From contig NC_007802.1 in assembly GCF_000013565.1 (NCBI RefSeq), positions 2,542,001 through 2,606,000 on the forward strand: a stretch of 64,000 nt of DNA, read 5' to 3'. Under the pieces are notes generated by a model. It did no database searches. It was not told the origin of the DNA and was given only the letters and a program-made list of their open reading frames with translations. A program made the translations under genes and the position numbers. Of this stretch, positions 1 to 64,000 are shown in pieces. This stretch comes from Jannaschia sp. CCS1 (GTDB taxonomy: Bacteria; Pseudomonadota; Alphaproteobacteria; Rhodobacterales; Rhodobacteraceae). The number at the start of each line of letters is the position of its first letter. The first letter of the stretch is position 1.

Positions 1-1304
1 ATATAGCCGCCGGATTTCAGCTGCACGGTCGGGTTGAACATATCCGACAGATACGATTCCACCTTGTATTTCGCGAAAAGCGGAACCCCGCCGCCGTGCC
101 GTTTCACCTTCTTGGCGTGGGACGGCATGATCATCTTCATGAAGTCCTTGGCGTGGCGGTACCCGGCCTCGCCCTCCACGATAACCTCGCCGATATCGCG
201 GTTATAAAGGTCGCGGATGGTGCGGTGGATCAGGTCGCCTTCCTGATAGATCGGTGCGGGCGCGATGGATTTCAGCGTCAGCTCGCGGATCTGTTCCCAT
301 TGGCGTTGCAGATATTCATAATCGCGCTTGATCTCGACTTTGGTGCGCTGGCTGCCTGCCGTGCGCACGATCAGGCCCGCGCCCTGGGGCACATCCAGCG
401 CCGTGGCGATGTCTTTCAGCTTCTTGCGGTCGGCGGCGTTGGTGATCTTGCGGGAAATCCCGCCGCCCCGCGCGGTGTTGGGCATCAACACGCAATAGCG
501 CCCGGCCAGGGACAGATATGTCGTCAGCGCGGCCCCCTTGTTGCCCCGCTCTTCCTTGACGACCTGCACCAGCATGATCTGGCGGACTTTAACGACCTCC
601 TGGATCTTGTACTTCTTCGGGCGTGGTTTGCGGACGGGGCGGATTTCCTCCACGTCGTCGTCATCGGCCACAACCTCGGAATTGTCGTCGCCGCTGTCGT
701 CCGTATCCGCATCTGTATCAGTGTCAGCATCCGTATCGGCGTCCGCGTCATCCGTCGTGTCGGCGTCGCCCTCGGGCTCTTCCACCGGCGTTTCTTTCAC
801 CAGCTCCATCGGCGACAGGCCTTCGACATCCGCGTCATCGGATGCGGCCGCGTCTTCCCCCGCTTCCAGATCGACCACATCCATGCCGTTGGGTGTGCCT
901 TTGGCCACGGCGTCATTGCCAGTCTCCTCGGCCTTGGTGTCACCACCACGACGCCGCTTGCGACGGCGCTTGGGTTTGGAGGATTCCTCCTCCTCCTCCC
1001 GGGCCTGCTGTTCCGCATAGGCGCGTTCTTCGGCCAGAAGCGCTTCACGGTCGGCCACGGGGATCTGATAATAATCGGGGTGAATTTCCGAGAACGCGAG
1101 GAACCCGTGGCGATTGCCACCGTAATCCACAAAGGCCGCCTGCAACGAGGGCTCAACCCGCGTCACCTTGGCCAGATATATGTTTCCTGCGAGTTGCCGC
1201 TTATTTAGCGATTCAAAGTCAAATTCATCGACCTTGGTTCCATCTGCCACCACAACGCGGGTTTCTTCCGCGTGGGTGGCATCGATGAGCATTGTTTTTG
1301 CCAT
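1..1304 (-). CDS. rne: Ribonuclease E (N-terminal part, runs off window start)
   Basis: Endoribonuclease that starts mRNA decay and rRNA/tRNA maturation and scaffolds the degradosome. The gene enters the window at its 5' end; about 434 codons are present, beginning MAKTMLIDATHAEETRVVVA, and the rest lies beyond position 1. An S1 RNA-binding domain begins near residue 38 (AGNIYLAKVTRVEPSLQAAFVDYG) but is interrupted at about residues 85-225 by a low-complexity insertion: a basic patch (KPKRRRKRRRGG, about 110-121) followed by an Asp/Thr-rich acidic stretch. The S1 fold then resumes (VKVRQIMLVQVVKEERGNKG) and leads into the RNase H-like/DNase I-like catalytic region. Such an insertion is typical of alphaproteobacterial RNase E. 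The ATG at 1304 follows an AAGGA ribosome-binding site at normal spacing. Identification is secure; the C-terminal scaffold cannot be seen. Confidence 0.95.
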   Translation of the reverse strand, partial: MAKTMLIDATHAEETRVVVADGTKVDEFDFESLNKRQLAGNIYLAKVTRVEPSLQAAFVDYGGNRHGFLAFSEIHPDYYQIPVADREALLAEERAYAEQQAREEEEESSKPKRRRKRRRGGDTKAEETGNDAVAKGTPNGMDVVDLEAGEDAAASDDADVEGLSPMELVKETPVEEPEGDADTTDDADADTDADTDTDADTDDSGDDNSEVVADDDDVEEIRPVRKPRPKKYKIQEVVKVRQIMLVQVVKEERGNKGAALTTYLSLAGRYCVLMPNTARGGGISRKITNAADRKKLKDIATALDVPQGAGLIVRTAGSQRTKVEIKRDYEYLQRQWEQIRELTLKSIAPAPIYQEGDLIHRTIRDLYNRDIGEVIVEGEAGYRHAKDFMKMIMPSHAKKVKRHGGGVPLFAKYKVESYLSDMFNPTVQLKSGGY

Positions 1305-1749
1305 GATATCCTTGCTCGTGACAGCCCCGCGCGCCTGCACGGGGCGAACCCGTGCAATGTCGCTGTTGAGGTATCACGTTGTGCTGTTAGAGCGATGGAA
1401 CCGGCCTTTTGGTCGCAAATCGACTGATCCCACGCGGCATGTTGCCGTTTCAAGTGGACCAGATCTGCGCCGGGGCGGGCCATTGCTGCTGTCTCCGGGT
1501 GGTCAGAGCCAACATGGCCTGCCATCCAATCAAGCCGGCCCCATTCAGGCGCGCGGCGGTTAAATACGACCCACAGCGCGGCGTATCGCGCGGGGGCCAA
1601 GTGACCTGCGCCCTTTAGTGGTGCGGCGTCATCGCGCGGCACAAACGAAAAAGAGGCAGAGAACCTTTGACCTGACCAAAAGGCCAGTTGTCTTACATTA
1701 AAGGCGGGGGGAACAAAAAGACAATGGGGAAACGGCGCGGCCTGAACGT
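1305..1749. other. Gene-free region holding the rne promoter and 5' leader
   Basis: About 445 bp between rne and the next gene upstream on the same strand. I find no convincing protein here; the open frames lack codon bias and good starts. Directly upstream of rne is an 8-bp perfect hairpin (1336-1356, see separate entry). The remainder presumably holds the rne promoter, a long 5' untranslated leader and the 3' end of the upstream gene, but I could not pick a clear -35/-10 pair. A long leader would fit the known feedback control of rne mRNA by RNase E in other proteobacteria; that link is inference here. Confidence 0.5.
1336..1356 (-). promoter_or_regulatory. Hairpin in the rne 5' leader
   Basis: Arms TGCACGGG and CCCGTGCA (8 bp, perfect) flank a 5-nt GCGAA loop. 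The structure lies about 32 nt upstream of the rne start codon on the transcribed strand. It could be part of a leader that RNase E uses to autoregulate its own mRNA, as known for enterobacterial rne, but there is no sequence match I can claim to that element. Confidence 0.4.
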
Positions 1750-2628
1750 TTATCCGTCGCCGCCTAGAACCTCGTCCAGGCGGGACTGATCGCAGAGGTA
1801 GGCATAGGTGAACGCATCGCGCGCCTCGGGCGGTCCGGCATTGGGGCAGATCAGGGCGGTCCACGCCTCGGTCATCTGCTGGATGGACGGCGACGCGGCG
1901 TCATTGCGTGACAGGGGCCAGTAAATGAACGCGCCAACGTCCTGCCACGGCGCCACGCTGCGGTAGGTCGCTGCGGGCGGCGGATCTGACATGGGATCAT
2001 GCCAGCCCTCAATCAGAACGCGCGCCACCTGCGTGCGGGGCACCAGCGCGTCGGGCAGGCCCAGAAGCTGCGGCGCGTAGCTGCGCAGGTAGCCGTTGTC
2101 GTCGATGATCACGATGTCGAAGTCCGGAATCGCCGCGCCCTCCACGGGCTCGGCAAACCGCATCCCACCCATATCCTCAATCGGCGCACCCAACTGCACC
2201 CGCAGGATCCTGTCCGTGGCGTCGAGAATCGCGAAATCGGGATTGGGCACAGTGTCCCCGCCGGTATAGCTGCCCATGCCCAACCAGTAGAAGTCGCCGG
2301 GAACGCCCAATTGCACGATGTCGCCGCAGAAATCGGAGCAGATCGTGTTGCCCGCCTCGATGATCAGCACGCTCTGGCCCTCGAACGACAGGGCCTCGGG
2401 CAGTGCCGTGGCCGCCGCGATCTCACGCCGCTCCTGCGCAGCCGCGATCCGGTCGAGCGTGGGCGGGATTAAGCACCACGCCACGAGCCCCGCGAGGATC
2501 GCGATCCCGGCCCATCTCATCATCCGGTAGCGCAGAAGCCAAAGGCCCAGCCCCGCCACCACGACAAGGATCAGCGTGTAGCCGCCATATAGGACCAGCA
2601 TCGCGACGGCATAGGCGTCCCCCATCAC
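1750..2628 (-). CDS. Two-TM-anchored protein of unknown function
   Basis: 292 residues. I do not recognise a named family. The N-terminus holds two hydrophobic membrane segments (about residues 5-30 and 37-56). They are followed by a roughly 230-residue soluble domain with four or more cysteines (TICSDFCGD, ALICPN, YLCDQ), which would be extracytoplasmic if the helices form a hairpin with both ends outside, or cytoplasmic in the opposite topology. The segment AIPDFDIVIIDDNGYLRSYAPQLLGLP looks like a Rossmann-like beta-alpha unit. It is co-oriented with rne but separated from it by about 445 bp, and ends about 90 bp before the signalling operon upstream, so it is probably a single-gene unit. 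Codon use resembles its neighbours, with no sign of transfer. Confidence 0.7.
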   Translation of the reverse strand: MMGDAYAVAMLVLYGGYTLILVVVAGLGLWLLRYRMMRWAGIAILAGLVAWCLIPPTLDRIAAAQERREIAAATALPEALSFEGQSVLIIEAGNTICSDFCGDIVQLGVPGDFYWLGMGSYTGGDTVPNPDFAILDATDRILRVQLGAPIEDMGGMRFAEPVEGAAIPDFDIVIIDDNGYLRSYAPQLLGLPDALVPRTQVARVLIEGWHDPMSDPPPAATYRSVAPWQDVGAFIYWPLSRNDAASPSIQQMTEAWTALICPNAGPPEARDAFTYAYLCDQSRLDEVLGGDG

Positions 2629-2717
2629 GAAACGCCCCGCAAAAGGTTAAAGAGATCAGGATATGGATTGTATTTCAGCGGCTTAACCCCCGGTTGCAAC
2701 CTTGCAACCACGGCCCT

Positions 2718-4034
2718 TCACAGATAATCGGACCGGCTCAACCCATACTTTGCCATCTTCTCATTCAACGTCCGGCGCGGCAGGCACAACTCATCCATGA
2801 CACTCGCGATGGAGCCGCGATGACGCCGCATGGTGTTATCGATCAGCATCCTCTCGAACGCCTCCACATATTCCTTCAGGGGCTTGCCCTCCCCCATCGC
2901 CTGCGGTGCGATCTGGGTGTTGTCGCTCATCAGCAGCGACGCGATGGACCCCGACCCACGCCTTTGTTGCAGGATCGCGCGCTCGGAGATGTTGATCAGT
3001 TGGCGCACATTGCCGGGCCAGGGCGCTTGCAGAAGCTGTGCCGCTTCCTGCGCGGTGACTTGGGGGGCTTCCGTCCCGTATTCCTCGCTGAATTGCTCCC
3101 CGAAGCGGGTGAACAGCGTCAGGATATCCTCGCCCCGCTGGCGCAGGGGCGGCAGATCGATCCGCATGGCGGCAAGGCGGTAGAACAGATCGGGCCGGAG
3201 CGCGCCTTCGCATTGATCGGGCTCGGGCGCGTTGCAAATGGCCACGATGCGCGTCTCGGCCGGCGTGCCCTGATCGTTGATGAACGTCAGAAGGCGCGCT
3301 TGCAGGGCTTGCGACAGCGCCTCCACATCCTCCAGCACCAGCGTGCCGCCGCGCGCCTGCTCCACCAGCGGCTTGTCCTGATCTTCGCCGACGGGACCGA
3401 AGAGTTGTGAGGCCAGCTCCTCCTCCTCATGGGCCGCACAGGACAGCACGACGAAATGCTTACCCGCGCGCGGACCCACGGCATGCAGCGCATGGGCGAC
3501 AAGCGTTTTGCCGGTGCCCGTCTCGCCGGTGATCAGCACATGACCGTCGGCCTGGCCAAGATCCAGAATATCTTCGCGCAACCGTTCCATCACCGGGCTC
3601 GACCCGATCAGCTTGCGCATCAAAACGGTGCCGTCGCTGAGTTCCCGCCGCAGGGCACGGTTGTCCAGCGTCAAGCGGCGCTGCTGCCCCGCCCGCTTGG
3701 CCAGATCCGTCATCCGATCCGGGTTGAACGGCTTTTCCAAGAAATCATAGGCCCCGATCCGCATCGCCTCCACCGCCATCGGCACATCGCCGTGGCCCGT
3801 GATCAGGATGACCGGGATGCCGCTATCCACACCCATCAGCCGCTTCAGGAAGGCCATGCCGTCCATGCCGGGCATTTTCACGTCCGTGACCACAACGCCC
3901 GGAAAATCCGAGCCGATGGCCTTCAATGCCTCTTCCGCGCTGGAATAGGTTTCGGTGTCAAAGCCCGACAGCGCCAGCCACTGGCTGATCGACTGCCGCA
4001 TGTCCTGCTCATCATCTACAATCGCGATTTTCAT
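2718..4034 (-). CDS. DctD/NtrC-like response regulator lacking the GAFTGA loop
   Basis: 438-residue response regulator. A receiver domain (1-115) carries the phospho-acceptor Asp51 (TDVKMPGMDG) and the acidic pair DDE at 7-9. An AAA+ central domain follows, with Walker A GETGTGKT at 170-177, and a Fis-type helix-turn-helix lies at the C-terminus (about 395-438). Family members that activate sigma-54 polymerase need a GAFTGA loop; here the corresponding stretch (about 211-220) reads FGPVGEDQDK and the motif is missing. Walker B is also atypical (GTLVLEDVE rather than GTLFLDEI). The sensor kinase gene lies upstream on the same strand, so this is its likely partner. The closest relatives are DctD-type C4-dicarboxylate regulators, but no dicarboxylate transporter is adjacent. 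It may act on sigma-70 promoters, like Rhodobacter capsulatus NtrC, which also lacks GAFTGA. Confidence 0.88.
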   Translation of the reverse strand: MKIAIVDDEQDMRQSISQWLALSGFDTETYSSAEEALKAIGSDFPGVVVTDVKMPGMDGMAFLKRLMGVDSGIPVILITGHGDVPMAVEAMRIGAYDFLEKPFNPDRMTDLAKRAGQQRRLTLDNRALRRELSDGTVLMRKLIGSSPVMERLREDILDLGQADGHVLITGETGTGKTLVAHALHAVGPRAGKHFVVLSCAAHEEEELASQLFGPVGEDQDKPLVEQARGGTLVLEDVEALSQALQARLLTFINDQGTPAETRIVAICNAPEPDQCEGALRPDLFYRLAAMRIDLPPLRQRGEDILTLFTRFGEQFSEEYGTEAPQVTAQEAAQLLQAPWPGNVRQLINISERAILQQRRGSGSIASLLMSDNTQIAPQAMGEGKPLKEYVEAFERMLIDNTMRRHRGSIASVMDELCLPRRTLNEKMAKYGLSRSDYL

Positions 4035-4056
4035 GGCGAAGGTGTCCTTTTTTTAT

Positions 4057-4170
4057 GCGCTACCGCCCTTCGGGCTACTTGAGCGCGGGTATTCATGCGC
4101 GACCACCCTTCGGGCAGCGCAGCGCGGGTATTAACGCGCTACCGCCCGTTGGGCAGCGCATCGCGCGGTG
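4057..4170. repeat. Tandem repeat, three copies of a 39-40 bp unit
   Basis: Three head-to-tail copies lie in the 162-bp gap between the sensor kinase and its regulator: 4057-4096, 4097-4135 and 4136 to about 4170 (partial). The unit begins GCGC[TG]ACC[GA]CCC and continues with a GCGCGGGTATT segment in copies 1 and 2. Copy 1 contains the short inverted repeat GCCC-TTC-GGGC; copy 2 differs at its first base and copy 3 reads CCCGTTGGGC. Copies differ by a few substitutions and one 1-bp length change. The repeat is non-coding and transcribed with the operon; it could tune regulator expression or simply be slipped-strand expansion. Confidence 0.8.
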
Positions 4171-4196
4171 TCCAGCCTTTACACGCAGCAGATCCC

Positions 4197-5963
4197 TTAT
4201 TCCGCCGCTTCACTCTGCGCCTCATCCAGCGCAGGCAGACGGATCTCAAACACCGCGCCTTCCTGTTCCCCGTTGCGCGCCGACAGACGCCCGCCAAGGT
4301 CTTTCACGATCCCCGAGGAGATGGCCAGCCCAAGACCAACCCCCTCTCCGGGTTTCTTTGTCGTGTAGAATGGCTCGAACAAAGCATCCAGATCGTCAAT
4401 CCCCGGTCCGCTGTCGCGCACGGTCAACACAACTTCGTCACCTTCCACGATAATCAGGTCCAATTCCTTCTCATCGGCCCCGCCCATCGCGTCCAGCGCA
4501 TTGCGCAGCAAATTGATGATCACCTGCTCCAGCCGCAGACGGTCGGCCATGACCAGGGCCGGCTTGCGCGGCAGGCTTTGCGTGATGTGGACCGTGTCGC
4601 TGCGCAATTGCGGCTCCATCATCGTCAAAGCGCCCTTCAGAGCATCCCGCATATCGACCGGCTCAAGGGCATCTCCGCCCTTGCGGGCATAGGATTTCAG
4701 CTGCCGCGTGATGGCGCCCATCCGCTCGATCAGGTCATCGATCCGCTGGAAGCTGGAGGCGGCCTCCTCGGTGCGTTTTCGCTGCAACAAAAGCCGCGCC
4801 CCGGCGAGGTAGGTTTTCATCGCCGCCAGCGGCTGGTTCAACTCGTGCGAGACGGCGGCCGACATCTCCCCCAATGCGGCCAGTTTTTGGCTCTGCTGAA
4901 GGCTCAGTTCCGCCTCCTCCAGGGTCCGTTCAACCCTTTGACGTTCGGCAATTTCTCGCTGTAGGCGCCCGTTGAGGCGGCGCAACTCCGCCGACTCGCG
5001 CGCCAGCACCGCCGTCTGTGACCGGGCCTGACGGCTCAGCAGGTAAAATGCGGCGGCCAGCGCCAGGGCGAATCCCATAATCTCCAGCGCCAGGACCCCG
5101 TTCACCCGCTCCCGCACCGACGTGTAGGCCGTGTAGCTGACGATGCGCCACCCGCGAAACGGGATACGCGCCTCCAGCCGGATCGTGGCCGCGCCGAAGA
5201 AGTTGGGGTCAGGGTCGCCGAACGCCCAGTTCCCCGCCCCTTCCAACGCGCGCTGAATGGCCGAGGGCGGGTCGCGCAGGGCCATCGCCTCAATCTCCGT
5301 GCGGCCCCGCCAGCGCGCCTCTGTCGACAGGATGATATCGCCCTGGGAATTGGCCAGAAACACCGCCTCCGACGCGCCGCGCCAGCGGTCGACCAGGCGG
5401 GCCAGGTCAATTTCCACCAGGATGACACCCAGCAGGCCATCACCGTTCTCGATCCGGCGCGAGAAGGTGAAATCAAAGCGCCCCGTTTCGGGCTCGTTGG
5501 AGGTGAACACGGTGTTCGGCGACCGTGTGGCCTCAACAAAGAAAGGGTCCGTGTCGCGCCGCTCGGAAATGCGCGCACGGTCTGTCGCCGCCACAACCCG
5601 CCCCTCACGGTCCAGAAGCAGGATCGACGCCGCGCCGATATCCTCCACGTAGGAGATCAGATATTGCGTGGTCTGTGTGTAGTCATTGGCCTCCAGCGAC
5701 CGGATCAGGGAGGGGTCGCGGCTCAGGAGCAGGGGCACAACCTGATGGCGCCGGATCTCGGACATGACCGAGCCGGAATAGAGCGCCAGCCGCACCTCCG
5801 CACGGTTGCGCGTCGTCTCGGTGAACCGCTCTGTCAGCCAGATGTTGGAGATCCAGATGATCGCGATCGCACCGCCCAGAAACAGCACGATCAGCGCGCG
5901 CAGCACCCAGGGGCGGCGAATGCCCCGCCGGGGCGGGGATGCGGGACGATCAGCAAAGCTCAT
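4197..5963 (-). CDS. DctB-like membrane sensor histidine kinase
   Basis: 588 residues. One TM helix near 20-42, an extracytoplasmic double-PAS/dCache-type sensor (about 43-280, with the YLISYVEDIGAASILLLDREGRVVAATD stretch typical of DctB), a second TM helix near 288-310, a coiled coil (about 315-360), then the H-box with His373 (SHELNQPLAAMKTYLAG) and a HATPase domain with N-box (NLLRNALDAM), G1 (DSGPGID) and G2 (GVGLGLAIS). The architecture is that of DctB, which senses C4-dicarboxylates in rhizobia. No dctA or dctPQM is adjacent, so the ligand is not established. The response regulator gene lies 162 bp downstream in the same orientation, with a tandem repeat between them. Confidence 0.9.
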   Translation of the reverse strand: MSFADRPASPPRRGIRRPWVLRALIVLFLGGAIAIIWISNIWLTERFTETTRNRAEVRLALYSGSVMSEIRRHQVVPLLLSRDPSLIRSLEANDYTQTTQYLISYVEDIGAASILLLDREGRVVAATDRARISERRDTDPFFVEATRSPNTVFTSNEPETGRFDFTFSRRIENGDGLLGVILVEIDLARLVDRWRGASEAVFLANSQGDIILSTEARWRGRTEIEAMALRDPPSAIQRALEGAGNWAFGDPDPNFFGAATIRLEARIPFRGWRIVSYTAYTSVRERVNGVLALEIMGFALALAAAFYLLSRQARSQTAVLARESAELRRLNGRLQREIAERQRVERTLEEAELSLQQSQKLAALGEMSAAVSHELNQPLAAMKTYLAGARLLLQRKRTEEAASSFQRIDDLIERMGAITRQLKSYARKGGDALEPVDMRDALKGALTMMEPQLRSDTVHITQSLPRKPALVMADRLRLEQVIINLLRNALDAMGGADEKELDLIIVEGDEVVLTVRDSGPGIDDLDALFEPFYTTKKPGEGVGLGLAISSGIVKDLGGRLSARNGEQEGAVFEIRLPALDEAQSEAAE

Positions 5964-6043
5964 GGAAGAAGACTATGCCGCGCCACGACGCGCCTCAAGG
6001 GGCGGCCCGCAGGATGCGGGCGCGGCGGCGTCGGATCACCGGG

Positions 6044-6712
6044 TCAGGCCGCCACCAGCGCCGCCGCAAGCGACGCAAACAGCACGCTGCCGTCGGTGCC
6101 GCCATGGGCCACATCCACAGCGCGTTCAGGGTGAGGCATCATGCCCAAAACCCGCCGGTTGGCGCTGAGCACGCCTGCGATATCGGCGCGTGAGCCATTG
6201 GGATTGTCGGCATAGGTGAAGGCGATGCGATCTTCGGACCGCAGGGCAGACAGGCCCTCATCATCAATCTGGTAGTTCCCATCATGGTGCGCCACTGGCA
6301 CCGCGATCCGGTCGCCGATGGAATAGCCATCAGTGAAGGGGCTGGTGGCACTGGCCACGACAAGGGGCTCTGCCCGGCACACGAACTTGATGCCGCCGTT
6401 GCGCATCAACACCCCCGGCAGGAGCCGCGTTTCGCACAACACCTGGAACCCGTTGCAGACGCCCAGAACATGCCCGCCCTGCCCCGCAAAGTCCGCCACG
6501 GCGCGCATGATCGGCGATTGCGCGGCAATGGCCCCGCAGCGCAGGTAATCTCCGTAGGAGAACCCGCCCGGAATGCCCACAACGTCAATGCCGGCAGGCA
6601 GCGCTGTCTCCTTGTGCCAGACCATCTCCACCTCAAACCCGGCGCTGCGGAAGCCCACGGCCAGATCGCGGTCACAATTGGAGCCGGGGAAGACGAGAAC
6701 GGCTGCTTTCAC
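6044..6712 (-). CDS. purQ: Phosphoribosylformylglycinamidine synthase, glutaminase subunit
   Basis: 222 residues, a class I glutamine amidotransferase that supplies ammonia to PurL in the fourth step of purine synthesis (FGAR to FGAM). Catalytic triad visible: Cys86 in GVCNGFQ, His194 and Glu196 in [10 protein letters not shown]. The start overlaps the stop of purS by 4 bp (ATGA), so translation is probably coupled. Length is normal for the small PurQ of the PurSQL complex. purL is not in this window. Confidence 0.97.
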
Positions 6713-6957
6713 GCGTCTTCTCCTGTCTTGGCCATCTCAACCCGGTAGCTCTCGATCACCGTATTCGCGAGCAGCTTTTCGCACATCTCACGCACCTGGG
6801 CCTCGGTCGTGCCCTCCGCCAGATCCAGCTCGATCACCTTGCCCTGCCGCACACCATTCACGCCGTCAAATCCCAGCGAGCCCAACGCCGATTGCACCGC
6901 CGATCCCTGTGGATCCAGCACGCCCTGCTTCAACATCACTGTCACAACGGCTTTCAT
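6709..6957 (-). CDS. purS: Phosphoribosylformylglycinamidine synthase subunit PurS
   Basis: 82 residues, the usual size for PurS, the small structural subunit that bridges PurL and PurQ. Conserved features include the beginning [36 protein letters not shown] and the C-terminal VIESYRVEM. It overlaps purQ by 4 bp and follows purC by 64 bp, forming a purC-purS-purQ unit. A GGAGC ribosome-binding site precedes the ATG. Confidence 0.96.
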
Positions 6958-7021
6958 GGCCCCGCTCCTTCATCTTGGCAAATACAACTCAATCCGACGC
7001 AGGCCATTCCGCGCGGGCGCA

Positions 7022-7783
7022 TCAGTTAATCAGCGTGGGCTTGATCGCGCCAACCGGGCCCTGGGGCATGATCCCGAGCCGTTTGGCCACTTCCGTATAG
7101 GCATCGGCCAGGTCCCCCAGATCGCGGCGGAACACGTCTTTGTCCAGCTTGCGCCCCGTCTCGATATCCCACAGGCGGCAACTGTCGGGGCTGATCTCAT
7201 CGGCCACGATCAGGCGCATGAAATCGCCATCCCAGATCCGCCCGATCTCGATCTTGAAATCCACCAGTTTGATGCCGACCCCCAGCATCAGCCCGCTGAG
7301 GAAATCGTTCACCCGCAAGGCCAGGCTCACCATATCGTCCAAATCCTGCTGCGCGGCCCACCCGAAGGCAATGATATGCTCTTCACTGACAATCGGGTCG
7401 TTCAGGTCGTCATTCTTGAAGTAGAATTCCACGATCGGGCGCGGCATCGGTGTGCCCTCCTCGATCCCCAGACGGGAACAGATAGAGCCCGCCGCCGTGT
7501 TGCGCACCACAACCTCCAGCGGAATGATCTCTACGGCGCGGATCAGCTGTTCGCGCATGTTGAGGCGTTTGATAAAATGCGTCGGCACCCCGATATTGCC
7601 AAGGCCCTTCATGAAGAACTCCGACAGGCGGTTGTTCAACACGCCCTTGCCGTCGATCACGTCGCGCTTCTCACCATTGCCCGCGGTGGCATCGTCTTTG
7701 AAATACTGCACCAGCGTGCCTGGCTCCGGCCCCTCATACAGGGTTTTTGCTTTGCCTTCATAGACGAGCTTCCGGCGTGCCAT
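7022..7783 (-). CDS. purC: SAICAR synthetase
   Basis: 253 residues; joins aspartate to CAIR with ATP to form SAICAR in purine synthesis. Diagnostic motifs are the N-terminal [20 protein letters not shown] nucleotide-binding hairpin, [15 protein letters not shown], and the SPDSCRLWD stretch near residue 206. First gene of purC-purS-purQ; the promoter would lie in the 183-bp divergent gap shared with the zeta-subunit gene. Confidence 0.97.
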
Positions 7784-7966
7784 GCGCGTATTCCCAGGAA
7801 TTTGGGCGGGCTCCGATCTGCTGCCGCCAATTGGGATGGGCTATAGGTCATCGCGCGTTGTGTCGCAAGCGCGCGCGTCCGAGCGACCTTGCGGCAGCAA
7901 CGCGCGGGGCGTTAAGGTCTGCGCAACCGACACATTCGCTATTCTGGCCCTATTCTGGAGAACGCC

Positions 7967-8281
7967 ATGTCCACCTTCGACGACCGCGAAAACGCCTTTG
8001 AAAACAAGTTCGCCCATGACGCCGAGATGCAGTTCAAGGCCGAGGCGCGCCGCAACAAGCTGATGGGCCTGTGGGTAGCCGAGGTTTTAGGCAAATCCGG
8101 TGATGAGGCCAATGCCTATGCCGCCGAAGTCGTGAAAGCGGATTTTGAGGAGGCGGGTCATGAGGACGTCATGCGAAAGGTCCTTGGCGATCTGGACGGC
8201 AAGCGGCCTGAGGCCGAGGTCCGCGCGAAATATGAGGGATTGATGGCTGTCGCCAAAGCCCAATTGATGGATGAACTGTAG
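7967..8281 (+). CDS. F1-ATPase inhibitory zeta subunit (DUF1476 family)
   Basis: 104 residues, almost full-length match to the alphaproteobacterial zeta protein, which in Paracoccus binds F1 and blocks ATP hydrolysis by the ATP synthase. The N-terminal inhibitory region (FDDRENAFENKFAHDAEMQFKA) and the following helical domain (ARRNKLMGLWVAEVLG) are characteristic. A GGAGA ribosome-binding site sits 6 bp before the ATG. The gene is divergent from purC, an arrangement I associate with Rhodobacterales genomes. Confidence 0.92.
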   Translation: MSTFDDRENAFENKFAHDAEMQFKAEARRNKLMGLWVAEVLGKSGDEANAYAAEVVKADFEEAGHEDVMRKVLGDLDGKRPEAEVRAKYEGLMAVAKAQLMDEL

Positions 8282-8384
8282 TTACAGGAAAACGACAGGT
8301 TCACTACAGGATCTTGCACGTGCACACCCAGCGGTTTGACGTGGGGACAATGGCGGGGTTTGGACCGGTCTGCGCTGCAATCCA

Positions 8385-8401
8385 CATGAGCACGGCTCAT
8401 G
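8385..8401. promoter_or_regulatory. Perfect dyad upstream of the homocysteine methyltransferase gene
   Basis: CATGAGC-ACG-GCTCATG, 7-bp arms with a 3-bp spacer, about 90 bp before the methyltransferase start. Size and position suit a transcription-factor operator. A second half-site-like GCTCAT occurs at 8426-8431. A regulator of methionine-cycle genes (for example an ArsR-type SahR/SamR protein) is a possibility I cannot test here. Confidence 0.45.
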
Positions 8402-8432
8402 AAAATGATGCATACTTTCTATCTTGCTCATA

Positions 8433-8464
8433 ACGCGCGTCCGGGACATGCCTCGGGCGCGCGT
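8433..8464 (+). promoter_or_regulatory. Strong leader hairpin before the homocysteine methyltransferase gene
   Basis: A 13-bp stem (ACGCGCGTCCGGG with CTCGGGCGCGCGT, including two G-U pairs) closes a 6-nt ACATGC loop. It ends 24 nt before the ATG at 8489, so it lies in the mRNA leader and may control translation or termination. No U-tract follows, so it is not an ordinary intrinsic terminator. It does not match the SAM or SAH riboswitch consensus I know. Confidence 0.5.
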
Positions 8465-8488
8465 CTCTCATAGCAAGGCCTTAACCCC

Positions 8489-9511
8489 ATGACCAATGCC
8501 CTCTCCCGTATGCTGTCCACCCGAGATTGGCTTCTGGCGGATGGCGCGACGGGCACAACGTTGTTCAACATGGGGCTGCAATCGGGCGACGCGCCGGAAT
8601 TGTGGAACGTCGACCATCCCGACCGGATCACCCAACTTTACAAGGGCGCGGTCGATGCGGGCTCGGACCTGTTTCTGACCAATTCCTTCGGCGGCACGGC
8701 GGCCCGGTTGAAGCTGCACGACGCGCAGACCCGCGTGTTCGAGCTGAACAAAGCCGCCGCCGAGATTGGCCGCGAGGTGGCCGACAGCGCCGGTCACGAT
8801 GTGATCGTAGCGGGCTCCGTCGGTCCGACCGGAGAGATCATGGTGCCCATGGGCGCGCTGACCCACGCGCTGGCGGTTGAGATGTTTCACGAACAGGCGG
8901 AGGGTCTGAAGGCCGGCGGCGCGGATGTGCTGTGGGCCGAGACGATCTCCGCCCCCGACGAATACAAAGCCGCATCTGAGGCCGCGAAACTGGCCGAGAT
9001 GCCATGGTGCGGCACGATGAGTTTCGACACCGCAGGCCGCACGATGATGGGCCTGACATCGGCTGCGATGTCGTCAATGGTTGAGAAACTTGACCATGCA
9101 CCGCTGGCATATGGCGCAAACTGCGGCGTCGGCGCATCGGATCTGTTGCGGACAATCTTGGGGTTCCGCGCCTCGGGGTCAGAGCGGCCCGTGATCGCCA
9201 AGGGCAACGCTGGCATCCCGAAATACGTGGACGGCCATATCCATTACGACGGCACGCCCGAATTGATGGCCCGCTACGCCGTCCTGGCCCGCGATTGCGG
9301 CGCGACGATCATCGGCGGGTGTTGTGGCACGACGCCAGAGCATCTGGAGAAGATGCGCGCGGCGCTGGAGACGGTGCCCCGCGGCAATGCCCCAAGCCTG
9401 GAACAGATCGCCAAGGAACTGGGCGGCTTCTCATCGGGCGTCGACGGCACGGAGGAAGGCGGCGGCGGCCCGACCCGCGAACGTCGCGGCCGCAGACGCG
9501 TCCGCAATTGA
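8489..9511 (+). CDS. Homocysteine S-methyltransferase (split methionine synthase component)
   Basis: 340 residues, about the size of the first domain of MetH only. The TIM-barrel homocysteine methyltransferase family is shown by LLADGATGTTLFNMGL at the N-terminus and the zinc-binding cysteines Cys212 (GANCGVG), Cys278 and Cys279 (GGCCGTTPEH). There is no pterin or cobalamin domain, and the protein ends in an Arg/Gly-rich tail. A corrinoid protein gene (11134) and a DUF1638 gene (14198) are close by on the same strand. Phaeobacter and relatives are known to make methionine synthase from separate polypeptides, so I infer that this protein transfers methyl from methylcobalamin on the corrinoid protein to homocysteine. 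A betaine-homocysteine methyltransferase role is the alternative. Confidence 0.85.
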   Translation: MTNALSRMLSTRDWLLADGATGTTLFNMGLQSGDAPELWNVDHPDRITQLYKGAVDAGSDLFLTNSFGGTAARLKLHDAQTRVFELNKAAAEIGREVADSAGHDVIVAGSVGPTGEIMVPMGALTHALAVEMFHEQAEGLKAGGADVLWAETISAPDEYKAASEAAKLAEMPWCGTMSFDTAGRTMMGLTSAAMSSMVEKLDHAPLAYGANCGVGASDLLRTILGFRASGSERPVIAKGNAGIPKYVDGHIHYDGTPELMARYAVLARDCGATIIGGCCGTTPEHLEKMRAALETVPRGNAPSLEQIAKELGGFSSGVDGTEEGGGGPTRERRGRRRVRN

Positions 9512-9558
9512 TCCGTTTGTTTACGTGCCTTTAACCAATCTCTGGTGCTCTGCATGGT

Positions 9559-9807
9559 ATGGATGATCTGTTTTCCCTCGCCGCACCCGTGCCCGCTACT
9601 ATCGAGGCCGAACGCTGGATTGAACACCTGTTCTCAGCCCGGGCGGCGATCAACGGCCATGTCGTCCGCCGCAAGGCCCGTGATGTGGAACGGATCGTCG
9701 GCTGGCCCCGTTTTCGTCAGGAATTACGGCGCCGTGGCTATTCTGCCGTGCGCAATGGCGCCCAGGTCGTCGTCTTTTGCAACGCTCTTCCGGTGCACAA
9801 ACTCTGA
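9559..9807 (+). CDS. Small conserved protein of unknown function
   Basis: 82 residues, starting MDDLFSLAAPVPATIEAERW. The core ERWIEHLFSARAAINGHVVRRKARDVERIVG, followed by FRQELRRRGYSAVRNGAQVVVFCN, resembles small Rhodobacterales proteins that are often mislabelled N-(5'-phosphoribosyl)anthranilate isomerase. It is far too short for that TIM-barrel enzyme. The basic helical middle and terminal beta hairpin could bind nucleic acid, but that is a guess. It follows the homocysteine methyltransferase gene by 47 bp, so the two may be co-transcribed. Confidence 0.7.
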   Translation: MDDLFSLAAPVPATIEAERWIEHLFSARAAINGHVVRRKARDVERIVGWPRFRQELRRRGYSAVRNGAQVVVFCNALPVHKL

Positions 9808-9814
9808 CGCCGGG

Positions 9815-9905
9815 GCCCAGACTTTTGCAAAAGTCTGGGCAAAGCCTTGCAAGGCTTTGCAGCACGCCCTTGCAAGGGCGTGGAGAGAGTTTTGCAAAAC
9901 TCTCT
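9815..9905. repeat. String of four perfect palindromes centred on TTGCAA
   Basis: Four consecutive perfect palindromes fill the gap between convergent genes: 9815-9840 (26 bp, half-site GCCCAGACTTTTG), 9839-9860 (22 bp, GCAAAGCCTTG), 9863-9882 (20 bp, CACGCCCTTG) and 9884-9905 (22 bp, AGAGAGTTTTG). All share a TTGCAA centre but have different arms, so each can fold alone as a hairpin. Position between convergent stops suggests a bidirectional terminator or mRNA 3'-end stabiliser. A related string lies at 47754-47818. Confidence 0.85.
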
Positions 9906-9913
9906 ATGACGCA

Positions 9914-10984
9914 TCAAAACAACGCCATCTGATCGCCGGTCGCCAAAGGCACTTCGAACAGATCCCGGCGCAGTGGGGGCAAGCGAGTTGCCAGTCCGGC
10001 CGCGCGCACGGCGCGTTTGAAGCGCTGCTGCAACAGGTCAGCCCAAATCCCTTCCCCCCGCATGCGTTTGCCGAATTCAGCCTCATAAGGCTTGCCCCCA
10101 TGCATGTCGCGCAGCTTGGACATCACACGCGCCATCCGGTCGGGGTAATGTTCCGCCAGCCAGTCCTGCCACAGGTCGGCCACCTCTCGCGGCAGACGGA
10201 TCGGGATCATGCTGGCAGCCACGGCACCGGCATCGCGGGCGGCGTCGACGATCGCCTCCAACTCGTGATCCGTCAGGCCCGGCACCATGGGAGAGACCAT
10301 CACCCGCACCGGCACCCCGGCTTTGCTCAACACCTCAATCGCGCGCAACCGCCGCGCGGGCGACGGGACGCGGGGCTCCATTTTGCGGGACAGATCGGCC
10401 TGAAGGGTCGTCACCGAAATCCCGACCCGCGCCAACCCCGCCTGCCCCATCTCTCCCAGGATATCCGTATCGCGTTCGATCAGGACACCCTTGGTCGCTA
10501 TCCCCACGGGGTGCCGGAACCTCTGCAGCACCTCCAGCACATCGCGCATGATGCGGCGGTCCCGCTCAATCGGCTGGTAGGCATCGGTGTTGGTGCCAAT
10601 CGCGATCACGTCGCAGCGGTAGGACGGGCGGCGCAACTCCGTCTCCAGCACCTCTGCCGCATTGGGCCGCGCGATCAGTTTGGTCTCAAAGTCCAGGCCC
10701 GGCGACAGACCCAGATACGCATGGGACGGCCGCGCGAAGCAGTAAACACAACCATGTTCGCACCCCCGGTAGGGATTGATCGACCGGTCAAAGGAAATGT
10801 CCGGCGACGTGTTGCGGCTGATCACGCTGCGCGCGACCTCCTCGGTCACGTCGGTGCGGACTGCCGGCACATCTTCCATAAGATCCCAGCCATCATCCAC
10901 GGCCTCCCGGTCAAAGGTCTCAAACCGCCCCGACGCGTTGCTGCGCACGCCGCGCCCGGGTGTGGGTGGAGGCTTCACATTCAT
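9914..10984 (-). CDS. PA0069-family radical SAM protein
   Basis: 356 residues from the start I prefer. The radical-SAM cluster motif is CEHGCVYC (CxxxCxxC, Cys75, Cys79 and Cys82), in the family-typical context INPYRGCEHGCVYCFARPSHAYLG, followed by DFETKLIARPNA and a GTNTDAYQPIE stretch. The family is widespread but its reaction is unknown; it is distantly related to spore photoproduct lyase-like proteins. An in-frame ATG 11 codons earlier (11017) is possible; neither has a strong ribosome-binding site, and I chose the one next to the conserved Pro/Gly/Arg-rich N-terminus. The gene is convergent with the small-protein gene across the palindrome string. Confidence 0.88.
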   Translation of the reverse strand: MNVKPPPTPGRGVRSNASGRFETFDREAVDDGWDLMEDVPAVRTDVTEEVARSVISRNTSPDISFDRSINPYRGCEHGCVYCFARPSHAYLGLSPGLDFETKLIARPNAAEVLETELRRPSYRCDVIAIGTNTDAYQPIERDRRIMRDVLEVLQRFRHPVGIATKGVLIERDTDILGEMGQAGLARVGISVTTLQADLSRKMEPRVPSPARRLRAIEVLSKAGVPVRVMVSPMVPGLTDHELEAIVDAARDAGAVAASMIPIRLPREVADLWQDWLAEHYPDRMARVMSKLRDMHGGKPYEAEFGKRMRGEGIWADLLQQRFKRAVRAAGLATRLPPLRRDLFEVPLATGDQMALF

Positions 10985-11097
10985 GGGATGAGTGTAGAAC
11001 ATTTGAAGAACATTCACAATCGAAGTCGCACAGCCGACGCTCCATGTCGCAAACAGCCGTCAACCGGAAGGCGATTTCTTTAGATACTTGAAAAAAC

Positions 11098-11115
11098 ACC
11101 GGCAGGCCCGCCGGT
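11098..11115 (+). promoter_or_regulatory. Short hairpin before the corrinoid protein gene
   Basis: ACCGGC-AGGCCC-GCCGGT, 6-bp perfect stem, immediately upstream of the AGGAG ribosome-binding site of the gene at 11134. It may affect translation initiation; no ligand-binding fold is recognisable. Confidence 0.35.
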
Positions 11116-11133
11116 TAGCAGGAGCATCCTTCC

Positions 11134-11841
11134 ATGTCTGATCAAGACGACGACATCATCCTGTCCGAGCTGAACGACGAAGATCTTGTCGCGCAGATGT
11201 TCGACGACCTTTACGACGGCCTCAAGGAAGAGATCGAGGAGGGCGTGAACATCCTGCTTGAGCGGAAGTGGGAGCCCTACCGCGTCCTGACCGAAGCGCT
11301 TGTGGGCGGTATGACCATCGTCGGCAACGACTTCCGCGACGGCATCCTGTTCGTGCCCGAGGTGCTGATGGCGGCCAACGCGATGAAGGGCGGCATGGCG
11401 ATCCTGAAGCCACTGCTGATCGAGACGGGCGCGCCCCGCGTGGGCAAGATGGTCATTGGCACGGTCAAAGGCGACATCCACGACATCGGCAAGAACCTCG
11501 TATCGATGATGATGGAAGGCGCGGGCTTTGAGGTCGTGGATCTGGGCATCAACAATGCCGTGGAAAGCTACCTTGAGGCGCTGGAGACGGAACAGCCTGA
11601 CATCCTCGGCATGTCCGCGCTTCTGACGACCACCATGCCCTACATGAAGGTCGTCATCGACACGCTGAATGAGAAGGGCATCCGCGACGATTACATCGTT
11701 CTGGTGGGCGGTGCGCCCCTGAACGACGAATTCGGCAAGGCCATCGGCGCAGATGCCTATTGTCGCGATGCTGCCGTGGCGGTCGAAACGGCCAAGGAAT
11801 GGGTGGCTCGCAAGCATAACCAGATGAGCGCCTCGGCCTAG
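11134..11841 (+). CDS. Cobalamin-binding corrinoid protein (split methionine synthase component)
   Basis: 235 residues: an N-terminal four-helix cap (about 15-100, EALVGGMTIVGNDFRDGILFVPEVLMAANAM) and a Rossmann-like B12 domain. The lower-axial-ligand motif is D114-x-H116-x-x-G119 in KGDIHDIGKNLV, with later SALLTTTMPYMKVVID and VLVGGAPLNDEF segments of the cobalamin cradle. The family includes the B12 domain of MetH and MtbC/MttC-type corrinoid proteins. Lying 1.6 kb from a stand-alone homocysteine methyltransferase and 2.4 kb from a DUF1638 gene, it probably carries the methyl group for split methionine synthase. The other possibility is a methylamine or betaine corrinoid system, but no such methyltransferase is present here. 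Confidence 0.88.
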   Translation: MSDQDDDIILSELNDEDLVAQMFDDLYDGLKEEIEEGVNILLERKWEPYRVLTEALVGGMTIVGNDFRDGILFVPEVLMAANAMKGGMAILKPLLIETGAPRVGKMVIGTVKGDIHDIGKNLVSMMMEGAGFEVVDLGINNAVESYLEALETEQPDILGMSALLTTTMPYMKVVIDTLNEKGIRDDYIVLVGGAPLNDEFGKAIGADAYCRDAAVAVETAKEWVARKHNQMSASA

Positions 11842-11861
11842 ATCGCCCCGTCTGTTATGAT

Positions 11862-11893
11862 AGGCCTGCGAGGGGACGCCCCGTCGCAGGCCT
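11862..11893 (+). terminator. Terminator-like hairpin after the corrinoid protein gene
   Basis: A 14-bp stem with one bulged base: AGGCCTGCGAGGGG pairs with CCCCGTCGCAGGCCT around an ACG loop. It begins 20 bp after the corrinoid stop codon and is followed by TT only, so it is a weak intrinsic terminator, or an attenuator before the GNAT gene. Confidence 0.6.
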
Positions 11894-11912
11894 TTCCATG
11901 TCCGGATGTCCG

Positions 11913-12332
11913 ATGACCCGTGTTTTCCTTGCCGAACCCCATCATGCGCCCCTGTTCGACACGGTTCATGACGATGTTTTCGATGGTCCCATCCTCCCGG
12001 ATATGCTGGCCAGCTATCTGGCCGACCCCAAACAGCACATCGTCGTGGCAATGGACGGCGAGGTGATGTGCGGCATGTGTTCAGGCCTGCACCACCATCA
12101 CCCCGACAAACGCCCGGATATGTGGATCAATGAGTTGAGCGTGGCCGAGCCCTGGCGCAGGCGCGGGTTTGCGACGCGGATGATCGGGGCCTTGCGAGCG
12201 CATGGTCAGAGCCTCGGATGCATCGAAATCTGGGTCGTCGCAGACCCCACCGATATGGCCGAGGGGGTCTACACCAGCCTTGGATGGACGCGCACCGGAA
12301 CGCGCCTCGCCATGTTCTCGGACACGCTTTAG
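11913..12332 (+). CDS. GNAT-family N-acetyltransferase
   Basis: 139 residues. The acetyl-CoA-binding motif A is clear: WINELSVAEPWRRRGFATRMIGALRAHG (Arg-Arg-x-Gly-Phe-Ala loop), followed by the beta5 IEIWVVADPTDMAEGVYTSLGWTRTG that is shared with aminoglycoside 3-N- and similar acetyltransferases. Substrate unknown. An earlier in-frame ATG at 11898 exists but lies next to the terminator hairpin. Confidence 0.85.
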   Translation: MTRVFLAEPHHAPLFDTVHDDVFDGPILPDMLASYLADPKQHIVVAMDGEVMCGMCSGLHHHHPDKRPDMWINELSVAEPWRRRGFATRMIGALRAHGQSLGCIEIWVVADPTDMAEGVYTSLGWTRTGTRLAMFSDTL

Positions 12333-12370
12333 CGGTTGCACCCGCAGGGACCTCGGGGCCTAGTGCGCTC

Positions 12371-13252
12371 ATGTCTGACACCCGCTCCCTGCTGCCGCCC
12401 CGCGATCTGGCTTTGGTGGCCTGCGTCATCCTCGCCTGGGGGTCGAACTTCACCGGTATGAAACTGGTGTTGGAGGAGCTTCCGCCGTTCCTGTTCGTGG
12501 GCCTGCGCTTCGCGATCCTGATCCCGCTGATCGTTCTGTTCCCCCGTCCGGCCTCCTGGCGGGCGATCATCGCGATCGGGCTTCTGGTCAATATGGGTCA
12601 GTTCGGGTTCCTGTTCTCCGCCATGCGGGCGGATGTGACGGCGGGACTGGCATCGCTGATCCTGCAAAGCCAAGCGCCACTGACCATTATCCTCGCAGCC
12701 ATCTTCTTCGGCGAACGGGTCAGCTGGCCGCAGGTGGCAGGAATTGCGCTCGCGTGCCTGGGTCTTGCGGGCTTTGCCGTTGCGGGCGGCGGGAACATCA
12801 CGCTGGTCGGGCTCGGGCTGGTCCTGTGCGGGGCGCTGTCCTGGGCCTGCGGCAACCTCGTCTTCCGCCGGTTGCCGGGCGTGAACATGGCCGCCCTGTT
12901 CATCTGGTCGAGCCTGATCCCGCCCCTGCCGATGCTGGCCCTGTCGCTGGCCTTTGAAGGCCCCGCCCCCTTTGCAACCATCGCCGCCATGGGGCTGAGC
13001 GGTTGGGCGGGCGTCTTCTATGTGGCGATCATCTCAACCATCATCGGCTATTCGATCTGGGGCGCGCTCTTGTCCCGTCACCCCGCCGCCCTTGTGACGC
13101 CGTTTGCGCTTGGAATACCCATTGTGGGCCTGGCCACGGCCTGGGCTGTCCTGGGCGAAACCGTGGGCGTGGGTGAGGCCGTATCCGGCGCGGTCATCCT
13201 GACGGGCATTGCCCTGGCGGTCCTTGGGCCCAGAGTGTTCAGGGTGCGCTGA
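12371..13252 (+). CDS. EamA/DMT-family membrane transporter
   Basis: 293 residues with about ten hydrophobic helices in two EamA repeats. The first repeat begins ALVACVILAWGSNFTGMKLVLEELPPFLFVGLRF, typical of drug/metabolite exporters of the RhaT/YdcZ superfamily, and the second ends AWAVLGETVGVGEAVSGAVILTGIALAV. It probably exports an amino acid or other small metabolite; the substrate cannot be read from sequence. The open frame extends further upstream into the GNAT gene, but the ATG at 12371 starts the conserved domain. Confidence 0.88.
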   Translation: MSDTRSLLPPRDLALVACVILAWGSNFTGMKLVLEELPPFLFVGLRFAILIPLIVLFPRPASWRAIIAIGLLVNMGQFGFLFSAMRADVTAGLASLILQSQAPLTIILAAIFFGERVSWPQVAGIALACLGLAGFAVAGGGNITLVGLGLVLCGALSWACGNLVFRRLPGVNMAALFIWSSLIPPLPMLALSLAFEGPAPFATIAAMGLSGWAGVFYVAIISTIIGYSIWGALLSRHPAALVTPFALGIPIVGLATAWAVLGETVGVGEAVSGAVILTGIALAVLGPRVFRVR

Positions 13253-13321
13253 ATTGGCCCCTTGGCGATGACGCACGCCGCCCCACATCGCCTTGCAAGC
13301 AAACGAAAAAGGAGCGGTCCG

Positions 13322-13513
13322 GTGATCTCTATCCAAGCGAAAATCATTCTGGGCGCGGTGGCGTTTGCCATTGTCGCCTCGGCCCTGACGATCTGGCTGA
13401 TCCTGGCGTGGGGGAACGGCGCATTTGCCGTGTTCGTGCCCCTGGCCCTGTCCGGCGCGCTGGCCTTGGTTGTCTACTCGGTTGTCTTCCGCAAAAAAGA
13501 CGGGCCGTCCTGA
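13322..13513 (+). CDS. Small two-TM membrane protein
   Basis: 63 residues starting from GTG at 13322, chosen because GGAG at 13311-13314 lies 7 bp upstream; the frame is open to 13262 but without a better site. Two hydrophobic segments (ISIQAKIILGAVAFAIVASA and a second around AVFVPLALSGALALVVYS) end in a basic FRKKDGPS tail. No family recognised. The stop codon sits in the loop of a terminator-like stem. Confidence 0.6.
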   Translation: MISIQAKIILGAVAFAIVASALTIWLILAWGNGAFAVFVPLALSGALALVVYSVVFRKKDGPS

Positions 13514-13525
13514 GGGGACGACCCG
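13501..13525. terminator. Bidirectional terminator stem between convergent genes
   Basis: CGGGCCGTCC pairs with GGACGACCCG (one mismatch, a G-U pair in the minus transcript) around a TGAGG loop. It lies between two convergent membrane-protein genes and includes the stop codon of the plus-strand gene. Confidence 0.55.
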
Positions 13526-13552
13526 CTTGGGCATAAAGCTGTTGGTCTTGGT

Positions 13553-14065
13553 TTACGCTGTGCGCAGCCGATCCAGATACTGGACCGTCGCGGCGGCGGC
13601 GATGGCGTAGAAGATGTGGCCCGCCAAGGCGACCCAGGTGATCCGCGCAAACCCCAGAAAGGCCGGGTTGCCTGCGACCCAGGCGATGAAGCCGATGGCA
13701 AAGACCCACAGCGCCACGCCGTAGAGGGCGGAGGCGACGGTCCAATGCAGACCGGGCACCACCTTGGCAAAGATCGGCCGGGCCACGAACAGCCAACCCA
13801 CCGGATAAGCGATCACGCCCACCAGAAAGAGGTGCATGACATGGCCCCAGGCGGCGGAGTTGGGCAGGCCGAGCGTGCCGAGAAAACCGCGGGCGAGGCC
13901 CACCGGCGCAAGGCTTCCAAGGCCCAGAAGCGGGGCGATTGCCTGACCCCAGAGGTCAAAGGCGAGTGTGCCCACGGCGCCGGACAGAAGGATCAGCGCA
14001 ACGGTATTGAGGGTGATCGCGGGCAGCGCGGCGGAGGATGAGGTGTTGGTTGTGGTAGCGGCCAT
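13553..14065 (-). CDS. Four-TM membrane protein of unknown function
   Basis: 170 residues. Four hydrophobic segments are visible (NTVALILLSGAVGTLAFDLW; VMHLFLVGVIAYPVGWLFVA; ALYGVALWVFAIGFIAWVAG; ITWVALAGHIFYAIAAAATV). Buried His residues (GHVMHLF, AGHIFYA) are reminiscent of small integral-membrane families that bind haem or metal, but I cannot assign one. The ATG at 14065 begins a Thr/Ser-rich cytoplasmic tail; the frame is open further upstream without a better start. Divergent from the DUF1638 gene. Confidence 0.7.
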   Translation of the reverse strand: MAATTTNTSSSAALPAITLNTVALILLSGAVGTLAFDLWGQAIAPLLGLGSLAPVGLARGFLGTLGLPNSAAWGHVMHLFLVGVIAYPVGWLFVARPIFAKVVPGLHWTVASALYGVALWVFAIGFIAWVAGNPAFLGFARITWVALAGHIFYAIAAAATVQYLDRLRTA

Positions 14066-14197
14066 GGGGTCGGGTCCCTTATATGTGGTGTCGGATGTGA
14101 GGTTGTGTCGTGTCTTGACCGGGGTGACCCTCGCGGGGATCCGACCTCCGCTCAAGTGACGGGTCTGTGAGCGCACGGGCGTGTGAAAGGTGTTTCA

Positions 14198-14824
14198 ATG
14201 CACAAGCTGGATGAAGATTTGGTTGAACTCGGCATGGATGCACCGAAATCGGGGCGTATTCTGCTTCTGGCCTGCGGGGCGCTGGCCCATGAGGTCCTGG
14301 CCCTCACGCGCCTAAACGGTTGGGATCATTTGGGTTTACACTGCCTGCCGGCCAAATTGCACAACACACCGGACCAGATCCCCGACGCGGTGGAGGCGGC
14401 GGTGCGGGCGCGCAGGGCGGATTTTGAGCAAGTGTTCGTTCTCTACGCCGATTGCGGAACGGGTGGATTGTTACAGGCGCGCTGCGCGGAACTGGGGGTC
14501 GAGATGCTGGAAGGCCCCCATTGCTATTCCTTCTTTGAGGGGAATCAGGCGTTCGAGGCGCGCGGGGAGATGACGTGTTTCTACCTCACCGACTTTCTGG
14601 TGAAGCAGTTTGATGCCTTCGTGACGAAACCCCTGGGGTTGGATCGGTATCCAGAGCTGCGGGACATGTATTTCGGTAACTACACCACGCTGGTCTATCA
14701 GGCCCAGGTCGATGACCCGGCACTGACGGAACGGGCGCGGGTCTATGCAGAGCGGCTGGGGCTGGCGTTTGAGCGGCGGTTTACGGGGTATGGCGATCTG
14801 GAGACGGCGCTGGCGCGCCTGTAG
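14198..14824 (+). CDS. DUF1638 protein, probable methionine synthase accessory factor
   Basis: 208 residues. DUF1638 hallmarks: ILLLACGALAHEVLAL at the N-terminus, HCLPAKLHNTPDQIP, FVLYADCGTGG and GPHCYSFFEG, with several conserved Cys/His. DUF1638 genes are repeatedly found beside corrinoid methyltransferase systems. Here a homocysteine methyltransferase and a corrinoid protein are both within 6 kb, so a role in methionine synthase function or cobalamin reactivation is likely, though the exact chemistry is not established. The ATG at 14198 has AAAGG 7 bp upstream and is preferred over the GTG at 14183. Confidence 0.82.
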   Translation: MHKLDEDLVELGMDAPKSGRILLLACGALAHEVLALTRLNGWDHLGLHCLPAKLHNTPDQIPDAVEAAVRARRADFEQVFVLYADCGTGGLLQARCAELGVEMLEGPHCYSFFEGNQAFEARGEMTCFYLTDFLVKQFDAFVTKPLGLDRYPELRDMYFGNYTTLVYQAQVDDPALTERARVYAERLGLAFERRFTGYGDLETALARL

Positions 14825-14838
14825 CGTCCCCGCTCCTC

Positions 14839-14853
14839 CAGGCCTCCGGCCTG
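14839..14853. terminator. Short hairpin between convergent DUF1638 and fdsD genes
   Basis: CAGGCC-TCC-GGCCTG, 6-bp perfect stem in the 39-bp gap between two convergent stop codons. Plausible weak bidirectional terminator. Confidence 0.45.
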
Positions 14854-14863
14854 TCCTCGCCGC

Positions 14864-15067
14864 CTAAATCAGAGGGATGGCGTCACGCACCAGCGGGGCC
14901 AGATCACTATCGTCCCGGGCGGCACAGGCTTTGAGCGCATCGCGCATCTCTGGGCCCCAGAAGTCATTCAGATGGGCCGCCACACGCTCGGCCTGATCGC
15001 TCCCGGGTTGGGTGGCGAAGAAGCTGGCGATCTGGTTGGCCATACGGGTCAGTTTGTCATGCGGCAT
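14864..15067 (-). CDS. fdsD: Formate dehydrogenase delta subunit
   Basis: 67 residues, last gene of the formate dehydrogenase operon. The family pattern is clear: KLTRMANQIASFFATQPGSD, then VAAHLNDFWGPEMRDAL. FdsD is a small subunit needed for active soluble NAD-dependent formate dehydrogenase and its molybdenum cofactor insertion. The ATG at 15067 lies inside the end of fdhD (overlap of about 11 bp). Confidence 0.9.
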   Translation of the reverse strand: MPHDKLTRMANQIASFFATQPGSDQAERVAAHLNDFWGPEMRDALKACAARDDSDLAPLVRDAIPLI

Positions 15068-15866
15068 CAGATTGGCTCCGGTCGATCCGTTGCGGATGGG
15101 TGAATGTCTCAAGCCGCCCCGATCTGGCGAAGGCGGCGATTGTCAGGTTGGCGGCATCGGCCACGCGGACGGCGTGGGCCGTCGGGGCCGAGACGGCGAT
15201 GAGGATCGGGCAGCCCAACAGCACCGTCTTCTGGACCATCTCCAGTGATACGCGAGAGGTCAGCACGACCGCGCCGCGTTTGGGATCCACGCCGTCCCGC
15301 AGAAGCGCGCCGATCAGTTTGTCCAGGGCATTGTGCCGCCCCACGTCTTCTCGGGCGGCGATGATCCCCTGTCCCGGCACCAGAAACCCCGCCGCATGGA
15401 CCGCCTGGGTCCGGTCATGGAGGGGTTGGTGATCGCGCAGCATATCGGGGCCTTGCGCCGCCTCGGCTGCACCGATGCGACCCTCGCCCGTCAATACAGG
15501 CAGATCGCGCAAAGCCTGCTCCAGCGAGTCGATCCCGCAGAGCCCGCAGCCCACCGGCCCCATCATCGCGCGACGCCGTGCGCCCAGGGCATCGGCCACG
15601 GCATCATCGACCCACAGCCGCGCCTCGATGCCCGCATCCAGTTCCACGATCTCCAGCCGGTCGATCTGCTCCGGGGTCGCGAAGCCTTCGGTATAGGCGA
15701 ACCCCAGGGCAAAATCCTCCAGATCCGCAGGCGAGCACATCATCACCGCCTGCGACGTGCCGTTGACCGTCACGGCCACGGGCACCTCCTCCGGCAAGGC
15801 GCGGGCAATGTCGCGCGCGCCCTCCGGCCCCACGGCTTGCGCCGCTATGGACCGGGTCGCTTTCAC
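15057..15866 (-). CDS. fdhD: Formate dehydrogenase sulfurtransferase FdhD
   Basis: 269 residues. FdhD passes sulfur from a cysteine desulfurase to the bis-MGD cofactor of formate dehydrogenase. The catalytic loop CGLCG is present (Cys107 and Cys110), as are PVAVTVNGTSQAVMMCSPADLEDFALGFAYTEG and the VGRHNALDKLIGA motif. Start overlaps the fdsA stop by 4 bp, so it is translationally coupled to its client subunit. Confidence 0.96.
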   Translation of the reverse strand: MKATRSIAAQAVGPEGARDIARALPEEVPVAVTVNGTSQAVMMCSPADLEDFALGFAYTEGFATPEQIDRLEIVELDAGIEARLWVDDAVADALGARRRAMMGPVGCGLCGIDSLEQALRDLPVLTGEGRIGAAEAAQGPDMLRDHQPLHDRTQAVHAAGFLVPGQGIIAAREDVGRHNALDKLIGALLRDGVDPKRGAVVLTSRVSLEMVQKTVLLGCPILIAVSAPTAHAVRVADAANLTIAAFARSGRLETFTHPQRIDRSQSDAA

Positions 15867-18784
15867 TCCGCCGCCGTCGCGCGCCCACGCACGCCGTCAC
15901 TTGATTGGATGCGCCGCGACTTTTCGGCCTGCGCGTTATACGCGCGCTGCCATTCTGTCGGGCCGTTGGACAGCCCCACCTGCACTGCCGTCACCTTGTA
16001 TTCCGGGCAGTTCGTCGCCCAGTCGGAATGATCCGTGGTGATGACATTGGCCTGCGTATCGGGGTGGTGGAAGGTGGTGTAGACGACCCCCGGCACGACC
16101 TTGTCGGTGATCGTGGCGCGCAGGGACGTCTCTCCGGTGCGCGAGGCCAGCTTGACCCAATCGCCGTCTTTCACGCCGCGCACTTCGGCGTCATGGGGGT
16201 GGATTTCCAGCACATCCTCGGCGTGCCAGACCACGTTTTCGGTCCGCCGCGTCTGCGCGCCCACGTTATACTGCGACAGGATGCGCCCCGTCGTCAGCAA
16301 TAGCGGGAAGCGCGGCCCGGTGCGTTCTTCGGTGGCGATATATTCGGTCACGATGAACCGCCCCTTGCCGCGCACAAAACCATCGATATGCATGATCGGG
16401 GACCCGTCGGGGGCCGCGTCATTGCAGGGCCACTGCACGCTGCCACGCTCTTCCAGCATCGCATAGTTGACGTTGGCGAAGCCGGGCGTCGTCTCCGCGA
16501 TTTCATCCATGATCTGGGACGGATGGGTATAATGCCAGTCCGCGCCCATGGCCTTCGCCAGCAGCTGCGTCACCTCCCAATCGGCATAGCCGTTCTTGGG
16601 TTTCATCACCTCGCGCACGCGGTTGATGCGCCGCTCGGCATTGGTGAAGGTGCCGTCCTTCTCCAGGAACGTCGATCCGGGCAGGAAAACGTGGGCGTAA
16701 TTCGCCGTCTCGTTGAGGAACAGATCGTGGACGATGACGCATTCCATGGCTGCGAGGCCCGCCGCGACGTGGTGTGTGTCGGGGTCCGATTGCAGGATGT
16801 CCTCGCCCTGACAATACAGGCCCTTGAAGGTGCCGCCGACGGCGCTGTCGAGCATATTGGGGATGCGCAGGCCGGGCTCCGGGTCAATCTCCACCCCCCA
16901 TTTGCTCTCGAACAGCGCGCGGACCTCATCGCCTTTCACATGGCGATACCCGGGCAATTCGTGCGGGAAAGAGCCCATATCGCAAGAGCCCTGCACGTTG
17001 TTCTGGCCCCGCAGCGGGTTCACGCCAACGCCTTCGCGCCCGATATTGCCGGTCATCATCGCGAGGTTGGCGATGCCCATGACCGTGGTGGAGCCCTGGG
17101 AATGCTCGGTCACGCCGAGGCCGTAATAAATGGCACCATTGCCACCGGTGGCATAGAGGCGGGCGGCGCGGCGCAGCTCCTCCGCCGGGACGCCGGTCAG
17201 CATCTCCGTCATTTCGGGGGAATGGCGGACATCCCGGACGAATTCCGCGTATTCCTCGAACTCATTCCAGTCACACCGCTCGCGGATGAATTGCTCATCA
17301 TAGATCTTCTCATCCACGATCACATGGGCCATCGCGGTGACCACGGCCACATTGGTGCCCGGGCGCAGCGGCAAATGATGCGCCGCCTCGATATGGGCTG
17401 AGCGCACCACATCGGTCTTGCGCGGGTCGATCACGATCAGCTTAGCCCCTGCCCGCACGCGCTTTTTCAGGCGGCTGCCAAAGACCGGATGCGCGTCCGT
17501 CGGGTTCGCGCCGATGATGATGGCGACGTCCACCTGTTCAACGCTATCGAAGTTCTGCGTGCCCGCACTGGTGCCGAACGTCTGACCCAAACCGTAGCCG
17601 GTGGGCGAATGGCAGACCCGCGCGCAGGTGTCGGTGTTGTTGTTCATGAAGACGCCGCGCGCCAGCTTCTGCACAAGATAGGTCTCTTCATTCGTGCAGC
17701 GCGACGAGGTGATCACGCCGATGCTCTTGCGCCCGTGCTTTTCCTGCAAACCGCGCATCCGGTCGGCGGCAAAGCCAATCGCCTCCTCCCAGGACACCTC
17801 TTTCCAAGGCTGATCAATGCTGTCGCGGATCATCGGGTTGAGGATGCGGTCGGAATGGTTGGCATAACCGTAAGCGAACCGCCCCTTCACGCAGGAATGG
17901 CCGCGGTTCGCCTCCCCGTGCTTGTAGGGCGTCATCCGCACCAATTCGTCGCCGTTCAATTCCGCCTTGAACGAACACCCCACGCCGCAATAGGCGCAGG
18001 TCGTCACGACGGAGCGCTCGGGCGTGCCCAATTCAATGACGGATTTCTCCTGCAACGTCGCCGTCGGGCAGGCCTGCACACAGGCCCCGCAGGATACACA
18101 ATCGGAGGTCAGGAAATCACTGTCCGGCCCCCCGGCGGAAATGCGGCTATCGAACCCGCGTCCTTCCATGGTCAGGGCAAAGGTCCCCTGCACCTCTTCG
18201 CAAGCCCGGACGCAGCGTGAACACGCGATGCATTTGGCGGGATCGTAGGTGAAGTACGGATTGCTGTCGTCCTTGGGGATCCATTCCGGGTTCGGTTGGT
18301 CGCCTTTGCGGGCCTCGAAATGGTTCGCCAGCGACGCGTTCTCCGGCGCCTCATACCGCACATCGCGCAGGCCCACGGCCCCCGCCATGTCCTGCAATTC
18401 GCAATCGCCATTGGCCGCACAGGTCAGGCAATCGAGCGGGTGGTCGGAGATATACAGCTCCATCACGCCGCGACGGATCTTCTTCACCTTGCTGGACTGG
18501 GTGCGCACGACCATACCCTCGGCCACGGGCGTGGTGCAGGACGCGGGCGTGCCGCGCCGCCCCTCGATCTCCACCACACATAACCGGCAGGATCCAAACG
18601 CCTCCAGATTGTCCGACGCGCAAAGCTTCGGGATCTGCATCCCAATCTCCGACGCCGCCCGCATGACACTCGTGCCCTCGGGCACCGTCACCTCAAATCC
18701 GTCCACAGTCAGGGTCACCGGCGCGCCGTCAACGGCCTTCGTCCCCATGTCCCGATCATCCCAGGGAATAATGAAATCCTTCAT
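15863..18784 (-). CDS. fdsA: NAD-dependent formate dehydrogenase, molybdenum catalytic alpha subunit
   Basis: 973 residues; oxidises formate to CO2 at a bis-MGD molybdenum site and feeds electrons to the diaphorase unit FdsBG. Cofactor ligands in order: 2Fe-2S cysteines 55, 66, 69 and 83; a Cys/His-type 4Fe-4S region near 119-128; two ferredoxin 4Fe-4S clusters (185/188/191/195 and 229/232/235/239); the 4Fe-4S cluster of the molybdopterin domain (263/266/270/298); and the molybdenum ligand Cys391 in CARVCHSPTGYG (cysteine where E. coli FdhF has selenocysteine). A 103-bp gap with two hairpins separates it from fdsB. Length matches FdsA of Rhodobacter capsulatus-type enzymes. Confidence 0.97.
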   Translation of the reverse strand: MKDFIIPWDDRDMGTKAVDGAPVTLTVDGFEVTVPEGTSVMRAASEIGMQIPKLCASDNLEAFGSCRLCVVEIEGRRGTPASCTTPVAEGMVVRTQSSKVKKIRRGVMELYISDHPLDCLTCAANGDCELQDMAGAVGLRDVRYEAPENASLANHFEARKGDQPNPEWIPKDDSNPYFTYDPAKCIACSRCVRACEEVQGTFALTMEGRGFDSRISAGGPDSDFLTSDCVSCGACVQACPTATLQEKSVIELGTPERSVVTTCAYCGVGCSFKAELNGDELVRMTPYKHGEANRGHSCVKGRFAYGYANHSDRILNPMIRDSIDQPWKEVSWEEAIGFAADRMRGLQEKHGRKSIGVITSSRCTNEETYLVQKLARGVFMNNNTDTCARVCHSPTGYGLGQTFGTSAGTQNFDSVEQVDVAIIIGANPTDAHPVFGSRLKKRVRAGAKLIVIDPRKTDVVRSAHIEAAHHLPLRPGTNVAVVTAMAHVIVDEKIYDEQFIRERCDWNEFEEYAEFVRDVRHSPEMTEMLTGVPAEELRRAARLYATGGNGAIYYGLGVTEHSQGSTTVMGIANLAMMTGNIGREGVGVNPLRGQNNVQGSCDMGSFPHELPGYRHVKGDEVRALFESKWGVEIDPEPGLRIPNMLDSAVGGTFKGLYCQGEDILQSDPDTHHVAAGLAAMECVIVHDLFLNETANYAHVFLPGSTFLEKDGTFTNAERRINRVREVMKPKNGYADWEVTQLLAKAMGADWHYTHPSQIMDEIAETTPGFANVNYAMLEERGSVQWPCNDAAPDGSPIMHIDGFVRGKGRFIVTEYIATEERTGPRFPLLLTTGRILSQYNVGAQTRRTENVVWHAEDVLEIHPHDAEVRGVKDGDWVKLASRTGETSLRATITDKVVPGVVYTTFHHPDTQANVITTDHSDWATNCPEYKVTAVQVGLSNGPTEWQRAYNAQAEKSRRIQSSDGVRGRATAAE

Positions 18785-18831
18785 AGCCCCACACTCCCTG
18801 TTCTTCCTCGTTCCATAAACATCCCGGGGGT

Positions 18832-18869
18832 CTGGGGGCTGGCCCCCAGCTGGTCGCCGACGCAGTCGG
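18832..18869. repeat. Double hairpin between fdsB and fdsA
   Basis: Two adjacent inverted repeats: CTGGGGGC-TG-GCCCCCAG (18832-18849) and CCGAC-GCA-GTCGG (18857-18869). They lie in the only sizeable gap of the fds operon and may stabilise the upstream fdsGB mRNA or reduce read-through into fdsA. Confidence 0.6.
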
Positions 18870-18887
18870 GGAAAAACCGGTCAAATG

Positions 18888-20390
18888 TCATTCCGCCGCC
18901 TCCCGAACACCCGCAAACTCCTCAGGGAACTGCTCCAGCGCGCTCATCACCGGATACGGCGTGAAGCCCCCCAGCGCGCAGAGCGATCCGTCTTTCATTG
19001 TCTCGCACAGGTCGACCAGCAGCGGGATCGCCGTGGCGTCGCCCTCGCGGATGCGGTCGAGCGTTTCAACCCCGCGCACCGCCCCGATGCGGCAGGGGGT
19101 GCATTTCCCGCAGCTCTCAATGGCGCAGAATTCCATCGCGAAGCGCGCCATGCCAAGCATGTCCGCGCTGTCGTCAAACACCACCACGCCCGCGTGGCCG
19201 ATCAACCCGCCCGCCCCGTCAAAGGGCTCATAGGCGAACGGCGTGTCGAATTTCTCGGGCCCGAAATAAGCGCCCAGTGGCCCGCCAACCTGCACTGCCT
19301 TCACGGGGCGACCGGTGGCGCTGCCGCCCGCGATATCATTCACCAACTCGCCCAGAGGCATCCCGAAGGCCGTCTCAAACAGGCCACCATGATTCACGTT
19401 GCCCGCGATCTGGACCGGCATGGTGCCTTTGGACCGACCCAGCCCGAAGCTCGCATAATGCTCCGCGCCCTTCTCGAAGATCACCGGAACGGTCGCCAGC
19501 GAGATCACGTTATTGACCACCGTGGGCCGCCCCAGGAAGCCTTCCAGCGCGGGCAGAGGCGGCTTGGCGCGAACCACGCCGCGCTTGCCCTCAAGACTGT
19601 TCAGGAGCGAGGTTTCCTCGCCGCAGACATAGGCACCGGCCCCCACACGAACCTCGATATCAAACTCATGTTCTGAATGAAGAACGTGCCCGAGGACGTT
19701 GTTTTCACGCGTTATTTCAATGGCAGATTCCATCACTTCAATCGCATCCGGATACTCGGACCGCAGGTAGATGTAGCCCTTCGTGGCCCCCACGCCGAGG
19801 CCCGCGATCACCATGCCCTCAATCAGGCAGAACGGATCGCCCTCCATGATCATGCGGTCGGCGAAGGTGCCCGAGTCGCCCTCGTCCGCATTGCAGACGA
19901 TGTACTTCTGCGGCCCGTCGGCCTGCCGCACCGTGTTCCACTTGATGCCGGTCGGGAAGCCCGCGCCGCCTCGGCCGCGCAGGCCGGACTCGGTGACATG
20001 GGTGGTGATTTGCTCCGGCGTCATCTCCAGCGCGCGACGCAAACCTGTAAGCCCTCCGTGGGCCTCGTACTCCGCCAATGACAGCGGATCGATCACGCCG
20101 CAGCGCTGGAAGGTCAGGCGGTTCTGGCTGGCGTAGAACGGGATCTCGTCCACGGGGCCGAGGCTCTCGGCTGATCCATCCAGGATCGCCGCCACATCGC
20201 CCACGGACGCCGCGCCGTATCCGACGCGCACGCCGTCCCGCTCGACCTCCACCAGTGGCTCCAGCCAGATCATGCCGCGCGATCCATTGCGCACAACGTC
20301 GGCCCCCGCCGCTTTGAACGCGGCAGCCACCTCATCCGCCCCAAGGGCTTTTGCCGCCGCATCGCGGGGCACCCAGACCTTGATGCTCAT
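18888..20390 (-). CDS. fdsB: NAD-dependent formate dehydrogenase, NADH-binding beta subunit
   Basis: 500 residues. N-terminal thioredoxin-like region, then the NuoF-type flavoprotein: FMN/NADH-binding GLRGRGGAGFPTGIKW, CNADEGDSGTFADRM and GAGAYVCGEETSLLNSLEG, and 4Fe-4S cysteines in ESCGKCTPCRIG. It passes electrons from FdsA to NAD+. The true ATG (MSIKVWVPRD) overlaps the fdsG stop by 4 bp; the frame is open 81 codons further upstream inside fdsG, but that part is not protein-like. Confidence 0.96.
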   Translation of the reverse strand: MSIKVWVPRDAAAKALGADEVAAAFKAAGADVVRNGSRGMIWLEPLVEVERDGVRVGYGAASVGDVAAILDGSAESLGPVDEIPFYASQNRLTFQRCGVIDPLSLAEYEAHGGLTGLRRALEMTPEQITTHVTESGLRGRGGAGFPTGIKWNTVRQADGPQKYIVCNADEGDSGTFADRMIMEGDPFCLIEGMVIAGLGVGATKGYIYLRSEYPDAIEVMESAIEITRENNVLGHVLHSEHEFDIEVRVGAGAYVCGEETSLLNSLEGKRGVVRAKPPLPALEGFLGRPTVVNNVISLATVPVIFEKGAEHYASFGLGRSKGTMPVQIAGNVNHGGLFETAFGMPLGELVNDIAGGSATGRPVKAVQVGGPLGAYFGPEKFDTPFAYEPFDGAGGLIGHAGVVVFDDSADMLGMARFAMEFCAIESCGKCTPCRIGAVRGVETLDRIREGDATAIPLLVDLCETMKDGSLCALGGFTPYPVMSALEQFPEEFAGVREAAE

Positions 20391-20890
20391 GACATTGCTC
20401 CCGCGCCCTGCTGAGGCGACACCTCTGCGATCAGGCTGTCCGCGGTCACCCGACCCTTCAGCTTGCCGTCGATCATCGCCGCCGGGCCACAGGCACACAG
20501 GCCCAGGCAATAGATCGGCTCGACCGTCAAACCGCCATCCGCCGCCGTCTCTCCCCAACCCAGCCCGAGCTGTGCCAGCACCGCATCCGACATCGCATTT
20601 GCCCCCATCGCCTGACAGGCCTCGGCCCGGCAAATCTTCAGGACCCGCTTGCCCGCAGGCTTGCGGCGGAAGTCGTGATAAAAGGAAATCACCCCATGCA
20701 ATTCCGCTTCGGTGATGTTGAGCGCGGTGGCAATCAGCGCGCGCGCGTCATCAGGCACGTAACCAAAAGCCGCCTGCACATCGTGCAAGATCGGCAGCAA
20801 CGGCCCTTCCAGAGCTATGTTTTTCTGGATGATCGCGTCGACCTCCACGAGGAGGTCATCGGGTTTGGGCGGGGCGGCTGTGGCTGACAT
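20387..20890 (-). CDS. fdsG: NAD-dependent formate dehydrogenase, gamma subunit
   Basis: 167 residues, NuoE-like thioredoxin fold with a 2Fe-2S cluster bound by Cys87, Cys92, Cys128 and Cys132 (CRAEAC and CLGLC). First gene of fdsG-fdsB-fdsA-fdhD-fdsD. GGAG lies 8 bp before the ATG. The promoter region upstream contains a LysR-type box at 20965-20979. Confidence 0.95.
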   Translation of the reverse strand: MSATAAPPKPDDLLVEVDAIIQKNIALEGPLLPILHDVQAAFGYVPDDARALIATALNITEAELHGVISFYHDFRRKPAGKRVLKICRAEACQAMGANAMSDAVLAQLGLGWGETAADGGLTVEPIYCLGLCACGPAAMIDGKLKGRVTADSLIAEVSPQQGAGAMS

Positions 20891-20964
20891 GGCGGGCTCC
20901 GAACTGGTCGCCTCCTGCGTGCATCGCCTTCATTCGGAAATCAATATCGTAATTTCGTTGGTCG

Positions 20965-20979
20965 ATTGAGTTTCTCGAT
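20965..20979. promoter_or_regulatory. LysR-type T-N11-A box in the fds promoter
   Basis: ATTGAGTTTCTCGAT, a dyad with the classical T-N11-A core, 75-89 bp upstream of the fdsG start. Nearly the same box lies before the adjacent LysR gene (21970-21984), sharing ATTGAG-N3-CTC-N-AT. The shared motif identifies both as probable binding sites for that regulator. Confidence 0.65.
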
Positions 20980-21040
20980 AATGGCGAGCCTGCGCATAGC
21001 GCCTTAGCACCCTGAAAAACCTGACTATTCCTGTCAGGCC

Positions 21041-21934
21041 TCAGGCATGGGCCTTTGCCAGCGCCCGAGTCTCGGAAATCAGGGCGTTCAGCACCGGCGT
21101 ATGGGGCTCCCGATAGGGCGCGACGAGGCCCACGGCGTGGTCCATGCCCGTCCCCTCAATCTCGCGAATGACCAGATGCGGTTTGCCGCCACACAAGAAG
21201 CGCGCCATGTCGACGGGCAGGATCGTGATCCAGTCGCCCGCCTCCACATGGGCCGCCAGCACGACCGTGGAATTGCTTTCAACCTGCGCCTCGGGCGCGA
21301 TGCCTGCCGCCATGAAATATTCGTTGATGATCCGCCGGTTCTGCATGTTGGGCGTCAGAAGGCACAACCGCTCTCCAGCCAGATCGGCCCATTCGACCTT
21401 GTCCTGCATGGCAATATCGCTGTCGCGATGGGCCACGACGGTGTGACGTTCGCGGTAGAGCGGTTCCGTGGTCACACGCCCCAGAGGTTCATTGTCGAGG
21501 TAGGAGAGCCCCGCATCCGCCTCCAGATTTTCCAGCATCGACAGGATCTCTGCGGACGTTCGGCTGAGGATGGAAAAGCGGACATTGGGGTGCGCGGCCG
21601 AAAAGCGTGCGCTCAGATGCGCGGCCCAGGTGAGTGCCGTGGGGATGACGGCAAGGCGCACGATCCCGCTGAGCCCGTGGCGCGCGGTGCGCATCTCCTG
21701 CCGGAACGTCCGCGCGTCGCTGACAAGCTGGCGCGCCCAGACCAGCGCGCGTTGCCCTTCCGGCGTGAGGCCGCCGTAGCGAGAGCCCCGAAAGATCAGC
21801 TGCACGCCCAACATCTCTTCCAACTGCTTGATTCCAGTTGATAATGTGGGCTGCGTCAGGCCAAGGCTTTCCGCCGCTCGACCAAAGTGCGCTTCCCGCG
21901 CCACGGCGATGAACATTTCGAGCTTATGGATCAT
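21041..21934 (-). CDS. LysR-family regulator of the formate dehydrogenase operon
   Basis: 297 residues. N-terminal winged helix (MIHKLEMFIAVAREAHFGRAAESLGLTQPTLSTGIKQLEEMLGVQLIFRG) and a periplasmic-binding-protein-like effector domain (about 90-295). It lies directly upstream of fdsG in the same orientation with a 150-bp gap. Because its own promoter and the fds promoter carry the same T-N11-A box, it probably autoregulates and controls fds expression, perhaps in response to formate. The effector itself is inferred. Confidence 0.9.
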   Translation of the reverse strand: MIHKLEMFIAVAREAHFGRAAESLGLTQPTLSTGIKQLEEMLGVQLIFRGSRYGGLTPEGQRALVWARQLVSDARTFRQEMRTARHGLSGIVRLAVIPTALTWAAHLSARFSAAHPNVRFSILSRTSAEILSMLENLEADAGLSYLDNEPLGRVTTEPLYRERHTVVAHRDSDIAMQDKVEWADLAGERLCLLTPNMQNRRIINEYFMAAGIAPEAQVESNSTVVLAAHVEAGDWITILPVDMARFLCGGKPHLVIREIEGTGMDHAVGLVAPYREPHTPVLNALISETRALAKAHA

Positions 21935-22318
21935 AGGTGCAGCTTGGCGACCAATTACGAATAGATCAATTGAGAAACTCTATTGAAGGTCCGGCATCAT
22001 CGCGTTCCTTGCACGCATAAGGTGACCAATGTCGTCACCTCCAACACGCCCATGCATCCCTGTACCGATATCAAATCCATCCCCCGCACCCGCGCCGTTT
22101 TTGCCAGCGAGGTCCTCGCAACAGCGGCTGATACGGCGCCACCGACGCGCGGGATCTCGATCACGGCGCCGCGCGATCAGTAAAATCTATCCTATTCCGT
22201 CAATGGTCGCTACACATCGTCACTTGAACATTGCGCCCTATATTCGGGCAACGATCAAGGCGTAGGCAAAGAGACGAGCACCTTCCATGGTGCCAGAATG
22301 AAACGACAGGCGACCCCT
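21935..22318. other. Intergenic region with divergent promoters
   Basis: About 384 bp between the LysR gene (minus strand) and the RND permease gene (plus strand). It contains the LysR box at 21970-21984 near the LysR promoter. A short open frame at about 21983-22183 has no ribosome-binding site or recognisable protein. The half facing the permease is AT-richer, but I could not fix a convincing -35/-10 pair. Confidence 0.5.
21970..21984. promoter_or_regulatory. LysR-type T-N11-A box at the LysR promoter
   Basis: ATTGAGAAACTCTAT, 36-50 bp upstream of the LysR start codon. It matches the fds promoter box in both half-sites (ATTGAG and CTC-N-AT), consistent with autoregulation. Confidence 0.6.
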
Positions 22319-24391
22319 ATGACGGATACCATTGTGGCACGACGCATCAGCACAACACGCTGGCTGAAGGGGCTGCTTGCGCTTGCGATCACGCTTTTGG
22401 CGCTCTGGGGTGCGCGCGATCTGCATGTGGAGGCCGATGTTGTCGGCGCGCTGTCGGGCAACAGCGAAGGTTATCTGGCCTACGCCGCGTTCCAGGACCG
22501 GTTTCAACTGGGGGCTGCCGACGAGGCGCTGCTGGTCCGGGCGGAAGATCTGGCCGATCCCGCGGCCTTTGAGGCGCTGGAGAACCTGATCCTCGATCTG
22601 CAATTCACCGACGGCGTGGCGGAGGTTGTCAGCCTGTTCTCCCTGCCGGCCGAAGGCTCGACCACGCCCCTGATCCTCGCCAATGAAGACACCCCCCTCG
22701 CGGACAGGTTCGCGGCCTTCGCGGCAGCCGGTCCCGCCGCCGGTGCGCTGGTCACGGAAGGGCGCGATGCGGCGCTGTTGCATGTCATCGCGGTGACGGA
22801 TGCCGCGCCCGGTGATATCGCAACCGCCCTGCCCCCGTTGATTGAAGCCGCAGCCCCCCTTTCCGTCGCCCCGGTCGGTCAGGCGGAGGTGGAGCGTCAG
22901 ATCTCCAGCAACCTGATCCTTGATCAGACGCTGGTGACACCCGTCGCGGTCCTGATCTGCATCATCGTCGGCGCGCTGATCCTGCGGTCGATCCGGGCCG
23001 TGTTGGTCTGTGCGGCCCCGGCGATATGCGGCGTGTTGTGGTTCATGGGCCTGCTGGGATGGGCCGGTGAGGCGTTGGATCCGTGGCTGTCGACCCTGCC
23101 GATGCTGGTGATGGTTCTGGCCTTCGCCGACACGCTGCACCTGTTTTATGCCAGTCGAGAGGAAGGTGGCCTCGACAAAGCGGTCCATAACGTGATGCCC
23201 GCCGCCTTCATGACCTCGCTGACCTCGGCGCTGGCGCTTGCGAGCTTCGGGTTTGCGGGCAGCGACTCGCTCTGGGGTCTGGCCGTCTGGGGACCTGCGG
23301 CGGTCTTCAGCGGGTTTGCGGCGGTCTATCTTCTGTTCCCGCTGCTCAGCCGCCTGATCATCCGCAAGGAAATCAACCACCCCGCCGGGTTTTCCTACGT
23401 CATGGGACCCGCCCAAAGCGGCCTTCGGCACCCGCGCACCATGGCCGTGGTGGCCGTGGTCGTGGTGATCGGCCTGATCCCCGGGGTGAACAGCACGGAC
23501 CCTGATTTCTCCATCTCCGAGCATATTCGCGATGACGCCCCTCTGGGCCGCGATCTGACATTCATGGAGGAGGAAGGGCTGGGAAGCGCCAGCCTGTTTG
23601 TCGTGATCGACGACACCGATGGGGATCCGGGCCTGTCGCCCGCGGATGGGGATCGGATCGCCACGGTCGCATCCCTTGCGATCAGCGGGCCGGGGACGAC
23701 ATCGGACGACGCGACACCGGCAGTGCCGGAGCGGTTCCGCGCCGAGGATGGGCTGGCCGTGGCCCTGCCCGTTCTGGTGCCCCTGGGCAATGGCCCGGAG
23801 CGGTTCGAGGCAGAGCTGGACCGGCTGCGCGCAGGCATTGAGGAGGCCGGCCTGTCCGATGTGGCGCGGCTGGAGGGGCAATCGCTGCTGGCCCATGAAG
23901 TCGTGCCCGAAACGGTGGATGCGATGCGGTCGTCGTTCTACATCGCCCTCGCCGCGATTTCGCTGGTGGTGGCTCTGTCCCAACGCTCCATCGCCCTGGC
24001 GCTGTTGGCCACCGCGATCAGCGCGCTTCCGATGATGGCCATCGAGGGGGTGCTGTATCTGTCGGGGCGCGGCATGACGATGACGGCGGCCATCGCCCTG
24101 ACCGTTGCCTTCGGCATCGCAGTGGACAACACGATCCACTATCTCAACCGCTGGCGACGCTCCAACGGGCCGAAGGGCACGCGCCTCGGCGAAGCCCTTG
24201 GGCACGCAGGCCCGCCCATGGTCGCCTCCACCCTCATCATGACACTCGGTTTCGGCGCAACCTTGCTGAGCGCGACCGCCTCCATGCCGCAGTTTGGCGT
24301 TTTTGTGATCTCGGCGTTATGGATGGCCCTGATCGCGGCCCTATGGTTCCTCCCAGCCCTGATCCGCCTGGTCAGACGAAAGGAAATCTGA
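22319..24391 (+). CDS. RND/MMPL-superfamily membrane permease
   Basis: 690 residues. Single N-terminal TM helix, a periplasmic loop (about 40-190), then two clusters of TM helices. The RND signatures are visible in each half: LPMLVMVLAFADTLHLFYAS in the first and AIALTVAFGIAVDNTIHYLNRWRR in the second, each with the acidic/His residues used for proton coupling. Size and pattern fit the HpnN/MMPL-like single-protein exporters of lipids or hydrophobic compounds. The next gene starts within its stop codon and encodes a secreted protein, which may be a functional partner. An ATG 7 codons earlier is possible. Confidence 0.88.
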   Translation: MTDTIVARRISTTRWLKGLLALAITLLALWGARDLHVEADVVGALSGNSEGYLAYAAFQDRFQLGAADEALLVRAEDLADPAAFEALENLILDLQFTDGVAEVVSLFSLPAEGSTTPLILANEDTPLADRFAAFAAAGPAAGALVTEGRDAALLHVIAVTDAAPGDIATALPPLIEAAAPLSVAPVGQAEVERQISSNLILDQTLVTPVAVLICIIVGALILRSIRAVLVCAAPAICGVLWFMGLLGWAGEALDPWLSTLPMLVMVLAFADTLHLFYASREEGGLDKAVHNVMPAAFMTSLTSALALASFGFAGSDSLWGLAVWGPAAVFSGFAAVYLLFPLLSRLIIRKEINHPAGFSYVMGPAQSGLRHPRTMAVVAVVVVIGLIPGVNSTDPDFSISEHIRDDAPLGRDLTFMEEEGLGSASLFVVIDDTDGDPGLSPADGDRIATVASLAISGPGTTSDDATPAVPERFRAEDGLAVALPVLVPLGNGPERFEAELDRLRAGIEEAGLSDVARLEGQSLLAHEVVPETVDAMRSSFYIALAAISLVVALSQRSIALALLATAISALPMMAIEGVLYLSGRGMTMTAAIALTVAFGIAVDNTIHYLNRWRRSNGPKGTRLGEALGHAGPPMVASTLIMTLGFGATLLSATASMPQFGVFVISALWMALIAALWFLPALIRLVRRKEI

Positions 24392-24858
24392 TGCGACCCA
24401 TTTTGATGCTACTGGCGGCCCTTGCCGCGCCCCTGCCCCTTGCGGCCCCCGCCAATGCCGATATCCCCGGCTGGCTGTCCGGCGAGTGGCGCACCAATGC
24501 GCGCCTGACCGCACCCGATGGCGCGCGCCTGCGCATCCGGTGCACGCTGGATGCCGATACCGCCAGTGACACCAATTGGGGCGGGACGCTTGGCTGCGCC
24601 ACCGTGCAGGGCCGGTTTGAGGGGCAATGGCAGGTCGCCGTCAGCGGCGCGAACGCCAACGGCAACGTCGTGTTCTCCGGCCCGGAAAACGCCAACCTCT
24701 CAGTGTCCGGCACGATGGATGAGGCGCGGATGTCCCTGTCGTCCCCCGACGGGCAAGGGGTGGCATTTCAGCCCGGGGCGAACGGCGCATTGATCGTGGA
24801 GATGAATGCCATGGGGCCGCAACGGCTCACCGGCACGTTAACCTTTGAGTCGCGCTGA
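24391..24858 (+). CDS. Small secreted protein coupled to the RND permease
   Basis: 155 residues with a clear signal peptide (MRPILMLLAALAAPLPLAAPANA, cleavage after ANA). The mature part is predicted all-beta, with GWLSGEWRTNARLTAPDGARLRIRC and a C-terminal AMGPQRLTGTLTFESR, and contains two cysteines (IRCTLD and LGCATV) that could form a disulphide. It resembles lipocalin or DUF-type lipid-binding beta barrels only in general features. Its ATG overlaps the permease stop (TGATG), so it is translationally coupled and probably works with the permease in the periplasm. Confidence 0.72.
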   Translation: MRPILMLLAALAAPLPLAAPANADIPGWLSGEWRTNARLTAPDGARLRIRCTLDADTASDTNWGGTLGCATVQGRFEGQWQVAVSGANANGNVVFSGPENANLSVSGTMDEARMSLSSPDGQGVAFQPGANGALIVEMNAMGPQRLTGTLTFESR

Positions 24859-25046
24859 ACCCCGTCATCGCTGACCCTTATGGCCCCGCTGCGGCAGAGA
24901 CTTGGATAGTGCGTATTCGCCACACTTTGCCATTGCGTCGGGGTATTTCGTCGCCACCCCAAATCTGAGCCGGGCGGGGCGTTTCAGGCGGTTGCGTCGT
25001 CGTGCACCAACGGTAAACGTTACTCTCTGGATTGGGAGTATACGAC

Positions 25047-28000
25047 ATGGCCAACGCAGAGACGTCGCACGACACGTCCCCACACCCCGCCAATGATCCG
25101 CCGTTTTTCGTGGGCATCGGATCGTCGGCCGGCGGGTTGGAGGCGGTGTCGACCCTGGCGCAGAACCTCTCGCCGGATGTGAACGCCGTCTATGTCCTGG
25201 CGCAGCATATGTCGCCCACCCACAAGAGCCTGTTGACCGCCCTGATCTCGCGTGAGACGCCTTTGCCGGTGGTGGAGCTGAAAGACGACACGACGCCTGT
25301 GGCGAACACGATTTTCATCACCCCGCCTAACACTGACGTGATCCTGGAAGACGGCAAACTGCGCCTTGTGGACCCGTCCGGCCACCCCGCCTCCCCCAAA
25401 CCCTCCGCCGACCGTCTGTTCAAGTCGTTGGCCCGCGAAGCCGGCGAGCATTGCGTGGGCGTCGTGCTGTCTGGCACCGGCAGCGATGGCAGCTACGGCG
25501 TCCAGGCCATCCGCGAGGCCGGCGGCATCACCATCGCCCAGGACGTCACGACCGCGAAATACGATGGCATGCCCCAATCGGCGACGGAGACGGGCTGCAT
25601 CGACCTGACCCTCTCGCCGGAACAGATCGGCGTGCATCTGTCAAAGATCCTCGCCAGCCCCCGGGATTTCGACCAGCTCCGCCGCCTTAATGAGCGTCCC
25701 AGCAAGATGTCGGACCTGTTCCAGATCCTTCTGGCACGCACCAATGTGGATTTCCGGGACTACAAGGAAAACACCGTGGCGCGGCGGATCAACCGGCGCA
25801 TGGCGGCCCTCGATATTGATGATTACGACAATTACGTCGCCTATTGCCGGACCTCAGGCGAAGAGGTGGAGGCGCTTTACCGCGATCTCCTGATCTCGGT
25901 CACGCGGTTCTTCCGCGATCAGAACCAGTTTGAACAGTTGCGCGCCGAATTCCAGCAGATGGTGGAAGGCAAGGATCTGGGTCAGCTGCGCATCTGGGTG
26001 GCGGGCTGTGCGACCGGGGAAGAGGTCTATTCCATCGCGATCATCCTGGCCGAAGCGATGGGCGGGATTGACCGGTTGAAAAAGTCGCGGGTGCAGATCT
26101 TTGCCACCGACATTGACGACCGCGCCCTGGAAGTGGCGCGGCGCGGCAGCTATCCGATCACCGCCGCCGCCGATATCCCAGATCAGTTCCTTGAGAAGTA
26201 TTTCAACGTCCTGGATGGCCGCATCGAAGTGGTGTCGGAACTGCGCGCCGTCACGCTCTTTTCCATGCACAACATCTTTCACGATCCACCCTTCCTGAAC
26301 GTGGATTTCGTCTCCATCCGCAACGTGATGATCTACTTCAACACGTCGCTGCAAAACCGCGTGCTGCACCGCATTCACTACGCTTTGAACGCTGACGGGA
26401 TGCTGTTTCTGGGCACGTCGGAGACGGTCGGCAACATGGAAAGCCTGTTCGAGATGCGCTCGGGCGGGGACAAGATCTTCTCCAAGCGTCGGATCAGCGG
26501 CGGCAATCCGCCCCGCTTTGAAATGGGCAATGCAGGCTATGGCCGCAAAGCGCCCCCGCAGCAGTATAGCTCCCGCGCTGAAACCAATGCCAACACCAAT
26601 TCCAACCGTCAGGTGCTCGACACCGGCATGTTCGACATGCTCGCGCGGTCCGTGGCGCCCAACGGCTTTATCGTGACCCGCGGCGGCGAAATGGTGCGTG
26701 TGTTCGGTGATATCTCTCACCTCACGCAACTGACGGAAAATGCCCCGCTTTGGATCGGCATCCGCAATCTGCGCAAACCTCTGGGGGATGAGATCCAGGG
26801 GCTGATCGCCACCGCGATGAAGACGAAAGAGCGGCGCGTGGGGCGCTGGCACGACATTTCCGGGCCCGATTTCAACCAGGCCCGCAGCGTCTGCTTCCCC
26901 CTGCCCGGCGTGGATACCGGCGAAGATCACCTTCTGGTGGCTTTGGAGACGCGCACCAAGGACGCCCAGATCGCCAAGGTCGAAACCCTCTCGGGCGATG
27001 AACAGCAAACCTATATCCGCCAGATGGAACTTGAGGTCGCCCAGACCCGCGAGGCCCTGCAACAGACCGTGGAAGAGCTGCAAACCACCAACGAAGAACT
27101 GCAATCCATCAACGAAGAGATGCAATCCACGAACGAGGAATTGCAGGCCACCAATGAGGAGCTGGAAACCTCCAACGAAGAGCTGCAATCCACCAACGAA
27201 GAGCTGATCACCGTGAACGAGGAATTGCAGGTCAATTCCGCCGAATTGCAGCGTGTCTCAACCGAACTGGCCGCGACGCTGGAGGTTGTGCCCTTCCCCG
27301 TTCTCGTGATCGACCAGGCGCTGATCGTCCGCCGCGCCTCGCAGGCGGCGATGTCGCAATTCAACATCGGTGACCTGCCGGCCACGGGCTTCCATCTGTC
27401 CCAATGCAGATTGCCCGACGAGATGTCGTCCCTCGCATCCATCTGCAACGAAGTGTTCAAGTTCCGCGCCGAACGCAGCGTCGTGTTCAACGATGGCCGC
27501 ACGGTCAAACAGTTGTCGGTCATGCCGTTCCGAAACCAGTCCGACGATGTCATGGGCGTGGTGGCGACGGTGGTGGATGATATCTCCACCGGTGAGGCCA
27601 TCGACCTGCTGCAACGCTTTGGAAACATTGGCCATTGGCAGCTGGACCTGACGTCGATGAAGATGTTCTGGTCCGACGAAATCTACACGATCCACGGGAT
27701 GGATCCCGACGACAAGATGCCGTCGCTGGAGGACGCCATCGGGTTCTACCACCCCGACGACCGCGCCGAAGTGCAACGCCTGGTGGAGCGCTGCATCGAG
27801 ACCGGAGAGCCGTATCAATTTACGCTGCGCCTGATCCGGGCCAACGGCCATACGGTCGTGGTGGAGGCAGCGGGCAGCCGGATCCTGAATGCCGAAGGAG
27901 AGCCCGCGCGCCTGATCGGGATTTTCCGCAACGTCACCGAACGCACCCATAAGGCCCATCTGATGGAGCAGATAGAAGAGATCCAGAGCGAGTTGGGCAT

Positions 28001-28316
28001 GGCCTTCTACTCCTACGATCTTATAAATGATCTCCCTTACTGGAGCTCAGGTCTTTACACGTTGTTAGGATATGACACGACCGATCGTCCCACCTCGGCC
28101 AAAGGTATGATCGACCTGTTCCACCATGACGACCGTGAACGCCTGCAAGCGCTGTGGGATAACGCGATTGAAACCTCTGAGCCCTATAGCTTCGAGGCCC
28201 GCCTGATCGGCGCCGAAGGGAAGATCCTGGAATGCGTCGGTGAGGGCAAGGCCGCCACGGATGACAACGGCGTCGCAACGCATATGTTTGGCCGGTTCCA
28301 GCTAACAAACTCTTGA
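25047..28316 (+). CDS. CheB-CheR-PAS fusion protein without a kinase domain
   Basis: 1089 residues. CheB methylesterase domain first, with catalytic Ser in GIGSSAGGLEA (about 26-27), His54 and Asp in LSGTGSDGSYG. CheR methyltransferase follows (VAGCATGEEVYSIAI, ATDIDDRALEVARRGSY, SIRNVMIYFN). A long coiled coil (about 655-740) contains eight consecutive heptads of the form EELQxxN, encoded by 21-bp near-repeats. Then come three PAS domains, and the protein ends in the third. Related proteins usually end in a histidine kinase or GGDEF domain; none is present, so output must go through another protein. GGGAG lies 8 bp upstream of the chosen ATG. No CheA, CheW or receptor gene is nearby, so this may modify receptors elsewhere or serve stress signalling. 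Confidence 0.9.
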   Translation: MANAETSHDTSPHPANDPPFFVGIGSSAGGLEAVSTLAQNLSPDVNAVYVLAQHMSPTHKSLLTALISRETPLPVVELKDDTTPVANTIFITPPNTDVILEDGKLRLVDPSGHPASPKPSADRLFKSLAREAGEHCVGVVLSGTGSDGSYGVQAIREAGGITIAQDVTTAKYDGMPQSATETGCIDLTLSPEQIGVHLSKILASPRDFDQLRRLNERPSKMSDLFQILLARTNVDFRDYKENTVARRINRRMAALDIDDYDNYVAYCRTSGEEVEALYRDLLISVTRFFRDQNQFEQLRAEFQQMVEGKDLGQLRIWVAGCATGEEVYSIAIILAEAMGGIDRLKKSRVQIFATDIDDRALEVARRGSYPITAAADIPDQFLEKYFNVLDGRIEVVSELRAVTLFSMHNIFHDPPFLNVDFVSIRNVMIYFNTSLQNRVLHRIHYALNADGMLFLGTSETVGNMESLFEMRSGGDKIFSKRRISGGNPPRFEMGNAGYGRKAPPQQYSSRAETNANTNSNRQVLDTGMFDMLARSVAPNGFIVTRGGEMVRVFGDISHLTQLTENAPLWIGIRNLRKPLGDEIQGLIATAMKTKERRVGRWHDISGPDFNQARSVCFPLPGVDTGEDHLLVALETRTKDAQIAKVETLSGDEQQTYIRQMELEVAQTREALQQTVEELQTTNEELQSINEEMQSTNEELQATNEELETSNEELQSTNEELITVNEELQVNSAELQRVSTELAATLEVVPFPVLVIDQALIVRRASQAAMSQFNIGDLPATGFHLSQCRLPDEMSSLASICNEVFKFRAERSVVFNDGRTVKQLSVMPFRNQSDDVMGVVATVVDDISTGEAIDLLQRFGNIGHWQLDLTSMKMFWSDEIYTIHGMDPDDKMPSLEDAIGFYHPDDRAEVQRLVERCIETGEPYQFTLRLIRANGHTVVVEAAGSRILNAEGEPARLIGIFRNVTERTHKAHLMEQIEEIQSELGMAFYSYDLINDLPYWSSGLYTLLGYDTTDRPTSAKGMIDLFHHDDRERLQALWDNAIETSEPYSFEARLIGAEGKILECVGEGKAATDDNGVATHMFGRFQLTNS

Positions 28317-28341
28317 TTCCTTTCATCGTTAAGAGTTTTTT
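28307..28341 (+). terminator. Intrinsic terminator after the CheB-CheR-PAS gene
   Basis: Stem AAACTCTT/AAGAGTTT around a 16-nt loop, followed by TTT. The stop codon lies at the stem-loop boundary. AT-rich compared with surroundings, it should separate transcription from the next gene. Confidence 0.65.
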
Positions 28342-28389
28342 AACGGGTATTGGCTACAATTTGACATGAATGCGAATACGGAGGATTCC

Positions 28390-29091
28390 ATGGCTCCGGC
28401 GGTCCAATACGCAGAAGGGCTTTCAATCACCCTGACAAACACCGCCCCGTCCGAACCCTGGACGGCGGTGTCTGTCGTTGTCACTCAGGCGGACCACAGG
28501 CATCGGATCACGTTTGTGGCCGAGCAACCTATGGAACTGGTTTTTTGTAAAGAAATTGTTGACGTGCTGCGGCCCATCCTCGCCAATTTCGCGGGCGCGG
28601 AGGCTGACAGCGTCTATTCCAACCCCGATCTTGAAATCGCACTGCCCGGCCTGTCGATGCGGCAATTGCGGGTGATTTACTCCAGCCATGGGGAAGACCC
28701 CTCGCGCGTGCTGATCCGGTTCGCGGCGTTCGTCGGCAACCCTCACCGGGCGCTTTTGCGCGATGACGGGTTTAGCCACCCGATGGATGCGCTGACCTCC
28801 AAAGTCTACCGGGACGCGCTTGATTGGGTCCTGATGCCCGCGCTCAACATCGTGACGGTCGATGAAACCAGCGGGTTCAACGCCGAAGACACCCATGATC
28901 TGGAAGATGCAATGGCGCATCTGCGCGAGTCGAAGGACCGGCTCTTGTTTCAGGTCGAACTGGTCAAGCGAGAGCTTGGACGGCTGGAAGCGCACACCTA
29001 TTCCCAGGCGCGCCCCCAGCCCGTTTTGCTGGCCGCAGAGCCCGAGCAGGAAGAGTTTCGGACCCTCCGGGTGATCCGGGAGATGGACTGA
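28390..29091 (+). CDS. Protein of unknown function
   Basis: 233 residues; no family recognised. Start chosen at the ATG 5 bp after a GGAGG site (28380-28384); an ATG 8 codons earlier is less likely. The N-terminal two-thirds is predicted alpha/beta without signal peptide or TM segments. The last 75 residues are helical and charged (EDTHDLEDAMAHLRESKDRLLFQVELVKRELGRLEAH), probably a coiled coil for oligomerisation. It lies 74 bp after the CheB-CheR-PAS gene behind a terminator, and ends 10 bp from the convergent 5-oxoprolinase gene. Confidence 0.7.
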   Translation: MAPAVQYAEGLSITLTNTAPSEPWTAVSVVVTQADHRHRITFVAEQPMELVFCKEIVDVLRPILANFAGAEADSVYSNPDLEIALPGLSMRQLRVIYSSHGEDPSRVLIRFAAFVGNPHRALLRDDGFSHPMDALTSKVYRDALDWVLMPALNIVTVDETSGFNAEDTHDLEDAMAHLRESKDRLLFQVELVKRELGRLEAHTYSQARPQPVLLAAEPEQEEFRTLRVIREMD

Positions 29092-29100
29092 CCCCACCGG

Positions 29101-32100
29101 CTATGGCGTGCCGTAGCCGCCTCCCCCCGGGGTGCGCAGGGTGAAGACGTCGCCCGGTGCAAGCTCAGCCTGATCATTGCCGCCTAGTTCGATAATCGTG
29201 CCATCCGCCCGGGTCACGAAATTCTCGCCCACACCGCCCGGCCCGCCGCCCGCCATTCCGTGGGGCGGCACCTCTCGGTGCGACGACAGCACCGTCACCG
29301 TCATTGCCTCGTTGAACCGCAGGCGCCGCGTGATCCCGTCACCGCCGCGCCAACGCCCCGCCCCGCCAGAGCCTTCGCGAACGGAAAATTCCTCAACCCG
29401 CACCGGGAACCGCGTCTCCAGCACCTCCGGATCGGTCATGCGCGTGTTGGTCATGTGGGAATGCACCGCAGAGGTCCCGTGGAACCCCTCCCCCGCGCCG
29501 GTTCCACCGCAGATCGTCTCGTAATTCTGGAAGCGGTCGTTGCCATAGACGAAGTTGTTCATCGTCCCCTGGCTGCCCGCAATCACCCCCAACGCGCCGT
29601 AGAGCGTATCGGCAATGGCTTGGCTGACCTCCGTATTGCCCGAGATCACGGCAGCGGGTGGCAGCGGGTTGATCATGGAGCCCTCGGGCACGATCAGGTT
29701 GAGCGGTTTCAGGCATCCCTCGTTCATCGGGATGTCACTGCCCACCAACGTGCGGAACACGTAAAGAACGACGGCCCGGCAAATCGCCAGCGGCGCGTTG
29801 TAGTTGAACTCCGACTGTGCGCTGGTGCCGGTGAAGTCCAGTGTTGCGGATCGCGTTGATTTATCGACAGAAATTTTGACTTGTAGCTGAGCACCATTGT
29901 CCAGCGGGTAGGTGAAGTCACTGTCTTTCAGGACGTCCAGCACGCGGCGGACGCTTTCTTCGGCATTGTCCTGAACATGGCCCATATAGGCGTGGATCGT
30001 CTCCAGCCCGAACTGCGCCGTGATCTTGCGTAGCTCCGTAGCGCCCGTTTCATTGGCGGCAATCTGCGCCGCCAGATCGGCCATGTTCTCCTCGATATTG
30101 CGGCAAGGGTATTGGCCGGATGCCAGAAGCGCGCGGGTTTCCGCATCGCGCAGGGTGCCTTCTTGCACAAGAAGGAAATTGTCGATGACGACGCCCTCCT
30201 CCTCGATCACCCGGCTGTCGGGCGGGGCGGAGCCGGGCGTCTTGCCGCCGATATCCGCGTGGTGCCCGCGCGAGGCGACGGTGTAGATGATCCGGTTGCC
30301 GCCCGCGTCGAACACAGGCGTGATGACGGTGACATCGGGCAGATGCGTGCCGCCGTTGAATGGGTTGTTCATCATGAAAACATCGCCCGGACGGATCTTG
30401 CCCGCGTTCAGGCGCAACACCGTGCGGACGCTTTCGGACATGGACCCGAGGTGGACAGGCACATGGGGCGCATTGGCCACCAGATCACCCGCCTCATCAA
30501 AGATCGCGCAGGAAAAATCCAGCCTTTCCTTGATGTTGACGGAATAGGCGGTATTGGCGAGCGTGGCCCCCATCTGCTCCGCGATGGACATGTAGAGGTT
30601 GTTGAACACCTCCAGCATCACGGGATCGACCTGGGTGCCGATGGCCTCCGCGCGCTCCAGCGGGGTGATGCGCTCCAGGATCAGGTTGCCGCCCGCGGCC
30701 ACCGTGGCGCGCCAGTCAGCCTCGATCATGTTGGTGCCGGTGGGCTCGGTCAGGATCGCGGGGCCGTCGACGGATTGCCCGACGGCCAGCGTCATGCGGT
30801 CCACCAGCGGCACGTCCCGCCACGCCCCGTCCGACACACAGCGCACCGAAACGTCCCAGCCCGCGCGCGCGACCGGATCGGGCAGCGACACCCCCTCCCC
30901 CGTCTCGCCGACCGCCTCGGCCACCAGCACGTCCAGCAGCAGGTCCGAAATATCCGGCGCGAAGCCGAAGCGTTGTTTGTGGGCGGTCACGAACGCCTCG
31001 GTCATCGCGTCCGCCGTCCCGAACGGTACCGACAGGCTTTGCTGCGCGCCGCGCGGGCGGATATGCGCGCTTTGCACCACATGGATATCCGCCTCGGGCA
31101 CGCCTTGTGCCACCACATCCGCGCGGGCTGTCGCGGCCAGGGCCCCCATCGCCGCGCCCGCATCCTCGGCAATCGACGCGCCCAACTGCTGCTCTTTCAT
31201 CACCCGGATATCGGCCAGGCCCATCCCAAACGCTGACAGAACCCCCGCAAACGGATGGATGAAAATCCGTTCCATTCCAAGGGCATCGGCCACCAGACAG
31301 GCATGTTGCCCCCCGGCCCCGCCAAAGCAATTCATCGTGTACCGCGTCACGTCATAGCCGCGCTGGACGGAGATCTTCTTGATCGCATTGGCCATATTCT
31401 CCACCGCGATGCGCAAAAACCCCTCCGCCAGATCCTCCACCGGCCTGTCAAATCCGATCTCGGCGCGCAACGCCTCAAACGTCTCCCGCACCACGTCCAC
31501 ATCCAACGGCTGATCCGCCCCCGGCCCGAAGACCGCCGGGAAATGCGCCGGTTGCAGCTTGCCCAACAGCACGTTGCAATCGGTCACCGTCAACGGCCCG
31601 CCGCGTCGGTAGGCCGCCGGGCCGGGGTTCGCGCCCGCGCTCTCCGGGCCCACCTGCATCCGGCCATCGCGATACGACAGGATCGACCCGCCCCCCGCCG
31701 CGACCGTGTGGATCGACATCATCGGCGCACGCATCCGCACGCCCGCGACCTCCGTCTCGAAGGACCGCTCGAATTCGCCCGCATAGTGGCAGACATCGGT
31801 CGACGTGCCGCCCATGTCGAAGCCGATCAGCCGGTCATAGCCCAGTTCGGACGCCGTGCGCACCATGCCCACGACGCCCCCCGCAGGCCCCGACAGGATC
31901 GCGTCGCGGCCATGGAATTTGGACGCATCGGTCAGCCCGCCATTGGATTGCATGAACATCAGCCGCGCATCCGCGGCCAGTGCGCCGGCCACCTGGTCCA
32001 CGTAACGCCTTAAGATCGGGGACAAATACGCGTCCACCACCGCCGTGTCCCCGCGCCCGACCAGCTTGATCAACGGACTTGCTTCATGGCTCAACGACAC

Positions 32101-32658
32101 CTGCGTGAAGCCGACCTCCCGCGCGATCTCTCCCAGCCGCGCCTCGTGATCCGAAAACCGATACGAATGCATCAGCGCAATCGCGACAGACCGATACCCG
32201 TCCGCAAACGCCCGCTCCAGATCGCCCCGGGCGCGCGCCTCATTCAACGGCACGATGACCGCCCCGTCCGCCGCCAGCCGCTCCTCCACCTCCACCGCAT
32301 CGCCGTAGAGCAGCTCCGGCAGCGCGATATTCAGTTCAAACAGCCGGGGCCGGTTCTGGTAGCCGATGCGCAGCAGGTCCCGCTGCCCGGCGGTGATCAG
32401 CAACAGCGTCCGCTCGCCCTTCCGCTCCAGCAGCGCGTTAGTGGCCACCGTGGTGCCCATCTTCACCGCGCCCACGACGCCCTCGGGGAAGGCCTCCTCC
32501 GCCTCCAACCCCAGCAATTCGCGGATGCCGTGGACGGCGGCGTCGGGATAGACTTCGGGGTTTTCCGACAGCAATTTGTGCGTCCGCAACGCGCCCTCCG
32601 GCGTCTTGGCCACGATGTCGGTGAAGGTGCCCCCACGGTCGACCCAGAATTGCCACAT
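29101..32658 (-). CDS. Fused hydantoinase A/B, 5-oxoprolinase type
   Basis: 1185 residues. The N-terminal HyuA-like ATPase half (about 1-690) starts [17 protein letters not shown] and contains the [14 protein letters not shown] phosphate-binding motif. The C-terminal HyuB half (about 695-1185) has [30 protein letters not shown] and the glycine-rich end [11 protein letters not shown]. The fused form corresponds to ATP-dependent 5-oxoprolinase (OplAH), which opens 5-oxoproline to glutamate. The neighbouring D-glutamate cyclase-family gene and TRAP transporter support that substrate; N-methylhydantoin hydrolysis is an alternative for this family. GGAGGAG precedes the ATG at 32658. Confidence 0.9.
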
Positions 32659-32726
32659 GTCGCATCTCCTCCATTCGCGGGCGGCCCGCAAGCCCCGCAA
32701 CCCGTCATTAAAGTCTTGAAATCAGT

Positions 32727-34010
32727 CTATTGCAGGACGCCCGGCAACCACAGCGCCAGCCCGGGGAAGGCGATCAGCGCGAACGCCATGGCCAGCATCA
32801 CCAGCGCAAAGGGGATCGCCCCCAGCATCACCTCGTTGAGCGACCCCGATTTCCGCGCCCCCTGCACCACATAGAGGTTCAGCCCGACCGGCGGCGTGAT
32901 CAGCGCCATCTCGATCAGCACGATCATCAGGATGCCGAACCAGATCGCGTCATAGCCCTGCGCCAGCACCATCGGCACGATGATCGGGATCGTCACCACC
33001 ATCAGCGACAGGGTTTCAATGAAGAACCCCAGCACGATGTAAAGCACCACGACCGCCATGATGAAGCCGAACGGCCCAAGGCCCAGACCTTCCATGAAGT
33101 CGGTCAATTCGCGGCCCAATCCGGCAGAGGCCAGCGTGAAGTTCAGGAACGACGCGCCGATGATGATCAGCATGATCATGCAGGTGATCTTGATCGTGCC
33201 CAAAAGCGCGTCGCGCATCATTGGCAGGGACATGCCACCCGCCGCCGTGGCGATGACCAGCGCGCCTGCGACCCCCACGGCGGCGGCCTCCGTCGGGGTG
33301 GCCCATCCGGCGTATATGGACCCGACGATCAGCCCGAACAGGATCAGGATCGGCAGCAGATCCACCAGCGCGCGCAACATTTGCGGGAACGGAAACGTGC
33401 GGCGGGTGCCGCCCAATTCGGGCCGGATCAGGCAGATGATGGCGGCCACGGCCATGAAGGCGCACGCCAGCAGGATGCCGGGGATCAGGCCCGCGAGGAA
33501 CAATTGCGGGATCGAGGATTGGGTGAGGAACCCGAAGACGATCAGGTTGATCGATGGCGGGATCATGATGCCCAACGTGCCGCCCGCCGCGATGGCGCCG
33601 GAGAAGAGTTTCGGGTCATAGCCGAGCTTTTCGGCCTGCGGCATGGCGACGGTGGCCACGGTCGCAGCAGTCGCAACGGAGGACCCGGAGGTGGCCGAAA
33701 ACATCGTCGCCGTGGCGACGTTGGCGTGGACCAACCCGCCCGGCAGCCAGCTGACCCAGCGGTCAAGTGCTGCATAGGTTTTGGTCGCCACGCCGGAGCG
33801 GACGAGGACCTCGCCGAGCAACACGAAGAACGGGATCGCGATCAGCGTGGCGGAGTTCGATGCGGTCCAGACCATGTTGCCCAGAGCGCGTGACAGCGGG
33901 AAGTTGGAGAAGAACTGGTCGACGCCAAACCCCAGCAAAAACAGGACGATACCAACCGGGATCGACAGGGCCAGCAGGCCAAGGAGGCCGACAGAGATAT
34001 AGGTGACCAT
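32727..34010 (-). CDS. dctM: TRAP transporter large permease
   Basis: 427 residues, 12 or so TM helices, DctM family (TSGSSVATAATVATVAMPQAEKLGYDPKLFSGAIAAGGTLGIMIPPS is the family signature region). It is the sodium-coupled transport channel of the TRAP system encoded here. The start at 34010 overlaps the dctQ stop (TGATG). Name denotes the transporter family, not C4-dicarboxylate specificity. Confidence 0.95.
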   Translation of the reverse strand: MVTYISVGLLGLLALSIPVGIVLFLLGFGVDQFFSNFPLSRALGNMVWTASNSATLIAIPFFVLLGEVLVRSGVATKTYAALDRWVSWLPGGLVHANVATATMFSATSGSSVATAATVATVAMPQAEKLGYDPKLFSGAIAAGGTLGIMIPPSINLIVFGFLTQSSIPQLFLAGLIPGILLACAFMAVAAIICLIRPELGGTRRTFPFPQMLRALVDLLPILILFGLIVGSIYAGWATPTEAAAVGVAGALVIATAAGGMSLPMMRDALLGTIKITCMIMLIIIGASFLNFTLASAGLGRELTDFMEGLGLGPFGFIMAVVVLYIVLGFFIETLSLMVVTIPIIVPMVLAQGYDAIWFGILMIVLIEMALITPPVGLNLYVVQGARKSGSLNEVMLGAIPFALVMLAMAFALIAFPGLALWLPGVLQ

Positions 34011-34555
34011 CAGAGGCTGTCCTGTTCTGCGAAGGCGCCCACGAAGGGCTCGGTTTCGGCGAATCTGCCTTTGACGATAAGGCTGAGCGCGCAGAGCGTG
34101 ACCAGGCACGACATGATCGCGAACCAGACCCAGCCCGCAAACCACGGCGCTTGCACCCAGATCAGCGGCGTTTCCAGCGGCGTGTTGGCGCGGCTGCCGT
34201 TGGTGATCGCGCGCTCCACCACCGGCCAGGCCTTGATCGCGATCGCCACGACGACGCCCGACATGGCGATCATCGCCAGCAGATCGAACAGGGCTTTCGC
34301 CGTGGTGCCGGTCCGCGTGCGGACAAGGTCGATCCGCACGTGCCCCAGCTCCAACAGGGCGTAGGACATGCCCCAGGCCGTCGCCAGCGCCATGGTGTAG
34401 CCCGCAATCTCATCGGTGCCGCCGAAGCCCTCGCCAAACTGGCGCATGACGATGTCGAGGACGACGAAAGCTGCGACGCCCAGTAGGCCCACGCCCACGA
34501 TCAGGGCGATGATGCGGTTGAGCCGGCGCAGGCGGTCGATGAGAACGAGTTCCAT
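34010..34555 (-). CDS. dctQ: TRAP transporter small permease
   Basis: 181 residues with four TM helices (for example LNRIIALIVGVGLLGVAAFVVLDIVMRQFG). The pattern of the DctQ family is seen in GGTDEIAGYTMALATAWGMSYALLELGHVRIDLV. It partners DctM in the membrane and is separated from dctP by a perfect palindrome, which may lower its expression relative to the binding protein. Confidence 0.93.
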   Translation of the reverse strand: MELVLIDRLRRLNRIIALIVGVGLLGVAAFVVLDIVMRQFGEGFGGTDEIAGYTMALATAWGMSYALLELGHVRIDLVRTRTGTTAKALFDLLAMIAMSGVVVAIAIKAWPVVERAITNGSRANTPLETPLIWVQAPWFAGWVWFAIMSCLVTLCALSLIVKGRFAETEPFVGAFAEQDSL

Positions 34556-34583
34556 GAATATACTTTCTGGTCAGTGGGTTACA

Positions 34584-34607
34584 TGGGTGCTCAAGCTTGA
34601 GCACCCA
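34584..34607 (-). terminator. 24-bp perfect palindrome between dctP and dctQ
   Basis: Arms TGGGTGCTCAAG and CTTGAGCACCCA. Hairpins in this place in binding-protein operons commonly cause partial termination or protect the upstream mRNA, giving more binding protein than permease. No T-run follows, which fits a partial effect. Confidence 0.6.
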
Positions 34608-34621
34608 CGCAAATTGTCGAT

Positions 34622-35647
34622 TTACTCGATGGTGACGCCCACGACCTGGCCCACCGAGGCGTTCCACCGCTCGGCCCAATCACCGCCCGCCCGCTCGGCC
34701 CAATCGGGCAGCACGGTGGAGGTCAGAACGTCCCGCGCCCGGGCGAAATCTTCGTCCGAGACCTCCACCAGCGTCATGTCCCGCGCATCACCCGCCGGGC
34801 AGTCGCCATTGCCCGTCAGGCAGGCGATATCATTGACCAGCGCGTCCTGCGCCGACGCCCAGGCCGGGTCCTCAAAGCCGCTGACAATCTGGTCCTGGAG
34901 CGTCGCCTGCGCCTCGGCGCTGAGCCCGTTCCAGGTATCAAGGTTCATCGCCGTCACGACGCTGTCCCACCCCCCGAGCGGGATCGGCAGAAGGTGCGTG
35001 GAGACCTCCCACCACCCCGCGGAATAGCCGGACCCCGCCCCGGTGACCGCACAATCCACGACGCCGTTCTGCAACGCACCCGGCACTTCCGAGAAGGACA
35101 CGTTCACGCCTTCCGCCCCGAGGGCCTCCAGCAGCAGCGCGGTCATCCGGCCAGAGGCGCGGATCTGAAGGCCTTCCAGGTCCTCCAAGCCGCCGATTTC
35201 CGCGTTACAGAACACGACCTGCGGCGGGTACGGCGCAATCGCCAGCACTTCCGCGTTGAACCGATCCCGGAAGATATCGCTGACCATCGGGCGGGCCGCA
35301 TCGACCATCGCGCGCGCCTCATCGGCGGTCAGCGCCAGCAGCGGCACGTCCAACCCTTCCAGCTCCGGCGCGTCCCCTACGGCATAGTCACCGACGGTCA
35401 TCGCGACGTCATAGACCCCCTGACCCAGAAGCGGATAGATCTCCGACAGGCCCAGGCCCATCTGGTTGTGGGTGGTCAGTTCCACATTGAAATCCCCGGC
35501 GGCGGGCAGTGTTTCAGTCCAGAACGGCGCTTCGTACTGGCCGTGGAGCGGCAGGCCGGACCAGCTGCCGACAACGGACAGATCCTGGGCGTGGGCGGCA
35601 CCGGCAAGCGCGGTGGAGGCCGCGAGGATGCTCGTGAGATATTTCAT
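34622..35647 (-). CDS. dctP: TRAP transporter substrate-binding protein
   Basis: 341 residues with a signal peptide (MKYLTSILAASTALAGAAHA, cleavage before QDLSVVG). The DctP-family fold contains FCNAEIGGLEDLEGLQIRASGRM, which includes the arginine that usually salt-bridges the ligand carboxylate. That agrees with a carboxylated ligand such as 5-oxoproline or glutamate, as suggested by the neighbouring enzymes. AAGGAG precedes the ATG. Confidence 0.93.
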   Translation of the reverse strand: MKYLTSILAASTALAGAAHAQDLSVVGSWSGLPLHGQYEAPFWTETLPAAGDFNVELTTHNQMGLGLSEIYPLLGQGVYDVAMTVGDYAVGDAPELEGLDVPLLALTADEARAMVDAARPMVSDIFRDRFNAEVLAIAPYPPQVVFCNAEIGGLEDLEGLQIRASGRMTALLLEALGAEGVNVSFSEVPGALQNGVVDCAVTGAGSGYSAGWWEVSTHLLPIPLGGWDSVVTAMNLDTWNGLSAEAQATLQDQIVSGFEDPAWASAQDALVNDIACLTGNGDCPAGDARDMTLVEVSDEDFARARDVLTSTVLPDWAERAGGDWAERWNASVGQVVGVTIE

Positions 35648-35667
35648 GGTCTTCTCCTTGTTGGGTT

Positions 35668-36468
35668 TTATGATTGGTAGATCGGTGTTTCTGCGTCCTC
35701 GGCCACATCGGAAATGAGCATATGACCGGGGGAATGGGTGATGCAAAGCGGCAGGCGCGCATCGCGCAACACGTTTTGGGGCGTCACGCCGCAGGCCCAG
35801 AACACGGGCACTTCGCCGGGTTTGACCGCGACGGCATCTCCGTAGTCGGGCTTGGCAAGATCAGCGATCCCCAGCGCGCGCGGATCGCCTGTCGCAATCG
35901 GGGCGCCGTGGGCTTGGGGAAATCGGGCGCTGATGCCATGGGCCTTGTCGACCATCGCCTCGGGGATCGGGCGCATGGTTACGACCATATGGCCGTTGAA
36001 GGGACCAGCGGGCACGAGCGGGATATTGGTGCGAAACATCGGCACATTCACCCCGTCCTCAATATGGCGTACCGGGATGCCCGCGCGGACCAGCGCGTTC
36101 TCAAACGTGAACGAGCAGCCCAACGCGACACTCACCAGATCATCGGTCCAAAGGTCTCTGATATCCGTCACCTCGCCGGTCAACACGCCATCGCGGAAGA
36201 TGCGGTAGCGCGGCACGTCGGTGCGGATGTCGATGTCCACCCCCAGGGTCGGCAGCATCGGATCGCCCGTCTCGCTGACCCCCACGACGGGGCACGGCTT
36301 GGGGTTGCGCTGACAAAATCGCAGGAAGTCGAGCGCATGGGCGGCGGGCAGGATCGCGAGGTTGCACTGCAATTTGCCCGGCGCCATGCCAGAGGTATGC
36401 CCGCCAAATGCACCGCTTCGGATGCTGGCGCGGATCGCTGCCGCGTCTGCCGTGCTGTGCAATCCCAT
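35668..36468 (-). CDS. D-glutamate cyclase-family protein (DUF1445)
   Basis: 266 residues. DUF1445/YcsI family: RASIRSGAFGGHTSGMAPGKLQCNLAILP, CPVVGVSETGDP, VSVALGCSFTFENAL and DVPVFWACGVTPQNVL. The mammalian member DGLUCY interconverts D-glutamate and 5-oxo-D-proline, and Bacillus ycsI lies beside 5-oxoprolinase genes. Here it is 20 bp upstream of dctP and in the same operon as a fused 5-oxoprolinase, so the same chemistry is likely, although bacterial family members are often annotated only as hydro-lyases. The ATG at 36468 is preferred; a GTG 4 codons earlier is possible. Confidence 0.88.
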   Translation of the reverse strand: MGLHSTADAAAIRASIRSGAFGGHTSGMAPGKLQCNLAILPAAHALDFLRFCQRNPKPCPVVGVSETGDPMLPTLGVDIDIRTDVPRYRIFRDGVLTGEVTDIRDLWTDDLVSVALGCSFTFENALVRAGIPVRHIEDGVNVPMFRTNIPLVPAGPFNGHMVVTMRPIPEAMVDKAHGISARFPQAHGAPIATGDPRALGIADLAKPDYGDAVAVKPGEVPVFWACGVTPQNVLRDARLPLCITHSPGHMLISDVAEDAETPIYQS

Positions 36469-36561
36469 CAAAGCCCCCACTTGGTTAATCGCAGCTTCAC
36501 ACGGGTGTTGCGTTTAAATCAAATTATCATTTTGGATATGTCGCGATAGATTTTCTGGATG

Positions 36562-37440
36562 CTATGTTGGATGCGCGCGGTGCCAGCGCTCGGCCACATC
36601 CCGCGCGATCTCGGCACTGTTTTCCACCAGAAAACTGCGGGGCTCCGCCAGGTGGGACGCGGTGAATTCCAGCGGCGACAGGGGCAAATCGGGGTCGAAT
36701 TCGACCACCTGCCCGGCCTCCAGAAACGGCGTGGCCAGCACCCGGGGATACGGCCCCACGGCAATGCCCGCCGCGATCATGCGCAGGCTGGCGGAGAGCG
36801 ACGCGGAGGAGAACACCCGCATCTTCGGGCCAACGCGGGCGGCCAATTGGCTGGTCAGTTCCCTGTGGGGCCGCGTCTTGGAGGAATAGGAGATCACTGG
36901 GATTTCACCCAGATTGACGTCGTGCAGATGGGCCGCGCGATACCAGTGCAGGTCGAACTGCGGCAGGGCTGTGTTCTTCACGGAAAACTCCGAGATCGGC
37001 CCCATCAGAAACACCAGATCCAGGCGCCGCTCCACCAGTGCGTCGCGCAGGGAGCCGGAAATATCCACGGTGAGATCCACGTTCACGCGCGGGTAAGCCT
37101 CTGAGACGGCTTCCAGAAACTCCGGCAGCCAGGCCTGGGCAATGGTCTCGGACGCGCCGATGCGAAAGAGCCCTTCGGTCTCGGACGCATTGCCGACGCG
37201 GTTCTTGATCTCTTCTTCCACGAACAGCATCTGCTCCGCATAGGCCAGCAGCTGTTGGCCGTGCTTGGTCAGGATCAACTGGCCCGGTCCCCGCTCGAAC
37301 AGTGGCACCTGCAACTCGCCCTCAAGGTTGGAGATCCGCGTCGACACGGCGGGTTGTGACAGATTCAAGCGATCGGAGGCTTTGCGAAAGCCGCCCAAGC
37401 GCGCGACCCAGAGAAAGGTGCGGATTTGTTCAAAGGTCAC
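36562..37440 (-). CDS. LysR-family regulator of the TRAP/5-oxoprolinase locus
   Basis: 292 residues from a GTG start (TFEQIRTFLWVARLGGFRKASDRLNLSQPAVSTRISNLEGELQ), with GGAGG 9 bp upstream. LysR helix-turn-helix at the N-terminus and an effector domain after about residue 90. The start overlaps the last codons of the YhaN-like gene by 11 bp. It is followed, 93 bp downstream in the same direction, by the D-glutamate cyclase gene, so it probably governs that operon. Confidence 0.88.
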   Translation of the reverse strand: MTFEQIRTFLWVARLGGFRKASDRLNLSQPAVSTRISNLEGELQVPLFERGPGQLILTKHGQQLLAYAEQMLFVEEEIKNRVGNASETEGLFRIGASETIAQAWLPEFLEAVSEAYPRVNVDLTVDISGSLRDALVERRLDLVFLMGPISEFSVKNTALPQFDLHWYRAAHLHDVNLGEIPVISYSSKTRPHRELTSQLAARVGPKMRVFSSASLSASLRMIAAGIAVGPYPRVLATPFLEAGQVVEFDPDLPLSPLEFTASHLAEPRSFLVENSAEIARDVAERWHRAHPT

Positions 37441-40042
37441 GGATTGTGACCTCCGGCCGTGTGCCGCCAAGGCTCAGAAACGCCATCGTGCGGCAGGTGA
37501 ACACCAGGATTTGCTGATCCTGCGCCACCCGGGTCAACGCGGTGAACATCCTCACGATGCGCCCGTCGTCGGAATAGACCAGCGCGTCGTCCAGAACGAT
37601 GGGCATGTGTCGTCCCTGCCGCTTGAACAACCGCGCGAAGGCCAGCCGCGTCAGGATCGCGATCTGCTCCTGCGTGCCGCCGGACAAGCGGTCCAACGTC
37701 TCCTCCGTCTCGGCCCGTGTGAGGCCTGCGGGCAGCAGACTGTCGCTGTCAAACTGCAAACCCGCATCGTCATAGAGGATCGACAGGAGCGGTTTCAGCT
37801 CTGCCTGCACCGGACCAAAATAGGTGTCTCGCGCCGCTGTCCGTTCGGCGTCCAGCGCGGCCTGCAGGCGCTGTAACGCGGCGGCTTTGGCGGCAAAACG
37901 GGCGGCCCGGGCGCGGGCGGTATCGAGTTCTCCGGCAAGGGTGTCGCGGGTCTCCTCGATCCCGGCCTCGGACAGGGCGCGGATCTCGGCGGACAACTCC
38001 GCGACACGGATGCGGGCCTTCTGGGTTTGCTCATCGGCGGCGCGGATTGCGGTGCGGGCCCGGGTCACTTCAGCTTCCGCCGTCACCATGTCAGGCGCTT
38101 TTTCACGGAGCGTTGCGAGGGCCGTCGCGGTGGTTTTCAGCGCGTCGGCGGCGACGGCGTTTGCGCGGATCAACTCCGTTTTGACGGCCTCCCGCGTGTC
38201 TTCCGCGCCTGCGGCAGCGCGCGCCATGTCCAACGCCTGCTGTGCCGCATCCGCCGCCGCTTGGGCGCGGATTGCAGCTTCGCGTGCCTGTGTTGCCGCC
38301 GTCTCCGCGACAGTGAGGGTGGCTTGCGCCTCAATGTCTGCCGCCTGCGCGCGATCCAGCGTCTTGGTCAGAGCCTCCGGCTCGGGCAGCGGGGTGTCAT
38401 TGACCTCACCAGCGGCCAGCTCGGCAGCGGCCATCTGCGCGCGCAAGCCGTCAGGTCCGCCGGGGGCCAGCGTCGTCAGGATTGCATCGGCCGTGTCCCG
38501 CTCCTGCTCCGCCACCGCACGCTGCGCCGTCAGATCGCGGGCATCTTGGATATCGCTTGCGGCCGCTGTGGCCAACAGATCATCGCGTGTCGACATCGCG
38601 CGGGTCAGGTCGGTGTCGGAGACCTCCGGCACCTGCAATGACAGCGTGCCAATGCCGGGCAGCGTTAACTCTACCGCACCATGTAGGGCGAGGTCCTGTC
38701 CGCCCGGCAGGGGTGATCCGTCGCGCAGGGCACGCGCCTCTCCATCGTAGGTCATTCGCAAGGTCGCCGCGTGCGCCGCAAGGGTCGCGGTCTGTGCGGC
38801 GACGTCACTTTGCGCCTCTTCCACGCGGCGAAGCCATTCGGGCGTGGCCGAGGATGCCGCCACTTTTGCATGGGCTGCATCGCGGGTTTTTTGAGCATCT
38901 TCAATTTGTTGCAGCCAGTTCTTCAAGTCGTCCGCTCGCACCCGTGCGGCCCGCGCCTCGGCCTGTTTGCGCGCCGCCTCCTGATCCGCGCGTGCCTGAG
39001 AAACAGCCTGTTGCGCCTCCGACCTCGTGGCCCGCATCTGCGTCAACATACTGTCCCGTTGACCCGTCTCACGCATGGCGTCGCGCAACACATCCTGCGC
39101 TTGCGTCACCGCCGCCTGTGCGGTGGTTAACCTTTCCACCGCCGCAAGAAACACGTCCAGCTTGTCGCGCGCGGCCTGCGCCTCGATCTCGGCCAGACGG
39201 TGGGTTTGGGCGGCACGATCCACTTGACCCGCATGGGCTTTGGCGTTGGCAAAGTCCACCTCTGCCTTGGCCAAAGCCGCCCCCCGGATGGCCCTGGCCT
39301 CCTCTTGATCCAGATGCGCCAACTGCGCCTCCACCTGCCTGCGCGCCGCAAGTGCACCAGAGAGCCTATCGATCTGTGCGGTCAGCGCGGCCAGATCCTC
39401 CTTCATCCCGGCGATGTCGGTGTTGAGCGTGCGCCACGCGCCGGTGGGTTTTCCGGTGGCCGTGACCAGGCCTTTCAACTCCTCTGCCACGCGCTTCATC
39501 ACCCGGTCCATGCGCCGACCGCCGGTCATGGCATCAATCTCTCCGCTCACGGACGACAGCAAATCGCGGCGCTCGTCCAATTGCCTGGCACCGTCCACCT
39601 TGCTGTCGACGGCAAGATCAGTGACGCCCTGGCGCACCCACAACAAGCCCGCCGGGCCATTCTTGTCGGACCCAAGCAAGTCCAGAAGCCAACGCTCCGC
39701 CTCATCATCCTGGGCCACGACCGCCTCCCCCGGCAATCGCAGGACCCGCGCGGATCCCGAGCCCTTCAGGAACGTCTTTTCCACGCGGAAATGACCTGCA
39801 TCCGTCTCGATCTCCGCCGCGACCTCAACCGCGCCCCTGGCATAGGGTTGCAGGTTTTTCACCGGCTTGGCGGCAGAGCTGTACTTCTCAAAGAACAGCG
39901 CGTGGAGCGCGTCGAAGAAGGTGGATTTGCCGAATTCATTGGCCTCCGACACCACGGTTATGCCGTCGCCGATCCCGGTGATAGACGCGCGCTGGCCGGC
40001 GAACTTGCGCACATTGCCCAGGTGGAGCGCGCGCAGCCGCAT
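37430..40042 (-). CDS. YhaN/SbcC-like SMC-type ATPase
   Basis: 870 residues. N-terminal ATPase lobe with a Walker A variant EANEFGKST (residues 33-41; the first glycine of GxxxxGKS is replaced by glutamate). A long coiled-coil middle (about 170-720, very rich in Ala/Gln/Arg/Glu) follows, then the C-terminal lobe with ABC signature LSGGTQEQIAILTRLAFARLF and Walker B MPIVLDDALVYSD. The partner nuclease gene ends 1 bp before its start. Pairs of this kind (YhaN with YhaO) resemble SbcCD/Mre11-Rad50 and act in DNA end processing or repair. Confidence 0.88.
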   Translation of the reverse strand: MRLRALHLGNVRKFAGQRASITGIGDGITVVSEANEFGKSTFFDALHALFFEKYSSAAKPVKNLQPYARGAVEVAAEIETDAGHFRVEKTFLKGSGSARVLRLPGEAVVAQDDEAERWLLDLLGSDKNGPAGLLWVRQGVTDLAVDSKVDGARQLDERRDLLSSVSGEIDAMTGGRRMDRVMKRVAEELKGLVTATGKPTGAWRTLNTDIAGMKEDLAALTAQIDRLSGALAARRQVEAQLAHLDQEEARAIRGAALAKAEVDFANAKAHAGQVDRAAQTHRLAEIEAQAARDKLDVFLAAVERLTTAQAAVTQAQDVLRDAMRETGQRDSMLTQMRATRSEAQQAVSQARADQEAARKQAEARAARVRADDLKNWLQQIEDAQKTRDAAHAKVAASSATPEWLRRVEEAQSDVAAQTATLAAHAATLRMTYDGEARALRDGSPLPGGQDLALHGAVELTLPGIGTLSLQVPEVSDTDLTRAMSTRDDLLATAAASDIQDARDLTAQRAVAEQERDTADAILTTLAPGGPDGLRAQMAAAELAAGEVNDTPLPEPEALTKTLDRAQAADIEAQATLTVAETAATQAREAAIRAQAAADAAQQALDMARAAAGAEDTREAVKTELIRANAVAADALKTTATALATLREKAPDMVTAEAEVTRARTAIRAADEQTQKARIRVAELSAEIRALSEAGIEETRDTLAGELDTARARAARFAAKAAALQRLQAALDAERTAARDTYFGPVQAELKPLLSILYDDAGLQFDSDSLLPAGLTRAETEETLDRLSGGTQEQIAILTRLAFARLFKRQGRHMPIVLDDALVYSDDGRIVRMFTALTRVAQDQQILVFTCRTMAFLSLGGTRPEVTIRDL

Positions 40043-40043
40043 C

Positions 40044-41135
40044 TCAGGCCTCCGCCGCGTAGGTGAACAAGAGCGACAGCGCAGCGTCTGCCGTGGCGCG
40101 TGCCTCCGGGCTCAGTGCCTGATCATCCGCTTCCCGCACCAGCGCCTCGGCCGCGGCCCGCAGCGCGCCCTGCCGGTCAATCTGATCAAGGTCCGACGTC
40201 TCATGAACCAGATCCAGCCCGTCAAATTCCGCCTCCGCCCAAAGGAAATCAGGGGCGGCATGGTCGAAGGCCGCTTCCAAATCACGGCGTACCGCCGGTC
40301 GCGCGCGGCCCGTGAGCGTCAGTTTCAACAACGTTCGCGCACGATCCTGGGGGGGAAGCGGCAGGTCAGCCTCATCACCAATCAGATCCACCTCCGATGC
40401 GCGCCAGATCAGCCGCGACGTGGGGTGCGGCGTGACCGTCACCCGTGCGCCGTCGACCTCCACCAACAAGGCGGACGGGTCCATGGCGTGTTTGAAGCTG
40501 TCGGCCTCGGGCGCGCCCGAATACCAGGTGTTTTCCGACACTTGCAGCTGTCCGTGCCAATCCCCGAGCCCCAGATAGGCAAGGCCTGCGTCGCGGGCGC
40601 GATTGAAAGACAGGACCGACGCGCCCCCGTCTTCTGCCGAAAACCCCCGGATGGAGCCATGGGCCAAGCCGATCCGAAGCGCGTCGCCGGTGGCCGCATC
40701 GTCGAACCAATCCGTCAGATCCCGGCCCGGGTGGCGTTCCGTGGGCGGGGCTGGCAAGAGCGCGACACCATCCGTCAGCATCACCGGCTCAGGCCGCAAG
40801 AGCGCGTGAACATTGGCGGGTGCGTCGCTGGTGAAGGTCCGCCAAAGTTCCGTCGCGTTGACATGGTCGTGGTTGCCCGGCAGCACCCACCACGTCACGT
40901 CAGCGGCCTCCCGCATCGCGTTGAGCGCGCCGCGAATGACCTTCGGCGCGGGCGTCATCTTATCGAACGTGTCACCGGCAAGAAGGACGTGTCTGGCCCC
41001 GTTGGTCCGCGCGATATCGGCCAGCGTTGTCAGGGATTCGAGGCGCGCCTGTTGCAGACGCACGCGCACATCTTCCGGAAACGTCCCGAAGGATTTGCCC
41101 AGGTGCAGGTCAGAGGAATGGACAAAGGAGACCAT
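40044..41135 (-). CDS. YhaO/SbcD-like metallophosphoesterase nuclease
   Basis: 363 residues. Calcineurin-like phosphoesterase metal motifs in order: SDLHLG (9-14), AGDTFD, PGNHDH and later GLAHGSI. It is the Mre11/SbcD-type nuclease that works with the adjacent SMC-like ATPase, from which it is separated by a single base. The C-terminal portion (about 290-363) is helical and probably binds the coiled-coil base of the partner. Confidence 0.9.
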   Translation of the reverse strand: MVSFVHSSDLHLGKSFGTFPEDVRVRLQQARLESLTTLADIARTNGARHVLLAGDTFDKMTPAPKVIRGALNAMREAADVTWWVLPGNHDHVNATELWRTFTSDAPANVHALLRPEPVMLTDGVALLPAPPTERHPGRDLTDWFDDAATGDALRIGLAHGSIRGFSAEDGGASVLSFNRARDAGLAYLGLGDWHGQLQVSENTWYSGAPEADSFKHAMDPSALLVEVDGARVTVTPHPTSRLIWRASEVDLIGDEADLPLPPQDRARTLLKLTLTGRARPAVRRDLEAAFDHAAPDFLWAEAEFDGLDLVHETSDLDQIDRQGALRAAAEALVREADDQALSPEARATADAALSLLFTYAAEA

Positions 41136-41147
41136 GGGCGCAGAACC

Positions 41148-42047
41148 TCAGCCGATATCCTCCACCAGCGCGCCGGGAGACTGGATGACGTTGCCCGCGA
41201 CGGCACAGGCGGCGGCCACCGCGTCGGCAGGCGGCGTGCCCGCGATCAGCTTGGCCAGAAATGCCGCATTGAAGCTGTCGCCCGCCGCCGTGGTATCGAC
41301 GACCGCGTTCACGGATGTGGGCGTAGCGACGCCCGCCTCCCCGCCGCAGGAATAGTGGACATCTCCCGCGCCGTTCTTGACGACCACGCTTGTGGCCCCG
41401 GCCGAGAGGTATCGCGCCACGGTCGCCGCAGGGTTTGCATCGCCGAAGTGGCGGGCTTCATCCTCAAAAGACGGCATGACGATTTCCGAGCTGAGAGCGG
41501 CTTCCATGATCGCCGCGCGCATATCTTCCGGATCGGCCCAAAGCGCGTCGCGAATGTTGGGATCGAAGGCCACGACTGCGCCACCTGCCTGCGCCTCGGA
41601 GATGGCATCAAACAGCACTTCCCGCGCCTCCTCCGTCAGGATGGCGAGTGTTATGCCGCTGAAAAACACGATGTCGGCGCCCTGCAAGGACGCGGTCAGC
41701 GCCTCTTCATCATTGGCCAGCGTGCGGGCGGCGGACGTCTCGCGCCAATAGTGGAAGCTGCGCTCCCCATCATCCAGCTGCGTGAGGTAGAGGCCCAATC
41801 CCCTGTCCGGATGCCGTGCCATATGCTGCGTGCCGATCCCGGCATCTGCCGCAAACGTACGGAAGGCGTCCGAGAGACTGTCCGTGCCGATGGCCGTCAG
41901 GAACTCAACCTGCCAGCCGGGTGCGAGCCGCGCCAGATACCAGGCCATGTTGAACGTATCGCCAGCAAACGACATCGCGAAGGTCCCCGGCGTGCCAGAG
42001 GGTGCCATTTCGACCATACACTCGCCAATCGACACCACGCGCGTCAT
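41148..42047 (-). CDS. kdgK: 2-Dehydro-3-deoxygluconokinase (PfkB family)
   Basis: 299 residues; phosphorylates 2-keto-3-deoxygluconate to KDPG, which enters the Entner-Doudoroff pathway. N-terminal VVSIGECMVEMAPSG and the C-terminal PfkB signature DTTAAGDSFNAAFLAKL with catalytic Asp and anion hole. Specificity for KDG is inferred from SFAGDTFNMAWYLARLAP and overall resemblance; a related ribo- or fructokinase cannot be excluded. It lies 12 bp upstream of the YhaO-like gene, a chance-looking neighbour. Confidence 0.82.
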   Translation of the reverse strand: MTRVVSIGECMVEMAPSGTPGTFAMSFAGDTFNMAWYLARLAPGWQVEFLTAIGTDSLSDAFRTFAADAGIGTQHMARHPDRGLGLYLTQLDDGERSFHYWRETSAARTLANDEEALTASLQGADIVFFSGITLAILTEEAREVLFDAISEAQAGGAVVAFDPNIRDALWADPEDMRAAIMEAALSSEIVMPSFEDEARHFGDANPAATVARYLSAGATSVVVKNGAGDVHYSCGGEAGVATPTSVNAVVDTTAAGDSFNAAFLAKLIAGTPPADAVAAACAVAGNVIQSPGALVEDIG

Positions 42048-42189
42048 TGGGCGACCTTGGGGGCTGGGAACATGGTGAAGCGATGGGGCATTGTGATCTC
42101 CGCTCAAGGTCCTGGTCAGCCACCAACTTGCGCAAATCCATCGGGAAAGACCAGTGGGGATCGTGCCGGTCGCAAGCGGCGGCGGTGGG

Positions 42190-43890
42190 TCAGGCGCGGA
42201 TCTGGTCCAGGTCCTTGTCGGACCGCATCAGAAGGGCGGTAAAATCGTCGGCGGGCATGGGACGTTGCAGCGTGTAGCCCTGCAAGACATCACAATCCAC
42301 AGAGCGAATGGCAGCCATCTGGATGCCCGTCTCCAGCCCCTCAATCGCGATAGCCGCCCGCTCCAGCCGGGCGATGCGGGCCAGCGACTTCAGGGTCTGG
42401 ATCTGGTGGGGGTTGCTGGCGAGCGGCGCGATCAGGCTGCGGTCGATCTTTACCTGATCCGGCCTGACCGCCTGAAGGGCCGCCACCGACGAATGGCCGG
42501 AACCGAAATCATCAAGCTCAATCCGAAGTCCCAGATCGCGCAAGGCGTTCAATTTGAACGCAAGGTCATCGTCGAGCGCATCCAGAAAGGCCGTTTCCAG
42601 CAATTCGAGGGACATCCTGTGACACGGCTCCAGCACCGCGCGGATGCTGTCGATCAGGTCCGGTGCGCGCAGCCGTGCGGCGGAGGTGTTGAGCGAGATG
42701 ATCGGGAAGGGAACGCCCGCCTCGGCCCAGGCCACTTGCTGGCGGGCGACGATGGAAAAAACGCAAGCGTCAATTTCGGGCAGCAACCCGGCCCGCTCCG
42801 CCTCGGGCAGGAAGGCATCGGGTGTCAGCAGGCCGCGTTTGGGGCAATTCCAACGCACCAGCGCTTCCCCCCCCACCACATCGAGGGTTCTGGCGTCAAA
42901 TTGCGGCTGGTAGTGGCAAATGAGTTCGTCGTTGCGGATCGCTGCCAGAATATCCTGGCGTGCGTTGGACGCTTTTGCCGACGCCTCCCCGATCTGCGCG
43001 GTATAGGCCTGATAACCCGAGCGGCCTGCGTTTTTTGCCGCATAAAGGGCCGCGTCGGCGTTCACGAAAACCTCCGACGGGTTGTGGGGCGGGCCTTCGC
43101 CAAAGGCATAGCCGATGCTGACGCTGACCGAGCAATCCTGCCCCTCAAACACCTGCGGCGCGGCACAATCCTGCACCAACTCTTCGCACAAACCGATGAT
43201 GACCTGCTCATCGGGAGCGGACTTGAACAGCACCGCGAATTCATCGCCACCGACGCGGAAGCACGTCCCCAGCTTGCCGATGACCCGGCCCAGAGCCGTC
43301 GCGATCGCGGCCAGCACATGATCACCGGCCATGTGGCCCAGAGTGTCATTGACCTCTTTGAAATGATCCAAGTCCAGATGCATCACGCAATAGCGGTCCT
43401 TCGGGCCAAGCCGGTTGAACAGCGTCAGCGTCATCTCGTCCAGGCTGCGCCGGTTGCCAAGCCCGGTCAGCGCGTCATGGCGGGCGTCATACTTCAGCTG
43501 GCGCTGCGCCTTCTGCAATTCCTCCGCCCGCAGATAATCCTTGGTGACGTCGATATTCACGCCGATCAGACGGCTGGGGTGCCCGGGCGTGACCACACTG
43601 CGGGCAAGGCTGCGGATATGGCGCACCCCGCCATCTTCCCGCAGGATGCGGTAATCGCGGCGAAAGTCCGTATTCTCGATCTTGCATTTTTCGGCGTAGG
43701 CGACCGTTGCTTCCAGATCGTCAGGATGCAAATGGCTTTCCCAGAAATCGTCGGGGCGGACGTTCAACCCATCCTCGATCCCGTAGATCTCCAGCATCCG
43801 GTCATCCCAATGGACACGACCGGTGGCTTCATCGAACTCCCAGACCCCCATCTGCGATGCTTCCACAGCCAATTGCAGCTTTTCCGCCAC
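42190..43890 (-). CDS. PAS-GGDEF-EAL cyclic-di-GMP protein
   Basis: 566 residues. A PAS/PAC sensor (about 5-118), GGDEF diguanylate cyclase domain with intact GGDEF at 214-218, and EAL phosphodiesterase domain with EAL at 342-344 (GGEALVRW) and ELLETAFLDALDDD further on. The RxxD inhibitory site upstream of GGDEF is not present. Both catalytic signatures look intact, so it may make or degrade c-di-GMP depending on input. There is no signal peptide or TM helix. Translation must begin at GTG 43890: the frame is open to an upstream TGA without any ATG. Confidence 0.9.
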   Translation of the reverse strand: MAEKLQLAVEASQMGVWEFDEATGRVHWDDRMLEIYGIEDGLNVRPDDFWESHLHPDDLEATVAYAEKCKIENTDFRRDYRILREDGGVRHIRSLARSVVTPGHPSRLIGVNIDVTKDYLRAEELQKAQRQLKYDARHDALTGLGNRRSLDEMTLTLFNRLGPKDRYCVMHLDLDHFKEVNDTLGHMAGDHVLAAIATALGRVIGKLGTCFRVGGDEFAVLFKSAPDEQVIIGLCEELVQDCAAPQVFEGQDCSVSVSIGYAFGEGPPHNPSEVFVNADAALYAAKNAGRSGYQAYTAQIGEASAKASNARQDILAAIRNDELICHYQPQFDARTLDVVGGEALVRWNCPKRGLLTPDAFLPEAERAGLLPEIDACVFSIVARQQVAWAEAGVPFPIISLNTSAARLRAPDLIDSIRAVLEPCHRMSLELLETAFLDALDDDLAFKLNALRDLGLRIELDDFGSGHSSVAALQAVRPDQVKIDRSLIAPLASNPHQIQTLKSLARIARLERAAIAIEGLETGIQMAAIRSVDCDVLQGYTLQRPMPADDFTALLMRSDKDLDQIRA

Positions 43891-44107
43891 TTCTGACAGA
43901 ACCGCCTTCCCAGCCGGGACCTTCCGTTTGTCACGATCGTCGTGGATGACGTACCTCTTGCTCCAATGGCCATGGCGGTGACCGGGTCAGCGCGCAGGTC
44001 GTGCTATCGGAAACCCTTGCAAATTTCCTTAATGGCAATATTGCAACCGCTGGAAAGCCGTGGACATCCGAAACAATATCATGACAATTCGTCTTACTTG
44101 CAAGTCA

Positions 44108-44878
44108 TCAGAGGCGGTGCGGCGACGCGCTGTCATCCCCGTCCAACCGCCTGTTCTTTTGCAGGGCCGTGTTCAGCGCGACACCACTGCCCCCGAAAGC
44201 CCGCATGGCCTTGATCAGGGTTGTCGCCTGATGCGCCGCATCCGCCACGGGCAGACCGGCCTCGCGGATGTTGGACAGGCAATTGCGGGCGCTGTCGGGT
44301 GTAGTGGCGGTCGGGTTTTTGGTGATGTAGACCCCAAGGCTGTCGGCGGCGGACAGGCCGGGCCGTTCTCCCAAAGCCATCACGACGGTCTGTGCACCCA
44401 ACGCCTGCGCAATGTCATCGCCCAAGGCCACGCGGGCCTGACGGGCGAGAATGACGTCACTTGTACCAAGACCGCATGCGCCGAGCTTGTTCGCCAGCGC
44501 CACCATGAACGCCGCCCCGTTCAGGGCCACGGCAATAGCCGACAGGCCATCGCCGAGAACCAGAGCGACATCGCACGGCTCTTGCGGCGTCAATCGGGCA
44601 CGATCCTCAGGCGACAGCCGACGCCCCAGATCAGGACGGCGAATATAGGTGTCACGGGACCCTGCCGCGCTGGTTACGACATCGTGGGACAGATCCGCCA
44701 CCGCGAGGGTGGTCGCCAGGCCGTCCACGTCCAACTCCGACAGCACGGCTTCTCTGGCACGTGCATGATCGAGCGCAAAGGCTAGCGCCGTGCGCGTGTC
44801 CTGCGTGCGGCGGCGCGGCCCGAGGGTCAGGCGCGCTTGCGTGATGGCGGATAGGTGCCCGGGCAGATGGTCACTCAT
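44108..44878 (-). CDS. eutC: Ethanolamine ammonia-lyase small subunit
   Basis: 256 residues. Together with EutB it forms the adenosylcobalamin-dependent enzyme that splits ethanolamine to acetaldehyde and ammonia. Family features: ALAFALDHARAREAVLSELD, SRDTYIRRPDLGRRLSPE, VLGDGLSAIAV and GERPGLSAADSLGVYITKNP. Start overlaps the eutB stop by 4 bp. No microcompartment or reactivase (eutA) genes are adjacent, so this is the simple eutBC form. Confidence 0.95.
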   Translation of the reverse strand: MSDHLPGHLSAITQARLTLGPRRRTQDTRTALAFALDHARAREAVLSELDVDGLATTLAVADLSHDVVTSAAGSRDTYIRRPDLGRRLSPEDRARLTPQEPCDVALVLGDGLSAIAVALNGAAFMVALANKLGACGLGTSDVILARQARVALGDDIAQALGAQTVVMALGERPGLSAADSLGVYITKNPTATTPDSARNCLSNIREAGLPVADAAHQATTLIKAMRAFGGSGVALNTALQKNRRLDGDDSASPHRL

Positions 44879-46251
44879 GATCCCGGCAGCCTCAATTGCG
44901 CCAGAGCCGTCTCCAACGGCGGCAACCGCACATCCGCAGAGCCGATGCCGTTGGCCTCCATCCAGGCGGCAAATTCTGGGGCCGGCGGGCGACCCAGGGT
45001 GTCCCGGATGAAGTGGGCATCGTGGAAAGACAGGGATTGGTAATTCAGCATGATATCATCGGCCCCCGGCACGGTGATTACGAAACTGACGCCCGCCGCG
45101 GCAAGGGTCGTCAGCAGGATATCCATGTCTTCCTGATCGGCGTAGGAATGGTTGGTGTAGCACACATCCACCCCCATCGGCAGACCCAGGAGCTTGCCGC
45201 AGAAGTGATCCTCCAACCCCGCGCGGATGATCTGTTTCCCGTCCGCGAGGTATTCCGGCCCGATGAAACCCACGACCGTGTTGACCAGCAGCGGCTTGTA
45301 GCGGCGTGCGACGGCATAGGCGCGGGTCTCCATCGTTTGCTGGTCCATGCCGTGATGGGCGTTCGCTGACAGGGCTGCACCTTGCCCCGTCTCGAAATAC
45401 ATCAGGTTGGCGCCGTCGGGCGCTCGGCCCAACGCGCGGGCGGCGGCGTGGGCCTCGTCCAGCATCTCCAGCGTGACGCCGAAGCCGTCGTTCGCCGCCT
45501 GGCTGCCCGCGACAGACTGGAACACAAGATCCACCGGCGCGCCGCGCTCCATCGCAGCCAAAGCGGTGGTGACGTGACCCAGACAGCAATGCTGCGTGGG
45601 GATGTCCAACTGGGTTCTGATCGCCTCCAACACCTCGCATACGCGGGTGAAGTCTTCCACACTATCGGTGGCTGGGTTCACCCCGATCACAGCATCCCCT
45701 GCCCCCATCAGCAGCCCGTCCAGGGCCGACAACGCGATCCCCCGGCTGTCATCGGTGGGGTGATTGGGTTGGTTGCGGGTGGAGAGCCGTCCGCGCAGGC
45801 CAATGGTCGACCGGAACCGCGTCACGACCTCGATCTTGGCGGCAACCGCGATCAGATCCTGCGCCCGCATGATCTTGGAGACAGCCGCCACCATCTCGGG
45901 CGTCAGACCCCATGCGATCTGGGCCAGTTCCACGCCGGTGACGCCAGGGTCCAGCAGCCAGTCCCGGAACCCGCCCACGGTCAGCGCGCTTATGCTCTCG
46001 AACGCCTGCGCGTCATGCTGGTCAGCGATCAGGCGAGAGACCGCATCCCCGTCAACCTCCAGCACATCGTCCAGAAAATCGCGCAGAGGCGCATCGGCCA
46101 GACACATCTGTGCCGCCAACCGCTCCAACGGGCTATCGGCGGCCAACCCAGCCAGATGGTCCCCGCTCCGCTCGGGCGAGGCCTTCGCCAACAGCCGCTT
46201 GAGCGAGGCGAAGGTGTAGCGCGTGCCGCTTATGTCTGTCCGGTAGCCCAT
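44875..46251 (-). CDS. eutB: Ethanolamine ammonia-lyase large subunit
   Basis: 458 residues, a TIM-barrel catalytic subunit. Recognisable segments: LANxMCLAD-like MCLADAPLRDFL, GLRGRLSTRNQPNHPTDD, ALDGLLMGAGDAVIGVNPATDS and YFETGQGAALSANAHHGMDQQTMETRAYAVAR. The ATG at 46251 lies 7 bp after AAGGA; the ATG two codons earlier is too close to that site. It is divergent from the DUF3179 gene. Confidence 0.96.
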   Translation of the reverse strand: MGYRTDISGTRYTFASLKRLLAKASPERSGDHLAGLAADSPLERLAAQMCLADAPLRDFLDDVLEVDGDAVSRLIADQHDAQAFESISALTVGGFRDWLLDPGVTGVELAQIAWGLTPEMVAAVSKIMRAQDLIAVAAKIEVVTRFRSTIGLRGRLSTRNQPNHPTDDSRGIALSALDGLLMGAGDAVIGVNPATDSVEDFTRVCEVLEAIRTQLDIPTQHCCLGHVTTALAAMERGAPVDLVFQSVAGSQAANDGFGVTLEMLDEAHAAARALGRAPDGANLMYFETGQGAALSANAHHGMDQQTMETRAYAVARRYKPLLVNTVVGFIGPEYLADGKQIIRAGLEDHFCGKLLGLPMGVDVCYTNHSYADQEDMDILLTTLAAAGVSFVITVPGADDIMLNYQSLSFHDAHFIRDTLGRPPAPEFAAWMEANGIGSADVRLPPLETALAQLRLPGS

Positions 46252-46399
46252 GGCCATGTCCTTGATTTGGCACCAGCTTACACGCAAATCACGGCCGGGG
46301 AAGCACGCGCGCTCACGGGTGTCTCATGCAAATGTTACTCGCCGTGCCGCAGACCCTCCGCCATGGTGAGGGCAAAGCCAGCTGCCCGAGGGGACCGCC

Positions 46400-47755
46400 A
46401 TGACCAGACTGCTCCTGACCGCATTGATGTGCATCGGCCTGTCCGGCGCGGTGGCCCAGGCCCAGGATCAGGGGCTGCCCGACTACATCATCGAGGAGTT
46501 CGGCACGCCGCCCGCTGTGCCCGACGGCCCCCTGTCTGAGGATCTTTATGCCGCCATCTCAGACCTCGTGACCCTCGGCACCAATCAGCGCGACTGGGAT
46601 CTGGCTGATCGGGCCGCCTTTGACGCGGTCGAGGCCGCGGGCGATCCGCGCGTGGCATGGATCATCACCGACATGATGCGCTTTGCCTGGCGGCCCGAGT
46701 TCAACGCCGTCCTGACGGAAACCGCCATGGCGCTGATGGAGGTGGAGGTGCAGACCTTCCGCCACAGGGCCGAGTTGATCGACCATCTGATGGCATGGGA
46801 CATGCCCGCCTACGACAATTACCTCGACCACAAGCGCACGATTTTTACCAATTTCATTCCCGGTTGGGAGCGGATCTTCGTCGATGGGGACATCGATTGG
46901 CACATGGTGGATTGGGGTGGCGTTCTGATCGACGATCGCCCCTACGGCCGCTCGGACGAGGTGTGCAACTGCATCCCCGCCATCGACAATCCCCGCGTCG
47001 AAACGGCGGCTGAGGCGACCTGGCTGGACGACGATGACATCGTCTTCGGCATTGTCCTCAACGGAGAGGCCCGCGCCTATCCCCGCCGCATCATGGAGGT
47101 GCGGGAGATGGTCAACGACACACTTGGCGGGCGCGACCTGGGCATTCCTTACTGCACGCTTTGCGGGGCGGCCCAGGCCTATTTCACCGACGAATTGCCC
47201 GATGGCGTGGACCGCCCGATCCTGCGCACATCGGGCCTGCTGATCCGGTCCAACAAGGTGATGTACGACATCACCACATGGTCGGTCTTTGACACATTCA
47301 CCGGGCGCGCGGTCACGGGCCCGCTGCTGGAGCGCGGCATCCAGCTGGAACAGGCCAGTGTCATCACCACCGAATGGGGCGCGTGGCGGGAGGCGCATCC
47401 GGACACGACCGTGTTGGTCGAAGCCCTCGCCCTGGGACGCGATTTCGACTTCCGCAACACACGCGACGCCAACGGGCCGATCTTTCCCGTCGGCGACGTG
47501 GACCCGCGCCTGGCGGTACAGGAAGACGTCATCGGGGTGATCACCGCCTCGGGCCAGCCTGTGGCCTTCCCCCGCGCAACGGCGCTGCTGGCCCTGCGCA
47601 GCGGGGCGGAGGTCGCCGTGGAAAATATCCGGTTGGAGCTGGACGCGGGCGGCATCCGCGCGGTGGATGCGGACGGCACCGACCTGGGCAGTCACCAGGC
47701 GTTCTGGTTCGCCTGGTCCCAATTTCATCCCGACACGTGGCTGTGGGAGGGCTGA
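46400..47755 (+). CDS. Secreted DUF3179 protein
   Basis: 451 residues with an N-terminal signal peptide (LLLTALMCIGLSGAVAQAQ). DUF3179 is shown by GIVLNGEARAYPRRIMEVREMVNDTLGGRDLGIPYCTLCGAAQAYF and the later RTSGLLIRSNKVMYDITTWSVFDTFTGRAVTGPL. The YCTLCGA cysteines suggest a metal or redox site. Function is not known. A GAGGGG ribosome-binding site lies just before the ATG. The gene ends in a string of palindromes. Confidence 0.88.
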   Translation: MTRLLLTALMCIGLSGAVAQAQDQGLPDYIIEEFGTPPAVPDGPLSEDLYAAISDLVTLGTNQRDWDLADRAAFDAVEAAGDPRVAWIITDMMRFAWRPEFNAVLTETAMALMEVEVQTFRHRAELIDHLMAWDMPAYDNYLDHKRTIFTNFIPGWERIFVDGDIDWHMVDWGGVLIDDRPYGRSDEVCNCIPAIDNPRVETAAEATWLDDDDIVFGIVLNGEARAYPRRIMEVREMVNDTLGGRDLGIPYCTLCGAAQAYFTDELPDGVDRPILRTSGLLIRSNKVMYDITTWSVFDTFTGRAVTGPLLERGIQLEQASVITTEWGAWREAHPDTTVLVEALALGRDFDFRNTRDANGPIFPVGDVDPRLAVQEDVIGVITASGQPVAFPRATALLALRSGAEVAVENIRLELDAGGIRAVDADGTDLGSHQAFWFAWSQFHPDTWLWEG

Positions 47756-47818
47756 AAACTCTTGCAAGAGTTTTCCCAGGCCCTTTCAAGGGCCTGATCA
47801 GGCTTTTGCAAAAGCCTG
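47754..47818. repeat. String of three palindromes, two centred on TTGCAA
   Basis: 47754-47775 (22 bp, perfect, half-site GAAAACTCTTG), 47777-47796 (20 bp, centre TTTCAA, otherwise perfect, half-site CAGGCCCTT) and 47799-47818 (20 bp, perfect, half-site CAGGCTTTTG). They occupy the gap between convergent genes, as at 9815-9905. Outer CCCAGG and CCTGGG segments could also pair over the whole string. Likely bidirectional terminator or 3'-end protector. Confidence 0.82.
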
Positions 47819-47840
47819 GGTCGCCGCGGTGAGACGGCTG

Positions 47841-48449
47841 TCACACCAACCCGGCCAGATGCGCGAAGGGGTCGCGGTTGGGGTCTTTTTGCCACTCGTA
47901 TTCGCACCCCAGCGCGATCCGGTCGGCCAGGGCCATCCCGAAAAGATCCGCCATGACAGCCAGCGCCATATCCATGCCCGCCGACACACCTGAGGAGGTG
48001 TAGAACTTGCCGTCTTGCACCCAACGCGCCTCCCTCACCCAGTCTACGTTGGGCGCGAGGGGGACGGTCGCAAGGAAATCCCTCTTGTTGGTCGTCGCAT
48101 GTTTGCCGTCCAACACACCGGTCATGCCCAACAGGATGGAGCCAGTGCAGACGGTCATCACACGCTCCGCCGTCGCCGATGTCTCCTTCAGCCAATCCGT
48201 CAGCGCCACATCCTTGGCCGCCTCCAGCGCTGTATCGCCGCCCGGGATGAACAGCAGATCATACGTAGAGCCATCCGCGATCTGCCGGTCCGGCACGATC
48301 CGCTGGCCGTGGACACTTGGCACCGGGTGCAGCGTTTGGCCGACGGTAATGATCTCAATCTGCTCTCCCGAGCCACCCAACATCTCCATCGGGCCAAAAT
48401 AGTCGAGCGTTTCAAAGCCCGGAAAGACCAGCGCGGCGAGCGTTTTCAT
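47841..48449 (-). CDS. DJ-1/PfpI-family protein
   Basis: 202 residues. DJ-1/PfpI fold with the nucleophile elbow VMTVCTGSILLGMTGVLDGKHATTN (Cys in a Val-Cys-Thr-Gly turn) and YDLLFIPGGDTALEAA. This subgroup resembles isonitrile hydratase and ThiJ-like proteins. Start overlaps the DUF1272 gene stop by 4 bp. The divergent gene encodes a regulator with its own DJ-1 domain, so the two may respond to the same compound. Confidence 0.86.
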   Translation of the reverse strand: MKTLAALVFPGFETLDYFGPMEMLGGSGEQIEIITVGQTLHPVPSVHGQRIVPDRQIADGSTYDLLFIPGGDTALEAAKDVALTDWLKETSATAERVMTVCTGSILLGMTGVLDGKHATTNKRDFLATVPLAPNVDWVREARWVQDGKFYTSSGVSAGMDMALAVMADLFGMALADRIALGCEYEWQKDPNRDPFAHLAGLV

Positions 48450-48709
48450 GGCACGGCCTCCATCTGCAGATCCGCGCAGGCGAGGTGAGCTTTGATGAAC
48501 CGCTCTGTTGAAGCCGGGTATTTGGCCAGAAGGGCGGCGGGGCGAATGGGACGGCGCAGCAGCTCTCCGCCGCAGTTGGGGCAAATGCCCCCGAAGCGCG
48601 TGTCGGTGCAATCGGCGCAGAAGGTGCATTCAAACGTGCAACTCCGCGCGTCGAGACTCTCGGGCGGCAGGTCCACATCACAGCATTCGCAATTTGGTTT
48701 CAGGATCAG
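48446..48709 (-). CDS. DUF1272 small cysteine-rich protein
   Basis: 87 residues. DUF1272 pattern: MLILKPNCECCDVDLPPES, SCTFECTFCADC and GGICPNCGGEL, giving eight or more cysteines arranged like zinc ribbons. Function unknown. First gene of a two-gene operon with the DJ-1 protein, divergent from the GlxA-type regulator. Confidence 0.88.
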   Translation of the reverse strand: MILKPNCECCDVDLPPESLDARSCTFECTFCADCTDTRFGGICPNCGGELLRRPIRPAALLAKYPASTERFIKAHLACADLQMEAVP

Positions 48710-48777
48710 CATTGGTCTCTCCGGGTCTGTCAAATTTGCCCTAGCTTACGCTCCCTGCGATTGGCATAAAGGACAAT

Positions 48778-49755
48778 ATGACCTCTTTTTCTGCCAAGCC
48801 GGTTCTGTTTGTCGTGTACCCCAACTGCGTGCTGCTGGACCTTGTCGGGCCGCTTCAGGTCTTCACCCATGCCCGCGAGACGCCCGACGGAGCCAACGCG
48901 TATCAGACCCATGTCGCGTCGAAATCTGGCGGGATGATTGGCACGAACACCGTGTTGGATATCGACAGCAGCCCGTTGGAGGAGTGGCGCGACCGTCCCA
49001 TCCACACCCTGATCATCGTCGGGGGCGACGGCGTGTATCCTGCGGCGAAGGATGTCCCATTCGTCCGCCAGATCAAGGCCCTGGCCGATCAAGCGCAGAG
49101 AATTTGCTCCGTCTGTTCGGGCGCCATCCTTCTGGCCGCTGCGGGGCTTTTGGACAATCGCCGTGCCGTCACCCATTGGGAGGATTGCGACCAACTGGCC
49201 AAGGGCTACCCGGATGTCCGGGTGGAGGTCGACCCGATCTATATCCGGGACGGCGCGGTCTGGACCTCCGCCGGGATTACCGCAGGCATCGATATGGCGC
49301 TGGCGATCATCGAGGAAGATCTGGGCCACGCAAGCGCCATCGACATGGCGCGGTCGCTCGTCACGCCCATGGTCCGCTCGGGCGGGCAAAGCCAGTTCAG
49401 CGCCGAGTTGGACCGGCAGGCGCGCGACACGCAGCGGCAATTCGCCCCCCTTCACGCGTGGATCAAAGACAATATCGCGCAGAAGATCTCTGTCGAGGAT
49501 ATGGCGCAGATCTGCGGTATGAGCGGCCGGACATTCGCGCGGCGATACGCTTTGGCGATGGGGTCTCCGCCCGCGAAAGCCCTCGAAGCGATCCGCGTGG
49601 ACCGGGCGCGCGATCTGCTGTCGGGCAGTGACCAGAGCCTGCAAGCCATCGCGATCACCTGCGGATTTCTGGATGTGGAACGGATGCGCCGCGCCTTTCT
49701 GCGGCAGATCCATACATCCCCGTCCGAGTTCCGCAAACAGTTCCAACTGGCCTGA
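48778..49755 (+). CDS. GlxA-type regulator (DJ-1/PfpI domain plus AraC helix-turn-helix)
   Basis: 325 residues. The N-terminal DJ-1-like ligand domain (about 5-190) holds ICSVCSGAILLAAAGLLDNRRAVTHW. The C-terminal AraC/XylS DNA-binding domain (about 215-320) has KISVEDMAQICGMSGRTFARRYALAMGSPPAKALEAIRVDRARDLL and a second helix-turn-helix. The promoter region is shared with the divergent DUF1272/DJ-1 operon (68 bp), which is the probable target. Confidence 0.9.
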   Translation: MTSFSAKPVLFVVYPNCVLLDLVGPLQVFTHARETPDGANAYQTHVASKSGGMIGTNTVLDIDSSPLEEWRDRPIHTLIIVGGDGVYPAAKDVPFVRQIKALADQAQRICSVCSGAILLAAAGLLDNRRAVTHWEDCDQLAKGYPDVRVEVDPIYIRDGAVWTSAGITAGIDMALAIIEEDLGHASAIDMARSLVTPMVRSGGQSQFSAELDRQARDTQRQFAPLHAWIKDNIAQKISVEDMAQICGMSGRTFARRYALAMGSPPAKALEAIRVDRARDLLSGSDQSLQAIAITCGFLDVERMRRAFLRQIHTSPSEFRKQFQLA

Positions 49756-49764
49756 GCGGCAGCC

Positions 49765-50595
49765 CTACATCATCTTGAAGACAGACGGATCCGGCCCTGT
49801 GCGCAGGCCCATATCCAGCGTCGCGATCTCGGACATTTCCGCTTCTGTCAGCGTAAAGTCGAATACATCCAGGTTTTCCGCCTGCCGATGGGCCTTCACC
49901 GAGCGTGGGATGACCGCATTGCCCAATTGCACATGCCATCGCAGGATCACCTGCACGGGGCTTTTGCCCGTGCGCGCAACCGCCTTGGTGATCGGCTCCG
50001 CCTCAAAGGAGCGCGCATTGCCAAGGGGCGTCCAGGCCTGCGTGACGACCCCGTGGGCCTTGTGAACTGCGCGCATCTCCGGCTGTTGCAACATCGGGTT
50101 CAGCTCAATCTGGTTGAGGACAGGCGCTTCTCCGGTCTCGGCGATGATCCGTTCCAGATGGTCCGCGTTGAAATTTGACGTCCCAATGGAGCGCATCAGC
50201 CCCTCATCACGCATATCCTGGAAGGCCTTCCATGTTTCCAGATACAGGTCCTGGCTCGGCACCGGCCAATGGATCAACACCAGATCCAACTGCTCCACAC
50301 CAATGGTTTTCAGGCTCCGCTCAACCGAGGCGCGGGCCTTCGCGGCCCCCTGCTCATTATTCCAGACTTTGGTGGTCACAAAGACCTCGTCCCGCGGAAG
50401 GCCTGAAGCACGCAGCCCCTCGCCCAAGCCCGCTTCATTCATATAGAGGTAAGCGCCGTCGATCATCCGGTAGCCGATCTCGATGGCACTGCGCACGGTC
50501 TCTCCGGCGATGTCCTGGGGCACCTGCCAGATCCCAAAGCCCACTTGCGGGATCTGCGCGCCGTCATGAAATTTGATCACCGGCCTATCGGTCAT
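49765..50595 (-). CDS. Aldo/keto reductase
   Basis: 276 residues. The catalytic tetrad is intact: Asp46, Tyr51, Lys76 and His109 (DGAYLY, TTKVW, LIHWP). The closest group is the 2,5-diketo-D-gluconate reductase (DkgA/B) type, NADPH-dependent. It is the last gene of a seven-gene ABC transporter operon, 21 bp after the ATPase gene, and presumably reduces a carbonyl produced from the imported compound. Ends 9 bp from the convergent regulator gene. Confidence 0.88.
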   Translation of the reverse strand: MTDRPVIKFHDGAQIPQVGFGIWQVPQDIAGETVRSAIEIGYRMIDGAYLYMNEAGLGEGLRASGLPRDEVFVTTKVWNNEQGAAKARASVERSLKTIGVEQLDLVLIHWPVPSQDLYLETWKAFQDMRDEGLMRSIGTSNFNADHLERIIAETGEAPVLNQIELNPMLQQPEMRAVHKAHGVVTQAWTPLGNARSFEAEPITKAVARTGKSPVQVILRWHVQLGNAVIPRSVKAHRQAENLDVFDFTLTEAEMSEIATLDMGLRTGPDPSVFKMM

Positions 50596-50616
50596 GTCTT
50601 TGATCCTTTTGGTTTT

Positions 50617-51678
50617 TCAGGCCGAGCCTACTCGTTGCCCGGTCGTAGCGTCAAACGGGTGCACCGTGTCTGCGGCGAAGCCCAACTGGATCGCATCGCC
50701 AGCTTTGGGCGGCGTGCGGCCCGAGGCCGTGGCGGTCATCTCTGTCCCGTCGATATCCACATAGACCAGCGTTTCCGAGCCGAGCGGTTCTGCCACCGTA
50801 ACCGTGCCCGTCAGGAAGGTTTCCCCCTCCGCCGTCAGATCCTCGGGCCGGATGCCAAGGTGCAACATGCGCCCCGTCGGCGCGTCCAGAGCGGGCATCG
50901 CGACCGTGTGGCCGTTGGGCAGGCGGACGCCCGCCTCGGTCCGCTCAACCGGCAAAAGGTTCATCGCGGGTGCGCCAATGAACTGCGCCACGAAGGTATT
51001 GGCGGGCGTATGATAGACATCCGCCGGGGTGCCGATCTGCTGGATATGACCGTCTTTCATGATCACGATACGGTCGGCCATGGTCATGGCTTCCACCTGA
51101 TCGTGGGTCACGAAAACCATCATCCGGCCCATCTTGGCGTGCAGCTTCTTGATTTCCAGCCGCATCTGGGTGCGCAACTGTGCATCGAGGTTCGACAGAG
51201 GCTCATCAAACAGAAACACCTCCGGGTCGCGCACCATGGCGCGCCCGATGGCGACGCGCTGCCGCTGCCCGCCCGAGAGTTGCGAGGGCTTGCGCTCCAA
51301 CAGGTCCGTCATGCCCAGGATACCTGCGACCTCTTCGATCCGCTCCGCCTTTTCGGGTTTGGACAGCTTGGCGGTCTTGAGGCCGAAGCCGATGTTCCGC
51401 CGCACGGACATATGCGGATAGATGGCGTAGTTCTGGAACACCATGGCGATGTTGCGCTCTTTGGGTTCCAGATTGTTGACCACGCGTCCACCGATCTCGA
51501 TCGTGCCCGAAGACACCTCCTCCAGCCCCGCAATCATCCGCAGCGTGGTGGATTTGCCGCAGCCCGACGGACCCACCAGCACGACGAACTCGCCGGGGTT
51601 CACGGTCAGGTTGATCGAGTGCAGGACCTCGGTCTCGCCGAATGTCTTGACGAGGTCGCGAAGGATCAGATCGGTCAT
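50617..51678 (-). CDS. CUT1 sugar ABC transporter ATPase (MalK/UgpC type)
   Basis: 353 residues. Walker A GPSGCGKST (36-44), Q-loop, signature LSGGQ (134-138), Walker B VFLFDEP and an H-loop in VFVTHDQVEAMTMADRI. A C-terminal MalK-like OB-fold domain follows (about 240-353). It energises the permease pair encoded in the same operon. Start overlaps the lyase gene stop by 4 bp. Confidence 0.95.
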   Translation of the reverse strand: MTDLILRDLVKTFGETEVLHSINLTVNPGEFVVLVGPSGCGKSTTLRMIAGLEEVSSGTIEIGGRVVNNLEPKERNIAMVFQNYAIYPHMSVRRNIGFGLKTAKLSKPEKAERIEEVAGILGMTDLLERKPSQLSGGQRQRVAIGRAMVRDPEVFLFDEPLSNLDAQLRTQMRLEIKKLHAKMGRMMVFVTHDQVEAMTMADRIVIMKDGHIQQIGTPADVYHTPANTFVAQFIGAPAMNLLPVERTEAGVRLPNGHTVAMPALDAPTGRMLHLGIRPEDLTAEGETFLTGTVTVAEPLGSETLVYVDIDGTEMTATASGRTPPKAGDAIQLGFAADTVHPFDATTGQRVGSA

Positions 51679-53165
51679 CGGGGGCCTTTCAGGAGGGCGT
51701 CGAATGCGGTGTCGAGGGCGCCGGCGGCGGCGTCACGACGGGTGAGGCGTGCTTTAAGGTCGCCTTTCAGGGCGTTGATATCACTCGAATAGATCTCGAA
51801 CGCTGCGTCCAGAGCGGCGGGTGCAGGTCCGCCGGTGCGATCCCGGCGCGAAACAAAGGTGCGCGCGTCTACCGCTTCGGCAAACTCTGCCGCGTTCAGC
51901 TTCGGCGGCTTGCCCGTGGCCGCCTCAAACGCCTGCGAGAAGGCGGCGTAGCCGCCGCCGAGGGGCCGAGCGTCAGCGATCACGGCGCGCGCCGTTTGCG
52001 ATGCAATGTCATGGGCCAGGCGGAAGCTCAGCCCCTCATCGCGCACCAGTGTGTCGGCCAATTCGGTAATCGTGATACAAGCCGCATCCGTCGTCTGTGC
52101 CACACGGTCCGCATTGATGGAGCAGGCTGGCAGAAACGCCGTCAGCAGATCAAATACGCGGGTCGCATGATCAAACGCGCCGTACCCCGCCTGCTGCACC
52201 TCGCCTTCGCTGTCGTTCATGTCCGTGAAGGGCGTGTTGTGCATCGTGTTGATCATGGCATCGCACCGCCCGGCCGCCACTGACGCAAGGTGGCGCAAAT
52301 GCTCAATCGGCACCGGGTTGCGCTTCTGCGGCATGATGGAGCTGATCTGGACCAAAGCGCGTGGCACATACAGCTGCCCCACCTCAAACGCGGACCAGAA
52401 CGCCATATCCTGCACCACTCGGCCCAGATGGATCATTGGCAGTTTCAACGCCGAGTAAAGACCCGTGACATAATCCACACCGGCGATACACCCGTAGGCA
52501 TTGACCCGAACGCCCGCGAAACCCAACAGCTCCGCCATCCGCTCTCGATCAATCGGGAAGCCAGAGGTGGTGATGGCCGCCGCGCCCATGGGGCAATGGT
52601 CGACATGCGTTATCGCCGTCTCCAGGCGCCTGGCGTCGGATACAAGCACTTCGATCACCGCAGAGAGATAATGGCCGAAGGTGGCGGGCTGCGCGGGCTG
52701 GCCGTGGGTGTAGGCGACAATGAGCGTGTCCCGCTCCGCCCGCGCCTTGTCCAACAGAGCCTGCGCGAGGGTCAACATGCGCGCCAAAGCGTTCTCCGCC
52801 CGGTCGCGAAGGGCCATCTTGAACATGGTGTGATCCATGTCGTTGCGCGACCGTGCCGTGTGCAGCGCCCCGCCCAGGTCGCCCAGACGGGCGCGCAACT
52901 CGGCCTCAACCAGGAAGAACCAATCCTCATGTTCTCCTGTGTAGTCAAGCGCTTGCCGGTCGACATTCGTCTCGATATCCGCCAGTGCCTCGGCGATGGC
53001 TTCGCCATCTTCTCGCAGCACTATTCCGGTCTCGACCAACATCACCAGATGGGCGCGGTTGATGCGGTCCATGTGGTCCGCGAAATGGATCTTCACGCCT
53101 TCAAACAGCGGCGCAAGGACGGTGTCGCGGTAAGTGGGATCGGGGAAGGTGCTTGTGTCCGTCAT
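51675..53165 (-). CDS. Argininosuccinate lyase-family enzyme in a sugar-transport operon
   Basis: 496 residues of the fumarase/aspartase superfamily. Family regions: HTARSRND (102-109), YTHGQPAQP (152-160), GAAAITTSGFPIDRERM (194-210) and the signature SSIMPQKRNP (275-284) carrying the catalytic serine loop. It resembles ArgH but differs in detail from housekeeping argininosuccinate lyase and lies between a VOC gene and the ABC ATPase, overlapping both by 4 bp. I therefore infer a catabolic lyase that removes fumarate from a succinyl- or malyl-type conjugate brought in by the transporter. A second, biosynthetic argH probably exists elsewhere; if not, this would be ArgH itself. Confidence 0.85.
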   Translation of the reverse strand: MTDTSTFPDPTYRDTVLAPLFEGVKIHFADHMDRINRAHLVMLVETGIVLREDGEAIAEALADIETNVDRQALDYTGEHEDWFFLVEAELRARLGDLGGALHTARSRNDMDHTMFKMALRDRAENALARMLTLAQALLDKARAERDTLIVAYTHGQPAQPATFGHYLSAVIEVLVSDARRLETAITHVDHCPMGAAAITTSGFPIDRERMAELLGFAGVRVNAYGCIAGVDYVTGLYSALKLPMIHLGRVVQDMAFWSAFEVGQLYVPRALVQISSIMPQKRNPVPIEHLRHLASVAAGRCDAMINTMHNTPFTDMNDSEGEVQQAGYGAFDHATRVFDLLTAFLPACSINADRVAQTTDAACITITELADTLVRDEGLSFRLAHDIASQTARAVIADARPLGGGYAAFSQAFEAATGKPPKLNAAEFAEAVDARTFVSRRDRTGGPAPAALDAAFEIYSSDINALKGDLKARLTRRDAAAGALDTAFDALLKGPR

Positions 53166-53602
53166 CGTCCCAGACCTGCCCGAACCGCGCCCGCATCATA
53201 GCACACAAGTTCCAACTCGTTGCCATCGGGATCAAGGAAGTCGAGCGTCATCGCCAAACCGTAATCGTTCACGTTGTCTGGGCTCAGCAGGCCGCCTGTC
53301 TGCGCCATTACCTCGGGGTCAGGAAGCCTGTCGAGAAACGCCAGCAAAGCCGAGGCATCGACCCGGAAGGCCACGTTGCGGTCAGCACCCTGGGCCGACG
53401 GGCCCGTGAACAGCGACAGGCAGTGATCGGCGGGCGCGCTGGCCGGGGCCAGAAACAGCGGATGGTCGTCCGCCAGATCCTCAGCACCCGGGCCGAGCGG
53501 ATGGAGGTCGAGCACCCGGGCGTACCATTGAACGGAGGCCGCCCGGTCGGCCACACAAAGGTGCACGTGGTCCAGCCGTGCGCCGGTGACAAGGGCGCTC
53601 AT
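53162..53602 (-). CDS. VOC-family (glyoxalase-fold) protein
   Basis: 146 residues. Vicinal-oxygen-chelate repeats: RLDHVHLCVADRAASVQWYARVLDLHPL and the C-terminal DFLDPDGNELELV; His and Glu candidates for metal binding are visible (LDHVHL, NELELV). Substrate unknown. Overlaps the permease gene upstream and the lyase gene downstream by 4 bp each, so it clearly belongs to the operon. Confidence 0.85.
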   Translation of the reverse strand: MSALVTGARLDHVHLCVADRAASVQWYARVLDLHPLGPGAEDLADDHPLFLAPASAPADHCLSLFTGPSAQGADRNVAFRVDASALLAFLDRLPDPEVMAQTGGLLSPDNVNDYGLAMTLDFLDPDGNELELVCYDAGAVRAGLGR

Positions 53603-54483
53603 CCCTTCAGGCCCGCCATCACGACGCCCCGGATGATGAAACGCTGGAAGATCAGGAAAAAGATCAGCGTCGGCAGGGTCGAGATTGCCGCCCCGGTCAT
53701 GATCAACTCCCATGCGACGTCCGCCTCGTCCCCGTAAGACGACAGGCCCACCGGCAAGGTATAGAGCGACGGATCCGTCGTTACGATCAGCGGCCAGAGG
53801 AACGCGGTCCAATTGCCCAAAAAGATGAAGATCGCCAAAGCCGCAAGGGCCGGTTTGACCATCGGCATCGCCACCTGCCACCAGATCTGGAACTCGTTCA
53901 ACCCGTCGATCCGCGCGGCCTCCAGAAAGTCATCGGGCACGGTCTCAAAGAATTGTTTCATCAGGAAGACGCCGAAAGCCGTCATCAGGCCGGGGAACAT
54001 GATGCCCCAGTAGCTGTCCAGCCAGCCAAGCGATTGGCTCATCATATACCACGGGATCACCAGCATTTCCGTGGGGATCATCAGGGTCGACAGGATCGCA
54101 ATGAAGATGATGTAGCGACCCCGAAAGCGGAATTTGCAAAGCGTGTAGCCCACGAGGCTGTCGAAAAAGAGCGACGACACCGTCGTGATCGCAGCAATGA
54201 TCAAAGAGTTGATGAACCAACCGAAAAAGCGCCCGTCCTCCAGCACGTAAGTATAATTTTCCAGCGTCGGCTCTTCCGGGATCAGGCCGATATTATAGAC
54301 CTCCCACGGCCACTTCATCGAGGTAGAGATCATGTAGGCCAGTGGCATGACCATCAGCAGGCCACCCCCGAATAGCAGCGCCCACCTAATAAACTGCGCG
54401 AAATTGCGTTTGCGCGCGGGTCCCGGCGCTTTCAGAAGCGTGTCGGACGAGGCGCGAACCGAGAGGTCGTCAACTGTTGTCAT
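53599..54483 (-). CDS. CUT1 sugar ABC transporter permease (MalG type)
   Basis: 294 residues, six TM helices. The EAA loop with coupling motif is EAARIDGLNEFQIWWQVAMPMVKPALA, and the family start is seen in LLFGGGLLMVMPLAYMISTSMK. Pairs with the MalF-type permease encoded 3 bp upstream. Confidence 0.94.
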   Translation of the reverse strand: MTTVDDLSVRASSDTLLKAPGPARKRNFAQFIRWALLFGGGLLMVMPLAYMISTSMKWPWEVYNIGLIPEEPTLENYTYVLEDGRFFGWFINSLIIAAITTVSSLFFDSLVGYTLCKFRFRGRYIIFIAILSTLMIPTEMLVIPWYMMSQSLGWLDSYWGIMFPGLMTAFGVFLMKQFFETVPDDFLEAARIDGLNEFQIWWQVAMPMVKPALAALAIFIFLGNWTAFLWPLIVTTDPSLYTLPVGLSSYGDEADVAWELIMTGAAISTLPTLIFFLIFQRFIIRGVVMAGLKG

Positions 54484-54486
54484 GGC

Positions 54487-55431
54487 TCAACGGTCCCTCA
54501 GAAGGCGCAGTTGGATCAGGCTCACGATCAGCAGGATCACGAACAACACAACCGTTTGGGCCGCGGCATAGCCCATGTCGAAGCTGTCGAATGCGGTCTG
54601 GTAGATCATCAACACCAGCGGTTTGGTGGAGTTCAGCGGCCCGCCCGGGTTGGCCGACGTCATGTTGAACACATGGTCGAAAATGCGCAGGAAGCCGATG
54701 GACGACAGGACCACGACGAACACGATGGTGGGCCGCAGAAGCGGCAGGGTGATTTCCCACAGCACCGTCCAGGTGGAGACGCCGTCGATCTCTGCAGCCT
54801 CATAGAAGGTGCGTGGGATGGCCCGCAAACCCGCCATGAAGATGATGATCTGAAAGCCCAAACCAGCCCAGATCGCAGGCGCGAGGATGGAGGGCAGCGC
54901 ATTGGTCGTGCTGTCCAGGAAGTCGATCTGCGGGATGCCGAACGTCGCCAGCCAGTTGTTGAACAGGCCAATCGGCACGTCCTGATAGAACCAGCGCCAG
55001 ACCCAGGCCATCGCCACAGCCGACGTCATGAAGGGCACGAAATAGAGCGCCCGGATCGTGCCGTGCATGAACCGGACCTGATCGAGATGATAGGCGATCA
55101 CGAAGGCGATCACGAGGCTGACGGGCGTGCCCAGAAGCAAGTAAACAAAGGTGTTGCGGAAGACCTGCCAGAAAACAGGATCGGAAAACAGCACCCGGTA
55201 ATTGTCGAGGCCCGCCCAGGTGCGGTCCCCCAGAAGGTTCCATTCCTGAAACGACAGAACCATGGCGTTGCCGGTCGGGTAGAAGCGAATGACGACGTAG
55301 AAGAGGACCGGGACCGCAAGAAACGCCCAGGCCCAAAGCGTCCGCTTTTGCATGATGCTCAGACCGTCTGCCGGGGCGGCGGCGGGGCGGTGCACTGCGT
55401 CAGATGTGTCGGGGGCAGAGGTGCTCGCCAT
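54487..55431 (-). CDS. CUT1 sugar ABC transporter permease (MalF type)
   Basis: 314 residues, six TM helices, with the EAA loop YEAAEIDGVSTWTVLWEITLPLLRPTIV. The N-terminal LWAWAFLAVPVLFYVVIRFYPTGNAMVLSFQEW is typical of UgpA/MalF-like permeases. Separated from the binding-protein gene by 79 bp containing a hairpin. Confidence 0.94.
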   Translation of the reverse strand: MASTSAPDTSDAVHRPAAAPADGLSIMQKRTLWAWAFLAVPVLFYVVIRFYPTGNAMVLSFQEWNLLGDRTWAGLDNYRVLFSDPVFWQVFRNTFVYLLLGTPVSLVIAFVIAYHLDQVRFMHGTIRALYFVPFMTSAVAMAWVWRWFYQDVPIGLFNNWLATFGIPQIDFLDSTTNALPSILAPAIWAGLGFQIIIFMAGLRAIPRTFYEAAEIDGVSTWTVLWEITLPLLRPTIVFVVVLSSIGFLRIFDHVFNMTSANPGGPLNSTKPLVLMIYQTAFDSFDMGYAAAQTVVLFVILLIVSLIQLRLLRDR

Positions 55432-55462
55432 GGGCGGGGCCTTCGGTCAAAAGGATGAAAGA

Positions 55463-55491
55463 GGCCCCGGACGCAGGGATCGCCCGGGGCC
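55463..55491 (-). terminator. Hairpin between binding-protein and permease genes
   Basis: GGCCCCGG and CCGGGGCC arms (8 bp) with a 13-nt loop. As in other ABC operons, such a structure may protect the binding-protein mRNA and reduce permease expression. Confidence 0.5.
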
Positions 55492-55510
55492 AGGTGCAAC
55501 TGGAGAGGTC

Positions 55511-56770
55511 TCAGTCGCTGTAGTATTCGTTGAGCAGGGTCTGCTCGGCCTCGGCCGCGATGGTCAGGCTTTCGCCCGGATCCATATCTTGCAGCTGCAC
55601 CCGCTCCACCATGTCGACCATGCCCTGGCGCTGCGCGCTCTCGTCGGCGAAGATCGTGGTGTTGGCGTATTCAAGGCCGCGAATAAACGGGCCAAACACC
55701 GGATCGTTGGCGTTTTCTTCCGTCATGCCGACCTCTGCGCGGGCGGGCAGTTCGCCCACGGTTTCAAGCCAGATCTCCATCGCCTCAGCCGAGGTGATAT
55801 ACTCCATGAACAGGACGGAGGCGTCGTATTCGGGACCTTCAGCAGACGACGTGATCGCGTTCACCCAGTAGGATGAATAGTTTGATCGCACCCCGTCATT
55901 GTTGGCCGGAAGCTCCGTCACGCCCCATTGCAGGCCCCGCTCTCCGTTCAGCGCGCCGATGCGGAATGATCCGTCGATATGAAACGCGGCGCGGCCCGCG
56001 CGGAAGGCCGCCTGGGGTTCATCCATGAAGCCCGATTGCGTCACGCCCTGCTCTTCCAGGCCAAGATAGAAGTCCAATGCCGCGCGGCCTGCGTCGGTGT
56101 CGTAATTCACCGTCTGATAGCCGTCGGTGTAGGGCTCACCCCCCATCTGGCGGACAAGCACTTCGCGGAACCAATGGTGATCCTGAGCGGTCATGCCGGT
56201 GGTGAAACCCACCTGCGTGATGTTGCCTGCGCCATCACGCTCCGTCGTGGCGGCGGCGGCGGCGACCAGTTCGTCCAGCGTCGTGGGGACTTCGACGCCG
56301 GCGGCATCCAGAATGCGCTCATTATAGAACAAGGCCAGCGACCGCACGGCGGTGGGCAGGGCGAAATATTGGCCATCACGCTCCATGGCTTGGACCATGG
56401 GGAAGAACTCGGCCTCCACCATCTCGGGCGAGAAGGTATCTACGGGAAGTGGCTGGATCAGGCCCTCGTCGATGTAATCGTTCAACCAACCGTAGAAGAG
56501 CTGCACGATATCGGGACCCTCGCCCGACGGCACGGCAACGGCCGTCCGCGTGCGATAATCCGCATAGGGGAAGTGGGTCATTTCCACGTTGATGTTCGGG
56601 TTCGCGGCCTCAAAATTCTCGATCAGCTGCTCCATCGCATTCACGCGGGCCTCAAAGAAATACTGCCAATATTCAATCGTGACCTCTTGGGCCGTTACGG
56701 CACCCGCGGCACTTAATGCGGCGGCGGAGGTGGCGAGGGCAGCAAGGGTGTTCCGGGTTCTATGCAGCAT
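55511..56770 (-). CDS. CUT1 ABC transporter sugar-binding protein
   Basis: 419 residues with a signal peptide (TLAALATSAAALSAAGAVTAQ). Extracellular solute-binding family 1: VTIEYWQYFFEARVNAMEQLIENFEAANPNINVEM, GEGPDIVQLFYGWLNDYIDEGLIQPL and AFHIDGSFRIGALNG. Ligand unknown; related proteins bind oligosaccharides or glycerol-3-phosphate. First gene of the seven-gene operon; the 128-bp divergent region is shared with the ROK regulator. Confidence 0.93.
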   Translation of the reverse strand: MLHRTRNTLAALATSAAALSAAGAVTAQEVTIEYWQYFFEARVNAMEQLIENFEAANPNINVEMTHFPYADYRTRTAVAVPSGEGPDIVQLFYGWLNDYIDEGLIQPLPVDTFSPEMVEAEFFPMVQAMERDGQYFALPTAVRSLALFYNERILDAAGVEVPTTLDELVAAAAATTERDGAGNITQVGFTTGMTAQDHHWFREVLVRQMGGEPYTDGYQTVNYDTDAGRAALDFYLGLEEQGVTQSGFMDEPQAAFRAGRAAFHIDGSFRIGALNGERGLQWGVTELPANNDGVRSNYSSYWVNAITSSAEGPEYDASVLFMEYITSAEAMEIWLETVGELPARAEVGMTEENANDPVFGPFIRGLEYANTTIFADESAQRQGMVDMVERVQLQDMDPGESLTIAAEAEQTLLNEYYSD

Positions 56771-56852
56771 GAGTCTCTCCCTGAGATGATATGTCTGGAC
56801 GTTATTTTATGGGGGCCCGAACTCTCTTGGCCGGTGCCATTAGAATGACGCT

Positions 56853-56866
56853 AACGCAGCAGCGTT
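56853..56866. promoter_or_regulatory. Inverted repeat in the ROK/ABC divergent promoter
   Basis: AACGC-AGCA-GCGTT, 5-bp perfect arms, 33 bp upstream of the ROK regulator start. Overlapping ACGCT and AGCGT segments give a second way of pairing. It is the best candidate for the operator of the ROK regulator in this short region. Confidence 0.4.
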
Positions 56867-56898
56867 GAGCTATCAAGTAAGTTGAGTTATTCGGGGGT

Positions 56899-58068
56899 AT
56901 GGCCAGTGCCTCGCCCCCTCCCGGCTCCAATGCCCTTCGCAGTCGAACCTACAACCGTGGGCTGGTTCTGGGTCATCTGCGGCGGGAGGGAGAGGCCGGG
57001 CGCGCCGAGATCGCGCGGGCTTCGCGGCTCAGCATTCAAGCGGTCAGCAACATCATCCAAGACCTCGTGGAGGGAGGCTGGGTGGTGGAAGCGGGCAAGC
57101 GCGAGGGACAGCGCGGCCTGCCCGCCGTCACCTACGCGCTCAGCAGTGGCACGCATATCGCGATGGGGGTGGAGATCCGACCCGATGCCGTTCTGGCCGC
57201 ATGGATTGATCTTGGGGGGCATGTGCTGCACCGGGACCGGCTGGCGCTTCCGTCGGCCCGGCCTGAGCATGTGGGGCCGCTGATCGCGCAACTTCCCACG
57301 CGGGGCGACGCGGCGGGTGTCCCCCATAGCGCTGTTTTCGGCGCCGGTGTGGTGATGCCGGGACCGATTGGGCAAACGGGCCTGTCAGACCTGACGACGC
57401 AATTGCCCGGTTGGGGCGACGTGTCCCCGGAGACGGTGTTGCGGGACGCCCTCGGTGTGCCCGTGACGCTGGAAAACGACGCCAACGCCGCCGCCATGGC
57501 CGAACGCATTCTGGGCGCGGCGCAAGGGCTTGGCACCTTTGCCTGCCTCTATTTCGGGACCGGGTTAGGCCTTGGTCTGGTGATCAACGGAGAGGTCTTC
57601 CCCGGCGCGTTCGGCAATGCCGGGGAAATCGGTCATATCCCCGTCGTCTCATCCAACGGTGCGTGCAGTCTGGAGACGTTGGCCAGTCGCGTGTCCCTCG
57701 TCCGGGCGCTGGAAGCCGATGGGATCACTGCGCGCACTGTGGATGATCTGGCCCTGCAACATCAGGCCCGCCCCCCCGCGATGGAGGCTTGGCTGCAAAG
57801 TGCGGCTGGCGCGCTGAGCCCCGCCGTGCAGATATTGGAAAACCTCATTGACCCGGAGGCCATCGTGATGACCGGCGCCATGCCCCCTGCCCTGCTGGAC
57901 GAACTGGCGGGCCGCGTCACGCTGCCGGAGCGCTCGGTCTCCAACCGCGCCGACCGGGCCCGCCCCCGCCTGATTGCGGGCACCGCGGGCCGCATGGCCG
58001 CGACCCTTGGGGCGGCGGCGCTGGTCGTGAATTCCGCCCTCTCGCCCCGTCTTATGGACACACAATAG
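56899..58068 (+). CDS. ROK-family transcriptional regulator (NagC/XylR type)
   Basis: 389 residues. N-terminal winged helix (EIARASRLSIQAVSNIIQDLVEGGWVVEAG, about 35-70) and a ROK sugar-binding domain (about 85-385) with LENDANAAAMAERILGAA and LYFGTGLGLGLVINGEVFPGAFGNAGEIGHIPV. The zinc motif CxCGxxGCxE usual in ROK proteins is shortened to GACSLE, so the first two cysteines are lost. It is divergent from the ABC operon and 10 bp upstream of the PIG-L gene, so it likely controls both. Confidence 0.9.
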   Translation: MASASPPPGSNALRSRTYNRGLVLGHLRREGEAGRAEIARASRLSIQAVSNIIQDLVEGGWVVEAGKREGQRGLPAVTYALSSGTHIAMGVEIRPDAVLAAWIDLGGHVLHRDRLALPSARPEHVGPLIAQLPTRGDAAGVPHSAVFGAGVVMPGPIGQTGLSDLTTQLPGWGDVSPETVLRDALGVPVTLENDANAAAMAERILGAAQGLGTFACLYFGTGLGLGLVINGEVFPGAFGNAGEIGHIPVVSSNGACSLETLASRVSLVRALEADGITARTVDDLALQHQARPPAMEAWLQSAAGALSPAVQILENLIDPEAIVMTGAMPPALLDELAGRVTLPERSVSNRADRARPRLIAGTAGRMAATLGAAALVVNSALSPRLMDTQ

Positions 58069-58078
58069 GACCCTCCCC

Positions 58079-60385
58079 ATGCCCAACACCACACCGTCGC
58101 CTGTTCAGGCCCGCATCCTCGCGGAAGCACACGATCCGCTGATCGCCCGCATCTGGCGTGCCATGGCAGGTCTGCGCTCGGTCGTGGGGTTCATGAACAC
58201 CGGCGCCCACCCCGATGACGAGACGACGGCAATGTTGGCGGCGCTGTGGCTGCGCGACGGGGTGAACCTGTCCTATGCCTGCTCCACCCGGGGCGAAGGG
58301 GGGCAAAACGACATCGGGACGGAGGCGGGGCCGGATCTGGGCGCATTGCGCACGGCAGAGATGGAGCGGGCCTCGGACGTGCTCGACATGGTGCTTTACT
58401 GGCACGGACAGTCGGCGGATGACACGATAACCGATTTCCGCTTTTCCAAATCCGGCAAGGAGACGATGGCGATCTGGGGCCGAGAGCGGTTGATGCAACG
58501 GTTTGTGGAAATCATCCGCACCCAGCGCCCCGATATCATCTGCCCCACCTTCCTCGACATTCCTGGCCAGCATGGCCACCACCGCGCCATGACGGAGGCC
58601 GCCCACGATGTGATCGCGGCGGCGGCGGACCCGGATTTCGCCTGCGACCTGCCGGTTTGGCAGGTATCCAAGCTCTACCTACCGGCCTTCTCCGGGGCGG
58701 GCGGATCCTATGACGACGAGGTTCCCCCGCCGCCCGCGACCGTGACCGTCGCGGCCTCGGGGCGCGATCCGATCCTTGGCATGAGTTATGAGCGGATCGG
58801 CCAATGGTCCCGGCAATTTCATCGCACGCAAGGCATGGGCCGGTGGGTGGCAGCTGGGGAGGAACGGGATTGGCCGCTGCATCTGGCTTGGTCCAATGTG
58901 GGCGAAGACGCGGGCGCGGTCACCGATCACCTGCCGCAGACGTTGGCTGATATCGGGTTGAGCGACGCCCAACGTGCCGTGGATGCGGTGATCGCCGCCT
59001 TCCCCGACGTCTGCGTCATGGGACGCCTGGGGTCCGAGGCTTACGCCGCGCTGATGGCCGCAAACGTCACGCCCGAGCACCGCCACCGGTTGGAGCGCAA
59101 ACGGCTCCAGATGGCGCGATTGCTGCATTTGGTGGAGGGTATCTCCGCCCGCGCCCTGCCTGCGCGCTGCGCTGTGGAACCGGGGACATCCGTGGCAGTG
59201 TCGACCGAAGTTGCGGGCGACGCAGAGGTCGTGCTTGTGCCCCGCGACGGAATGCAGGTCACGGCGGACGGGTTGCAGATCAACACAGACGCCGCCCCCA
59301 CTGACCCCTACCCCGATACGTTCGACCCGCTGATCCCGCGCCTGCCTGCCGCACGGGTCCGCGCGCAGGTCCATGGCGTTCACGTGGACCGGGATGTGAC
59401 ACTGGAACAACCGGTTCTGGTGCTGCCGCTCCCCCGGGCCAACCTGTCGACAGAACGGGCGATCCTGAACCTTGCGCGGCCCGACCGCAGCCTGTCTGTT
59501 GATGTGACGGCCCAGGACGCGGCCTTTGATTTGCCGCCCGGGTTTGCGCAGACCTGGTCCACCGACGGCGCGACGCTGACCGTGCCCGCAGATGCGACGG
59601 AGGGCTTGCATGTTCTGCCCGTCATGGTCGGGAGCACGCCTGCCCGGACCGCCAAAGTGTTGGATCACGCGCATATTTCGCAAACGCTCAGCCACCGCCC
59701 GGCGGTGTTTTCGCTGCGGCTGGCCAACGTCGCCCTGCCGGATGCCCGGGTGGCGTATATCGGCGCGGGCAACGACCGCGTTGCGCCTGCATTGCGCGCG
59801 GTGGGCATGGACGTGACGGATCTGAGCGACGCGGACCTGTCGCGCGCCGCGCCATTTGCGGGCTATGACACCGTGTTGGTCGGCGTGTTCGCCTACCGGT
59901 TCCGCGGCGCGTTGGCTGCGGTAATCGGTACGCTGAACGATTGGGTGAAGCACGGCGGCACGCTAGTGACGCTCTATCACCGCCCGGGCGACAATTGGGA
60001 CCCGCAGGAGACCCCGCCTGCGCCAATGGCCATCGGCTCCCCCTCCCTGCGCTGGCGGATCACGGATGCAGCGGCCGAAGTGACGGTGTTGCAGCCCGAG
60101 CACCCCGTGTTCCAGGGACCCAACACGATTGGTCCAGAGGATTGGGCGGGCTGGCAGAAGGAACGCGGGCTATATTTTGCCAAGTCTTGGGACGGGGTCT
60201 ATGCGCCGCTTCTCAGCATGTCAGACCCGGATGAACAGCCCTTGGAGGGCGGGCTTCTGGTGGGCCAGATCGGGCACGGCTGCCATGCCCATGTCGCGTT
60301 GAACCTGCACCACCAGTTGGAGCATCTGGTGCCGGGCGCCTACCGGCTGACGGCGAACCTTCTGGCCCTGCGCGGCAGCGGTTAA
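58079..60385 (+). CDS. Large PIG-L-family deacetylase with extra C-terminal domains
   Basis: 768 residues. The N-terminal PIG-L/LmbE zinc deacetylase domain (about 35-260) contains the metal motif AHPDDE (43-48) and GQHGHHRAMTEAAHDV. A middle beta-rich region (about 370-560) and a C-terminal domain with a class I glutamine amidotransferase-like fold (ARVAYIGAGNDRVAPALRAVGMDV and NDWVKHGGTLVTLYHRPGDNWDP) follow. Enzymes of the N-terminal family remove acetyl groups from GlcNAc-containing molecules. No signal peptide is seen, so it should act in the cytoplasm after uptake. It is co-transcribed with the ROK regulator; its stop overlaps the convergent rhaA stop by 4 bp. Confidence 0.87.
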   Translation: MPNTTPSPVQARILAEAHDPLIARIWRAMAGLRSVVGFMNTGAHPDDETTAMLAALWLRDGVNLSYACSTRGEGGQNDIGTEAGPDLGALRTAEMERASDVLDMVLYWHGQSADDTITDFRFSKSGKETMAIWGRERLMQRFVEIIRTQRPDIICPTFLDIPGQHGHHRAMTEAAHDVIAAAADPDFACDLPVWQVSKLYLPAFSGAGGSYDDEVPPPPATVTVAASGRDPILGMSYERIGQWSRQFHRTQGMGRWVAAGEERDWPLHLAWSNVGEDAGAVTDHLPQTLADIGLSDAQRAVDAVIAAFPDVCVMGRLGSEAYAALMAANVTPEHRHRLERKRLQMARLLHLVEGISARALPARCAVEPGTSVAVSTEVAGDAEVVLVPRDGMQVTADGLQINTDAAPTDPYPDTFDPLIPRLPAARVRAQVHGVHVDRDVTLEQPVLVLPLPRANLSTERAILNLARPDRSLSVDVTAQDAAFDLPPGFAQTWSTDGATLTVPADATEGLHVLPVMVGSTPARTAKVLDHAHISQTLSHRPAVFSLRLANVALPDARVAYIGAGNDRVAPALRAVGMDVTDLSDADLSRAAPFAGYDTVLVGVFAYRFRGALAAVIGTLNDWVKHGGTLVTLYHRPGDNWDPQETPPAPMAIGSPSLRWRITDAAAEVTVLQPEHPVFQGPNTIGPEDWAGWQKERGLYFAKSWDGVYAPLLSMSDPDEQPLEGGLLVGQIGHGCHAHVALNLHHQLEHLVPGAYRLTANLLALRGSG

Positions 60386-61617
60386 CGGCCCGACACGGAG
60401 GCGTCGTAATCCCCCAGCGCCGACGACAGGGCCAGCCCGGTGGGCACGGAGTGACGGTCGCAGAATTCCTGCCAGATAGCGCTCGCAGGCAGATCCTTGA
60501 CCTCCTCGGTCAGGATCAGGCGCTTGGTGTAATCCAGCGCGGCTTCAGCGGTTTGCAGCTCCTCTCGCGGCATCAACAGCGCGCGCAGCAGCGCCTTTTG
60601 CATGTTGCGCGTGCCGATCACCCAGGCCGCCGTGCGACTGATCGTGGCGTCGAAGAAGTCGAGCCCGATGCGCGTGCGGTCCAGAAGATCTGCGAAGACC
60701 AATTCCTGCGCCATCGCAAAAATATCATCGTTAAGCAGGATCACATGGTCACTGTCCCACCGCATCGGGCGCGAGACGTGGAGCAGAATTTCATCCAGTG
60801 ACAGGGCCACTGCGCTCAGCTTATCGGCCACATTCTCCGTCGGGTGGAAATGTCCCATGTCCAGGCACAGAAGGGTTTTGTTCCGGATCGCATAGCCGAG
60901 ATAAAATTCATGGCTTCCCACGGTGCAAGCCTCCACCCCGATGCCAAAGAGTTTGCTTTCCACCGCATCGCGCATATGCGGCTGCGCGTCCACCAGCATC
61001 GCATCAAGGGACGCTTCCAGCCGGGACCGTGCGGCCATGCGGTCCACGGGGATGTCCTTGTACCCGTCCGGCACCCAGATGTTGTTGACACAGGCATTGC
61101 CTTGAGCCGCGCCCATGGCCGACGCGATCTCTCGCGAGCGTTTGCCATGTTCGATCCAGAAGTCACGGATGCCTTGATCCGGATGCGACAGCGTCAGGTT
61201 ATCATCGGCCTTGGCATGGGCGAAGAAGGTGGGGTTGAAGTCGAGGCCCAGGTTCTGGTCGGTCGCCCAATCGATCCAGGGTGCGAAATGCGCCACCTCA
61301 ATCTCGTCCCGGTCGGGCGTGGCGTCGGTGTCCATGTACATCGCATGCAGGTTGAGGCGATGGCTGCCGGGGATCTGGGCGTAGGCGAATTCCAGATCGG
61401 CGCGCAGCTCAGCTGGTGTGCGGGCCCGGCCCGGGTGGTTGCCGGTGGCCTGAATCCCGCCGCCCGACGCGCCTGTCTTGGCCTCAAATCCCACAACGTC
61501 ATCGCCCTGCCAGCAATGCATGGAGATCGAGACCTCAGCCAAACGCGCCATCGCGGCCTCGGTGTCCACGCCCCAATCAGCGAAGGTCTGGCGGGCGGTG
61601 TCGTAGAGGGCGCTCAT
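60382..61617 (-). CDS. rhaA: L-rhamnose isomerase
   Basis: 411 residues, similar in length and sequence to E. coli RhaA: VSISMHCWQGDDVVGFE, GGIQATGNHPGRARTPAELRADLE, NIWVPDGYKDIPVDRMAARSRL, VESKLFGIGVEACTVGSHEFYLGYA, CLDMGHFHPTENVADKLSAV and AAWVIGTRNMQKALLRALL. It converts L-rhamnose to L-rhamnulose. The start overlaps the aldolase/dehydrogenase gene stop by 4 bp. A rhamnulokinase gene is not in the window. Confidence 0.96.
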   Translation of the reverse strand: MSALYDTARQTFADWGVDTEAAMARLAEVSISMHCWQGDDVVGFEAKTGASGGGIQATGNHPGRARTPAELRADLEFAYAQIPGSHRLNLHAMYMDTDATPDRDEIEVAHFAPWIDWATDQNLGLDFNPTFFAHAKADDNLTLSHPDQGIRDFWIEHGKRSREIASAMGAAQGNACVNNIWVPDGYKDIPVDRMAARSRLEASLDAMLVDAQPHMRDAVESKLFGIGVEACTVGSHEFYLGYAIRNKTLLCLDMGHFHPTENVADKLSAVALSLDEILLHVSRPMRWDSDHVILLNDDIFAMAQELVFADLLDRTRIGLDFFDATISRTAAWVIGTRNMQKALLRALLMPREELQTAEAALDYTKRLILTEEVKDLPASAIWQEFCDRHSVPTGLALSSALGDYDASVSGR

Positions 61618-63716
61618 CTTGTGAACGCCTGCGCGTTGCCCGCATCCACGTTGATGATGTTGCCGGTGGATTTGGCAGACAGGTCAGCGGCAAAGAAATA
61701 CGCGGCCTCAGCGATGTCTCCGGGCAGGACGGAACGCTTCAACATGGAACGGTCACGGTACATCTCTTCTAACCCCGCCTTGTCGGTCCCGTAGGTTGAC
61801 GCGCGCTGATCCAGCCATTCGCCCTGCCAGATCTTGGACCCTTGCAGGACTGCATCGGGGTTCACGACGTTGACCCGTATCCCGGCCCCCGCCCCTTCCA
61901 GCGCCAGACAACGCGCCAGATGCAACTCACTGGCCTTGGCGGTGCAATAGGCCGATGCGTTCGGACTGGCAGCCAGGCCATTTTTGGAGCCGATGAACAC
62001 GACAGAGCCCCCGATGTCCTGAGCGCGCAGTATCTTGAACGCCGCCCGGCTGACCAGAAAATATCCCGTCGACAGGATGTCCATGTTCTTCTGCCACAGT
62101 GCCAACGATGTCTCTTCCACCGGAGCGGACGACGCGATGCCTGCGTTGGACACCAGGATGTCGATCCCGCCATAGGCGACGGACGCGTCCGCGAACGCGC
62201 GCGCCACGGCATCTTCGCTGGTGACGTTCATGACAACCGCGCGGACGACATCGTCGGAGAAGCGGTCTGAGAGGGCCGCGGCCGTGGCCTCAAGCGCGCC
62301 CTCGTCAATGTCCGCAAGGACCACGCAGGCCCCTTCCGCCAGATAGCGCGCGGCGGTGGCCGACCCGATGCCCCCCGCCCCACCGGTGACCAGTGCGACA
62401 CGCCCCGCCAGCGATTTCGGCTTCGGCATCCGTTGCAGCTTGGCCTCCTCCAACAGCCAATATTCGATGTCGAAGGCCTCCTGCTCCGGCAGGCCGCAGT
62501 AGGTGCTGACGGCGCTCGCGCCGCGCATCACGTTGATGGCGTTGACGTAGAACTCGGCCGAGATCCGCGCCGTGGCCTTGTCTTTGGCGAAGGTCACCAT
62601 GCCGACGCCGGGGATCAGATAGACGACCGCATTGGGATCACGCAGGGCGGGACTGTCGTCATGTTTGCAGCGCTCGTAGTAGGCGGCATACTCATCGCGG
62701 TACGAGGCGACTTGCGCGGGCAATCCGTCCAGAACCGCGTCCACGTCCGGCTTGGCCGGATCGAAGCCCACCACAAGCGGGCGAATTTTCGTGCGCAGGA
62801 AATGATCCGGACAGGAGGTGCCGAGGGCGGCCAAGGCCTCCATATCGCGGGCGTTCACAAACTCCAGGACCGTATCGCTGTCCTCAAAATGTCCGACCAT
62901 GTGCTGCGCGCCCGAAACCATGCCCCGGATTGCAGGCATCAGACGGGCAGCTACGGCCCGGCGGTCTGTCGACGGCAAAGACGTGTGAACCGCGCCTCCA
63001 AACGCAGGCACATCGCGGGTTTTCGCCTCGAACCAATCCATCGCCTTTTGGATGACATCGACGGTCAGGGCGTAGCAGGCCTCCGCATCATCATCCCAGG
63101 TGAACAGCCCGTGGCTTTCCAGAACGACCCCCTTGGCGTCCGGGTTCTTCAGGCAGAAATCCTCCAGCCACAGCCCCAGCTCATAGCCCGGCCGCTTCCA
63201 GGGCAGCCAGCCGATGTCGTCGCCAAAAATCTCTGCGGTCAGGGCCTTGCTGTCCGCCGCCGCCGCAATGGCGATGATCGCGTCGGGGTGCATGTGGTCG
63301 ACGTGTTTCTTCGGCACATAGGCATGGAGCGGCGTGTCGATGGAGGCGGCGCGCGTGTTCAGGTTGAAGGTGCAGTGGGGCAGCAGGCCAACCATCTCAT
63401 CCTCGAACGCCACCCCGCGATAGATCCCCTTCAAGGCGCGCAGCTTATCCATGTAGAGCGTCGCGAAGCCGTCCATCTTGATGGAGCCCACGTCGCCACC
63501 CGATCCCTTGACCCACAGGACCTCGACCATATCGCCGGTCAACGGATCCTGTTCCATCACCTTGGCGGACGTGTTGCCGCCGCCGTAGTTGGTAATCCGC
63601 TTGTCGGACCCCAGAAGGTTGGAGCGGTAGAGCAGCCTTTTCGACTCGGACATCGCGGCCGCTTTGCCCGCGTCCCAAAGGGTCTTCAGGCGTGCGTTTT
63701 CAGTGGTTTCCAACAT
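61614..63716 (-). CDS. Bifunctional rhamnulose-1-phosphate aldolase/lactaldehyde (short-chain) dehydrogenase
   Basis: 700 residues. The N-terminal class II aldolase domain (about 25-400) has TNYGGGNTSAKV, the zinc-binding HVDHMHPDA (138-146) and a later ESHGLFTW. The C-terminal short-chain dehydrogenase (about 425-700) has RVALVTGGAGGIGSATA and catalytic Tyr-x-x-x-Lys in SAYCTAKASELH. The fused enzyme splits rhamnulose-1-phosphate to DHAP and L-lactaldehyde and then oxidises or reduces the aldehyde. ATG at 63716 follows GGGGGAGG; the frame extends 27 codons further without protein-like sequence. Confidence 0.94.
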   Translation of the reverse strand: MLETTENARLKTLWDAGKAAAMSESKRLLYRSNLLGSDKRITNYGGGNTSAKVMEQDPLTGDMVEVLWVKGSGGDVGSIKMDGFATLYMDKLRALKGIYRGVAFEDEMVGLLPHCTFNLNTRAASIDTPLHAYVPKKHVDHMHPDAIIAIAAAADSKALTAEIFGDDIGWLPWKRPGYELGLWLEDFCLKNPDAKGVVLESHGLFTWDDDAEACYALTVDVIQKAMDWFEAKTRDVPAFGGAVHTSLPSTDRRAVAARLMPAIRGMVSGAQHMVGHFEDSDTVLEFVNARDMEALAALGTSCPDHFLRTKIRPLVVGFDPAKPDVDAVLDGLPAQVASYRDEYAAYYERCKHDDSPALRDPNAVVYLIPGVGMVTFAKDKATARISAEFYVNAINVMRGASAVSTYCGLPEQEAFDIEYWLLEEAKLQRMPKPKSLAGRVALVTGGAGGIGSATAARYLAEGACVVLADIDEGALEATAAALSDRFSDDVVRAVVMNVTSEDAVARAFADASVAYGGIDILVSNAGIASSAPVEETSLALWQKNMDILSTGYFLVSRAAFKILRAQDIGGSVVFIGSKNGLAASPNASAYCTAKASELHLARCLALEGAGAGIRVNVVNPDAVLQGSKIWQGEWLDQRASTYGTDKAGLEEMYRDRSMLKRSVLPGDIAEAAYFFAADLSAKSTGNIINVDAGNAQAFTR

Positions 63717-63836
63717 GCATCCTCCCCCGCCTGGCACAGCCTGCCCGGCTATCAATTCACCCACAAGTTGCGGAGGCGTGGGGTCAAAGTCAATCACAAA
63801 CCGTCACAATCTGTCGCGCTGCGCCACAGAATGACC

Positions 63837-63873
63837 GATAATGACATTTACTGATTGACAGGGGCTGATAATG
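63837..63873. promoter_or_regulatory. Direct repeats in the rhamnose divergent promoter
   Basis: GATAATG occurs at 63837-63843 and 63867-63873, exactly 30 bp apart (about three helical turns), between the divergent aldolase and DeoR genes. DeoR-family proteins often bind direct repeats, so these may be operators; the motif is short and the assignment tentative. Confidence 0.35.
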
Positions 63874-63906
63874 CACGCCACGATTGAGTGGACTGGGGAG
63901 GATTCG

Positions 63907-64000
63907 ATGCACGAAAAAGAACGCCACAACGTGATCCTGAGCGCTGTGCAAGAGCGCTCAGTCGTCACTGTGGCTGATTTTTGTGCCCTGACCGGCGCGT
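63907..64000 (+). CDS. DeoR-family regulator of rhamnose genes (partial, runs off window end)
   Basis: 31 codons visible, beginning with HEKERHNVILSAVQERSVVT followed by VADFCALTGA, the start of a DeoR helix-turn-helix. GGGGAGG lies 5 bp before the ATG at 63907; an in-frame ATG at 63871 has a poorer site. Divergent from the rhamnose aldolase/isomerase operon, the arrangement expected for its regulator. Confidence 0.8.
   Translation, partial: MHEKERHNVILSAVQERSVVTVADFCALTGA

Follow-up and report, generated by a model that had tools for sequence, protein, structure and literature searches.

A conserved transporter, lyase and PIG-L gene cluster

The DNA analysed here (the window, 64,000 nucleotides from Jannaschia sp. 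CCS1) carries a conserved unit, present in numerous bacteria of sea and soil, that consists of a CUT1 transporter, a lyase, a ROK regulator and a PIG-L protein. Genes for a PfkB kinase and a transporter of EamA type often accompany it. We tentatively read the cluster as a ROK-regulated system for the uptake and breakdown of an N-acyl-glucosamine conjugate bearing a malyl (1,2-dicarboxyethyl) group, for which we infer GlcNAc-malate/GlcN-malate or a bacillithiol-derived relative as the most likely substrate. Neither the cluster nor the breakdown of GlcN-malate is described in any title or abstract among the open-licence PMC matches listed.

The minus-strand arm comprises genes for a CUT1 solute-binding protein (P0003, 55511..56770), a MalF/UgpA-like permease (54487..55431), a MalG/UgpE-like permease (53599..54483), a VOC/glyoxalase-fold protein (Pfam Glyoxalase; 53162..53602), a lyase of the argininosuccinate lyase (ASL)/fumarase superfamily (P0001, 51675..53165), a UgpC/MalK-like ATPase (50617..51678) and a DkgA-like aldo/keto reductase (49765..50595). 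Across a divergent gap of 128 bp, the plus-strand arm encodes a ROK-family protein that is a probable regulator (56899..58068) and, after 10 bp, a 768-residue PIG-L/LmbE protein (P0002, 58079..60385). Domain profile searches bore out the positions and domains that a first-pass annotation had given for all nine open reading frames. Its description of the seven minus-strand genes as joined mostly by 4-bp overlaps is slightly strong, since such overlaps occur at three of the six junctions (ATPase/lyase, lyase/VOC protein and VOC protein/permease); the others are gaps of 3 bp between the permeases, 21 bp between reductase and ATPase, and 79 bp between permease and binding protein. Convergent with the PIG-L gene, and overlapping it by 4 bp, is a minus-strand L-rhamnose isomerase gene (RhaA, 60382-61617), next to a gene that we take to be RhaD-like (61614-63797); neither has a clustering partner among the genes of other cluster loci. 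The first-pass annotation mentioned neither these rhamnose genes nor the EamA-type transporter, the kinase and deaminase partners and the shared operator-like site described below.

The lyase and the PIG-L protein travel with the transporter. We found the lyase in 44 of 295 genomes from the host's family, and 43 of these also have the long PIG-L gene, within 5 kb. This co-occurrence gives a Fisher P of ~4e-51, which is only indicative because the genomes are related; genomes G227 and G234, with PIG-L fragments only or a weak match, were scored as negative in the test. No PIG-L domain was found in genome G026. For 80 named loci chosen by their PIG-L gene, we see the binding protein in 78, the MalF/UgpA-like permease in 77, the MalG/UgpE-like permease and the ATPase in 75 each, the lyase in 74 and the ROK protein in 68, and all of these are counted as core genes. 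Four of the six loci without a lyase end at contig ends, and L144 and L193 are real exceptions. The cluster is genuinely conserved as a unit, so the neighbourhood comparison that the first-pass annotation had offered as a route to its own refutation leaves the proposed system standing.

In a class-wide sample, the lyase occurs in 12 of 385 genomes, from seven families, and two records that bear the titles Granulosicoccaceae and Chromatiales have it as well. A PIG-L gene lies near the lyase in seven of ten newly fetched loci from the class-wide sample, which were chosen by the lyase alone. Three of those seven, all from one genus, have peptide-type SBP_bac_5 genes in place of CUT1, so the lyase and PIG-L enzyme pair looks like the core of the system. 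When the PIG-L alignment was compared with a phylum-wide sample, 5 of 398 genomes matched at E ≤1e-30, all from the host's family, which indicates that the long PIG-L protein is uncommon outside it. The lyase occurs without a long PIG-L match in 11 of 32 plasmid records; two of the 11 have a short PIG-L protein, and three are from Haladaptatus and show another gene context.

The importer and its probable regulator

The importer belongs to the CUT1 class, with an SBP_bac_1/SBP_bac_8 binding protein, two BPD_transp_1 permeases and a MalK/UgpC ATPase. Five arginines of the binding protein (Arg42, Arg143, Arg202, Arg207 and Arg270) are invariant in 41/41 aligned family members. Arg143 is also found in three Deinococcus orthologues, and is missing from the binding protein of the host's nag locus. 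These arginines would suit an anionic ligand, on the presumption that they line the pocket.

The ROK domain is clear (114.3 bits against a cut-off of 22.9), and the winged helix gave matches just under the cut-offs (MarR_2, 25.0 against 27 bits; HTH_24, 21.4 against 21.9). The divergent promoter contains an operator-like site, TTGAGCTATCAAGTAAGTTGAGTTA (56865..56889, plus strand), that is found once per genome in 16 of the 18 genomes searched, ~1.2 kb upstream of the PIG-L gene; the reversed control gave 0. Judged from sequence, this operator-like site would join both arms of the cluster, and the ROK protein may control the two arms from it.

The PIG-L protein

The PIG-L domain (63.5 bits against a Pfam cut-off of 28.2) spans residues 41-178 and is accompanied by a long extra region; the protein also carries a ThuA-like fold match, and no signal peptide was seen by eye. 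AHPDDE is present in 121/121 aligned rows and the third metal ligand motif GQHGHHR in 119/121, with some genomes represented twice. A structure model (pLDDT 91.5) was used for a fold search, which returned MshB as the top match along with diacetylchitobiose deacetylases and BshB. The same search also matched GalB, a 4-carboxy-2-hydroxymuconate hydratase, so proteins with this fold are not limited to acting on glucosamine amides. The PIG-L/LmbE members identified by 2014 are described as acting on N-acetyl- or N-acyl-glucosamine cores, and BshB as acting on the malate conjugate (PMC4101496).

The cluster has the PIG-L fold, the AHPDDE motif and a proposed substrate core in common with bacillithiol biosynthesis and recycling, in which BshB and Bca act on GlcNAc-malate and bacillithiol conjugates. 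It differs in that its proposed role is catabolic, a lyase and an importer are added, and its PIG-L protein is much longer and falls far below the BshB cut-offs (BshB2, 26 against 195 bits, NCBIfam). The bacillithiol synthase BshC was found in 0 of 39 hosts tested.

The lyase

The lyase shows the fold of the fumarase/ASL superfamily and its signature loop, SSxMPxKxN. The loop itself (SSIMPQK) and RSRND are kept, THGQPAQP is found in 111/113 aligned rows, and NPV follows the loop in all 113. The retained motifs uphold the earlier assignment to a superfamily that releases fumarate. In a fold search with the structure model, the closest match was EDDS lyase, with ASLs next, and the fold, catalytic loop and RSRND are common to the cluster lyase, the EDDS lyase of Chelativorans BNC1 and argininosuccinate lyase. 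In EDDS lyase, R112, N113, Q159, N288, D290 and Y320 are reported as substrate-proximal residues (PMC12363623). In a HMMER alignment, R112, N113 and N288 are kept as R107, N108 and N283, and Q159, D290 and Y320 are replaced by His154, Val285 and Met316. The cluster lyase departs from EDDS lyase at these last three positions, and also in having amino-sugar genes as its partners. The Val at the D290 position offers only a weak hint as to the leaving group.

Related clusters extend to Deinococcus, where identity to the cluster is 44-55% for the permeases, 41-42% for the binding protein and 35-37% for the lyase, which also has the NPV motif. A tree of 25 lyases places Deinococcus beside the cluster lyases with support of 89/86 at a point where long branches meet, and we therefore rest the kinship on the shared motifs and the similarity of the transporters instead. 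The Deinococcus PIG-L protein is short and of a different kind; its best model is MshB (160 and 145 bits, under the cut-off). MshB, from the mycothiol system (MshB/Mca), is also the top fold match of the long PIG-L protein. Mycothiol contains inositol rather than malate. Lacking a dicarboxylate, it gives the lyase nothing to act on, and it was rejected as a substrate of the cluster.

Kinases and deaminases in relatives

Some relatives carry sugar kinases and glucosamine-6-phosphate deaminase-like genes, two unrelated kinds of each, which point to glucosamine as the product. From these NagB-like and NagB-II-like deaminases and the ROK/PfkB kinases near relatives' clusters, the amino sugar proposed in the first-pass annotation is the likely carbon skeleton. 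Across 45 loci, a PfkB kinase is present in 29, a NagB-II-like gene in nine and a NagB-like gene in five, never both deaminase kinds in one locus. Gene order is lyase-ATPase-ROK protein-nagB on a Paroceanicella plasmid and lyase-ATPase-ROK protein-NagB-II-like on a Roseomonas plasmid. The deaminases score best on NagB-II (220-313 against 430 bits) or NagB (219-223 against 236.9 bits), below the curated cut-offs, and no PfkB match passes an NCBIfam cut-off. No deaminase gene is present in 31 of the 45 loci. In nine loci gene calling recovered no kinase and no deaminase, although tblastn revealed both in one of the nine, L111. Among the five NagB-like genes, that of L110 is interrupted by an in-frame stop. 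The genome from which the window comes has its NagB-II-like and NagA genes at a locus apart from the cluster. About half of relatives encode an EamA-type protein, named as such by Pfam; the one protein tested matched no NCBIfam family at E ≤1e-8.

The cluster shares its ROK regulator with nag/gam amino-sugar catabolism, and its relatives have in addition recruited kinases and deaminase-like genes of the kinds used there. The proposed pathway would differ from nag/gam in that the amino sugar arrives as a conjugate freed by the lyase, with PIG-L replacing NagA.

Proposed pathway and alternative readings

In the pathway that we favour, the CUT1 importer would take up the intact conjugate, and the PIG-L metalloenzyme would strip the glucosamine nitrogen of its acetyl (or cysteinyl) group. 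The ASL-family lyase would then eliminate fumarate from the malyl group, freeing glucosamine and splitting the bond between sugar and acid with no need of a glycoside hydrolase. In relatives, a PfkB or ROK kinase may form glucosamine-6-phosphate, which a NagB- or NagB-II-like enzyme could convert to fructose-6-phosphate and ammonia. Fumarate would enter the TCA cycle and glucosamine would enter glycolysis. The EamA protein may serve to export a by-product, for example cysteine or a cysteine conjugate.

It is possible, if rather doubtful, that the cluster scavenges bacillithiol-family thiols or the GlcN-malate left over from them. PIG-L would act as an amidase or deacylase, the lyase would convert GlcN-malate to fumarate and glucosamine, and EamA would export the cysteine part.

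We consider it unlikely that the substrate is an N-linked sugar-aspartate of Heyns or Amadori type, such as N-(dicarboxyethyl)glucosamine, from which the lyase would release fumarate and a free amino sugar while PIG-L takes an acyl group from another part of the molecule or works on a side product. Known ASL-family enzymes mostly split C-N bonds, and the closest fold is that of EDDS lyase. In Rhodobacter capsulatus and Cereibacter sphaeroides, a lyase of another branch adjoins fructoselysine-type genes, and ASL-like lyases may accordingly be associated with N-linked sugar-aspartates. The neighbouring SIS protein has as its only listed model the fructoselysine-6-phosphate deglycase (~80 bits against a cut-off of 430), and the C. 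sphaeroides locus also holds a fructoselysine-6-kinase-like gene and an asparaginase. The cluster resembles fructosyl-amino-acid utilisation (frl/fra) in its proposed sugar-amine uptake and cleavage, but its lyase belongs to a different branch and its deaminases are NagB-like. Neither the TPFTDMND nor the NPV motif is present in the R. capsulatus lyase, and a dicarboxyethyl group on the glucosamine nitrogen would leave PIG-L no acetamido group. An FrlB/FraB-type deglycase was rejected for the cluster SIS gene, as the NagB-II model gave 220 and 278 bits for the two proteins tested and the deglycase model only 35 bits or no match.

Import of a plain GlcNAc oligosaccharide or glycoside, deacetylated by PIG-L as in diacetylchitobiose pathways while the lyase performs an unrelated dicarboxylate step, strikes us as improbable. 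It would fit the diacetylchitobiose deacetylases among the fold matches, and a CUT1 binding protein whose best PDB sequence match is GacH, an acarbose/maltose binder. However, no glycoside hydrolase is found among the gene families that recur in at least four of the 45 loci, the lyase is kept where PIG-L is missing, and the presumed pocket arginines would suit an anionic ligand.

The first-pass annotation had made the aldo/keto reductase and the VOC protein essential pathway enzymes, which now seems very improbable despite their shared strand and tight spacing in the window. The reductase is confined to the window (1/45 loci, and 0/80 at 250 bits) and is beside the cluster in no relative; it occupies the position of the relatives' PfkB kinase, was rejected as a pathway enzyme and is probably outside the system. 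The VOC gene, found in 7/45 loci with the window counted and in 9/80, is an optional accessory.

A role in arginine or argininosuccinate metabolism, with the lyase as a second argininosuccinate lyase, is barely credible and was rejected: the lyase does pass TIGR00838 (argH; 289.5 against 279.5 bits) and annotators commonly name it argH, but the genome's other ArgH (C2:495313) scores 585 bits and is 34% identical to it, the arginine-side region reads HNTPFTDMNDSEGE where that ArgH has KGLPLTYSKDMQEDKE, and the surroundings are transporter and amino-sugar genes rather than an arginine context, with no role for PIG-L.

If our favoured reading is true, the freeing of an amino sugar by a fumarate-releasing lyase would be an unusual way of cutting a sugar conjugate. 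Although annotators commonly label it argH, the lyase is spread over seven families of the class-wide sample and, more distantly, occurs in Deinococcus. Should bacillithiol or GlcN-malate prove to be the substrate, it would become possible to test what happens to an abundant bacterial thiol in soil and sea.

Conservation of the cluster

The nine genes and their domains, confirmed by an ORF and domain check, lie where the first-pass annotation placed them in the window (C2:2542001-2606000 of a 4.4 Mb genome). Its description of the minus-strand genes as joined mostly by 4-bp overlaps holds for three of the six junctions, and not for the remaining three. Past the cluster (60382-63797), an L-rhamnose isomerase gene, which overlaps the PIG-L end by 4 bp, precedes one that we take to be RhaD-like.

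Matches to the long PIG-L protein were found in 45 of 295 genomes of the host's family, of which 43 span most of the protein (in two pieces in genome G136), with fragments in G227 and a weak match in G234. The lyase (window 51675-53165, minus strand) occurs in 44 of the 295, at a limit of E up to 1e-90 chosen so that ordinary ArgH falls outside. The proposed co-occurrence of lyase and PIG-L was upheld in Rhodobacteraceae: 43 of the 44 lyase genomes carry both, 1.9-4.9 kb apart as called, and a whole-genome look for a PIG-L domain in the one exception, G026, returned none.

Genes were then called and clustered for 45 loci, comprising the window, the neighbourhoods of the other 43 lyase genomes and the G227 fragment. 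By tblastn (E up to 1e-4, window and G227 included, loose counts that paralogues may inflate), both permeases and the ATPase are present in 45/45 loci, the binding protein in 44, the ROK regulator in 38, a PfkB kinase in 29 and EamA in 22. A named set, the best 80 of 486 related stretches, was chosen by PIG-L and scored with bit-score limits; some genomes are in both sets. Here we see the binding protein in 78/80 loci, the permeases in 77 and 75, the ATPase in 75, the lyase in 74, ROK in 68, PfkB in 51, EamA in 48, a NagB-II-like gene in 7 and a ROK kinase in 2. Four of the six loci lacking the lyase (L146, L155, L173, L188) run into contig edges; L144 and L193 are true exceptions, with a long PIG-L on long contigs and no lyase found nearby. 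Two genes that the first-pass annotation had included in the set are seldom or never shared: the aldo/keto reductase was found in 1/45 loci (the window itself) and, at the bit-score limit, 0/80, and the VOC protein in 7/45 (window included) and 9/80. The closest PIG-L proteins among named records, a list that may exclude those nearest to the window's genome, are from Roseicyclus and Roseibacterium (66-68% identity).

Distribution and transporter context

The lyase was found in 12/385 genomes from seven families in a class-wide sample (E up to 1e-120), and the long PIG-L in 5/398 genomes phylum-wide, each from the host's family. Plasmid searches gave the lyase in 32 records (E up to 1e-60; neighbourhoods examined for 10) and the long PIG-L in 21 (E up to 1e-20). 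Ten newly fetched class loci include PIG-L in seven and a CUT1 transporter in seven. At three loci of one genus (L244:8992-12950, L245:8925-12933, L246:9356-13272), lyase and PIG-L genes adjoin divergently, close to peptide-type transport genes with SBP_bac_5 binding proteins (one tested per locus) and, in L245, Opp-type permeases; searches there for CUT1 genes gave no match. The enzyme pair can occur alongside another transporter type. In Terrarubrum, an MBL-fold hydrolase gene (L206:7196-8044) lies between the binding protein and permease genes, followed by NAD biosynthesis genes, and no PIG-L is annotated within the stretch.

Plasmids of Deinococcus actinosclerus and D. deserti encode a lyase and a ROK protein, a binding protein with two permeases, and, besides a short PIG-L, a carbohydrate kinase (PfkB by Pfam in D. 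actinosclerus), with no ATPase gene annotated in either stretch; the D. psychrotolerans stretch holds only lyase and transporter. Identity to the window is 41-55% for the binding protein and permeases and 35-37% for the lyase. The short PIG-L belongs to a different subfamily (best model MshB, below cut-off), so it seems that more than one kind of PIG-L can take this role. D. actinosclerus has a second, 742-residue PIG-L between lyase and binding protein (L207:9476-11704); it contains NPCBM-associated and CBM9-like domains, and by eye its start resembles a signal peptide.

Features of the lyase and PIG-L proteins

The predicted lyase model (pLDDT 89.1) is nearest in fold to EDDS lyase (TM 0.83). 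Among 113 lyase rows (44 family, 69 named, some genomes twice), RSRND is present in all, TPF(T/A)DMND in 112 and THGQPAQP in 111. All 113 carry NPV in place of the NPD of ArgH and EDDS lyase; the Deinococcus lyase has NPV with VPFGDIND. EDDS lyase residues D290 and Y320, described in one report as close to its substrate (PMC12363623), align by HMMER with Val285 and Met316 of the window lyase. Against the argH model, the other ArgH in this genome reaches 585 bits and the window lyase 289.5, so the automatic argH name is probably misleading. Many plasmid records label it argH or argininosuccinate lyase, which is likely a misannotation.

The top match of the PIG-L model (pLDDT 91.5) is MshB, followed by diacetylchitobiose deacetylases and BshB; GalB, a hydratase of the same fold, is also matched, as is, lower down, a ThuA-like protein presumably covering the C-terminal part. 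AHPDDE is found in 121/121 PIG-L rows (some genomes twice). No signal peptide was seen by eye, so the protein should act in the cell interior. EamA lies downstream of PIG-L on the same strand in 18/18 called cases, overlapping it in 15. According to a review, the PIG-L members identified by 2014 have substrates with an N-acetyl- or N-acyl-glucosamine core, and BshB deacetylates a malate conjugate, printed as "maleate" (PMC4101496).

A putative shared operator

The binding protein/ROK intergenic region contains repeats of TTGAGTTA, a half-site present in 27/32 such regions, with a strict double site in 14/32; the latter occurs 16 times in the 868 kb of all loci. A 25-base pattern, allowing two mismatches, occurs once per genome in 16 of 18 whole genomes (hand-picked from the 44, many because the motif had already been seen there), and a reversed control gave no matches. 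All 16 sites lie about 1.2 kb upstream of PIG-L. Taken with the repeats, this means that a single putative operator probably serves both divergent arms.

Amino-sugar partners and the proposed substrate

Loci of relatives include kinases of the PfkB or ROK type as well as two unrelated sorts of deaminase-like gene, NagB-like (5/45) and NagB-II-like (9/45), which never occur together and so account for 14 loci in total. A crude estimate puts the chance of this at 3e-18 if each genome has two copies and common descent is disregarded. A deaminase is the top model for these genes, yet scores fall under curated cut-offs; in two loci (L077, L080) the gene is on the opposite strand amid others, and in L110:14281-15054 the fetched sequence has an in-frame stop that divides the NagB-like gene into a pair of neighbouring ORFs. 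Paroceanicella and Roseomonas plasmids combine lyase, transporter and a ROK-family protein with nagB and a NagB-II-like gene, respectively, and PIG-L is absent from the stretches seen. Jannaschia sp. CCS1 has a separate locus (L219:3174-12261) with ABC transporter genes, MurNAc-6-phosphate etherase, a GntR-type regulator, NagB-II-like and NagA genes; a search of its genome identified no glucosamine kinase.

If breakdown of the conjugate calls for a glucosamine de-N-acylase, a fumarate-releasing lyase and then a glucosamine kinase and deaminase, while no glycosidase recurs among the loci, the candidates that would fit best are GlcNAc-malate or a relative of bacillithiol, which is cysteinyl-glucosaminyl-malate. 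An N-linked sugar-aspartate is the chief alternative, suggested by a different lyase branch that adjoins fructoselysine-type genes on plasmids of R. capsulatus (pRCB133, L225:16431-17930) and C. sphaeroides (L226:11944-13443). There, an ASL-like lyase lies by a SIS protein with weak similarity to FrlB; the C. sphaeroides plasmid also has a fructoselysine-6-kinase-like gene, an asparaginase and an amino-acid transporter, which suggests fructosyl-aspartate use with release of fumarate.

Polaribacter MED152 is a marine strain. One study describes this member of the Bacteroidetes as producing the N-methyl form of bacillithiol (PMC6282198). BshC was detected in 0/39 lyase genomes tested (of 44), with B. 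subtilis, Thermus and Deinobacterium controls positive, so the conjugate would have an external source. Clusters without PIG-L could import it in a form already deacylated.
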